Assembly: GCA_003021505.1 (NCBI GenBank)
Contig: PXPT01000086.1
Span: 1-41,010 of the forward strand
DNA length: 41,010 nt
Origin: Cyanobacteria bacterium QS_4_48_99
Lineage (GTDB): Bacteria; Cyanobacteriota; Cyanobacteriia; Cyanobacteriales; Rubidibacteraceae
Direction of reading: 5' to 3'
How positions within the stretch are numbered: the stretch's first letter is position 1; each line of letters begins with the position of its first letter. The translations under genes were made by a program, and so were the position numbers. Positions 1-41,010 of this stretch are shown piece by piece. The notes beneath the pieces are model-generated. The model searched no databases. It was not told the DNA's origin and worked only from the letters and a program-made list of their open reading frames with translations.

Positions 1-84
1 ATGGGTTCCGAGACTAACGCCTCGACAAGTTCAATCGCTCACTCAATGGGGTTGGATAGTCGATGCCTTATGTGTAGCGGGTAT

Positions 85-222
85 TTAGAGAATTGGTATA
101 AGCAATTTTTGAATAAAGCTTTTGGCTACACCAAAACGCTGCCCTAGTTTCCTAATTGAGACATCTTCCCTCTTATGGACTTCGATGATTTTCTGCCTAA
201 AGTCAACTGAATCAGGTTTCAT
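85..222 (-). pseudogene. IS630-family transposase, N-terminal fragment
   Basis: Reading from the ATG at 222 gives 45 codons. They begin MKPDSVDFRQKIIEV and contain VSIRKLGQRFGVAKSFIQKL, the N-terminal helix-turn-helix of IS630-type transposases (usual form: MK-x-Y-S-x-D-x-R-x-K-I-[IV], then a segment ending FGV-[AS]-K-x-x-[IV]-Q-[KR]-LL). Immediately after FIQKLL the frame leaves the family and stops, so the DDE catalytic part is missing. Full-length members are about 280-350 residues. This is a dead remnant. I saw no convincing terminal inverted repeats, and the sequence to its left (1-84) is of unknown origin. Confidence 0.72.
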
Positions 223-480
223 TCCCAATTTCCCTTACTTATCTATTTAAGCTAAATTGTGCCTCATGAGGTTGAGAATTGCTATATTTATGTAGTTAAA
301 ATTAATGTAATTCAATAGTAACTCCTCATTTTGAGGGGTGATCGTCGAACCATATGGTTACGTCCACTAGTGTAGGAGTCAATGAAATTTTAAAAACTGG
401 ATAATGAAGAACTCTGCTTTTCAGGTTCAATTTTATGTTTTACCAAAACGATTCTGATATTTACCTACAAATATCCCTGA

Positions 481-1167
481 TCAACCTGCTATTGTTTTCT
501 TTTCATAACCAAGTAGAGAAACTACCGTCGGATCAAGAAGATCATTCACTTCTTGCAACTCGTGTTTATTGTAGCTCTTTAGATATTTTTCCTTTAGGTA
601 GAAATTCAGTCTGGCATTTGAGAATCTAGTGGACTTGGGCACTTGGCTGATTGCACTCGACATGAAGGAGGACAAAACCCTTTTCTTAAGCCCAACCTTT
701 GATGCCAGACAGTTTAAGACTTCATCGGTATTTTGAAGTAGATCAAAATACCTGATAAAAATTATTTTGTCACTCTGCTGAGAAAACTTCAGCCATTTTC
801 CGTAAAAGAGATTGTATTCCAATATGTAGTGATGAGAAACAGCCGGCCAGTTGCACTTTTTGGCCCAATTGTCGTAGCTAAGCAACCAGCTATACGGATC
901 TTTAGAAACTACAATATAAAAATTCGGGACTACCTTAAGTAGTCGTTCGAAACTGGCAAAATCAGGGAGCTGTAGTTGGTTGTAGTACTGAGGCTCGGGG
1001 ACAATATCTTTCTCATCGTAAAGTCGGAAATGTTTTTGGAGCGGCGAACTCCTATCTTTATCACTATTGAGAAACCGAACCCGATATTTTCTCTTGAGCA
1101 GTGACTCAAGGAAATTTGTGCCGCTTCGTTGTAAACCGTAATGTAGTAACTTCCTGTGTTCTCCCAT
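481..1167 (-). CDS. Sulfotransferase-like P-loop protein
   Basis: The protein is about 228 aa. The N-terminus carries a P-loop-like motif, LHYGLQRSGTNFLESLL, matching the 5'-phosphosulfate-binding loop of PAPS-dependent sulfotransferases (RSGTN/T-FL). The later VVSKDPYSWLLSYDNW resembles the 3'-phosphate-binding region (R/K-[DN]-P-x-[ASD]-W-x-x-S), and IIFIRYFDLLQNTDEVL resembles the typical xxRYEDLxxxP segment. It would transfer sulfuryl groups from PAPS to an unknown acceptor. I chose the ATG at 1167, with GGGG about 10 bases upstream, over a GTG at 1257, because the extra 30 residues look unlike the family and the P-loop belongs near the start. It sits alone between a transposase stub and a gene-poor stretch, which fits acquired DNA. 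Confidence 0.68.
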   Translation of the reverse strand: MGEHRKLLHYGLQRSGTNFLESLLKRKYRVRFLNSDKDRSSPLQKHFRLYDEKDIVPEPQYYNQLQLPDFASFERLLKVVPNFYIVVSKDPYSWLLSYDNWAKKCNWPAVSHHYILEYNLFYGKWLKFSQQSDKIIFIRYFDLLQNTDEVLNCLASKVGLKKRVLSSFMSSAISQVPKSTRFSNARLNFYLKEKYLKSYNKHELQEVNDLLDPTVVSLLGYEKKTIAG

Positions 1168-1657
1168 AATTTGTATCCCCAAAATTGACCTCTTAAATCC
1201 AGCCCTTACCCAACTGCGTAGTCTGACTTCTGGAAGGATGACAGAAATCCGTATCACAAATATTTAGACTGTGATGAAAGTAGTGATCCCCGTAGTAGAG
1301 GTCTTGTAGATGCTGTCGGTTCCACTCAGTTGATGCCCCGGGGCCAGAGAATTTTCCATTCAAGTAATTTCTCCAGCGAATGGAGAGGACCTTCCATTGA
1401 AACCTACGTACTGCCTAGTGTCCAGACCGCATTTGCGAGGGAGTTAAAAATTAGAGCGATAAAGGAGCCGAAACCTGGATACTGAATCGCTGAAATCCTT
1501 ATCTAGTAAGGGATTGAGGGTAGTAACAATAGAATAGGCACCTAAAGTGATTTTCCCACCCCCTCGCAAGCGTAAGAATACAAATCAGATAACTCCTCGC
1601 CTTTAGGGTGGGGATCTCCTTTTTCAAGAACTCCTTGCAGCGCAACCAAGTAATTAA
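1168..1657. other. Gene-poor stretch between sulfotransferase and TetR gene
   Basis: There is no convincing gene here. The minus strand holds an open segment of roughly 75 codons (about 1186-1412) without an obvious start, containing YLNGKFSGPG and DLYYGDHYFHHSLN. It could be the tail of a lost gene, but I do not recognise it. The part next to the TetR gene (about 1440-1640) looks like non-coding or decayed mobile DNA. Confidence 0.3.
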
Positions 1658-2305
1658 TTAGCACTCTTGGACTAGTACCCCGTTGAGGAAAATATCGGCA
1701 ATTCCTTCTGCCATTTCCTGCATCGCTTTGGGGGAAGCTTGCGGATCAATCATGGTTTGATTGGAAAAACCTGCTACGGCAAACATTCCCAAAAACACTT
1801 GTGCTACGACTTTTGGGTTAGTGCGGCGATATATTCCTCGATCCATTGCCGTTTGAAAGAAAGCTTCGGCAACATCGGTCATTTTATCAATTACTTCCGA
1901 CTGAATGCGATCTCGCAAGTCGGGATGAAACTGCGCTTCCATAAAGCAAACGCGCATTAAATCGCTATTTTCCTGCAAGCGCAGCATCCGCCGTCGCATT
2001 ACCTGTGCCACAGCCTTATAGCTGCCCATTTCGCTCAATTCGGTGAGTAAATCGGTGAGAATTTTCGCCCATCCCTGAGTGGCTACCTCAACTAAGATGG
2101 CTTTTTTATGGTCAAAATAGCGAAACAGCGTTCCTTCTGCTATTCCTGCCTCTGAAGCTAAATCCTTGGTTGTGGTAGCATCGTAGCCGCGATGAGCGAA
2201 CAAGCGCAGTGCCGCCTGTAAAATGCGACTGCGAGTATCTTCCTCGGTTCGGTTGCCAAGGGATGCTTCTCCCCAAGGTGGGAGACGAAAAGCTTGCATA
2301 ATCAT
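1658..2305 (-). CDS. TetR/AcrR family transcriptional regulator
   Basis: The 215-aa protein has a TetR_N helix-turn-helix at about residues 24-70: RSRILQAALRLFAHRGYD, then TTTKDLASEAGIAEGTLFRYF and DHKKAIL. This is the canonical order, in which ATTKDIA..AGVA.GTLYRYF contacts DNA. The C-terminal ligand-binding part (about 75-210) is helical and not assignable to a ligand. It is divergent from the M16 peptidase gene at 2447, with a 141-bp shared upstream region, so it may control itself and that neighbour; this is inference from position only. Two ATGs are possible, at 2305 and 2299; they differ by two residues. Confidence 0.9.
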   Translation of the reverse strand: MIMQAFRLPPWGEASLGNRTEEDTRSRILQAALRLFAHRGYDATTTKDLASEAGIAEGTLFRYFDHKKAILVEVATQGWAKILTDLLTELSEMGSYKAVAQVMRRRMLRLQENSDLMRVCFMEAQFHPDLRDRIQSEVIDKMTDVAEAFFQTAMDRGIYRRTNPKVVAQVFLGMFAVAGFSNQTMIDPQASPKAMQEMAEGIADIFLNGVLVQEC

Positions 2306-2446
2306 TCTGTGGGTAGATGCTTATTGACACGGTAGCGTTATTTTTGAGCTAGCCCTTTCCCAATTGCGGAAAGCTTCATAGTTGTTAACGATACACATTG
2401 CGCTTCTTAGTCGATATTCTGGAGTCAGCATAATAGATAGTAGTCT

Positions 2447-4198
2447 ATGGCTAAATTATCGCAATTTTTTCTGTTGCCAGTGGCGATCGCGCAACAACTT
2501 TTCATTCACAATTTAAGTCGCTCTCACTGGCATTGGGGACTCAATGAAGGCAAAAGATTAAAGGCAAGAGGCAAAAGTTCTTTATTGCTAATACGTGCCT
2601 TTCGCCTTTCGCCCTTTGCCTTCTGGTTAATCGTTTTGGTGAGCGTGGTTACTCTCGCCTGGACGCTAGTGCCAAACACAGCACAGGCTCGCAACGCCCC
2701 GACAGAAACGCAGTCGATCAAGCCTTATCTAGACCGAGTGACTGAACGAGTAAGCGAGTACGAACTAGATAATGGCATGAACTTCATTATCCTGGAGAAA
2801 CAAGATCGAGAAAGTAACGCGCCCACGATTTCGTTTGTTACGTATGCCGACGTTGGTAGCGCCAACGAGTCAGCGGGGAAGACCGGATCTGCTCACTATT
2901 TAGAACACCTTGCGTTTAAAGGAACTAAGCGGATTGGTACGACCGATTATTCGCAAGAAAAGCCGCTACTAGAGCGTTTGGATGAGCTTTTTGTCCAAAT
3001 GCAAGCGGCTAAAGCAGCAAACCGACAAGGAGAACTTGCCCCACTCGAAGAGAAGTTTGCCCAACTTCAGGAGGAGGCATCCGAATACGTTGTTCCCAAT
3101 GAATATGGTCAAATTGTCCGGGAGGCAGGAGGGGTAGACTTGAATGCTGCGACTTCGGCGGACTACACGGTTTACTTTTATAGCTTCCCTGCCAACAAGC
3201 TAGAACTCTGGGAATCTTTGGAATCAGAGCGCTTTCTAGAACCAGTATTTCGAGAGTTTTATAAAGAAAAGCAGGTCATTTTGGAAGAACGCCGCCTGCG
3301 AACCGAGAACTCTGCTATCGGGAAAATGATGGAGGCATTTCTAGAAACTGCATACCAAGAGCATCCTTACGGACGCCCCGTGATTGGCTACACAGAAGAT
3401 CTCTTGGAAATGAGGCGCGAGGAGATTCGGGAGTTTTTCGAGACTTACTATGTTCCTGGCAACCTGACGATGGCAGTGGTGGGGGATGTCGATCCAGAAC
3501 AGGTCAAACAACAGGCAGAGGCGTACTTTGGTCGCTACGAGGAAGACTCAGCACCGCCAAAAGTAACCGAGGTGGAACCTAGGCAGCAAAAAACGCGCGA
3601 GGTTACGGTAGAATTTCCTGCCCAACCTCTGTATCTGGAAGGATATCATCGACCCTCGATTAACCATCCCGACCATGTGGTTTATGACATTATTTCGAGA
3701 GTGTTGAGCGGTGGGCGCACCTCTCGCCTCTATCAGTCTTTGGTGCAAGAAAAGCAAGTGGCGCTTACTGCGGAAGGGATTAGTAGTTTTCCTGGAAATA
3801 AGTTCCCCAATCTTGTGCTTTTTTATGCGCTGACTGCTCCCAATGGCACGATTGAAGAGGTAGCAACGGCACTGGGTGGCGAAATTGAGCGCATTAAAGC
3901 CGAACCCGTGTCCATACAAGAGTTAGAGCGGGTGAAAAGGCAAGCCCGCGCTGACTTGCTGCGTACACTAGATTCCAACCAAGGCGTGGCGCAGTTATTG
4001 GCAGAGTATGACGCCAAAACCGGGAGTTGGCAGAATGTATTTAAGGAACTAGAGGCGATCGCATCTGTAACTGCGGACGACGTGCAGCGGGTAGCACAAG
4101 CGACGTTCAACTCAGATAACCGAACTGTGGGACGCTTAACGCCTGGTTCGGAGGGAGACGCGGAGACGCGGGGAAGCGGAGACGCGGGGAAGAAGTGA
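2447..4198 (+). CDS. M16 family zinc metallopeptidase, catalytic subunit
   Basis: The 583-aa protein carries the inverted zinc motif HYLEH at residues 150-154 and a third ligand in ILEERR (Glu 280/281), so it should be an active M16B peptidase. The second M16 domain follows (about 360-560, with GGRTSRLYQSLVQEK). A hydrophobic segment (about 58-78) ending NTAQA predicts export or membrane anchoring. The partner gene 113 bp downstream lacks the zinc site, the usual M16B heterodimer arrangement. Two oddities: residues about 33-59 are encoded by an AAAGGC-rich inverted repeat, and the last ~15 residues (GSEGDAETRGSGDAGKK) come from a purine-rich dispersed repeat. The start ATG has no good ribosome-binding site close by (GGAG is 26 bases upstream), so the true N-terminus is uncertain. 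Confidence 0.88.
   Translation: MAKLSQFFLLPVAIAQQLFIHNLSRSHWHWGLNEGKRLKARGKSSLLLIRAFRLSPFAFWLIVLVSVVTLAWTLVPNTAQARNAPTETQSIKPYLDRVTERVSEYELDNGMNFIILEKQDRESNAPTISFVTYADVGSANESAGKTGSAHYLEHLAFKGTKRIGTTDYSQEKPLLERLDELFVQMQAAKAANRQGELAPLEEKFAQLQEEASEYVVPNEYGQIVREAGGVDLNAATSADYTVYFYSFPANKLELWESLESERFLEPVFREFYKEKQVILEERRLRTENSAIGKMMEAFLETAYQEHPYGRPVIGYTEDLLEMRREEIREFFETYYVPGNLTMAVVGDVDPEQVKQQAEAYFGRYEEDSAPPKVTEVEPRQQKTREVTVEFPAQPLYLEGYHRPSINHPDHVVYDIISRVLSGGRTSRLYQSLVQEKQVALTAEGISSFPGNKFPNLVLFYALTAPNGTIEEVATALGGEIERIKAEPVSIQELERVKRQARADLLRTLDSNQGVAQLLAEYDAKTGSWQNVFKELEAIASVTADDVQRVAQATFNSDNRTVGRLTPGSEGDAETRGSGDAGKK
2546..2628. repeat. AAAGGC-rich inverted repeat inside a coding region
   Basis: The left arm is rich in AAGGCAAAAG and AAAGGCAAGAGGC; the right arm holds CCTTTCGCC and CCCTTTGCCTTC, roughly its complement. 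The same kind of sequence fills the intergenic region at 11404-11570. Here it is read in frame as part of the N-terminus of the M16 peptidase, just before its hydrophobic segment. Confidence 0.6.
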
Positions 4199-4300
4199 GG
4201 GTGTGAGAGAGTTGGGGAAGCAGGGGGAGCTGGGGAAGCAGGGGAAGAAACCTGCAACCTGCAAGCTGCAATCTGCAACTTGAACCCGAAACCTGCAACA
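4147..4300. repeat. Purine-rich dispersed repeat plus heptameric tandem repeat
   Basis: GGAGACGCGGAGACGCGG and GGGGAAGC-type units span the end of the first M16 gene and the spacer. Similar blocks occur at 5816-6045, 18968-19288, 24340-24450, 28835-28875 and 31935-32115. From about 4251 there is a short tandem repeat of CCTGCAA/GCTGCAA/TCTGCAA units, like the heptameric short tandem repeats known from filamentous cyanobacteria. The repeat supplies the stop codon of the upstream gene. Confidence 0.65.
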
Positions 4301-4311
4301 CAAAAGGACTA

Positions 4312-5802
4312 ATGACTAACAACAAGAGTATTGGCTGGATTGCGCTAGGAGTGCTGGTAACGCTGCTGGTGGTAGTGAGTGGGGGAAGATTCTCTCTACA
4401 GGAGTCCCTGTTGCCGACCGCAGAAGCAGCAACCGCGAAACATTACACAGAATTGGAGTTTCCCCCCTTACCAGAGGTGGGATTTCCCGACTATGAAAGC
4501 TATCAGCTCGATAATGGGATGGTAGTGTATTTGATCGAAGACCATAACCTTCCTCTGGTGAGTGGTGAGGCAATGATTCATACGGGTTCTCGTTTAGAAC
4601 CAGCGGATCATGTCGGTTTGGCGGGAATCACCGGAACTGTGATGCGAACTGGGGGGACAGAGCAACACCTCCCGGTTGAGTTGAACCGGATGCTGGAGCA
4701 ACGGGCGGCTTCGGTGGAAACTGGCATTTCAACAACTTCAGGTAGTGCGAGCTTCAATGCGCTGAGTGAAGACTTAGATACGGTATTTAACTTGTTTGCT
4801 GAAGTCGTCCGTATGCCTGCGTTTGCCCCTAATAAGCTGGAATTAGCGAAAGTGCAAAAGCGCGGGAGTATCGCTCGTCGCAATGATGACCCTAGTAAGA
4901 TTGCCTCACGCGAGTTCGGGAGACTAGTTTATGGGGAGAATAGTCCCTATGCCCGCATAGCGGAGTATTCCACCATCAATGATATTTCCCGCGAGGATGT
5001 GGTGAACTTCTACCAGACTTACTTTCGTCCAGATAATGTAATTTTGGGCATTGTCGGGGATTTTGACTCGGAGAAAATGCGATCGCGGATTGCAAATGCT
5101 TTTGGCGATTGGACACCAGCCTCGGAGGAACCCGCCCCTTCCGTCCCCTCAGCCTCCCAAAACCGAGAAGGTGGTCTCTTTTTTGTCGAGCAACCCCAGT
5201 TGAGTCAAAGTTATATCAAAATGGGACACCTGGGAGGAAAGTTTAAAAACCCTGACTTTCCCGCCCTCGATGTTATGAATGAGGTTCTCAATAGGTTTGG
5301 GGGACGCTTGTTTGATAAGCTGCGATCGCGCCAAGGGCTTGCCTACTCCGTTTATGGGGTTTGGAAACCCCACTACGACTATGATGGCGTTTTTGTCTCG
5401 GGCGGACAGACTCGCTCAAATTCCACAGTTCCCTTTGTGCAATCCCTTACCTCTGAAATTGAGCGACTGCGTACCACACCCATTGCCTCGGAAGAATTAA
5501 CTGATGCCAAAGAGTCGATTCTTAATTCCTTTGTCTTTAAATTTGAGGATTCCAGCCAAACACTAGCGCGGCTGATGCGCTATGAATACTATGGCTATCC
5601 GGAAGACTTTATCTTCCAATACCAGCGTGGCGTGGAAGCAACCTCCATTGAAGATGTCCAGCGTGTCGCTCAAAAGCACCTTCAGCCTAAACGAATCCTC
5701 ACGCTAGTCGTCGGCAATTCTAGCGAAATTCAACCCTCTCTAAGCAACCTGGGCACAGAGGTAGAAACAGTCGATATTTCCATTCCCGAACCAACGAGTT
5801 AG
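4312..5802 (+). CDS. M16 family peptidase-like protein, non-catalytic subunit
   Basis: The 496-aa protein starts with a signal anchor (IGWIALGVLVTLLVVVS, ending near AEAATA) and has two M16 domains. Where the zinc motif HxxEH should be, it reads HVGLAGITGTVMRTGG, so the metal ligands are absent. The C-terminal domain keeps GGRLFDKLRSRQGLAYSVYG, the R/Y-type region typical of the non-catalytic M16B subunit. Together with the upstream catalytic gene it probably makes a periplasmic or membrane-bound heterodimer that degrades or processes peptides. The start has AAAGGACTA directly before ATG, a good ribosome-binding site. The two genes probably share a transcript despite the repeat-filled 113-bp spacer. 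Confidence 0.88.
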   Translation: MTNNKSIGWIALGVLVTLLVVVSGGRFSLQESLLPTAEAATAKHYTELEFPPLPEVGFPDYESYQLDNGMVVYLIEDHNLPLVSGEAMIHTGSRLEPADHVGLAGITGTVMRTGGTEQHLPVELNRMLEQRAASVETGISTTSGSASFNALSEDLDTVFNLFAEVVRMPAFAPNKLELAKVQKRGSIARRNDDPSKIASREFGRLVYGENSPYARIAEYSTINDISREDVVNFYQTYFRPDNVILGIVGDFDSEKMRSRIANAFGDWTPASEEPAPSVPSASQNREGGLFFVEQPQLSQSYIKMGHLGGKFKNPDFPALDVMNEVLNRFGGRLFDKLRSRQGLAYSVYGVWKPHYDYDGVFVSGGQTRSNSTVPFVQSLTSEIERLRTTPIASEELTDAKESILNSFVFKFEDSSQTLARLMRYEYYGYPEDFIFQYQRGVEATSIEDVQRVAQKHLQPKRILTLVVGNSSEIQPSLSNLGTEVETVDISIPEPTS

Positions 5803-5815
5803 AGGGCAGTAGAGG

Positions 5816-6045
5816 TGCGGTCGCTTTGCTCCTGACGCGCAGAGGGGAGACGCGGCGACAAGGACACGAGGCGCGAATTACTTCGCGCCGCAAGAGATTC
5901 CGTAGCGGAGAGCGGAAAGTGAGGGGTGAGGAGTGAGATAGTGAGGAGGTAGATGGGCTGGTTTGATACTCCCCGCGTCAACGCGTCCCCGTGTCCCCGC
6001 GTCCTCTTTCTCACCTGCTTCCCCTGCTCCCCACCAGGCAAAATC
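5816..6045. repeat. Dispersed repeat block with inverted arms
   Basis: This gene-free spacer between converging genes has GGGGAGACGCGG-type sequence on the left and CCCCGCGTC/GTCCCCGCGTCC on the right, so it can fold back on itself. It contains a perfect 8-bp hairpin, GGCGCGAA-TTAC-TTCGCGCC (5870-5889), followed by TCCGTAGCGGAGAGCG. A related GAATTACTTC...TCCGTAGC...AGAGCG sequence lies at 9853-9893. A variant of the 13-bp GGAGCGAAGCGAC motif (GGAGCAAAGCGAC) lies at about 5820-5832 on the minus strand. Confidence 0.6.
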
Positions 6046-6048
6046 CCG

Positions 6049-6234
6049 CTAACTCCCCATTCTTTCCTCTGGAAAAGTGCGCTTGAATTCTTCAATTAGT
6101 TCGTCTAGCTCTTCTAATGCCTGATTGACATCAATTCGCAGCGTCCCGAGGTCGGGTTGTTCTAGAAGCTGCATTAGAACTCCGCGCTGACTTTCTATCT
6201 GGGCAACTTTTTCTTTAATCGTTGATGGTTCCAC
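6049..6234 (-). CDS. Small conserved cyanobacterial protein, helical
   Basis: This is a 61-aa protein without a recognised domain. It is charged and predicted all-helical: MEPSTIKEKVAQIESQRG, then QALEELDELIEEFKRTFPEE, with heptad-like leucines, so a short coiled coil is likely. Translation starts at GTG (6234) with AGAGGT six bases upstream. No membrane segment or signal peptide is seen. It converges with the M16 operon and diverges from the DUF2854 gene. Function unknown. Confidence 0.6.
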   Translation of the reverse strand: MEPSTIKEKVAQIESQRGVLMQLLEQPDLGTLRIDVNQALEELDELIEEFKRTFPEERMGS

Positions 6235-6338
6235 AAATTACCTCTTCCATACAACTCTATCTCTAGAATACCTAGACTAATGCAGGTAGGAACAAGGATA
6301 ATAGATTAAAATAACCCAATATCAGACGATTATTTAAT

Positions 6339-6917
6339 ATGTTCGGTCAAATTTCTTTAGGAAAATGGGGATTGATTGTCGGTGGCTCCCTAACTCTAAT
6401 GGGATTTGTCGCCTATGCTTTCGGCAATGCCACCTTGAATTTAGCAGGATTGTTCTATGGGGTTCCCGTATTACTGGGGGGACTTGCCCTCAAAGCGGCA
6501 GAACTCAAACCCATCCCCTATAGTCAAAACACGCCTCCAGAAGTTTTGACTTTACGGGAGCAACAAGCAACCCCCATCCTCAATCAACTCCGCAAAAATG
6601 TTACCCGCTATCGCTATGGTCATGAAGCCCATCTCGATGAGTCACTAGAGCGCTTGGGATTAAGCCCTACGGATGAGGAAAGACCAGTTTTGCACTCGAT
6701 TCGGGAAACTGAGGTAGATGGCTCCTATGCCTTGGTGATGGAGTTTGACTCGCCCTTCATTTCTCTAGAGACTTGGCAAGAGCGGAAAGAGAAGATGGAA
6801 AAATTCTTTGGTCCTGGAGTTCGGGCAGATTTAACGCACCCTGAAGAGGATCGAATAAATGTATTTCTCATTACTACTTCTGCCGAACAAACTGCTCCTG
6901 CCGAACAAGCCAGTTAA
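6339..6917 (+). CDS. DUF2854 domain membrane protein
   Basis: The 192-aa protein matches the cyanobacterial and plant DUF2854 family. Two hydrophobic helices near the N-terminus (WGLIVGGSLTLMGFVAYAFG and LAGLFYGVPVLLGGLALKAA) are followed by a soluble domain of about 130 residues with LRKNVTRYRYG, HLDESLERLGL and TPTDEERP-like segments. Plant members are chloroplast proteins, which points to a thylakoid or plasma-membrane location; the molecular role is not known. It ends only four bases before the convergent CRR7-like gene, so the two 3' ends are packed tightly. Confidence 0.8.
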   Translation: MFGQISLGKWGLIVGGSLTLMGFVAYAFGNATLNLAGLFYGVPVLLGGLALKAAELKPIPYSQNTPPEVLTLREQQATPILNQLRKNVTRYRYGHEAHLDESLERLGLSPTDEERPVLHSIRETEVDGSYALVMEFDSPFISLETWQERKEKMEKFFGPGVRADLTHPEEDRINVFLITTSAEQTAPAEQAS

Positions 6918-6921
6918 AGCA

Positions 6922-7179
6922 TTACTTTTCCATCCGTACCACGTACCATTGTAAATACTGTTGGGGATCGAGATTAAATTCGCAGTAGGTATCTCGCAAG
7001 TGTTTAGCTTGTTCTTCAATTGAGGGGAGATTTTGCAAGTCTCGAGGCAAATCTTCCTGGTGAGTCTGTAAGATTCCCTTGAGCTTCTCCAGCAACTCTT
7101 CAGCAGTAAAGTATTGCTCTGGTTGGTTGGTTTCGAGGACAACATAAGCGTCCTCTTGATACATAATGGAGTCTGGCAT
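6922..7179 (-). CDS. Chlororespiratory reduction 7 (CRR7)-like protein
   Basis: The 85-aa protein begins MPDSIMYQEDAYVVLETNQPEQ and continues with FTAEELLEKLKGIL and YLQWYVVRMEK, the pattern of the cyanobacterial/plastid CRR7 family. In Arabidopsis CRR7 is needed for accumulation of the chloroplast NDH complex (cyclic electron flow, chlororespiration). In cyanobacteria its role is less clear, and I infer an NDH-1 link only from the family. It is soluble, acidic and full length for the family. Convergent with the DUF2854 gene. Confidence 0.75.
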   Translation of the reverse strand: MPDSIMYQEDAYVVLETNQPEQYFTAEELLEKLKGILQTHQEDLPRDLQNLPSIEEQAKHLRDTYCEFNLDPQQYLQWYVVRMEK

Positions 7180-7728
7180 GGTTAGTGGTTTGCTCCCCAG
7201 TGCTTCACCTCAAGTGTAGCGAACTTGAAGGGTAAGCCCTTATTCTTGGCAAGCTACAATCTGTATTCGTTTATGATCAGCGAACCAGTCTCCATCTTTA
7301 AGAAGAGTTTGAGCTGAAAAAATAGGTGGTGTCTGCTACAGACTCTCGACGATGGCAAAAACCTTGTCAATGCTACGTATGGTATAAAAATCGTAGGGCA
7401 AGATGTGCTATGCTACATCGCTCAAGCGTGAAAGAGCGATCGCGCTCCTCACCACAGGGCTAAACAGTACGCCACCCCAATGTCAGTGTTTTGGGAAAAA
7501 TTCCTAACAACATTGTCAACATTTTAGGATTCATTTCAGTCAAACCACGCTTCTTGCCATTCAAATTGCAGGCTAGAACCCGATTAGCATAGCCTTTTGG
7601 CGTTTTGCAGCAGATTTAAATTGTATCAGTTCCGGTGAGGGCCTACTTAATTTTGAGAAAATTCCAATTAGTCAAAAATCATCAATCAACTTCTCGAAGA
7701 TAAGAGACGAGCTGGAGGCTTCAAGGAG
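7180..7728. other. Gene-free stretch upstream of the chlB remnant
   Basis: No coding potential was found in 549 bases. One HIP1 octamer lies near 7438. The last 20 bases hold CTGGAGG and AAGGAG just before the chlB ATG, a leftover ribosome-binding site, so the former promoter and leader of chlB probably lie here. Confidence 0.4.
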
Positions 7729-8929
7729 ATGAAACTCGCTTACTGGATGTATTCAGGACCCGCTCATATTGGCACGCTACGCCTTGCCAGTTCTTTTAAG
7801 ACCAGTTCTTTTAAGAATGTTCACGCGATCATGCATGCGCCCATTGGCGATGATGACTTCAATGTTATGCGTCCATGCTAGAGCGCGATCGCGACTACAC
7901 TCCTGTTACCATCAGTTCCGTTGACAGGACAGTTCTGGCTCGTGGTTCCTAAGACAAAGTGGTGAACAACATCACCCGCAAGGACGACGAGGAAGAGCGT
8001 CCAGACATGATGATTCTGACACCGACTTGCACCTCCAGCATTTTACAAGAAGACCTGGAAAACTTCGTCAAGCGCTCCCAGATGGAGGCTAAAAGCGATT
8101 CATGCTGGCGAATGTCAATCACTACCGGGTGAATGAACTGCAAGCGGCTGACATTACCCTGAACCAAGTCGTCGAGTTCTACACGGAGAAGGCACGCAAG
8201 AAGGGAGAATTGACAGAAGGCAAAACCGAAAAGCCGTCCGTGAATATCATTGGCGTTTCTAGCCTCGGCTTCCACAATCAGCACGATGCCACTGAAGTTA
8301 GGAAGCTGATGAGCGAGTTAGGCATTGAAGTTAACCAACTCATTCCTGAAGGCGCTTCGGTGAGCGAGTTGAAGAATTTGTCCCGCGCTTGGTTTCACCT
8401 TGTGCCCTATCGGGAAGTGGGCTTGATGGCAGCTCTTTACTTAGAAAAAGAGTTTGGGATACCCTATGTCAATACTATCCCGATGGGCGTAATGGGAATG
8501 GCTCGCTGTATTCGCCAGATACAGAAAGTGCTTAATGATCAAGGGGCGGATGTGGACTACGAAGACTACATCGAAAACCAAACCTTGTAGGTTTCCCAAG
8601 CTGCCTGTTATCGCGCTCGATTGACTGTCAGAACCTCACTGGTGAGAAGGCAGTCTTTTTGGCAATAACACTCACGCTGCTGCTATGACACGGATTCTGG
8701 CACAGGAGATGGGCATTGACGTTGTCTTGGCAGGAACTTACTGCAAGTATGATCAAGAATGGTTCCGCCAGCAGTAAGCGAACACTGCAACGAGGTTCTC
8801 ATTAGTGATGAGAACGGTAAAAAAGTCAAGCGTAATACCGAGAAATTCGCACGTGATCGCAACATAAACGAAATTACCTTGGAGGTAATGTACGCTGCTA
8901 AGGAAACTGTTGGCAGATCAATTAGTTAG
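7729..8929 (+). pseudogene. chlB: chlB, light-independent protochlorophyllide reductase subunit B, decayed
   Basis: Spliced across frames, the sequence follows ChlB from the start codon: [34 protein letters not shown] (the loop with the Asp that helps hold the 4Fe-4S cluster), [55 protein letters not shown] and finally [11 protein letters not shown] and EVMYAAKE at the extreme C-terminus. Lesions include a perfect 15-bp tandem duplication (7787-7816), a frameshift near 7872, TAA at 7950 where ChlB has Gln (SQDKVV), a frameshift near 8100, TAG at 8588, and more frameshifts near 8605, 8663 and 8777. About 110 codons are lost near 8815. The longest open piece is 8102-8590. ChlB is normally about 510 aa; this cannot make it. 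A working copy elsewhere is possible. Confidence 0.9.
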
Positions 8930-9116
8930 CGGTTAGCCACTTTGCAAACGCAAAATCCTTCCACTGCTAGTTCGGGTGGATGCAGCGACCATCGAGTTTC
9001 TGAATGTTTAAACAATTCTGAGGGTTTTCATTATGTTTCATAAGTTGAGTCACAATAGACAGCAGAGCCTTGCATTTGGGCGCTTTCGTTGATAAATAGT
9101 GTCAAAGGCATAATCG

Positions 9117-9824
9117 ATGCAACCTGATTCTTCTCAAAATTCTGCCGGAACTCCCCAGCGTTCCGAGGGAGGCAAACCACCGCGCTCAATTCTGGAGGAG
9201 ATTTTTGCGTTTCCACCCAATCGAGAAACCTTGGGCGGTACAGCCTATTTTCTTGTCGAACCAGAAGGCAATATCCTCATCGATTGCCCCGCCTGGGAGG
9301 AGTCAAACCAGCAATTTCTTCAGGATTGGGGAGGAGTGCGCTGGCTATTTATTACTCACCGCGGGGGAATGAGTAAGGTGAGTGAGATTCAGTCTGCTTT
9401 GGGCTGCGGTGTAGTTACTCAAGAGCGAGAGGCTTATTTGCTCCCAGAGGCAACGGTGACTACCTTTGAGCGGGAATTTTCCCTTAGTTCCAACTGCCTC
9501 GCCATTTGGACTCCTGGTTACTCTCCTGGTTCTTCCTGCCTCTATTACCAAAGTCATGGTGGGGTGCTTTTTTCTGGGAGGCATTTATTGCCTAGCCAAC
9601 AGGGAGAGCCTACTCCTATACGGATGGGGAAAACTTTTCACTGGTTCCGACAGTTGGGGAGCTTGCAAGCGTTGCGCGATCGCTTTTCTCCTGAAACACT
9701 GCGTTATATTTGTCCAGGGGCAAGTACGGGTTTTTTACGGGGCAGGGGCGTAATTGACCAAGCCTATCAGCGTCTCTCTCGTTTGGATTTAGAGGCTTTG
9801 CGGCGCGAGACTGCTTTGTCTTGA
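9117..9824 (+). CDS. Metallo-beta-lactamase-fold protein with degenerate metal site
   Basis: The 235-aa protein has the MBL-fold layout: GGTAYFLVEPEGNILIDCP (first strands), then WLFITHRGGMSKVSEIQ where active members have THxHxDH, then TPGYSPGSSCLYY where active members have TPGHTPGS, then GVLFSGRHLLPS. Only the first His of the metal motif survives, the second site is Tyr, and the usual Asp in the SGD motif is Arg. It is therefore probably not a classical hydrolase, though it might bind something in the old pocket. The frame is intact, so this is a divergent family and not a pseudogene. AAAGG lies about 12 bases before ATG. Confidence 0.75.
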   Translation: MQPDSSQNSAGTPQRSEGGKPPRSILEEIFAFPPNRETLGGTAYFLVEPEGNILIDCPAWEESNQQFLQDWGGVRWLFITHRGGMSKVSEIQSALGCGVVTQEREAYLLPEATVTTFEREFSLSSNCLAIWTPGYSPGSSCLYYQSHGGVLFSGRHLLPSQQGEPTPIRMGKTFHWFRQLGSLQALRDRFSPETLRYICPGASTGFLRGRGVIDQAYQRLSRLDLEALRRETALS

Positions 9825-9852
9825 TTTAACCACAAAGACGAGGAAACGGGTG

Positions 9853-9893
9853 CTGAATTACTTCCCCGCCTTGGGCTGTCCGTAGCAAAGAGC
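9853..9893. repeat. Short dispersed repeat downstream of the MBL-fold gene
   Basis: GAATTACTTC, CGCC and TCCGTAGCAAAGAGCG repeat the order of GAATTACTTC, CGCC and TCCGTAGCGGAGAGCG seen at about 5874-5912. This is a second copy of the hairpin-bearing intergenic element. Confidence 0.5.
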
Positions 9894-9937
9894 GCAAACA
9901 GATATAGAGCAAAACGAACTAATTTTTGATTGCAAAT

Positions 9938-11374
9938 TCAATCTTTAGTACGGATTTTTCGCAACAATCCGTAAAATGGCTCCCAATCGTTTTCCTCGGT
10001 AATAGATTTCCAGACTAATTCAATGACTGGGCGAAGTAAGACGGTTTTGGGATTGTGATGTTGCAGGCGAGTGGCAACATTTTCCATTTCATTGGCAGGC
10101 AATTGATTAAGCAGTCGATGGTAGAGTTTTTGCCAATTTTCCCAAGCTGATTGGTGCTGTCTCAACTCCGGAAACGAAGCATTTTCTAGAATAATTTCAG
10201 GGTGCGATCGCCAGCTCGGATTAAACTGTTGTGCCAGTTCTGCAAAGAAGGCATGATATTGAACCTGTGTGTCTTTGAGCAATTGAATGGTTTGCTCTAA
10301 GAGGTTTTCTGCTTCTGGTACAGGCAGTTGATCAAATCCCAACTTATTGATCATAAGCTGGCGGTAGGTGGCGTGATAATGCTCGTCGAATTGTGCTAAA
10401 CCCGCCTCCATATCTTGCGAGGGAATTACAGTAGATAGGGGTAACTGGAGCATTTCTAAATTCAGCCGACAAATTGAGGGTTGATTGCCATAACTGTAAC
10501 GCCTTAAATAGTCAAAATACGCGGCTGTAAATTGGGGATTGTAGGTGGGGATAAATGCATAGGGACCATAATCAAAACTTTCTCCAGTTATCGACATATT
10601 GTCGGTGTTGAGTACCGCATGGCAAAACCCGGCTGCCATCCACTGCGCCACCATTTCTGCCACTCGCTGCACTAACTCGGAGTAAAACTGGGCATATCTA
10701 TCGGGTGTATGCACCAGATGAGGATAATAATATTCAATCACATGGTCTAATAGTTTTTGAATCAAGTCCCCACGTTGGATGTAATGCAGTCGCTCAAATG
10801 TGCCAAACCGAATGTGAGAGTGGCTAAAACGCACTATCACGCATGAGCGCGTGGGGGAAGGCTCATCATGACGCCACAGTAATTCCCCAGTTTCAATTAG
10901 GCTCAGGCAACGCGAGGTTCGTACCCCGAAATAATGCAGAGCTTCTGCGGCTAAGACTTCTCGGATACCACCTTTGAGGGTTAATCGCCCATCTGCCCCT
11001 CTGGAATAAGGCGTCATCCCCGAGCCTTTCGTGCCGAAGTCATACAGCTTCCCGTCTGTGCCGCGTACTTGTCCGTAAACAAATCCTCTGCCATCTCCTA
11101 AGAAGGGATTGTATTTGCCAAACTGATAGCCGTGGTAACGCCATGCCAAAAAGGGATGCAACGCCTGGAACTTGCCAAAGGCATTAATAAAATCCTGGTC
11201 GGTGACGTTTTCGGGGTTGAGTCCTAGCAGAGGCAAAAGCTCGTCGTTGCGAAAGCGCAGGATGTGCTTGGGAAACTCGGCGGCTGGAACTGAATCAAAA
11301 TAGTCCTCTCCCAAATGTTTTAAGGCTGATTCGTAGTTAAGGTTATAGAAAGGATTGGTTCTTGCTGGAGTCAT
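9938..11374 (-). CDS. selO: SelO/YdiU family protein adenylyltransferase
   Basis: The protein is about 478 aa. It carries the SelO pseudokinase-fold signatures: [16 protein letters not shown] and the GQV segment, [37 protein letters not shown], and [21 protein letters not shown], where the N-T-D-N and D-Y-G-P residues bind metal and ATP. SelO transfers AMP to protein Ser/Thr/Tyr and takes part in redox stress responses in E. coli and yeast. The C-terminus lacks a selenocysteine or Cys motif, and the protein is on the short side for the family. I chose ATG at 11374 because GGAGCGAAGCGAC lies just upstream. A second ATG at 11392 precedes that motif and is less likely. Confidence 0.9.
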
Positions 11375-11375
11375 C

Positions 11376-11388
11376 GTCGCTTCGCTCC
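11376..11388 (-). promoter_or_regulatory. 13-bp repeat in ribosome-binding position before selO
   Basis: GGAGCGAAGCGAC, one base before the chosen ATG. The same 13-mer directly precedes the GTG of the P450 gene at 22095 and the TTG of the Uma2 gene at 39973. GGAG is the likely Shine-Dalgarno core, 10 bases from the start codon. Confidence 0.6.
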
Positions 11389-11403
11389 CCATAAAAAATG
11401 ATG

Positions 11404-11570
11404 AAGGATGATGAAGGCAAAAGGCGAATGGCTAAAGGTTCATCGGAAGGCAATGGGGCGCATGCGAAAGTTATTCATTCTCAATGAGTGCCTTTTGCAA
11501 GAGTGCCTTCTGCCTTATTTCATTCCCTATTCGCCCTTTGCCTCTTGCCTTTAGCCTTCTTCAAAACTCA
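11404..11570. repeat. AAAGGC-rich inverted repeat, intergenic copy
   Basis: The left part has GAAGGCAAAAGGCGAATGG; the right part has GCCTTTTGC, GCCTTCTGCCTT and CGCCCTTTGCCTCTTGCC. The arms complement each other. The related copy at 2546-2628 lies inside the first M16 gene. The rest of the 11393-11870 spacer holds a small palindrome (CCGAGGTTTCCTCGG, about 11599-11613) and no gene. Confidence 0.55.
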
Positions 11571-11875
11571 ATTTTTAACTCTTGAGTGCGTCTTGCGTTC
11601 CGAGGTTTCCTCGGAACTACGCACTCGCTTTTTCATTTCTAACCGACGCGCAGAAATCTGCGACGCGCGAGCATCATTTCATTGTTTGGAATACCCTCTT
11701 TTGCAAATCTATCACTGATCGCACTTACGTAGTCCCATCTTTTACCAAGTCTCTCCTACTCTCTGCGTTATCTGTTGGGGCAAGCCGCCGGTTCGCGCCA
11801 ACTGTGGTAATTAAATCTCTTGTTGCGTAACTCCTGAGTGAGCAAGCGGACTCTGCATATGATCTATTGCGTCAC

Positions 11876-11954
11876 CTGTGCTATACTAGGAGAGTTGTCT
11901 AAACTTACACATCCAGGATAGTCGGGTGTTTCGCAAAGGAAATCCACCTGGATG
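11876..11954 (+). promoter_or_regulatory. rpsB promoter and leader hairpin
   Basis: TATACT at 11882-11887 preceded by TGTGC gives an extended -10 element; a clear -35 is not seen. In the transcript, CATCCAGG (11910-11917) can pair perfectly with CCTGGATG (11947-11954), enclosing about 29 bases, directly before the rpsB ribosome-binding site. S2 leaders in several bacteria bind S2 and repress their own translation; this hairpin is a candidate for such control. Confidence 0.5.
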
Positions 11955-11987
11955 GAAGGAAAACCCGAAACAGGAGATAGAAAAACT

Positions 11988-12797
11988 ATGCCAGTTGTTT
12001 CACTACCTCAACTACTAGAGTCAGGAGTTCACTTTGGGCACCAAACACGCCGTTGGCACCCAAAAATGGATTCCTACATCTATACCTCCCGCAACGGAGT
12101 CCATATCATCGACCTGGTGCAGACTGCCCAGTTGATGGAGCAGGCTTATAGCTACTTGAATGAAGCCTCTGCCAAGGGACAAAGAGTTCTTTTTGTCGGC
12201 ACTAAGCGTCAAGCTGCTGGAATTATTGCTCAAGAAGCCGCTCGTTGTGGAGCATTCTACGTTAATAACCGTTGGTTGGGGGGAATGCTCACCAACTGGG
12301 AGACAATTAAAACGCGAATCGAGCGTCTCAAAGAACTAGAGCGCCTCGAAGAAAGCGGCAATCTCGACAAAAGACCGAAAAAAGAAGCTGCTGTTCTGCG
12401 TCGCGAACTCCTCAAGCTTCAGAAAAACCTCGGTGGCATCAAAATGATGCGCAAACCTCCCGACGTTATTGTAATTGTTGATCAGCGGCGGGAGTATATC
12501 GCACTGATGGAATGTCAAAAACTAGGAATTCCCGTGGTGTCGTTGTTAGACACTAACTGCGACCCCAATTTGGTCGATATTCCCGTCCCCGCTAACGACG
12601 ATGCTATTCGCTCCATTAAGCTCATTATCGGGAAATTTGCAGATGCCATCTATGAGGGGCGTCACGGTGAACTTGCCACTGAACAAGACTATAAAGAGTT
12701 AGAGGAGGGTATAGACAAGCATGAGGGGGAAGCAAACATATCGTCAGATGAAGATCAACCAGAAGACCAGGAGTCCGAAAAACAAGGTAGCGAATAA
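11988..12797 (+). CDS. rpsB: 30S ribosomal protein S2
   Basis: The 269-aa protein carries S2 signatures: [23 protein letters not shown] at the N-terminus, [39 protein letters not shown] and [14 protein letters not shown]. The C-terminus has an acidic extension ([18 protein letters not shown]), as in other cyanobacteria. It binds the head-body junction of the small subunit. The ATG at 11988 has GGAG 15 bases upstream (11973) and fits the conserved N-terminus; an upstream ATG at 11952 lies inside the leader hairpin and would add 12 non-conserved residues. It is followed by tsf, the usual S2-EF-Ts operon. Confidence 0.98.
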
Positions 12798-12992
12798 CAA
12801 TCAGCACCTTCTCTATAATTCAGTTGGGCACAAAGCGGATGAGGAATTATTCCAGGCAAAAGTAGGGTAGAGTAGGCTAGGGTAGGTAGGGCTAACTACT
12901 GCCTTCAGCATGAAAAGCCCTAGAAAAAGCTAGGTGCATTAGCGCTTAGAAACTTTACGCAGATTGAGACTGTCGGAGAGTAGAAAGGCAAG

Positions 12993-13646
12993 ATGGCGGA
13001 AATATCGGCAAAACTCGTCAAAGAGCTGCGCGAAAAAACTGGCGCTGGCATGATGGATTGCAAAAAGGCGCTGCAAGAAAGTGATGGCGACATCAACAAA
13101 GCCAATGAATGGCTACGGCAAAAGGGCATTGCTTCAGCAGAAAAAAAAGCGGGTCGCGTCGCAGCAGAAGGGCTAATCGACAGCTATATTCATACTGGGT
13201 CGAGAATTGGTGTTTTAGTGGAAGTGAACTGCGAAAGCGACTTTGTTGCCCGCCGCGAAGAATTTCAGGCACTGGTACGCAACATAGCGATGCAGATTGC
13301 TGCCTACTCTAACGTGGAATACGTTAAGGTAGACGACATTCCAGCAGTGATTGTCCAAAAGGAAAAAGAAATTGAAATGGGTCGCGAAGACCTGCAAAAT
13401 AAGCCAGACCATATTAAAGAAAAGATCATTCAGGGTAGAGTTGACAAACGCTTGCAAGACTTGTGTTTGATGGATCAACCCTACATGCGCGACCAAAGCA
13501 TTACAGTGGATGAATACGTCAAGCAGACTGTGGCACAACTCGGCGAAAATATCCAAGTGCGCCGGTTTACGCGCTACGTACTGGGCGAAGGCATGGGAGA
13601 AGAAAGCGACTCCTCCGCAGAAGAAGCTGCTAGCGACAACTCATAA
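12993..13646 (+). CDS. tsf: Translation elongation factor Ts
   Basis: The 217-aa protein is short, as is usual for cyanobacterial and plastid EF-Ts. The N-terminal UBA domain (residues 1-45: [22 protein letters not shown]) is followed by the TDF-like core ([36 protein letters not shown]) and the dimerisation part ([20 protein letters not shown]). EF-Ts recycles EF-Tu-GDP. It lies 195 bp after rpsB on the same strand and ends at a strong terminator. The spacer has short GGGTAG/GGCTAG-type repeats but no gene. Confidence 0.98.
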
Positions 13647-13653
13647 CAACTAG

Positions 13654-13695
13654 AAAAGGCAAAAGCGAGAACGTGTCTCTTACTTTTGCCTTTTT
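13654..13695 (+). terminator. Rho-independent terminator after tsf
   Basis: AAAAGGCAAAAG (13654-13665) pairs perfectly with CTTTTGCCTTTT (13683-13694). A second inner stem, GAGA/TCTC, closes the loop, and T residues follow. It lies eight bases after the tsf stop codon. Confidence 0.88.
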
Positions 13696-13821
13696 GCATT
13701 GGGATAGAGCAGATCTAGTTCTGTATTCAGCACTCTAGTTGTCCCTTGTGTCACTAAAGTGATGACTACTAACCAGGTTTACTCGATCAATGATTTCCAA
13801 GGGAAAAGAGATAGTTCCCTA

Positions 13822-14415
13822 CTAGATGGGAACTGAAATGCTGCCTGTTACTGTAGCTGTACCCTCCATGTCGGCGAGGGTTTCCATCTCTTCAAATTCC
13901 AGCGTGCCGCTAGCGTCTTTGAAAATCCCCTTACCACCGGTGACATCAATCGTGCCGGACCCCGATACGATTCCCTCCTCGAAGTCAATATCACCAGTTC
14001 CTTCACTGACTCCAAACAATTTATTAGCGCCGTCTCCAGAGAATGTATCCGTGAGAACTTCTTATCCTTCTAGCCCAAAATCTTCTGGGTCTCCGCTAAA
14101 TTTAAAATTCCCTTCCTCATCAGGCAGGGTACTGTAGTTCGTAGATTCAAAGTGAGTTAAACCGAAGGGAGCATTATCGCTTTTTCCTTCAACGGTTACT
14201 AGTCGGATACCTTCTTCTGGAAAGGGGGCAAAGCTAACTTCTGTTTAGTAAGTGGCGTTGAAGTCTAAAGTAACCTTGTCGGACGCATCAATTATTTCCT
14301 TAGCCTCTTCTTTGAGACTCTTCGCCTCCTCTTTTACTTTCTTCGTATCTTCTTTCAATCCCGATAAAGAGTCGGTAGCTGACAAGAGTGTTGCAGTGTT
14401 AGAGCTAGATGACAT
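13822..14415 (-). pseudogene. Beta-rich protein of unknown function, copy 2, two in-frame stops
   Basis: A single frame from the ATG at 14415 (TAGGA nine bases upstream) runs to TAG at 13822, interrupted by TAA at 14245 and TAA at 14062. No frameshift is needed. The start is a helical, Lys/Glu-rich stretch (SGLKEDTKKVKEEAKSLKEE); then comes VTLDFNATY[stop]TEVSFAPFPEEG, FGLTHFESTNYSTL, LFGVSEGTGDIDFEEG and GSGTIDVTGGKGIFKDASGT. The GGxGxFxxAxGT motif recalls small beta-barrels of the allene-oxide-cyclase/dirigent type, but I cannot name the family. It is a tandem paralogue of the upstream copy, sharing GLTHFES and the GIFxDA(S/T)G motif. Confidence 0.7.
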
Positions 14416-14562
14416 TGAGTTTCCTATTTTGATACAAAATATTGACCAACGGTACGGACGTCTTAAAGGTCCGAGGGAACCTCGAATCCCGCATCCTTCG
14501 GAGCAGGCGCCGTCGTTGTACGGCGGCTTAATCTCCGAGTTTGACAACTGACAGCCAAAAAT

Positions 14563-15242
14563 CTACCCGGCAAAAGACAGATAGTCGCTTACATTGAGAT
14601 CTTCACTCGTAAAGGAGGATCCAGTCGAAAGAATTCCGGGAGTTTCTACTGAGAAGGTTAGCGTTGCTTGCCCCTCAAAGGGTTCGGTGAGACTTGCCAA
14701 AGGATCACTAGTATCTTCTACGGGCGGAAGTTCGTCTTGCTGCTCGAAAGTAATTGAACCGGTAGCGTCCTCAAATATGCCATCTCTACCGATGATAGTT
14801 GTCTCGCCACTTCCCTCGACGGTGCCTTCTACAAAGTCAAACTCAGCACTTTCGCTGGCATTGCCAAATAACTCATTTTCAGTTTCGTTGCCGAAATACC
14901 TGTCGGAGTAGGGCTGCTCTAGGTCTTCCGATAAACCAATGCGGTCGGGTCAGCATCAAAAGTAAACTCAGCGGATTCAAGTGTGCCGTCATCAGATGCG
15001 GTGGATGAGGTCATCTGACCGAAAGTATTGCTTTCAAAGTGAGTCAGCCCGACATGAGCTTCTTCTCCTTCGGCAATTTCACCGGTGATGTTTACTCTTA
15101 AAACGGACGGGTCTTCTTCGGTTGGGGGACCAACGGTAGTGACGGTATCGTAGGTATTGGTAAATTCATAGGTTTGCGAAGCTAACGGATTACCTTCTTT
15201 TGACAAACCCTGTCCTTTTGGAAGTGGTGAGCGGAAGGTCAT
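14563..15242 (-). pseudogene. Beta-rich protein of unknown function, copy 1, one frameshift
   Basis: From ATG 15242 (AGAGGT four bases upstream) the frame reads MTFRSPLPKGQGLSKEGN, SQTYEFTNTYDTV, HVGLTHFESNTFGQM and ESAEFTFDADPTALVYRK. It then shifts near 14925 and continues as EDLEQPYSDRYFGNETEN, ELFGNASESAEFDFVEGT, GSGETTIIGRDGIFEDATGS and a C-terminus ending VSDYLSFAG at 14563. Repaired, it would be about 226 aa. A one-base error or a true mutation could explain the shift. No signal peptide or membrane helix is seen. Related to copy 2 directly downstream; the 147-bp spacer has a CCGAGGGAACCTCG palindrome. Confidence 0.7.
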
Positions 15243-15535
15243 TGTTACCTCTGAGCTATTTAGGATAAATTCTGATGATTACTGGAAATTACCACGAACA
15301 ACAAATTATATGTGTCAACTTTCTGTAAAAGATTTGTTTAGGATCAGGCAAACTATCGACCAAGTAAAATTCGTTTTTCTTGCTGATGTTAATGAGAAAA
15401 GGGTTACTATGGGGAGGGAACAGACTTCCACACTTATTAATAGGGAATGCATAAACTAGAGCAGTAAGGGCGAGCAAATTTTTATTCCGCCCACCTAATA
15501 AGCTGGAGTAAGCTGCTTTTCAAGATTTCGCAACT

Positions 15536-16408
15536 ATGGCACGAGCAATTCAGCAAATTGAGCAGGATTTAGCAAAATTAGAGGAGACAGTTACCCAGCT
15601 TGCAGAAGAATTCCACAGCGCCTATACCCAATATCTGAGCTTACTGGGACAGTCAGTGCAGCGGCAGCTAGTCCTAGCGAGTTATCATCTTTGCACTCAG
15701 AATTATCCTGAGTCATTTCTCAGTCTTTCCTTTGAGCAACGACAACAACTCCAACAAACCCTGCGCCAGCTTGGAAAGCAAGCCCAAACCCGACTCAATA
15801 CCAGCATGGCAGAACAGGAGCAGCCAGCATCTTCCCAACATGAGGATGCTACGCAGACAAGTGAACCGTTGGAAAATCAGCCTCAACAACAGTTCGTGCC
15901 AGCGCAAGCGTTAATTTCCTCAATCGAGGCAAGCGAAACGGAAGCTGCTGAGAAAGAAGAAGGCCAACAAGACAACTTAACTGAGTCGCTTCAGCAGATA
16001 GAACACACCATTGCTGAAATTCTGCAAACCACCTCTAGCGAAGCCAACCGCAAATTGCAGGAAGCTGGAATTTTACCGGAGCACTTGCCAGTTAAAATGT
16101 TAGAGTCTGCCATGCATAGTGACCAGACAGGTTCAGCTGCCAACTCTCCCCCTAATCTTGCCAACTTGCTGCTAGAGGTGGGGACTGATGAGGAGTCAAG
16201 AGATTCGAGAGTATTGCAGCTTACCGCAATTCACTTACGATTATCAGAAATTGAGTTCTCTGAGCCAGCTTTAAATGCTCAACGCAGTCAGATTCGCCAA
16301 ATTTGGGAGAAAATTGGCAAAACCCAAAAGCAGTATCAAAAAAAACAGCAAGAGCGGGCTGTAGCCGCAGCAGAATCGGCATGGCGTGCTAGTTGGTTTG
16401 AGGATTAG
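15536..16408 (+). CDS. Conserved cyanobacterial protein upstream of recG
   Basis: The 290-aa protein has no domain I can name. Residues 1-85 are a conserved-looking helical part (QQIEQDLAKLEETVTQLAEEF, QYLSLLGQSVQRQLVLASYHLCTQNYPESFLSLS). A long Gln/Glu-rich, low-complexity middle follows (about 90-205). The C-terminal helix (HLRLSEIEFSEPALNAQRSQIRQIWEKI, then a Lys/Gln-rich coiled coil) looks conserved. The overall look is a cytoplasmic adaptor or scaffold. Same strand as recG, about 50 bp away, so probably co-transcribed. Function unknown. Confidence 0.75.
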   Translation: MARAIQQIEQDLAKLEETVTQLAEEFHSAYTQYLSLLGQSVQRQLVLASYHLCTQNYPESFLSLSFEQRQQLQQTLRQLGKQAQTRLNTSMAEQEQPASSQHEDATQTSEPLENQPQQQFVPAQALISSIEASETEAAEKEEGQQDNLTESLQQIEHTIAEILQTTSSEANRKLQEAGILPEHLPVKMLESAMHSDQTGSAANSPPNLANLLLEVGTDEESRDSRVLQLTAIHLRLSEIEFSEPALNAQRSQIRQIWEKIGKTQKQYQKKQQERAVAAAESAWRASWFED

Positions 16409-16418
16409 TCAAGATAAT

Positions 16419-16440
16419 TCGTAGTTCGTAATTCGTAATT
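16419..16440. repeat. Short tandem repeat before recG
   Basis: Three imperfect units of ATTCGTA(G/A)TTCGTA lie in the short spacer, another example of the heptamer-like tandem repeats. They run into a possible TTG start at 16439, which I rejected in favour of the ATG at 16457. Confidence 0.5.
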
Positions 16441-16456
16441 GGACTCATCCCGTGAA

Positions 16457-18913
16457 ATGACTAATCTAGATTGGGTGCGGTTGCAGAAGGCGCTTTCGGT
16501 AGAAGCTGAACATGGCTTCACTGACTTAGTAGGCAAACAGTATCGCTTTAGCGAATTTCTTTGCCTGAGCCTTGGGAAATGCCCTGCAGGAGCAACGCCA
16601 GAGCAGCGACGCCGCTGGCAGGAAATGGCGGCGGAGTTTGCCAATTATTCTCACAAGAGCATGGCACAACGGCAGCATTTGGTGGCAGATGCTCGCCGCT
16701 TCCTCCAGGAACTGAAGCAAGCGAGTGAAGCGCCTTCAGAACCTCCCAAACCGAACTCGCCCAAAACCTCGCCTCTAGCTTCTTCTCCCAAAAGCGCAGG
16801 GAATCGCTCTATAACCCTGGAGCAGCCTGTAAGTGAATTAGCAGAATTAGGACGGAAGAGGAGCCACTATTTAGAACGCCTGGGCTTATTGAAAGTGCGG
16901 GATGTCCTTTTTTATTATCCCCGTGACCATATCGATTATGCTCGCCAGGTTAGTATATCCAATCTTGTCGCTGGGGAGACGGTGACGCTGGTGGGAGAGG
17001 TGAAGCGCTGCAAGTGCTTTAGCAGCCCTCGCAATCACAAATTAACCATTCTGGAGTTGGTACTGAAAGACCACACGGGTCAAATTAAGCTCAATCGCTT
17101 CTTTGCGGGCGCTCGCTTTAGCAATCGGGGGTGGCAGGAGCGACAGAAACGTCAGTATCCGGTGGGAGCTGTGGCGGCTGCTTCTGGGTTGGTGAAAAAG
17201 AATAAATATGGCTTGACTCTGGATGAACCCGAAATCGAGATTTTGGACCATCCTGGGGGAAGTATTGATTCGGTTAAAATCGGTCGCGTGCTGCCTGTTT
17301 ATCCCTTAACTGAGGGTGTGCCAGCCGATGTGGTACGACGGGCGGTAATTGCAGCGATGCCAGCCGCTCGGCAATTGCAAGAGCCTCTTCCGGCGGAGTT
17401 ACGCAAGCAGTATGGGTTGATGGGGTTGAAGGAGGCGATCGCCAATATTCATTTTCCCGAAGATAATGATACCCTTACCCATGCTAGGCGGCGACTTGTG
17501 TTCGATGAGTTTTTCTATCTCCAACTGGGATTCCTCCAACGTCGGCAACAACAGCGCCAATCTCAAAGCAGTGCCATCCTTACGCCCACTGGTGAGCTAA
17601 TTGACTGCTTTAAGCAGTTGCTTCCTTTTGAGCTAACCAATGCCCAAAAACAGGTCATCAGTGACATTCTCAAAGATTTGCCCTCCTCTACCCCCATGAA
17701 TCGCCTCGTGCAGGGGGATGTGGGTTCCGGTAAAACCGTTGTGGCTGTCTTTGCTATCCTAGCAGCGATTCAATCGGGCTACCAAGCTGCATTGATGGCT
17801 CCTACGGAGGTGCTAGCAGAACAGCATTACCGCAAGTTAGTGAGCTGGTTTAATCTCTTGCATCTGCCCGTGGAATTGCTCACTGGTTCCACCACAGCGC
17901 CCAAGCGTCGAGAAATCCACGCCCAACTAGAAACGGGTGAACTGCCCCTGTTAGTTGGAACTCATGCGCTCATTCAAGACCCCGTGAACTTCCAGCGCCT
18001 CGGTTTAGTCGTCATTGATGAACAGCACCGCTTTGGAGTGCAGCAGCGGGCGCGTTTGCTCAACAAGGGACACTCACCCCACGTCCTAACTATGACCGCA
18101 ACGCCCATTCCCCGCACCCTGGCACTCACCTTGCATGGCGATTTGGATGTTTCTCAAATAGACGAAATGCCCCCAGGACGACAAGAGATTCAAACAACTG
18201 TCTTAACAGGTAAAGAGCGCACCCATGCCTATGATTTAATTCGGCGCGAAGTGGCCCAGGGACGGCAAGCTTACATTGTTTTGCCTCTAGTGGAAGAATC
18301 GGAGAAGCTGGATGTTCGCTCCGCAGTGGAAGAATATCAACGGCTGCAAGAGAGTATTTTTCCAGAGTTTCAGGTGGGGCTACTGCATGGTCGCATGAGT
18401 GCTGCTGAGAAGGATGAGGCGCTCAGTGCTTTTCGGGACAAGGAGACGCAAATTATTGTCTCTACGACGGTGATTGAAGTGGGCGTGGACATTCCCAATG
18501 CCACTGTGATGCTCATTGAAAATGCTGAGCGATTTGGGTTGTCCCAGCTTCACCAACTACGAGGACGGGTGGGTCGAGGTGAGCATCAATCTTACTGCCT
18601 GTTGATGAGTGCTTCTAAAACAGATACAGCAAAGCAGCGTTTGGGGGCATTGGAACAATCCCAGGATGGCTTCTTTATCTCCGAGATGGATATGCGCTTT
18701 CGCGGTCCAGGAGAGGTGCTGGGCAAGCGCCAATCGGGATTGCCAGATTTTGCCCTAGCAAGTTTAGTCGAAGACCAGGAAGTATTAGTGTTGGCACGGG
18801 AAGCAGCAGAGAAACTCACCCTTGCTGATGCCACGCTGAGTGGCTTTCCCTCCCTACAAAGCGAGTTGGATGCTCGCTATCAGCGGATGATGGGTAAGGC
18901 AATTTTGACTTAA
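16457..18913 (+). CDS. recG: ATP-dependent DNA helicase RecG
   Basis: The protein is about 818 aa, longer than E. coli RecG (693 aa) because of a ~120-residue N-terminal extension found in cyanobacteria. The wedge/OB domain follows (GLLKVRDVLFYYPRDHIDY; GETVTLVGEVKRCKCF). The helicase core has Walker A QGDVGSGKT (about 419), DEQHRFG as motif II (about 521), TMTATPIPRTLAL as motif III, and motif VI QLRGRVGRGEHQSYCLL. RecG remodels stalled replication forks and branched DNA. The C-terminus is complete (SELDARYQRMMGKAILT). Probably in one transcript with the preceding gene. Confidence 0.97.
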   Translation: MTNLDWVRLQKALSVEAEHGFTDLVGKQYRFSEFLCLSLGKCPAGATPEQRRRWQEMAAEFANYSHKSMAQRQHLVADARRFLQELKQASEAPSEPPKPNSPKTSPLASSPKSAGNRSITLEQPVSELAELGRKRSHYLERLGLLKVRDVLFYYPRDHIDYARQVSISNLVAGETVTLVGEVKRCKCFSSPRNHKLTILELVLKDHTGQIKLNRFFAGARFSNRGWQERQKRQYPVGAVAAASGLVKKNKYGLTLDEPEIEILDHPGGSIDSVKIGRVLPVYPLTEGVPADVVRRAVIAAMPAARQLQEPLPAELRKQYGLMGLKEAIANIHFPEDNDTLTHARRRLVFDEFFYLQLGFLQRRQQQRQSQSSAILTPTGELIDCFKQLLPFELTNAQKQVISDILKDLPSSTPMNRLVQGDVGSGKTVVAVFAILAAIQSGYQAALMAPTEVLAEQHYRKLVSWFNLLHLPVELLTGSTTAPKRREIHAQLETGELPLLVGTHALIQDPVNFQRLGLVVIDEQHRFGVQQRARLLNKGHSPHVLTMTATPIPRTLALTLHGDLDVSQIDEMPPGRQEIQTTVLTGKERTHAYDLIRREVAQGRQAYIVLPLVEESEKLDVRSAVEEYQRLQESIFPEFQVGLLHGRMSAAEKDEALSAFRDKETQIIVSTTVIEVGVDIPNATVMLIENAERFGLSQLHQLRGRVGRGEHQSYCLLMSASKTDTAKQRLGALEQSQDGFFISEMDMRFRGPGEVLGKRQSGLPDFALASLVEDQEVLVLAREAAEKLTLADATLSGFPSLQSELDARYQRMMGKAILT

Positions 18914-18967
18914 CTCGAATATCACGCTTGTTAGTGCAATGGGGTTTAAGATGTGGTACTGTCACGC

Positions 18968-19288
18968 TTAAAGGATAAAGGTTAAGGGTTGGAGACGCGG
19001 AGACACGGGGACGCGGGGAAGAAGTGAGAGTGTGTAAGGAAAGGTGAGGCGTGAGCGCGTGAGAGAGTGACAGAAAAGGACATGGGGAGGCGCGGACGCG
19101 CAGACGCGGGTACACAAAGAGCAGAGGAGCTCTCGGGAAGTAAGAAAAAGCAGAGGGGATAAAAGCAGATCAATCTTTCTCCTCCACAGCTGGGCACCTC
19201 TGCACTTGGGCACCTCCTCACTCTCTCACTCCTCACCCCTCACTTTCCGCTCTCCGCGTCGCCGCTCAAGTCCTGAAGGGACTCTCCC
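18968..19288. repeat. Purine-rich dispersed repeat block, gene-free spacer
   Basis: The left half is GGAGACGCGGAGACACGGGG-like and continues GAAGAAGTGAGAGTGTG; the right half has CACCTCCTCACTCTCTCACTCC and CCGCTCTCCGCGTCGCCG. The halves are broadly complementary. It fills the space between the convergent recG and histidine kinase genes. Frames within it are repeat artefacts, not genes. Confidence 0.65.
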
Positions 19289-20476
19289 TCACTCCATCCT
19301 CACTTTTCGTGGGAAAGTAAGAGTGAACTTAGAGCCTTCTCCTTCTTGAGACTCAAGCTCAATTTCTCCCTGTAGGAGTTTGACTAGGCGCGATGCGATT
19401 GTCAACCCTAGCCCCGTACTCCCCTCTCTTTCTTGACTACTATGGGCACGGGAGAAAGGAGCGAAAATATAGTCTCGATCTTCTGGAGAAATTCCGATTC
19501 CTGTATCAGCTATAATTAAAGACCATTTTTCATCAGATAGCGCTTCGCAATTTACGCTGATTGAGCCTTCGTCCGTGTAGCGAACAGCATTACTAAGAAA
19601 ATTGGTTAAAGCTTGTTGTAACCGAGAAGGATCTGTAGTCACTTGGGTGGGGGCGCGATCGCAATTATTTTCTAGTTGCAACCCTTTATCTTCAGCAAGT
19701 GGTTCAATCGTTTCCATCGCGCTGTTGATAACAGAACGGACATCAATTGAGACAAGTTGCAGTTTGCTGTTGCCGGCATCGAAGCGAGAGATTTCTAGCG
19801 AATCATTTACCAATTGAAGTAACTGTCTGCTCGAACGTAGTACGCGCTCGAGATTATTAATATTCCTAGCTTCTCCCTCATCTTTTTGGGGGGGTTGCTG
19901 ACGCTGAAGCAGTTGAGCATACCCCATAATTGAATTTAGTGGGGTTTTAATTTCATGTGCAAGCTGAGAAAAGCTGTCTTGACTATAGCCCAGCAGGCGT
20001 TTGAGTTCTTGATTGTTGGTTACTAGTTGCTGCCTAATCTTCTCCTGCCTTTGTATTTTATCTTCCACAAACTTATCAAAGCACTGAGAAATTGCTTCGT
20101 CAACCACAGCATCGATGCGGCGAAAAGAGAAGTTTAATTCGTGAGGTGATAACTGAAGTAAATCTGGCTCCAAAGTTGAGAAAATAGTTAGGCGAAGTAA
20201 ACGATATTCTCCGGCAATTTCGTTCGCCTCAAATCCTAGTGCTGCTCGCTGGCTGCCATGCTCCAAACTTGCTTTAACAACTGTCTCTAGATCTTCTTCT
20301 TCAGTTTTATCTGCCACTGATATTAGTGCTTCAATTACTTTGGGGACTGAATCGCCTAAAGCAGTTTCGGGCAAGTTTTTTGATATCTCTATATAGCGAC
20401 TTGCGCGAACTTTTTCTTTCCAACTTTCAAAAATCAGATCAGTTTTATTAGCCAAAAGTTTACTTAGATTTGACAT
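19289..20476 (-). CDS. Sensor histidine kinase with RsbRD-like N-terminal domain
   Basis: The 395-aa cytoplasmic protein has no membrane helices. Residues 1-150 are all-helical and resemble the RsbRD N-terminal sensor domain (LLANKTDLIFESWKEKVR; EHGSQRAALGFEANEIAGEYRLLR). A short coiled coil leads to the HisKA domain with phospho-acceptor His 174 (SQLAHEIKTPLNSIMGYAQLL). The HATPase domain has the N box LTNFLSNAVRYTDEGS, G1 DTGIGISPED, and G2 GSTGLGLTIASRLV. It should autophosphorylate and pass phosphate to an unlinked response regulator; none is adjacent. It is an orphan kinase and its signal is unknown. Its upstream region (20477-20736) is AT-rich with an AGTGGA/TCCACT dyad near 20536-20569. 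Confidence 0.92.
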   Translation of the reverse strand: MSNLSKLLANKTDLIFESWKEKVRASRYIEISKNLPETALGDSVPKVIEALISVADKTEEEDLETVVKASLEHGSQRAALGFEANEIAGEYRLLRLTIFSTLEPDLLQLSPHELNFSFRRIDAVVDEAISQCFDKFVEDKIQRQEKIRQQLVTNNQELKRLLGYSQDSFSQLAHEIKTPLNSIMGYAQLLQRQQPPQKDEGEARNINNLERVLRSSRQLLQLVNDSLEISRFDAGNSKLQLVSIDVRSVINSAMETIEPLAEDKGLQLENNCDRAPTQVTTDPSRLQQALTNFLSNAVRYTDEGSISVNCEALSDEKWSLIIADTGIGISPEDRDYIFAPFSRAHSSQEREGSTGLGLTIASRLVKLLQGEIELESQEGEGSKFTLTFPRKVRME

Positions 20477-20736
20477 AACTATATCGCGGTTCCCAGACCC
20501 GTAAGGTACAAAATTAGAATGCGATCACTAGTCAGAGTGGACTTCAAGTGTACTCCACTTAAGTGAAAACTGCTATAACTTAAATTACAGTTATAAAATA
20601 CCGATTAAAACTGTATAATATAAGTAACAATTTTAACAGTTCTCGGTGGAGTGCAACATACTTCGCTGGAGGGGAGAGGCGCACCTCACCTCTGCCCATC
20701 TGCCACCTTCACCATCCCATGGTTATGCAACGCCCT

Positions 20737-22095
20737 TTAATGTTGAACCGTCATCTGCACCCCGCCAGAGGGAACAATGGTGATACCGCGACGCACAGGC
20801 TGCACCTGGGGCTGCTCTGCCAAGCTAAGTTGTAAGCGTGAGATAACTGTTCCCAGCACTAGCTTCATTTCAAATAAGGAAAATGCGCCACCAATGCAGG
20901 CGCGGGATCCACCTCCAAAGGGAAAATATTCGTAGGGGGAATACTTGCGTTCGAGGAATCGTTCTGGTTGAAATTGGCGAGGGTTTGGGAAAGTTTCTCG
21001 GCGATGATGAGCTATATAGATGCAGGGAACGAGGATGGTTCCTGGTTCAAAATTATAGCTTTTAATTTCTAAGGGCTGCTTGACCACTCGCGGCTGGGAA
21101 ATTAAGGCAATCGGGTAAACGCGCAGGGTTTCTTGGCAGACTGCGTTAAGGTAAGGGAGTTGAGCGATCGCTTCGGAATGGGGTTTCTTACCCAGGGTGT
21201 GGAGTTCCGCTTGCAGTTTTGATGCCACCCCAGTGGAAGAATAGATCCAATAAAACGCCCAGGCGAGGGAAGAAGCTGTAGTTTCGTGACCAAGTAATAA
21301 TAGCGTAATTAACTGATCGCGTAACTCCCCATCCGTCATGGGTTGACCATCCTCATCCTGTGCCGACATCAGCAAGCTGAGAATATCCGTGCGCGAACTG
21401 TAATCTTGACGGCGGCGATCGGCAATTTCGGCGTAAATCAGTTCATCAATTTGCTTCTGGCGTTGCAGAAAGTGCCCCCAAGGACTTCCAGCCCCTAAAT
21501 CTTTCTGTAAGGGAGGGAAGAAAAACAGAGTGGAGTAGAGAGGATTGGTAATTGCCTCCAGCATTTCTGCAATTAGAGTTTTAAGCTGCTGGTAACGCGC
21601 TCCTGGCTCGATTCCAAATACCACCCGCAGGATGACTTGGAGGGTAATTTCACACATCCACTCTCGCATGGAGAACGAGGAGTTCCGGGGGAGTTGAGCA
21701 ATGACTTGTTCAGTAATTTCAGAAATTAACTCTCCGTAAACCTGCATCCTTTCCCCGTGAAAAGGGGGCATCAACAGTTTGCGCTGGCGTTGGTGACGAT
21801 TGCCATCGAGCATCATCAGAGATTTTTCCCCAGTTAATGGTTTAAAAACGTGCGTCACCTTGCCCAGTTCAAATTGCCCAGGCGAAGCGGTAAATACAGC
21901 TTTCACTGCCTCCGGATTGCCCAGAAACACCACAGGCGGCGAATTGATTCCCAGTACCCGCGCTGTGAAGATATCGCCATAGCGATGGGCACAGGCATCA
22001 AAAAAATTAATCGGATTCGCAATGAGTTGAATTGTCTGAAATAACGAAGGTGTACTAGAACCGTCAGGCAATTTCACAGATTGTTTATTAGTCAC
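20737..22095 (-). CDS. Cytochrome P450, CYP110-like (downstream paralogue)
   Basis: The 452-aa protein has the complete P450 set: oxygen-binding helix I LLLLGHETTASSLAW, ExxR in CQETLRVYP, PERF (FQPERFLERKYSPYEYFPFGGG) and the heme-thiolate Cys in FGGGSRACIGGAFSLFEMK. There is no membrane anchor, as in other bacterial P450s. It resembles the cyanobacterial CYP110 group, some of which act on fatty acids or terpenes; the substrate here is unknown. I chose GTG 22095, giving VTNKQSVKLPDG, because the 13-bp GGAGCGAAGCGAC motif abuts it; an upstream ATG at 22116 would translate that motif. It is a close paralogue of the gene at 22486 and on the same strand. Confidence 0.94.
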   Translation of the reverse strand: MTNKQSVKLPDGSSTPSLFQTIQLIANPINFFDACAHRYGDIFTARVLGINSPPVVFLGNPEAVKAVFTASPGQFELGKVTHVFKPLTGEKSLMMLDGNRHQRQRKLLMPPFHGERMQVYGELISEITEQVIAQLPRNSSFSMREWMCEITLQVILRVVFGIEPGARYQQLKTLIAEMLEAITNPLYSTLFFFPPLQKDLGAGSPWGHFLQRQKQIDELIYAEIADRRRQDYSSRTDILSLLMSAQDEDGQPMTDGELRDQLITLLLLGHETTASSLAWAFYWIYSSTGVASKLQAELHTLGKKPHSEAIAQLPYLNAVCQETLRVYPIALISQPRVVKQPLEIKSYNFEPGTILVPCIYIAHHRRETFPNPRQFQPERFLERKYSPYEYFPFGGGSRACIGGAFSLFEMKLVLGTVISRLQLSLAEQPQVQPVRRGITIVPSGGVQMTVQH

Positions 22096-22108
22096 GTCGC
22101 TTCGCTCC
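22096..22108 (-). promoter_or_regulatory. 13-bp repeat in ribosome-binding position before the P450 gene
   Basis: GGAGCGAAGCGAC directly abuts the GTG start codon, with GGAG nine bases from it. Identical to the motifs before selO and the Uma2 gene. Confidence 0.6.
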
Positions 22109-22492
22109 AAATGCAAAATTCAGAATGCCTTCGGTTCGGGCTTCTTACATTTTCGGAGGCGCTGGGTGATGGATGTTTTGAAGGTGCCAACGTTGTTCGC
22201 ACCCCGCGCCCTTCCGAATAAATCCGCGCACACCACTGATCGCCGAGAGGAAACCTTACGGGGCGGACATCTTCAAGCTTCGAGGTTCCCTCGAAGCCCG
22301 TGTCCTTGCTTTTAAAGGTTTCAGTGTTCCTCGAACACCATCCCTCCGAAATTAAGCCCTCACAAAATTAAAAATTAGGACTCAACTCCTTAAAAAGCTT
22401 GGGAGCTTGAGAGTGTCGAGTGCCTAGATTTTTCCCGTTTACGGATTGGGCGTGAACCATTTTTTGAACTTTAAATTTTAAATTTTTAATTG
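22109..22492. repeat. Intergenic repeat module between the two P450 genes
   Basis: This roughly 390-bp gene-free spacer has, from the upstream gene's stop codon leftward, an AT-rich run (TTTGAACTTTAAATTTT), GGGCGTGAACC (22448-22458) and TTAGGACTCAACTCCTT (about 22376-22392), ending at the 13-bp start-site motif. The spacer at 39974-40191 has the same elements in the same order. A CTTCGAGGTTCCCTCGAAG palindrome lies near 22275-22293. Confidence 0.6.
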
Positions 22493-23865
22493 CTTGTCAC
22501 AGGTTCGCTCGGTTGCTCTTGAGGCTTCCGCGTACCAGTCTTTACCATCTTCACTTCGCCAGGGGCAAGCGTAACACCGCGACGTTGAGGTTTAACCGGT
22601 TTGGAATCAGCCAGCGTCAAGTGGTTATTAGACAGAATGGTTGCCAGCACCAGCTTCATTTCCAACATCGCCAAAGCTGCACCAACACAGCGACGGTTGC
22701 CGCCACCGAAAGGGATAAACTCATAGGGAGAGAATTGGTGTTCTAGAAAGCGCTCGGGTTTAAACTGTTTCGAGTCGGGATATAAATCCTCACGATGATG
22801 AATTAGATAGATACAGCCCACTAGCACCGTCCCCGGTTCTAAATCGTAGCCCATCAGCTCCGCTGGCTCTTTTACTTCGCGTGGGAAGGTGAGCATGCCT
22901 ACCGGGTAAATCCGCAGAGTTTCCTGGCAAACAGCAGTGAGATAGGGGAGTTGGGAAATGCTCATGGGATCTGGCGACTCACCGAGGCTATCCAGTTCTT
23001 CGAGCAGTTTTTCTTTAACTTCAGGCTGATGATGCACCCAGTATAGGGACCAAGCCATCGCACTGGCGGTGGTTTCATGCCCTGCAAACAGCAGCGTTAG
23101 CAACTCATCGTGCAACTCCTGATCCGCCATCGGCTTACCTGCTTCATCGCGGGCTGCCATTAGCATCGAGAGGATATCCGTGCGCTCTGGGTTAGGTTGC
23201 TCGCGGCGCTCTCTAATTTCGGTATAGAGCAGTTCGTCGATTTGCCGCTGGAGGCGAAGAAAGTATCCCCACGGACTCCATTTGCCTAAATCCCGCTGCA
23301 CGAAGCGGAAAAACAGCAAACTAGAAGTTAAAGGAGAGCGAAAAAGATCCGTTACAATCCCCAGCAGACGCTTGAGTTCCTGGTAGCGCTCTCCTTCATG
23401 GATGCCAAATACCGCCTCTAAGATTACTTGCAGAGAAATATCTTGCATAGCAGAACGAGCAGAGAAAGGTTTGCCCTGCTTCCACTGGCTCATCACTTGC
23501 TCGGTGATGTCACAGACAAGCTGGCTGTAGGCTCGCAGACGTTCTCCGTGAAAAGGAGGCATTAAGAGTTTCCGCTGCCGCTGGTGGGGGTTGCCATCCA
23601 GCATGATTACCGAGTAGTCCCCAAGTAGCGGTTGCAAAATCTCATTCCACTTACCAGGGGCACTAAACTGCTTGGTATCGTTTAAAATCTGCTGAATCGC
23701 TTGCGGGTGGTTGACGTAGACTAGGTTACTACCAAACCCAACCACCTGCGCCCTGAAAAGGTCAGGATAGTCTTGGGCAGCAGCATCCATATAGCCCACC
23801 GGATCAGCAATCCAGTGTAATCTCTGTAAAAGTGGGGGGGGGTTGGGACTATTAGGCAGTTTCAT
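22486..23865 (-). CDS. Cytochrome P450, CYP110-like (upstream paralogue)
   Basis: The 459-aa protein has helix I LLFAGHETTASAMAW, ExxR in CQETLRIYPVGML, the PERF region FKPERFLEHQFSPYEFIPFGGG and heme ligand Cys in GGGNRRCVGAALAMLEMK. It aligns with the downstream P450 along its full length (PPFHGERL..Y; MLDGNPHQRQRKLLMPPF), so the pair arose by tandem duplication. Electrons probably come from ferredoxin and its reductase, as for other cyanobacterial P450s. No terpene or polyketide genes lie nearby to suggest a substrate. Starts at ATG 23865; a poly-G tract (23832-23839, plus-strand view) near the N-terminus could be a slippage site. Confidence 0.94.
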   Translation of the reverse strand: MKLPNSPNPPPLLQRLHWIADPVGYMDAAAQDYPDLFRAQVVGFGSNLVYVNHPQAIQQILNDTKQFSAPGKWNEILQPLLGDYSVIMLDGNPHQRQRKLLMPPFHGERLRAYSQLVCDITEQVMSQWKQGKPFSARSAMQDISLQVILEAVFGIHEGERYQELKRLLGIVTDLFRSPLTSSLLFFRFVQRDLGKWSPWGYFLRLQRQIDELLYTEIRERREQPNPERTDILSMLMAARDEAGKPMADQELHDELLTLLFAGHETTASAMAWSLYWVHHQPEVKEKLLEELDSLGESPDPMSISQLPYLTAVCQETLRIYPVGMLTFPREVKEPAELMGYDLEPGTVLVGCIYLIHHREDLYPDSKQFKPERFLEHQFSPYEFIPFGGGNRRCVGAALAMLEMKLVLATILSNNHLTLADSKPVKPQRRGVTLAPGEVKMVKTGTRKPQEQPSEPVTSN

Positions 23866-24069
23866 AACGATGGCTTAGTTAGTAATAACAGGTCTTGCTT
23901 TTAATTTATCGTTTGGAATAACTATTATGCGATGCCTTGCTTCGCTCGTACTTTTGTCCCAATCTCGGTTCCTTCAGTCCTGTTCAACTCAGCTTATAAC
24001 CCAGGATGGACAGATTGACCCTAAATTTTTGATAAAATTGCTCTCAATAGAACAAGGAGTTGAAAAAAT

Positions 24070-24288
24070 ATGGATATTCTCATGCAAGTAGCGGCTGGTG
24101 AAGAATCAAGCTTTCCGATTTCATTCACCGCTGTATATGTAATCGGTTTTATTGCCGCTGTAACAATTGGCTCCATTGCTTGGTATAACTCTAAGCGTCC
24201 CACAGGATGGGAGTCAAAAGAGCGTCCTGACGTGGTTCCAGAAGTAGACAAAGAGGACAAACCTGGTGTTGGCGATCCTGATCAGTAG
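24070..24288 (+). CDS. Small single-pass membrane protein, possible photosystem II accessory protein
   Basis: The 72-aa protein has a short N-terminus, one membrane helix (about 16-40: PISFTAVYVIGFIAAVTIGSIAW), then YNSKRPTGWESKERPD and an acidic tail (VPEVDKEDKPGVGDPD). AAGGAG is 11 bases before ATG. The helix followed by WYNSKRPxGWE recalls small conserved cyanobacterial proteins such as Psb35 (Ssl2148), which associates with the CP47 module; that link is from memory of the family and unverified. It stands alone between the P450 genes and the copper locus. Confidence 0.65.
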   Translation: MDILMQVAAGEESSFPISFTAVYVIGFIAAVTIGSIAWYNSKRPTGWESKERPDVVPEVDKEDKPGVGDPDQ

Positions 24289-24309
24289 GAAGTTTTTAGC
24301 TATGCCGCC

Positions 24310-24460
24310 AGGAAGTTGAGGTGGTAAGGAGAGTCGCTTCATTTAGTAGCGCGGAGTAGGGATGACGCATTGACACAGGGAATTGTGTGTTCCGCAGCTC
24401 TCTCCGCGTCCCCGTGTCTCTGCGTTTCCGTGTCCTCATCCCTCCCAGGCATTTAAAAAA
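24310..24460. repeat. Dispersed repeat block in the spacer before the oxidase remnant
   Basis: CTCTCTCCGCGTCCCCGTGTC and CTGCGTTTCCGTGTCC belong to the same GACGCGG/CCGCGTC repeat family as at 5816-6045 and 18968-19288. The copy is short and without a gene. Confidence 0.5.
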
Positions 24461-24475
24461 ATAGTATAATCCCTC

Positions 24476-25932
24476 TCACGAGGCAATCTTGACTGTTCCC
24501 ATCATCCCCAAGTCTTCATGACCCAAGAGGTGGCAGTGATAAACCGATTTACCAGGAAAATCGCTAAAGTGGGCGCGAAGGCGTACCGTTTCTCCTGCCG
24601 GGACTAAAACCGTATCTTTCCATGCCGGATAAGGTGCTGGTTTCCCATTATGCTCGATAACTTGAAAGGGATTGACATGCAAGTGAAAGGGATGATCCAT
24701 CATGTCAGGATCGACGTTAGCCACTTCCCAATCTTCCACAGCATTTAACTTTACTTGAGTATCGATGCGCTCAGAATCGAAGGCTTTGCCGTTGATGAGA
24801 AAGACCATGCCTTTGCCAGGAGCCATCCCCATAGAAAGCTCGAAGCGGCGTAAGGTTTGAGGTTCTGGCAGTGCCTCTACAGAGAGGAGCCGCTCAGGCA
24901 ACGGCAGTGGGGAAATCGAACCGCTATAGGCAACCGTCGCCAATGTTTCAGGATTATCTTGCTGAGAATTTCCCCATCATGCCATCCCCACCCATCATCT
25001 CCATTTCTCCATGGTTATAGGCGAGATTCAACAAGCGGTACTCTCCTGGTTCCCTCTCCCCTCGCACCAGTACCTCTGCTCCTTCTCCTGGAGACAGCAG
25101 TAGTTCTTTGAGTTCTACAAGTTCAAATAGAGAACCGCCATCCGTTGCCATCAGATAAAAGGGATGGTCTTCGAGGACAAGGCGTTAAAAGCGAGAAGGA
25201 GAAACATTGAGCAAGCGCAGTCGTAGCAATCCACCCCCCGGAACTGACAAGGAAGGGTTGAGTTGACCATTCACTGTGATCAGTTGCCCCTCTCGTCCCA
25301 TCATCTGCTCCATATGGTTGGGATACGCAATCCGTCCGTTTCTACCTAGCTCAAAATCCTGTAAGACTAGGAATTATTCTTGAGCTGCTTTAATATCGGG
25401 AATTTCATCGAGTTCTCCCCGTACCACAAACAAACCAGCTAAACCGCTAAACACCTGCTCTGCTACCAAGCCGTGACGATGGGGATGATACCAAAACGTG
25501 CCAGCGGAGTGATTTTGGGGAATGGTAAATTCGTAGGTTAAAGTTTCCCCTGCCGGAATGTCGAGAAAAACATTATCCGCGTTGCCAGTCGGAGGGACGT
25601 GCAAACTGTGGTAGTGCAGGTTTGTGGGTTGAGGGAAGTTGTTGGTGAAGCGAATCCGCACCGTATTTGCTGGTTTAGCTTCCAGTCGGGGACCGGGAAC
25701 TTGTCTGTTGTAGCTCAACAGATGTGCTTGGTTGCCCCCCAGATTCAAAGAATTAGAACTCGCTTCCAAGATCAACCGCCAAAAGACCATCTGTGCTGCT
25801 ATGAAATTGAGAAAGAGATTTCAGGGTGAGAGCCTTTTGCTTGTTCCCCTGACCACACTGGCTCAATCAAACAGCACCAGCACTGCTGGCACTAAGAAGG
25901 AGAAATTGCCGACGCTTGAAACGCTGTCTCAT
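24476..25932 (-). pseudogene. Multicopper oxidase (CueO/bilirubin-oxidase-like), decayed
   Basis: The sequence follows a periplasmic multicopper oxidase. It begins MRQRFKRRQFLLLSASSAGA, a twin-arginine signal with a lipobox-like LSQCG after it. Copper sites follow in order: NLHYHSLHVPPTG (type 2/3), FWYHPHRHGLVAEQ (type 3), DHPFHLHVNPFQV, and VYHCHLLGHEDLGMMG (type 1/3). Disruptions: TGA at 25867 in the signal peptide, a frameshift near 25755, TAA at 25374, TAA at 25185 (SRF[stop]RLVLEDHP, where Tyr is expected) and a frameshift near 24953. All copper ligands survive, so the decay is recent. It follows the cupredoxin gene by 20 bp and would have been the last gene of the copper operon. Confidence 0.85.
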
Positions 25933-25952
25933 CTTCAGATATTTTTAAAGCC

Positions 25953-26456
25953 TTACTTTTCTACTGCAACAACGCCGCGAAACATATTCATACCACAACT
26001 AAATTGATATTCCCCCGGCTGTTGAGGGGTAAATTCGACTGGAGTGACTTGATCGAGGGTTAAATTAGCAGCAATGTAAAAATCAGGTAATAAGACCCTC
26101 TCTAAGCAGCTATTGGGATCACGGCGAAGGAAATTAAGCCTAACAGGTTGTCCGGTTTTCACCACCACCCGCGCTGGCTCATAACCTCCGTCTACTGTGA
26201 TAGTTACTTCTTGAGTTCCTTGCTTAGTTGGTACTTTTTGAGAAATTTTTTTGCTTAGTAAAAACCACCACAACTCTAAGCCAATCAAGGCGGAACCACC
26301 TGCTGTCACACCAATTTTTACGGCTAGGGGTTGCTCAATTTGGCGAAATTGATTTGCTTTCCCGGATGATGTCTCAGCGGATTGGACACCCTGTGCTATT
26401 CCGAAAAGCATTCCTAAACTTGCTAGGCTTCCCCAGATAAGTTTTTTGCTAAACAT
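25953..26456 (-). CDS. Membrane-associated cupredoxin-domain protein
   Basis: The 167-aa protein has a signal peptide (KKLIWGSLASLGMLFGIAQGVQSAE), a second hydrophobic helix (about 47-66: VKIGVTAGGSALIGLELWWF) and a C-terminal cupredoxin fold from about residue 80. The fold has EVTITVDGGYEPARVVVKTGQPVRL, SCLERVLLPDF, VEFTPQQPGEYQFSCGMNMFRG. Cys in FSCGMNMF and the two Met can bind copper, and an upstream Cys (NSCLERV) takes the place where plastocyanins have His. It probably binds or passes copper on the outer face of a membrane. It lies 63 bp after the copper ATPase gene, same strand. Confidence 0.8.
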   Translation of the reverse strand: MFSKKLIWGSLASLGMLFGIAQGVQSAETSSGKANQFRQIEQPLAVKIGVTAGGSALIGLELWWFLLSKKISQKVPTKQGTQEVTITVDGGYEPARVVVKTGQPVRLNFLRRDPNSCLERVLLPDFYIAANLTLDQVTPVEFTPQQPGEYQFSCGMNMFRGVVAVEK

Positions 26457-26519
26457 GGGTACTTATTCCATTTGGGATTTGGGATTTGGGATTAGGTAAT
26501 CAAGGAAAACTGAATGGCT

Positions 26520-28781
26520 TTATCCCTTGCTAGGCTGAAAGTTACGCAGGCGGAGGGCATTTGTTACTACAGAAACCGAACTAAACGCCATTGCTGCCCC
26601 GGCAATAATGGGGTTGAGTAACCAGCCAAAGATGGGGAACAAAATTCCAGCGGCGATGGGAATTCCTGCGGTGTTGTAGATGAAGGCAAAGAAGAGATTT
26701 TGGCGAATGTTGCGAATGGTGGCATTGCTGAGTTGAATGGCAGTGACAATGCCTTGTAATTCTCCCGAAATCAGGGTAAGGTCAGAAGCAGCGATCGCCA
26801 CATCCGTTCCAGTGCCAATCGCAATGCCAACATGGGCTTGTGCTAGGGCAGGGGCATCATTAATGCCATCGCCCACCATCGCTACGATTTTGTCTTCTTT
26901 TTCTTGCAGGGCAACGACTTGTGCCGCTTTTTGGTCAGGACGCACTTCCGCAAGGACGCGGGTAATGCCAGCTTCACGCGCGATCGCTTCTGCGGTTTTT
27001 TGATTATCTCCTGTCAGCATTACCACTTCTAACCCCAGTCGGCGCAGGGACTTAACCGCAGCGGCGGATGAGGGTTTGAGAGCATCGGCAATGGCGATTA
27101 AGCCTTCGATTTTGCCATCAACTGCCATCCAAACGGCGGTTTTCCCCTCTGTTTCCCAGGCTGCTTTGCGCTCTTGCAGGGCTTCGGTAGCAATCCCTAA
27201 TTCTTCCATCCAGCGAGAAGTCCCAATTTGCACGAAGCGCTCTGAGACTGTTCCTTGCACGCCACTTCCAGAAATTGCTTCAAAATTTTGAGCGTCTACA
27301 AGTTTTACCTGTTGAGATTGGGCATAGCTCACCACTGCCTCAGCGAGGGGATGTTCAGAATTGCGTTCTACCGCCGCAGCCAAACGGAGGAGTTTTAGCT
27401 CATTGTGGTTAGCAGTGCCACCCACGGTAACAAAGTCGGTAACGGTGGGTTTTCCGACAGTGAGTGTCCCTGTTTTGTCCAGGACAATCGTTTGAATTCT
27501 GTGAGCGAGTTCTAAACTTTCCGCACCCTTAATCAGGATGCCATTTTCTGCTCCTTTACCCGTTCCCACCATCACAGACGTGGGAGTCGCTAAACCCAAG
27601 GCACAAGGACAGGCAATAATCAGCACTCCTACCGTGGTGATGAGAGCAAGAGTAAGGTTGCCCATGACATTAAACCAAGTTACAAAAGTGGCGATCGCCA
27701 CTGCAATCACCGCAGGCACAAACCACCCTGTCACCTGATCAGCAATGCGCTGAATGGGGGCTTTAGAGCCTTGAGCATCCTGCACTAGTTGGACAATTTG
27801 TGCCAAAACCGTATCTTTACCCACTCGCGTTGCCCGGAACTTAAAACTCCCAGTTTTATTGATTGTCGCGCCAATCACCTCATCCCCAGACTGCTTTTTG
27901 ACAGGCACACTTTCTCCTGTCACCATCGCTTCATATAGGGTGGATCTCCCCTCAGTTATTTCACCATCGACGGGAACTTTTTCACCAGGACGCACTAAAA
28001 TAACATCATCAATCTGGACTTCCTTAATAGGAACATCTATTTCCTGTCCATCACGAATCACCCTGGCATCTCTTGCTTGCAAGCCCATCAGTTGACGAAT
28101 CGCTTCCGAGGTTTGCCCCTTAGCGCGACTCTCAAACAGTCGTCCTAGCAATATTAAGGTAATAACAACCGCTGCTGTTTCGTAGTACACTTGCGGCGTT
28201 AAGCCTTGGTTGATCAAGAAGCCAGAGAAAAGAGTTGCAAACAACGAATAGAAGAACGCGGCGCTTGTGCCTAGGGCAATCAGCGTATCCATTGTTGCCG
28301 CGTGGTGTTTAAAGGCTTTCCAAGTACCCGTGTAGAACCTATAACCACACCAAAACTGCACTGGTACTGTCAGCGCTAATTGAAACCAGGGGTTATGCAA
28401 CCATGCAGGAATCCAGGGTAGGTTTACCCCAATCATCGCGGGGAGAGAACCAACTATCAGGATGACACTAATTACGCCTCCCACTGCTACCTTAATGAGC
28501 AATTCCCGTGACTCGGCTTTGCGGGCAGCTTTCTCAGCATCATCTTCGCCAGTAACCATTTCTTGATCCTGGACTGAGGAGGCGGAGTAGCCCGCATCAT
28601 CGATAGCATCCTGAATTGCTTCTAGATTCGTTTTTTGAGAGTCATACTTAACTGTGGCTTGTTCCATGCCAAAGTTAACGCTGCACTCACTGACTCCTGG
28701 AACGGAGTGAACGGCTTCTTCGATGGTGCTAGCGCAGGAGGCACAACTCATGCCTCGCAGTTTCAGGGTGAGGTTTTCCAT
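26520..28781 (-). CDS. copA: Copper-translocating P1B-type ATPase
   Basis: The 753-aa protein has an N-terminal heavy-metal domain with GMSCASCAST (residues 10-19), eight predicted membrane helices, the TGES actuator motif, the CPC metal site (IACPCALGLATP), phosphorylation site DKTGTLTVG (Asp 435), HPLAEA in the nucleotide domain, and GDGINDAPAL. CPC plus a Cys-x-x-Cys metal domain points to Cu(I) export or delivery to the thylakoid (CopA/CtaA/PacS group); the sequence does not decide which. Adjacent HMA chaperone and cupredoxin support copper. It lies 125 bp after the chaperone gene, probably in one operon. Confidence 0.95.
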   Translation of the reverse strand: MENLTLKLRGMSCASCASTIEEAVHSVPGVSECSVNFGMEQATVKYDSQKTNLEAIQDAIDDAGYSASSVQDQEMVTGEDDAEKAARKAESRELLIKVAVGGVISVILIVGSLPAMIGVNLPWIPAWLHNPWFQLALTVPVQFWCGYRFYTGTWKAFKHHAATMDTLIALGTSAAFFYSLFATLFSGFLINQGLTPQVYYETAAVVITLILLGRLFESRAKGQTSEAIRQLMGLQARDARVIRDGQEIDVPIKEVQIDDVILVRPGEKVPVDGEITEGRSTLYEAMVTGESVPVKKQSGDEVIGATINKTGSFKFRATRVGKDTVLAQIVQLVQDAQGSKAPIQRIADQVTGWFVPAVIAVAIATFVTWFNVMGNLTLALITTVGVLIIACPCALGLATPTSVMVGTGKGAENGILIKGAESLELAHRIQTIVLDKTGTLTVGKPTVTDFVTVGGTANHNELKLLRLAAAVERNSEHPLAEAVVSYAQSQQVKLVDAQNFEAISGSGVQGTVSERFVQIGTSRWMEELGIATEALQERKAAWETEGKTAVWMAVDGKIEGLIAIADALKPSSAAAVKSLRRLGLEVVMLTGDNQKTAEAIAREAGITRVLAEVRPDQKAAQVVALQEKEDKIVAMVGDGINDAPALAQAHVGIAIGTGTDVAIAASDLTLISGELQGIVTAIQLSNATIRNIRQNLFFAFIYNTAGIPIAAGILFPIFGWLLNPIIAGAAMAFSSVSVVTNALRLRNFQPSKG

Positions 28782-28906
28782 AACTGAGATAAGTCGTAAC
28801 TTATACTAGGTTCACTAAATTACCCACAAGAAAAATCTCCGCGCGTCCCGGGTCTCCGTTCTCCGCGTCTGCCTTAACTGTGGATATTCAGCCGGACTCA
28901 ATCTGA

Positions 28907-29140
28907 CTAGCTGCTCCAAAACTTAAGCTTTTGCATAAAAGAAGGAGAGGAAGCGGGATAGCCAGCTTCTGTCATCGCTTCTTTAATTGCTCTCTCAGAC
29001 TGCTGCGTCTCGACATCAACCATCTTGGTTTTGGGATCAGCCTCAACCTGGGCTGTGGAGTCAACGCTAGTAATTGCTTCAGTAATGGTATCGGCACAAG
29101 CAGAACATGCCATATCGGGGGCTTTGAGTTGTAGTTTCAT
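28907..29140 (-). CDS. Heavy-metal-associated (CopZ/Atx1-like) copper chaperone
   Basis: The 77-aa protein is one HMA domain: MKLQLKAPDMACSACADTI with the metal-binding MxCxxC motif at about residues 10-15, then VEADPKTKMVDVETQ and AIKEAMTEAGYPASS, giving beta-alpha-beta-beta-alpha-beta. It is an Atx1/CopZ-type carrier that would hand Cu(I) to the CopA ATPase encoded next. The extra C-terminal FMQKLKFWSS is unusual. It is the first gene after the MerR-like promoter at 29177-29208. Confidence 0.88.
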   Translation of the reverse strand: MKLQLKAPDMACSACADTITEAITSVDSTAQVEADPKTKMVDVETQQSERAIKEAMTEAGYPASSPSFMQKLKFWSS

Positions 29141-29176
29141 ATTGAGTTAAGTGCAAAGATTGAACTTCACACTCTC

Positions 29177-29208
29177 ATTATGAACTTTCCACTCGACTGG
29201 AGAGTCAA
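29177..29208 (-). promoter_or_regulatory. MerR/CueR-type promoter of the copper operon
   Basis: On the minus strand there is -35 TTGACT (29208-29203), a 20-bp spacer and -10 CATAAT (29182-29177). The spacer is longer than the normal 17 bp, as in MerR-family promoters. It contains a near-perfect dyad of the form ACTCTCCA-N6-TGGAAAGT (29184-29205), one mismatch, close to CueR operators. The first codon of the HMA gene is about 37 bp downstream of the -10. No merR-type regulator gene is in the window. Confidence 0.62.
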
Positions 29209-29305
29209 CTCGCTTCGCTCTAATTCAATTTTTTTGAAACCCCTACATTTATGTATGGTATGTATGGGGTGACCTCTGCCCTCTGCCCTCTACCCTCTGC
29301 CTTAT

Positions 29306-30208
29306 TCATGGCAGGAGAGGGAGCAACAAAGTCACGAAGTAGTAAACTAGTGGAGCGGTAAACACATAGCTGTCAGTGCGATCCAGAATGCCTCCGTGTC
29401 CGGGAATGAGCTGTCCTGAGTCCTTCACTCCCGCATCTCGTTTAATCAGGGATTCGGTTAAGTCGCCCATCAGACTGACAACGCCAATGAGCCCCCCGAG
29501 AAGAATGCCGCTCAAATGCCAAGAAGACCAGCCGAGATACCATGCTCCTGCTTCTGCAACTGCCATACTCCCGGCAACACCAAAGAGGGCACCTTCAACT
29601 GTCTTTTTTGGGCTAATCTCGGAGAGTGGGGTGCGACCAAAAACCTTGCCCATTGTGTAAGCGCCAATATCGGCTGCCCAAATACAACTAAACGCTAGCA
29701 AGACGATGGTTAATCCCTCAGGAAAGCTGCTTGGGTCACTCCAGGAAGGGGGCCAGTAGCCATTGAGAGGTAAGTTACTGCTCGCTGTAACAGTATCAGA
29801 GGAGGCGGAGTAAGTGGTTTCTGGTGCTAAGTTTACTCGCAGCCGCACCCAGTAACTCGGGAGGTAGCCACCGTAGAACAGCCCCAAAATTGAGGTAGAA
29901 ATATCAGCAATTGTTGAGAATTTGGGCTGAAATAGTAAGTAAAAACAAATAAAAGTTCCGGTTATAGGAAAGAGCGCATCTGTCAGCTTGGGGGAGACTG
30001 CCGCCGTAATGAGGAGAAGCTGCGAGACGAGGAGTGTAATTTTAGCAGCAGGTGCTATGCCTTTGGAGCCAACTAGTTGGAAATATTCTAATTGCCCTAG
30101 AAAGATAATAACTCCAAAGCCCAGGGTAAAGTACCACCCCCCCACGACAATCATTCCTAGAGCAACAGCGATCGCAATTATTCCACTAATCAGCCGAGAC
30201 AGAGACAT
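29306..30208 (-). CDS. cdsA: Phosphatidate cytidylyltransferase
   Basis: The 300-aa integral membrane protein has about seven hydrophobic helices. The C-terminal signature is complete: ESLIKRDAGVKDSGQLIPGH followed by GGILDRTDS, matching S-x-x-K-R-x4-K-D-x-x-x-[LI]-P-G-H-G-G-[LIV]-x-D-R. It makes CDP-diacylglycerol from CTP and phosphatidate, the precursor of phosphatidylglycerol, a lipid essential for thylakoids. The insert between about residues 120 and 150 (TTYSASSDTVTASSNLPLNG) is variable. The neighbour upstream is a broken SDR gene, followed by cbiT. Confidence 0.94.
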   Translation of the reverse strand: MSLSRLISGIIAIAVALGMIVVGGWYFTLGFGVIIFLGQLEYFQLVGSKGIAPAAKITLLVSQLLLITAAVSPKLTDALFPITGTFICFYLLFQPKFSTIADISTSILGLFYGGYLPSYWVRLRVNLAPETTYSASSDTVTASSNLPLNGYWPPSWSDPSSFPEGLTIVLLAFSCIWAADIGAYTMGKVFGRTPLSEISPKKTVEGALFGVAGSMAVAEAGAWYLGWSSWHLSGILLGGLIGVVSLMGDLTESLIKRDAGVKDSGQLIPGHGGILDRTDSYVFTAPLVYYFVTLLLPLLP

Positions 30209-30414
30209 AGGACGCGCTTTTCTACCAATGGTAGAGCAGAGGTAATCAAGAGGTTAACAAAACCTTATGCTAACCAACTACTTTTACATAATTTAACCAA
30301 TTCCAGGACAAGGGATGATACAGAGTTGCGCTCAAAAGTGTATTTTTCTGGGAGCAGGGGGAGCAGGGGAAGCAGGGGAGAAACAATTAAAAATTAGAAA
30401 TTAAAAATAAAAAA

Positions 30415-31178
30415 TTAAAAATGGGTGAGGTATCCACCATCGATAGCCAAAACCTGTCCAGTGACATAGGATGCAGCGGGCGAAGCAAAGAAAACCACAG
30501 CACCAGCGATTTCTTTTGGCTCCCCCCAACGACCTAGGGAAGTTCGTTTTTCCATCCAAGCGGCGATTTCTGGATTCGCAACGATGTCTGCATTGGTTTC
30601 AGTGGCGAAAAAGCCTGGGGCAACACCATTGACAGTTATTCCAGAGGTTCCGAGTTAGGCAGCAAGCGCCCAAGTTAGTGCTTCGACTCCTCCTTTGGCG
30701 GCAATATAAGCAGCGTCCCCCGCGCTTGCAATGGAACCAGCGATTGAGGTAACGTTAATGATTCTTTCCTCACCCTGGTTACTCATCAGCCGCGCTGCTT
30801 CTCGGCACAGATGAAAGGGAGCAATGAGATCGACATCGACAAGTCGGGGCACCGCATCCATTTCAAACTCGAATAACCTGCGGCGCACGCACACCAATTA
30901 TTGACAAGGATATCGAGCCTCCCGTATTGCTCTCGGATGCTGCTAAACGCTTTTTCTACGGCTGCTTCATCCGTAATATCTAACTGCAACGACGAAGCTG
31001 ATCCGCCGATTGAGGTGATACTCGCAACTGCACGCTTAAGATTTTCCTTGCTTCGCCCATTGACTATCACCCTAGCGCCAGCACTAGTAAGTGCCTTGGC
31101 GATTTCCAGTCCTAATCCCAGGCTCCCTCCAGTAACCAGGGCGATTTTTCTATTTAATCAAAATCCAGGTGGTGTCAC
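30415..31178 (-). pseudogene. Short-chain dehydrogenase/reductase, disrupted
   Basis: From GTG 31178 (AAGG upstream) the sequence follows a classical SDR: KIALVTGGSLGLGLEIAKAL (NAD(P)-binding TGxxxGxG), LDILVNN, RIINVTSIAGSIASAGDAAY with catalytic Ser and the YxxxK motif (AYIAAKG), then SGITVNGVAPGFFATETN and a C-terminus SYVTGQVLAIDGGYLTHF. TGA at 31158 follows PPGF near the start, a frameshift lies near 30897 after VNN, and TAA at 30655 follows WALAA (Glu or Gln expected before LGTSG). Repaired, it would be about 254 aa, like gluconate 5-dehydrogenase or FabG-type enzymes. All catalytic residues are still there. Confidence 0.83.
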
Positions 31179-31200
31179 GGTGCCTTGTTATAGAGAAGTA

Positions 31201-31800
31201 TCACAGTTTTTCTCCGCTTACAATAAAAATGGGATCGACTGCCGCAAAGTTTTGATGAACGCCTCGCTTCTCCAAGCGATTGATTGAAGACTGAACAATC
31301 TCGACGTTGCGGACTTGTAATTCCGCAAAGCTTTCTGAAAGCGCATACAAACTTTCTAGACTTCCGGCAGTGGAAACAATTCGACCAAGGGGTTGCAAGT
31401 ATTCCCAGACCTCTTTAAGCGTCTCCTTAATCGGTCGTCCTCCCTCGATACAGACTCGATGAGGTCGATAGCGCAGGTGGCTGAGACAGTCTGGGGCTTT
31501 GCCTTCGATGACTTCGACATTCTCCACACCGAAGCGCGAACAGTTGCGGCGAATCAAGCTTGCCACTTCCTCGTCCCGTTCTACTGCAATTACCTTACCT
31601 TGAGGACAGAGTAACCCTGTCTCTACCGGAATTGTGCCCGTCCCTGCACCAATATCCCACAAAACTGAGTCAGGTCGCATCCGTAGATAAGAAATAATCA
31701 GCAACCGCACTTCTCGCTTTGTCAGAGGAATCCCCGGCAATTGCTCAAATAAATCATCGGGGATGCCAGGAGTAGTGTAAGGCCAGATGGAGGAAGGCAT
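31201..31800 (-). CDS. cbiT: Cobalt-precorrin-6B/precorrin-6Y C15-methyltransferase, CbiT-type
   Basis: The protein is about 199 aa. MPSSIWPYTTPGIPDDLFEQ and GIPLTKREVRLLIISYLRM are the CbiT N-terminus; SVLWDIGAGTGTIPVE is the S-adenosylmethionine-binding motif I, with VIAVERDEE as motif II. CbiT methylates C15 and decarboxylates C12 in cobalamin synthesis; cyanobacteria make pseudocobalamin by this route. I start at ATG 31800 because MPSSIWP matches where the family begins; an in-frame TTG at 31854 would add 18 residues. No other corrin genes are next to it. Confidence 0.88.
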   Translation of the reverse strand: MPSSIWPYTTPGIPDDLFEQLPGIPLTKREVRLLIISYLRMRPDSVLWDIGAGTGTIPVETGLLCPQGKVIAVERDEEVASLIRRNCSRFGVENVEVIEGKAPDCLSHLRYRPHRVCIEGGRPIKETLKEVWEYLQPLGRIVSTAGSLESLYALSESFAELQVRNVEIVQSSINRLEKRGVHQNFAAVDPIFIVSGEKL

Positions 31801-32122
31801 AGAGTGTTTGGGGTTTAAATCTTGGTTAAAGGTTTGTAAAAACTGGCGGCACAATCTCTAATGCTAAGGCTTCACTCCTGCATTCACATCTATCAATAGC
31901 AGGGCACCCGCTTCAAGGAAGGCACAGGGCAGCTTTACTGGAGGCAAAAGGGAAAAGGTGAGGAGTGAGGAGGTCCGGAGGTCCGGAGGTCCGGAGGGAG
32001 GGGGAAAGTGGGCTTGTTTGCTCGAAAATTTTCTTCCTATTTCCAACTCTCTCACGCCCTCACGCTCTCACTTCTTTCCCTGCTTCCTCTGCTCACCCCC
32101 TCACACTCTCACTTTCCAATTT
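31801..32122. repeat. Repeat-rich spacer with an 8-bp tandem repeat
   Basis: The spacer holds AAGGTGAGGAGTGAGGAGG on the left and CCCTCACGCTCTCACTTC plus CACCCCCTCACACTCTCAC on the right, complementary arms of the purine-rich dispersed repeat. Three perfect copies of AGGTCCGG lie at 31971-31994, followed by AGGG. No gene. Confidence 0.6.
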
Positions 32123-33607
32123 CTAGCCGACTACTTTCAAGGTTGTCAGGGTGGCATCGCTACAACCTATAATTTTGCCGCCGAAGGCGAGGACTTGTTG
32201 CAAGTAGTCGAGGGAAGCGGAAGTAATGGTTTCTCCGGGCATCAGCACTGGAATTCCTGGCGGATAGGGACAGACAAGTTCCGCACTAATATAGCCCATC
32301 GCCTGCTCGAATAGTAAGGATTGAGTAGGGGAAAAGAAAGCATTGCGGGGAGACAATTGGGATGGGGGCGAAGTGCGGGGTTGATAGCACTCTGGCTGCT
32401 GAGGAGTGATAGTTGTTTGATGCTGTTTTGCTAGAGCTGTCAAGGATTGCACTAGCTTTTCGATATCCGCTGCGGTGTTGCCTAAGGTGACGATGAAAGT
32501 CAGATGTTGGTGTATGGGTAACTCAGCAGTAACCCCAAATTGCTCGCGTAAAATTTCATCTGCTTCAAATCCGCTTAGATTGAGTTGGGAAACATTGACA
32601 GTAACCCGTGTGCAATCCAGTGTTATGAAACCGGGAATGGGCTGATTAGAAGTCGATTCTAGGACAGACAAGCCGGGAATCTGCTTAATTTTAGTGCTGG
32701 CATCGTCAGCGAGTTGTAAGGTTTTTGTCATCAACGGTTTGCCCTGCAGTGCCATTTGCTGCCTTACCCCATCCAGAGAAGCCAAGAGTAGATAGCTGGG
32801 GCTGCTGGACTGCAAAAGTTGTAGTGCCTGAGAAATGCTTTGGGCATCGATGTGATTTCCCTGGAGATGGAGCATGGATGCTTGCGTCATTGCCCCTAAA
32901 ACTTTGTGGCTCGATTGCACTGTTAAGTCAGCACCGGCGGAGAGGGCAGAGGGAGGCAAGTCTGGGTGAAAGGCGAAGTGTGCCCCGTGTGCCTCGTCTA
33001 CGAGTAAGGGGAGGTGGTGTTGATGAGCGAGATGAGCAATCGCTTCCACATCTCCACAAATTCCCTGATAGGTGGGGTAGAGCATCATTACGGCTTGGGC
33101 ATCGGGATGCTGCTTTAAGGCGGCTTCTACTGCCGCTGGGGTGATGCTGTAGGCAAGATCAAAGTTGGGATCGTATTCTGGGTAAATATAGATCGGAATC
33201 GCACCGGAGAGGATTAAACCTGCGATCGCAGATTGATGAATATTGCGAGGCAGAATAATTTTCTCCCCTGCGTGGCAAGTTGCCAGCATCGCCGCCATTA
33301 CCCCACAAGTGGAACCATTTACCAGAAACCAGGTTTTTTGTGCCCCAAACGCTGCCGCTGCTAGCTGTTGTGCTTCCCCAATCACCCCCTCCGGGGCAAA
33401 CAAATTATCCAACTCTGGCAGTTCCGGCAAATCTGCCTGAAATACCAATTCTCCCAACAAGTTTGCCAGTGGCGGAGCAATTCCCTGTCCTCGCTTATGC
33501 CCTGGCGAGTAAAACGCAGTATCCGGCTTGTTAGCGCATACCTGCAAGGTATCGAGTAAGGGAGTTTGAGATTGAGATGGGAAGAAATCGTCTGAAGTAG
33601 GGAACAT
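32123..33607 (-). CDS. Orn/Lys/Arg decarboxylase-family PLP enzyme
   Basis: The 494-aa protein of the SpeA/LdcC-like major domain family (fold I aminotransferase-like) carries TAFYSPGHKRGQG and LPELPELDNLFAPEG near the N-terminus, FLVNGSTCGVMAAMLA, PRNIHQSAIAGLILSGA, LLVDEAHGAHFAFHP (Asp and His contacting the cofactor) and SSHKVLGAMTQAS, whose Lys should form the Schiff base. The size matches the short cyanobacterial/Gram-positive form without a wing domain. The product could be agmatine, cadaverine or putrescine; substrate is not readable from motifs. Ends at 32123 on the minus strand, 322 bp before cbiT starts. Confidence 0.9.
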   Translation of the reverse strand: MFPTSDDFFPSQSQTPLLDTLQVCANKPDTAFYSPGHKRGQGIAPPLANLLGELVFQADLPELPELDNLFAPEGVIGEAQQLAAAAFGAQKTWFLVNGSTCGVMAAMLATCHAGEKIILPRNIHQSAIAGLILSGAIPIYIYPEYDPNFDLAYSITPAAVEAALKQHPDAQAVMMLYPTYQGICGDVEAIAHLAHQHHLPLLVDEAHGAHFAFHPDLPPSALSAGADLTVQSSHKVLGAMTQASMLHLQGNHIDAQSISQALQLLQSSSPSYLLLASLDGVRQQMALQGKPLMTKTLQLADDASTKIKQIPGLSVLESTSNQPIPGFITLDCTRVTVNVSQLNLSGFEADEILREQFGVTAELPIHQHLTFIVTLGNTAADIEKLVQSLTALAKQHQTTITPQQPECYQPRTSPPSQLSPRNAFFSPTQSLLFEQAMGYISAELVCPYPPGIPVLMPGETITSASLDYLQQVLAFGGKIIGCSDATLTTLKVVG

Positions 33608-33859
33608 ACATCGTCGAGCATAGATGAAGGGACATGATGCCTATGCTTTATCACTAGCCAAAGAGACTTTCAAAGTTAATAACCTAGAGGGATAAGAATT
33701 CCAGTGCTTAATGTTTTTTTATCGACTAAAAACAGACTAACACTTTTTATGCTGCGTTAAGAAAAGACTTGCTGCAAACTGTTCAGTTTTAAAATTATTT
33801 CAATTTTGGGAACCCTGGTAGGTAATACCAAAGTTGACTCACATGAGGAAATTGATACG

Positions 33860-34374
33860 ATGGCAAAAAATAGGTACGTCAAGCAAAGCGATTATTAGAT
33901 CACGGAAAAGAGGGCTACGCACTATTTTCTAGTGGCAATCTTTTCTATAAACACTATTAGCTAATGAATGTCTCACGGCAACGAGTATCTCAACTCATAG
34001 AAGTTGCAGAAAAATAACTTGCCACACTTCCTGTGGAAACAATAGTCAAAGTGAGTAACTAAAACAAGGAAGAGAAGCAATAACTAACGCCTGAACAAGA
34101 GTCAGTACGTGCAGCTTCTAAACTTGTTGATTCAACAATACCGAAGCTATCTTCCAGCTCCTCTGATTCTACGACACACCAACTACCTGACAAATTCCAC
34201 TGGTGGGAAGTTTTAGGAGTAAATCCGAACGCTACACCTCAAGAGGTGCAGACGGCTTATCGCAAGTTAATACAGGAGGATCATCCTGATGTAGATTCCT
34301 CGTGGCAAGCGAGGAGTTTAGCGCAACGCATCAATGCAGCGTATGAAGAGTACAAAACGTCTCTGTCTTCATAA
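33860..34374 (+). pseudogene. J-domain (DnaJ-like) protein with four in-frame stops
   Basis: ATG 33860 opens MAKNRYVKQ. After a small shift near 33885 the frame runs on as AKRLLDHGKEGYALFSSGNL and so to TAA 34372, interrupted by TAG 33958, TAA 34015, TAA 34060 and TAA 34081. Each stop sits where Gln fits (EK[stop]LATLP, KQ[stop]LTPEQ). The C-terminal 60 residues are a J domain: HWWEVLGVNPNATPQEVQTA, the HPD motif in QEDHPDVDSS, and AQRINAAYEEYKTSL. Repaired, it would be about 165 aa, with a helical N-terminus and a Ser/Thr-rich linker. J domains stimulate Hsp70 ATPase. The shift fits loss of one GCAA unit from a GCAAGCAA run. Confidence 0.78.
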
Positions 34375-34508
34375 CTAGTTTGGGGGAAGCACCTGGAATA
34401 CTCACGGGCTTGAGCTTGGAGCTACCGTCCTATAACCTCAGCCCGTACCTGAGCCAGGATAAAATAGGAATGAGCCTGTGTCTAAGTAAAAAACACTAAC
34501 TTTCTCGT

Positions 34509-35600
34509 ATGCTGAGAGCCGGAATTGTCGGACTTCCCAATGTGGGTAAATCTACCCTATTCAATGCCCTAGTTGCCAATGCTAAGGCGGATGCTGCTAA
34601 CTTTCCTTTCTGCACGATTGAACCCAATGTGGGTGTGGTTCCCGTGCCAGATAAGCGATTGGAAGTGCTAGCGAAAATGTCCCAATCAGAGCAAGTCGTC
34701 CCCACTCGGATTGAGTTTGTCGATATTGCGGGTTTGGTTAAAGGTGCTAGCCAAGGAGAAGGGCTAGGGAATCAGTTCCTAGCTAACATTCGGGAAGTGG
34801 ATGCAATTGTCCATGTGGTGCGCTGTTTCGATAGCGACGACATCATGCATGTGTCTGGTTCAGTTGATCCGGTGCGAGATATTGAGGTGATTAATCTGGA
34901 GCTAGCTCTAGCAGATTTGGCGCAAGTGGAGCGACGAATCGAACGTACCCGCAAAGAGGCACGCAAAAACAAAGATGCCCAGCAGGAACTAGAAATCCTA
35001 GAAAAGTTAAGTGCTGGCTTGAACGAAGGCAAAACTGTACGGCAAATCGATTTAACTGAAGATGAGGCGGCATCTGTGAAGTATCTCGGTTTACTAACGG
35101 GAAAACCGATCATTTATGCTGCCAATGTCTCCGAGGAAGATTTAGCAACCGGGAATGAGTTGGTAGAGCAAGTACAGCAAGTTGCTAATACCGAAAATGC
35201 CAGCGTTGTGGTGATGTCTGCCCAAGTCGAATCGGAACTAATCGAGCTGCCAGAAGAAGAGCGGGGTGACTTTCTCGAATCTCTCGGCGTGGAAGAAGGT
35301 GGACTTAAATCGCTGATTCGGGCCACATACGAACTTTTGGGGTTGCGAACTTACTTAACTACAGGTCCCAAAGAAACGCGCGCCTGGACAATTTACACGG
35401 GAATGCGTGCCCCCCAAGCTGCTGGAGTGATTCACTCTGATCTCGAGCGCGGCTTCATCCGAGCCGAAACAATTGACTACGATGCTCTGGTGCAGTCAGG
35501 CTCGATGAATGCTGCCAAGGAAAAGGGTTTAGTTCGCTCGGAAGGAAAAGATTACGTCGTGCGGGAAGGGGATGTGATTCTTTTCCGATTTAATGTTTAG
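34509..35600 (+). CDS. ychF: Redox-regulated ATPase YchF (Obg-like)
   Basis: The 363-aa protein is full length for YchF. G1 is GIVGLPNVGKSTLFNAL at the N-terminus; FPFCTIEPNVG is G2; DIAGLVKGASQGEGLGNQFL is G3 with the switch II region; IIYAANVSEEDL replaces the GTP-specific NKxD with NxxE, which gives ATP preference. A coiled coil (VERRIERTRKEARKNKDAQQ) and the C-terminal TGS domain (TYLTTGPKETRAWTIYTGM; YVVREGDVILFRFNV) follow. YchF binds ribosomes and affects the oxidative stress response. Separate promoter likely, since the preceding gene is dead. Confidence 0.96.
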   Translation: MLRAGIVGLPNVGKSTLFNALVANAKADAANFPFCTIEPNVGVVPVPDKRLEVLAKMSQSEQVVPTRIEFVDIAGLVKGASQGEGLGNQFLANIREVDAIVHVVRCFDSDDIMHVSGSVDPVRDIEVINLELALADLAQVERRIERTRKEARKNKDAQQELEILEKLSAGLNEGKTVRQIDLTEDEAASVKYLGLLTGKPIIYAANVSEEDLATGNELVEQVQQVANTENASVVVMSAQVESELIELPEEERGDFLESLGVEEGGLKSLIRATYELLGLRTYLTTGPKETRAWTIYTGMRAPQAAGVIHSDLERGFIRAETIDYDALVQSGSMNAAKEKGLVRSEGKDYVVREGDVILFRFNV

Positions 35601-35738
35601 TTATCTCCCAAGACAAAACGATTCAGAATTCCAATTTTTTGCAATTGTAACCGTTATACAATCGCGCCTCTTGTATAGCAGCGGAGAGAAAATAGAATCA
35701 AGCGTTTCTATAAGAGTAGAGAATAATTGTTTCAATAA

Positions 35739-36647
35739 CTAACTCTTTTTTTCTGAATCTGGATTCTGATATTTTTTCTTAACTGTAGGTTGGTTAGAAC
35801 GACTGACTGGATAAAACTTATAGTAAGTCATGGCAGAACTGGCCGATTTAACTACACTACTATCGGAATCGCGCATTGCTTGTTTGAGAAAGGGAACAAC
35901 TTTCTCTGATTTAATACTTCCTAGGGCATCCACAGCAACTTTACGCACCGATGCCTCTGAGTCTTGACTTAATTTTCCTAGCGTTTCTATAGCTTTTTGA
36001 ATTTCAGAGTCAACTTTTTTATCAGCCGAAATTTTTCCCAAAGCAGAGCCAATAAGCTCGCGAATGTAGCTATCACAATGGTAAACGTAGTGAGTTAACT
36101 GGGGAATATGGCTAACTTTTCCCGAATCTCCCCAAGCGATAATTTTTTGACTTAACTCCTCCTCTTTTTGATGTTTTTTATCCTGCTCATTCGGATTGAT
36201 AGGATTATATTGGTTGTTTTCGGCTGTTTTGTCTGATTGTTGAATGAGAGTTTGGATACGATTTTCATAGTCTGCTTTGAGGTTATTAATGGTTTCTTGT
36301 AGTTGAGACTCATGTTCTTGTTCTAATTTTTGTTTGAGACTGCTCAACTGTGCCTGATGGTCTTTTTTCATAGAATTGATAGTTTCTTGGAGGCGATTTT
36401 CGTGCTGTTGATTTAATTCCGCCTCAGTCTGGTTTAATTGATTCTGATGCTCTGCCTGCAAAGATTGAGTCTTTTCTTGTAGCCTAGAGCGGTAGGTTTT
36501 CTCTAATTCTTCTATCTCTTTGCGACTTTGCCTTGTATATCTTCGCTTTTGCTGCTTGATTTTTTTTTGCGTTCTCAAGTAAGTCAATCCGGCTCCAATC
36601 AACATACCGATAAAAACGCTCAAAATAATGGCAATAATAATTTTCAT
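35739..36647 (-). CDS. Membrane-anchored coiled-coil and HEAT-repeat protein
   Basis: The 302-aa protein has an N-terminal membrane helix (KIIIAIILSVFIGMLIGAGLTYL) followed by a basic stretch (KKIKQQKRRYTRQSRK). A long coiled coil (about 45-145) follows, with an internal repeat: HENRLQETINSMKKDHQAQL recurs as HESQLQETINNLKADYENRI. A hydrophilic linker leads to a C-terminal HEAT-repeat domain (about 170-280: SYIRELIGSALGKISADKK, ASVRKVAVDALGSIKSEKVV, SSVVKSASSAMTYY). HEAT repeats bind proteins, so this is probably a membrane-tethered adaptor. AGGGGAGAGAATA-type RBS is present (GGGGAGAG before ATG). Partner and pathway unknown. Divergent from the amidase gene, sharing a 156-bp upstream region. 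Confidence 0.82.
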   Translation of the reverse strand: MKIIIAIILSVFIGMLIGAGLTYLRTQKKIKQQKRRYTRQSRKEIEELEKTYRSRLQEKTQSLQAEHQNQLNQTEAELNQQHENRLQETINSMKKDHQAQLSSLKQKLEQEHESQLQETINNLKADYENRIQTLIQQSDKTAENNQYNPINPNEQDKKHQKEEELSQKIIAWGDSGKVSHIPQLTHYVYHCDSYIRELIGSALGKISADKKVDSEIQKAIETLGKLSQDSEASVRKVAVDALGSIKSEKVVPFLKQAMRDSDSSVVKSASSAMTYYKFYPVSRSNQPTVKKKYQNPDSEKKS

Positions 36648-36803
36648 TATTCTCTCCCCAATAAATATATGATTGACTCAGCTACCACAAGACAAAGTAG
36701 TTCCCCTAATCTACACTTGCTTAGAATTTATCGTATCAAGTGCGATCGCCACTCCGAACGCATTGACAGTCTATCCGCAAAGCTGCTAGAAGTTTGAGCC
36801 AAC

Positions 36804-38606
36804 ATGAGACAGATTTTAACTGTACTGGGGAGCGTATTAACAGTAGGTGGCAGTTTGGGTTGGGCTTCTGTGGCACAGGCAGAGCAATCTCTCCATCTCA
36901 CCTATCCCCCGAAGCAACACGAAACAACAGCAGAGCAAATTTTTCTGATTGGCACAGCCCCGCCAGAGGGAAAGGTGTTAGTCAATGGTAAGCCCATTCC
37001 TCGCAGCGAAGCTGGGCATTTTGCCCCCAGTTTTCCTTTAAAGATGGGAGAGAATCAGTTTACGCTGCGCTACCGCAACCAGGAAGTCCAGATTGAGGTA
37101 ACACGGACTTCTCCTGAACCGAAAATGCCAGCCGGGATAGGTTTTGCGGAAGACTCTCTCACCCCTGCCAGAGATATGGCAAGACTGCCGGAGGAGTTGA
37201 TTTGTTTTGGAGCAGTTGCGCCCCCAAAGGCGACGGTTTCGGTAGAGCTTGGCACTCACACCATTCCGCTTTCACCCCAACCGCAAGCGGTTCAGTTGCC
37301 GCCCAGTTCTGCCGCTTTGACGGGAGAAATTCAACCCGATTCTCGCTCTAGTGTCGGTCAATACAAAGGATGCACCACTTTCTCGCAACCTACTAACTTA
37401 GGTAATCCCCTCTTCCAACTGCGTAAAAATGGCAAAACAGTCAGCCAGCAGAGTTCAGCAAGCGTGGAGATTCTTTCACCAGCCAATTTAGATGTAGTGG
37501 AGGTGACTGCCGAGGAAGGAGATGCCCGAACTGGACCAAGTACCAGTTATTCTCGCCTCACTCCCTTACCAAAAGGGACAACAGCGGCAGTTACAGGCAG
37601 AGAGGGGGAGTGGTTACGTCTCGATTACGGTGCCTGGATTAAGGAAGCTGAAACCCGTCTCCTGGCTAATGCTATTCCGCCGAAGTCGCTGATTCGCAGT
37701 ATCTTGTCTCGGCAAGCAGAAGGAGCAACAGAGGTTATCTTTCCGCTAACGACACCCGTGCCTGTGAGCGTGCAACAGGGGGATAATACTTTCACTCTAA
37801 CGCTGCACAATACGACTGCCCAAACTGATACGATTCGCCTTGATAATGATCCCCTCATTAAGCGCCTGGATTGGCAGCAAGTGACACCCACTCAAGTGCA
37901 ATATACGTTTCAGCTCAAACCTGAGCAGCAGTGGGGCTATGACTTGCAATATGAAGGGACGAGTTTGATTGTGTCGCTGCGGTATCCGCCCGAAGGGGGG
38001 CAGAGGAGCAGAAGGGCAGAGGAGCAGGGGGGAATGTATACTAATCGTCCTCTTGCGGGAGTGGAGATCTTGCTTGATCCCGGACATGGAGGGGAAGAGT
38101 TGGGTTCAAAAGGACCAACTGGATATCCAGAAAAGGATGTCAATCTGGTTGTTTCTAAGCTGTTGGAGAAGGAACTGAGGCGGCGAGGGGCAATTGTATA
38201 TATGACGCGGGAGAGGGATAAGGAGGTGTCGTTGCAGCAGCGAGTGGAGATGATTAATTTAGTCGAACCCGCGATCACGCTTTCTATCCATTATAATGCC
38301 CTACCCGATAGCGGCGATGCGATTAATACTGCTGGTGTTGGGGCGTTTTGGTATCATCCTCAAGCTCACAATTTAGCTGTGTTTTTACAGAATTACTTGG
38401 TTGAAAAACTGGATCGTCCCTCTTACGGTGTCTTTTGGAACAATCTCGCGCTGACTCGTCCCCACACTGCCCCAGCGGTGCTACTGGAGTTGGGATTTAT
38501 GATTAATCCCACTGAATTTGAGTGGATTACCAATCCGCAGGCACAGGAAAGATTGGCAAATACCCTTGCAGATGGCATTACAGAATGGTTTCTAGATACT
38601 CGATAA
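36804..38606 (+). CDS. N-acetylmuramoyl-L-alanine amidase (Amidase_3) with SH3 and AMIN-like domains
   Basis: The 600-aa exported enzyme has a signal peptide ending SVAQA (about residue 23), a beta-rich N-terminal region with a PPEGKVLVNGKPIPRSE loop, an SH3b-like domain (about 230-285: ARTGPSTSYSRLTPLPKGTT), an AMIN-like segment (about 310-395) and a C-terminal Amidase_3 domain. Zinc ligands are the His in LLDPGHGGEE, Glu in KDVNL-adjacent EKD, His in LSIHYNALP, and catalytic Glu in APAVLLELGFM. It cuts the muramic acid-peptide bond in septal peptidoglycan. Between AMIN and amidase domains, residues about 396-412 (GGQRSRRAEEQGG) are encoded by a purine-rich repeat. Confidence 0.92.
   Translation: MRQILTVLGSVLTVGGSLGWASVAQAEQSLHLTYPPKQHETTAEQIFLIGTAPPEGKVLVNGKPIPRSEAGHFAPSFPLKMGENQFTLRYRNQEVQIEVTRTSPEPKMPAGIGFAEDSLTPARDMARLPEELICFGAVAPPKATVSVELGTHTIPLSPQPQAVQLPPSSAALTGEIQPDSRSSVGQYKGCTTFSQPTNLGNPLFQLRKNGKTVSQQSSASVEILSPANLDVVEVTAEEGDARTGPSTSYSRLTPLPKGTTAAVTGREGEWLRLDYGAWIKEAETRLLANAIPPKSLIRSILSRQAEGATEVIFPLTTPVPVSVQQGDNTFTLTLHNTTAQTDTIRLDNDPLIKRLDWQQVTPTQVQYTFQLKPEQQWGYDLQYEGTSLIVSLRYPPEGGQRSRRAEEQGGMYTNRPLAGVEILLDPGHGGEELGSKGPTGYPEKDVNLVVSKLLEKELRRRGAIVYMTRERDKEVSLQQRVEMINLVEPAITLSIHYNALPDSGDAINTAGVGAFWYHPQAHNLAVFLQNYLVEKLDRPSYGVFWNNLALTRPHTAPAVLLELGFMINPTEFEWITNPQAQERLANTLADGITEWFLDTR
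37996..38034. repeat. Purine-rich repeat inside the amidase gene
   Basis: GGGGGGCAGAGGAGCAGAAG followed by GGCAGAGGAGCAGGGGGG: two near-copies of GGCAGAGGAGCAG, the kind of sequence otherwise seen between genes here (for example 30355-30385). It keeps the reading frame open and encodes a linker. Confidence 0.6.
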
Positions 38607-38633
38607 TCTCTCTCCAAGAGCAAAAATTTTGGT

Positions 38634-39182
38634 TCAGAAACTTCTATTTTCCCCATTTAAGCGGCGTCTCCAAAAATACTCTTGAGCCTGATAAGCACCC
38701 TTTTGTTCAGCTTTATGCAGGGCTTTCTCAACACGATCAACTAGATTATCCCATGAGAGTTCTTCCTCCTGCAGCACGTCTCGGAGCGTATCTAGAGCAT
38801 CATAAGCCGCCTGGTATTCAGTCTTTGTATCGGTTGAAGTTAGAGGAGTTGAGTATCGGAGGGGATCTCGTTGTACAGCAGCAACTGCCCGACGCACAGT
38901 AACAGTAATTTGATTATCGAGCTTTTCTTTACCCTTTTGTTTTTGGTAACGCCAGCCTTCTTCACTACAGGTATACAGAGGTGGTAGACGATTCAAGGCA
39001 TAGGTAGCTACTTCAATCGATTTAATATACTGAGCTAGCTTGGGAGGAAGCTGCTCTATTTGCCGTTCTACTTCCTTGGCAACCAGCAATTCCATTGCAT
39101 TGAGTGGTTCTATTACAATTTGGTCAGAGGATTCACGCATTTGAAAAGCTTGGCTACTCTGTGTAGCATAAGACCGTACCAC
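38634..39182 (-). CDS. ComFB family protein
   Basis: The protein is 182 aa from GTG 39182, or about 168 from ATG 39140. The family core is NAMELLVAKEVERQIEQLPP, then EVATYALNRLPPLYTCSEEG and RRAVAAVQRDPLR. ComFB proteins are small helical proteins first linked to late competence; cyanobacterial members have recently been reported as cyclic-di-GMP receptors that affect natural transformation and motility. The C-terminal extension (about 115-182: TEYQAAYDALDTLRDVLQEE) is longer than the basic domain. The gene lies between the amidase and a duplicated scrap of its 3' end. The start is undecided; no strong ribosome-binding site is seen for either. Confidence 0.82.
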   Translation of the reverse strand: MVRSYATQSSQAFQMRESSDQIVIEPLNAMELLVAKEVERQIEQLPPKLAQYIKSIEVATYALNRLPPLYTCSEEGWRYQKQKGKEKLDNQITVTVRRAVAAVQRDPLRYSTPLTSTDTKTEYQAAYDALDTLRDVLQEEELSWDNLVDRVEKALHKAEQKGAYQAQEYFWRRRLNGENRSF

Positions 39183-39238
39183 TCAATTATACCTAATTCA
39201 CGGTATAAATTAGCACCACATCCGAATGGTTTACTCAC

Positions 39239-39383
39239 AAACTGCCCCAGCGGTGCTACTGGAGTTGGGATTTATGATTAATTCCACTGAATTTGAGTAG
39301 ATTACCAATCCGCAGGCACAGGAAAGATTGGCAAATACCCTTGCAGATGGCATCACTGAGTAGTTCCAGAATAAGCGCTAGTT
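39239..39383 (+). pseudogene. Duplicated 3' fragment of the amidase gene
   Basis: From ACTGCCCCAGCGGTGCTACT on, this stretch repeats amidase codons APAVLLELGFMINPTEFEW, ITNPQAQERLANTLADGITE (original at 38465-38588) nearly base for base. TGG has become TAG at two Trp positions (FE[stop]ITNP and TE[stop]F) and Pro has become Ser. The copy lies about 775 bp downstream of its source, with the minus-strand ComFB gene between them, so a larger duplication or a ComFB insertion has occurred. It is dead. Confidence 0.88.
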
Positions 39384-39973
39384 TGGGTTTGTTGAGGGTA
39401 GCTGGGAAACACTGAGGATAAATTAAGAGACAAATCGGGGAGGCAGGGAAGTGCGACGACCTCATCCGGCAAAATGAGGCGTCTCAGGCGATAACTGGAG
39501 TTACCTTGCACATCCTGAACGGGTTCGCTGTAAACTTCCAAGTGATTTTCGATCAAGTTGAATAGCCAATAGTCACTGATACCTGCCTCGGCGTATAAGG
39601 CTAATTTTGTCTGCTGGTCATACTGAAGCGAGGAATCAGCTACCTCAATAACCAGTAAGATATCCTTTGGACTAGGGTGAGCCGATAAATAATGGTCAGA
39701 TTGCCTACGAGCAACAACTACATCCGGTTCCGGTTCGCTATTAGGAGGGAGAGTAATCGGTTCCTGTCCGCGCACATTCCCTCACTTGCCTACCAGAGTG
39801 TATAATTCCCCCAATAGTAGAGAGTTGCAGACAGAGTGGGGAGTGCGTTTCGCCGCCATCTCCATAATCTCCCCGCGAATTAATTCCACGCGGTCATCCT
39901 CACTGAAAACCCCAAGTTCTGCTAGGTAGTGATATTCAGCTAAAGTGAAGCGTTTTCGAGTAACAGCAGTCAA
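39353..39973 (-). pseudogene. Uma2-family putative endonuclease, one in-frame stop
   Basis: From TTG 39973 the frame reads MTAVTRKRFTLAEYHYLAEL, VFSEDDRVELIRGEIMEMA, then TGA at 39782 (LVGK[stop]GNVRGQE), and continues unshifted as SEPEPDVVVARRQ, ILLVIEVADSSLQYDQQTK, ALYAEAGISDYWLFNL. These are the PD-(D/E)XK-like Uma2 motifs (EPDVVV, IEV, the final Tyr-Trp strand). A single CGA-to-TGA or TGG-to-TGA change explains the loss. The last residues (SAYSGTTQ) are read from the antisense of the duplicated amidase scrap, so the native C-terminus was replaced. The start follows the 13-bp motif exactly. A short product from a GTG at 39775 is conceivable but would lack the N-terminal part. Confidence 0.8.
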
Positions 39974-39986
39974 GTCGCTTCGCTCC
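39974..39986 (-). promoter_or_regulatory. 13-bp repeat in ribosome-binding position before the Uma2 gene
   Basis: GGAGCGAAGCGAC abuts the TTG start codon and is identical to the motifs before selO and the P450 gene. It decides the start, since TTG would otherwise be a poor choice. Confidence 0.6.
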
Positions 39987-40044
39987 AGTTCAACGATGCT
40001 CGAAACCTAAGATTTCTGCGCGTCGGTTCAACATGCACGCATTA

Positions 40045-40173
40045 GGACTCAATTCCTGAACATGTTGAAGGATACGGATTTCGAAGAAACCTCAAAATCG
40101 CGAGATGTACGTCTCGTAAACAGAATGGGCATGAACCCTTTTTTTTGAACTTTAAATTTTTAATTTTTAATTG
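40045..40173. repeat. Intergenic repeat module, second copy
   Basis: TTAGGACTCAATTCCT (about 40044-40059), GGGCATGAACCC (40127-40138) and TTTGAACTTTAAATTTTTAA (about 40144-40163) match, in order, the module between the two P450 genes at 22375-22492. It lies between the membrane-protein gene and the Uma2 start. No gene. Confidence 0.6.
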
Positions 40174-40191
40174 TTTTGTCATCTTCTTACC

Positions 40192-40518
40192 TTAAGAGAC
40201 TCGCAGCAGCCGCCGGAAGGTTTGCGGATAAGCAATTACCCAGAGATTGGTAATTAGACAACTGGTTCCCAACCCTAGCAAAACAAAGGTTTCAGCCCCC
40301 ACCACCCCAATCATTAGCCAGGTGGCAACGTGGAGAATCATGATCGTAGCGAGGCTAATTGCCAGTCCGGTTGCGAGATGGAGCTGCTTTCTGGAGTGAC
40401 GCAGGAAAAGCAATAGGAGGGGTTGTGAGCTAGCCAGCAAGTTAGCAGGTACTAATACGCCACAAATGGCAATGCAGTGGATGCGTGAAAAGTCAGTAAT
40501 GGGGGCTAAATCTATCAC
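40192..40518 (-). CDS. Small membrane protein, three predicted helices
   Basis: The 108-aa protein starts at GTG 40518. Helices lie at about 14-37 (IHCIAICGVLVPANLLASS), 47-72 (LATGLAISLATIMILHVATW) and 74-96 (VGAETFVLLGLGTSCLITNL), with a basic C-terminus (PQTFRRLLRVS). It looks like a conserved cyanobacterial membrane protein with no known function. No adjacent partner suggests a role. An internal start is possible, but none is preferred. Confidence 0.65.
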   Translation of the reverse strand: MIDLAPITDFSRIHCIAICGVLVPANLLASSQPLLLLFLRHSRKQLHLATGLAISLATIMILHVATWLMIGVVGAETFVLLGLGTSCLITNLWVIAYPQTFRRLLRVS

Positions 40519-40716
40519 AATCTTAACTTAAAATTTGCGTTTTTGTGGCTGCTTCACAAAATAAGAGCGATCACTACCTACATACTACTGACTAGTAGGA
40601 GCTTTGCCCGCGAAAGTGTTAAGTCTCGTTACGACTGGTCGGGGAGACATTTCACCTTTCCCTGTTGTCTTCGGTATGATTGCGAAAGTGATCGTTAGTC
40701 AGCAAGGGCAGTAATC

Positions 40717-41010
40717 ATGGCTCTCAAAATTATTAAAAACTTCGACAGCAGTTTCACCCTTGACCCCAGACAAAACAAACATTATTCAGTTTATTAAAAA
40801 ATTTTTTTTTGCAGCAGGTTAGTGAAAAACAGGGCGGAAAGCTGGAATTTAGCAACCTCCTTTTTCAACCCGTTCCCTACAGCGAAGGAACGCCTAAAAG
40901 GATGCCTCCCGAGTTTAAGCAGTATTATTATTCAGACGAATACGTTATTGTTAATGTCCCACTGAAGTTCATGTTCAAAGCCAAAATGTTTAACCCTAGT
41001 CGCTTCTGGG
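40717..41010 (+). pseudogene. Unknown gene, frameshifted and cut by the window end
   Basis: ATG 40717 opens MALKIIKNFDSSFTLDPRQ, which soon stops. A second frame from about 40767 continues without interruption to the end of the window as TKQTLFSLLKNFFLQQVSEK, QGGKLEFSNLLFQPVPYSEG and VIVNVPLKFMFKAKMFNPSRF. The two pieces join naturally if one indel lies near 40765-40775. A run of ten T residues (40801-40810) is another possible slippage point. I do not recognise the family. Confidence 0.4.

Follow-up and report, generated by a model that had tools for sequence, protein, structure and literature searches.

The analysed DNA, hereafter the window, is a stretch of 41,010 nucleotides. Between a gene for an Orn/Lys/Arg decarboxylase and ychF it contains an intergenic interval, in which a plus-strand reading frame interrupted by stop codons leads into a J domain. 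The frame of this domain is referred to as the J frame, and the features of the locus are:

32123-33607, minus strand: Orn/Lys/Arg decarboxylase gene, flanking the interval
33608-34508: intergenic interval between the decarboxylase gene and ychF, holding the probable gene remnant
33860-33898, plus strand: ATG-led frame of 12 codons, ending at TAG 33896; the J frame is reached from it only via an assumed frameshift
33889-34083, plus strand: interrupted stretch in the J frame, with the stops TAG 33958, TAA 34015, TAA 34060 and TAA 34081; no recognised homologue; coding-like GC bias at codon positions
34084-34374, plus strand: open 3' part of 96 codons with the J domain (PF00226 match 34201-34347; HPD 34282-34290), called the J part
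34509-35600, plus strand: ychF (YchF), flanking the interval

The J domain scored 42.4 bits against PF00226 (curated cut-off 27.8; E 7.8e-11) with the HPD motif kept, which places it in the J-domain family, and its frame terminates at TAA 34372-34374. That the domain is well kept, as stated in the first-pass annotation, was borne out: of 18 positions that at least 80% of 29 relatives have in common, it retains 17. These relatives were picked for likeness to this very domain, and by that criterion 15 of them deviate themselves at one position or more. An open run of at least 96 codons in some forward frame occurs in 7% of 901-base sequences of the same composition. Since such a run is not rare by chance, recognition of the J part rests on homology rather than on length. 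Between the last stop, TAA 34081, and the J domain none of the usual start codons (ATG, GTG, TTG) is present. A genome search revealed neither a second copy of the interval nor a close paralogue, an Rfam scan of 33500-34600 gave no match, and no repeats were found around the J-domain sequence.

Direct reading of the window confirmed that TAG 33958-33960, TAA 34015-34017, TAA 34060-34062 and TAA 34081-34083 share the frame of the J domain and its HPD motif. The single small shift that had been proposed near 33885 fared less well. While the ATG at 33860 exists, it lies in another frame, and the shift is an assumption made to reach it that no homologue backs. Only after this assumed shift does the stop count of four hold; the uncorrected J frame contains a fifth stop, TAG 33871, so that two TAG and three TAA are counted in 33862-34371. 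Nor is the otherwise continuous course of the frame more than chance would give. The 65 codons of 33889-34083 contain four stops, whereas 20,000 Markov sequences with matching dinucleotide frequencies averaged 4.39, the probability of four or fewer being 0.55. Of those Markov sequences that had four stops, 38% lacked TGA. The stop density of the stretch is thus at chance level; the feature that goes beyond it is the homology of the final 96 codons to J domains.

The base composition of the interrupted stretch suggests that it once coded in the J frame. GC contents at codon positions 1, 2 and 3 are 0.52, 0.26 and 0.32 in this frame, a bias as strong as that being reached by two of 310 noncoding windows (overlapping, from the same genome, those around the remnant excluded), and the remaining two forward frames show the opposite. 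The codon-usage score of the stretch speaks against former coding: it is unremarkable among the noncoding windows, 122 of 310 scoring as high, and low in comparison with coding windows, 15 of 386 scoring as low. The adjacent J part is clean, with no lesion in its 96 codons against four stops in the 65 codons before it. If lesions were evenly spread, the chance of all four falling into the first part would be about (65/161)^4 = 0.03 by our own arithmetic. An undamaged J part behind four stops may mean that the loss is recent, that the first part was never coding or that the J part is still constrained; the clean J part by itself suggests either that the stretch is not former coding sequence or that there is partial constraint. 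As to whether the stretch is the decayed N-terminal part of the J gene itself or unrelated sequence, the base composition slightly favours the former.

Homologue searches assigned no identity to this part and yielded no orthologue for comparison at the stop positions. When the whole read-through protein was compared with 100 relatives, the J domain accounted for the matches, the strongest of which were to C-terminal J domains, among others those of WD40-like proteins. The interrupted stretch was searched by itself, its stops written as X or as Q. Genomes of the order (291), the class (388, run both ways) and the phylum (386), in overlapping samples, contained nothing convincingly similar, and neither did plasmids, phages and viral contigs. 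The two best matches were rejected, a WD40 protein (E 0.0022 with X, 7.0e-4 with Q) and what, by eye, is presumably a transposon-type ATPase (E 0.0017 and 5.2e-4, respectively). As E-values apply to single genomes and 388 were searched, both matches are expected by chance. In one match of chance-level quality, Q occupies the first stop position and L the second. Pfam yielded no match for the X version of the stretch and only sub-threshold ones for the Q version, and no WD40 match was detected upstream of the J part. PHROG 9210 was discarded as uninformative, because it matches through the J domain alone and does so in 100 of 100 relatives as well. The search of the literature, at the level of search listings, brought up nothing on this locus. 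The surroundings of ychF were compared in 30 genomes, the window's own and 29 others. The decarboxylase gene lies upstream of ychF as here in 11 of these 29 relatives, and a J-like stretch within 1500 bases upstream of ychF was found in none of them.

The first-pass annotation had stressed that all stops lie at plausible glutamine positions and had attributed them to a mutation process biased towards C-to-T. The genetic code makes TAA and TAG the products of a single C-to-T change in CAA and CAG. The first statement is therefore true of every such stop, and the pattern by itself is uninformative. The proposed bias can be compared with other damaged genes of the window, of which at least three were detected by a scan for remnants that covered some of its gaps:

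24482-25745, minus strand: broken multicopper oxidase gene (laccase-like), with a frame switch and stops near 25376 and 25187 at H and Y of the two best PDB relatives
30430-31148, minus strand: broken short-chain dehydrogenase gene, with a frame switch near 30890 and TAA 30655-30657 at E of the two best PDB relatives
39238-39365, plus strand: 3' remnant of an amidase gene, 128 bases, 94.5% identical to 38463-38590, with two TGG-to-TAG changes

The frameshifts and the stops at E, H, Y and W positions in these genes lend no support to a process biased towards C-to-T. A pure C-to-T process was also rejected for the amidase remnant, whose parent sequence (38463-38590) forms the 3' end of the amidase gene lying upstream: its seven differences in 128 bases comprise three C-to-T/G-to-A changes, two other transitions and two transversions, in a small sample whose substitution directions assume the intact copy to be ancestral. 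The mixed lesions of these genes are as in ordinary decay and point neither to glutamine nor to a single C-to-T process. The case illustrates that any stop-at-glutamine claim needs an orthologue behind it. The multicopper oxidase remnant adjoins a cupredoxin-domain gene and a heavy-metal P-type ATPase gene (25953-28781).

Should TAA and TAG be read as glutamine by suppression or recoding, the J gene would be functional, and readthrough of the four TAA/TAG codons would yield a full J-domain protein in an otherwise standard-code bacterium, in an amount set by stop suppression. Both notions are extremely improbable, even though the J frame runs undamaged beyond the four codons, lacks TGA throughout 33889-34371 and shows in its interrupted part the coding-like GC bias that so few noncoding windows reach. 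Against them stands the translation apparatus. Among the tRNAs read, the anticodons UUA, CUA and UCA are absent and the only tRNA-Gln has UUG; the suppressor tRNA for which the first-pass annotation suggested a search did not turn up among them. This survey comprised 41 matches, with 41 loci read by ARAGORN and 150 of 190 candidates scored; tRNA-Leu(UAA), which in cyanobacteria often carries an intron, is missing from its list. Two release-factor matches were obtained, one above the RF1 family cut-off and the other, we infer, RF2. Nearby genes terminate normally, as had been noted: the 22 long open reading frames end in TAA (10), TGA (7) or TAG (5), that is, 15 of them in one of the two codons that would have to be reassigned. 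The termination machinery of the cell thus looks standard. Moreover, the stretch with Q at its stops found no homologue, and stops in the neighbouring broken genes fall at E, H, Y and W of relatives or of the parent copy. That the gene is in fact intact and its stops stem from sequencing or assembly mistakes is likewise very unlikely. Although the assembly is a draft in 196 contigs, four substitutions within 126 bases would be needed, every one creating a stop, in a genome with a completeness of 99.9 and at a site flanked on both sides by long intact open reading frames.

It is somewhat more conceivable, though still unlikely, that the J part is made as a short J protein, begun at a non-standard codon such as ATA or ACG or by ribosomes that reinitiate downstream of TAA 34081. 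Its undamaged state, the chance-level stop density of the stretch before it and the existence of J proteins of 108-111 amino acids in relatives (L031, L033) would fit such a product. However, ATG, GTG and TTG are lacking from 34084 to the J domain, in codon score the J part falls short of the average coding window, and plus-strand promoter-like matches near it are weak (9/12) and confined to 33834-33861 and 34019-34046. Ordinary loss of a J gene, which the first-pass annotation had also preferred, remains the best reading, and the interval between the decarboxylase gene and ychF most probably holds the non-functional remnant of a J-domain gene of the DnaJ co-chaperone type, in a genome that is presumably cyanobacterial, judging by its genes and closest relatives. 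This conclusion is supported by an intact J domain that lacks a usual start, from stops at chance density and from the 29 relatives without a J-like stretch upstream of ychF, and further from the lack of a paralogue or second copy, the other broken genes nearby, the failure to find a stop-reading tRNA and the standard ends of open reading frames. What contrasts with it is a J part without decay, all lesions being confined to the preceding stretch. The 3' part is an intact J domain severed by stops from any usual start codon, and the 5' part of the gene was presumably lost through ordinary mutation or rearrangement. On its own the remnant matters little, as it is one among several gene remnants in the window.

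Comparison with known J proteins revealed two groups of similar architecture. Cyanobacterial proteins with WD40 repeats and a J domain, for example L008 and L013, resemble the remnant in having a C-terminal J domain behind a W-W-x-V-L motif, and the J part is 41% identical to that of L008 and 54% identical to that of L013. These proteins are intact and carry the domain after WD40-like repeats (read by eye), whereas the remnant shows no WD40 match upstream of it. The short J proteins L031, L033 and L162 of relatives are, like the remnant, small with a C-terminal J domain. They are intact as well, and their N-terminal part is not recognisably similar to the interrupted stretch. Their N-termini are short and rich in lysine and arginine, with the pattern YST...R(V/I)P...V..L(I/V)EKF and, by eye, a ribbon-helix-helix-like start; Pfam, applied to two of the three, detected the J domain only. 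With bacterial pseudogenes the remnant shares a recognisable domain, in-frame stops and the lack of a usable start, while, unlike them, its J part is itself free of lesions.
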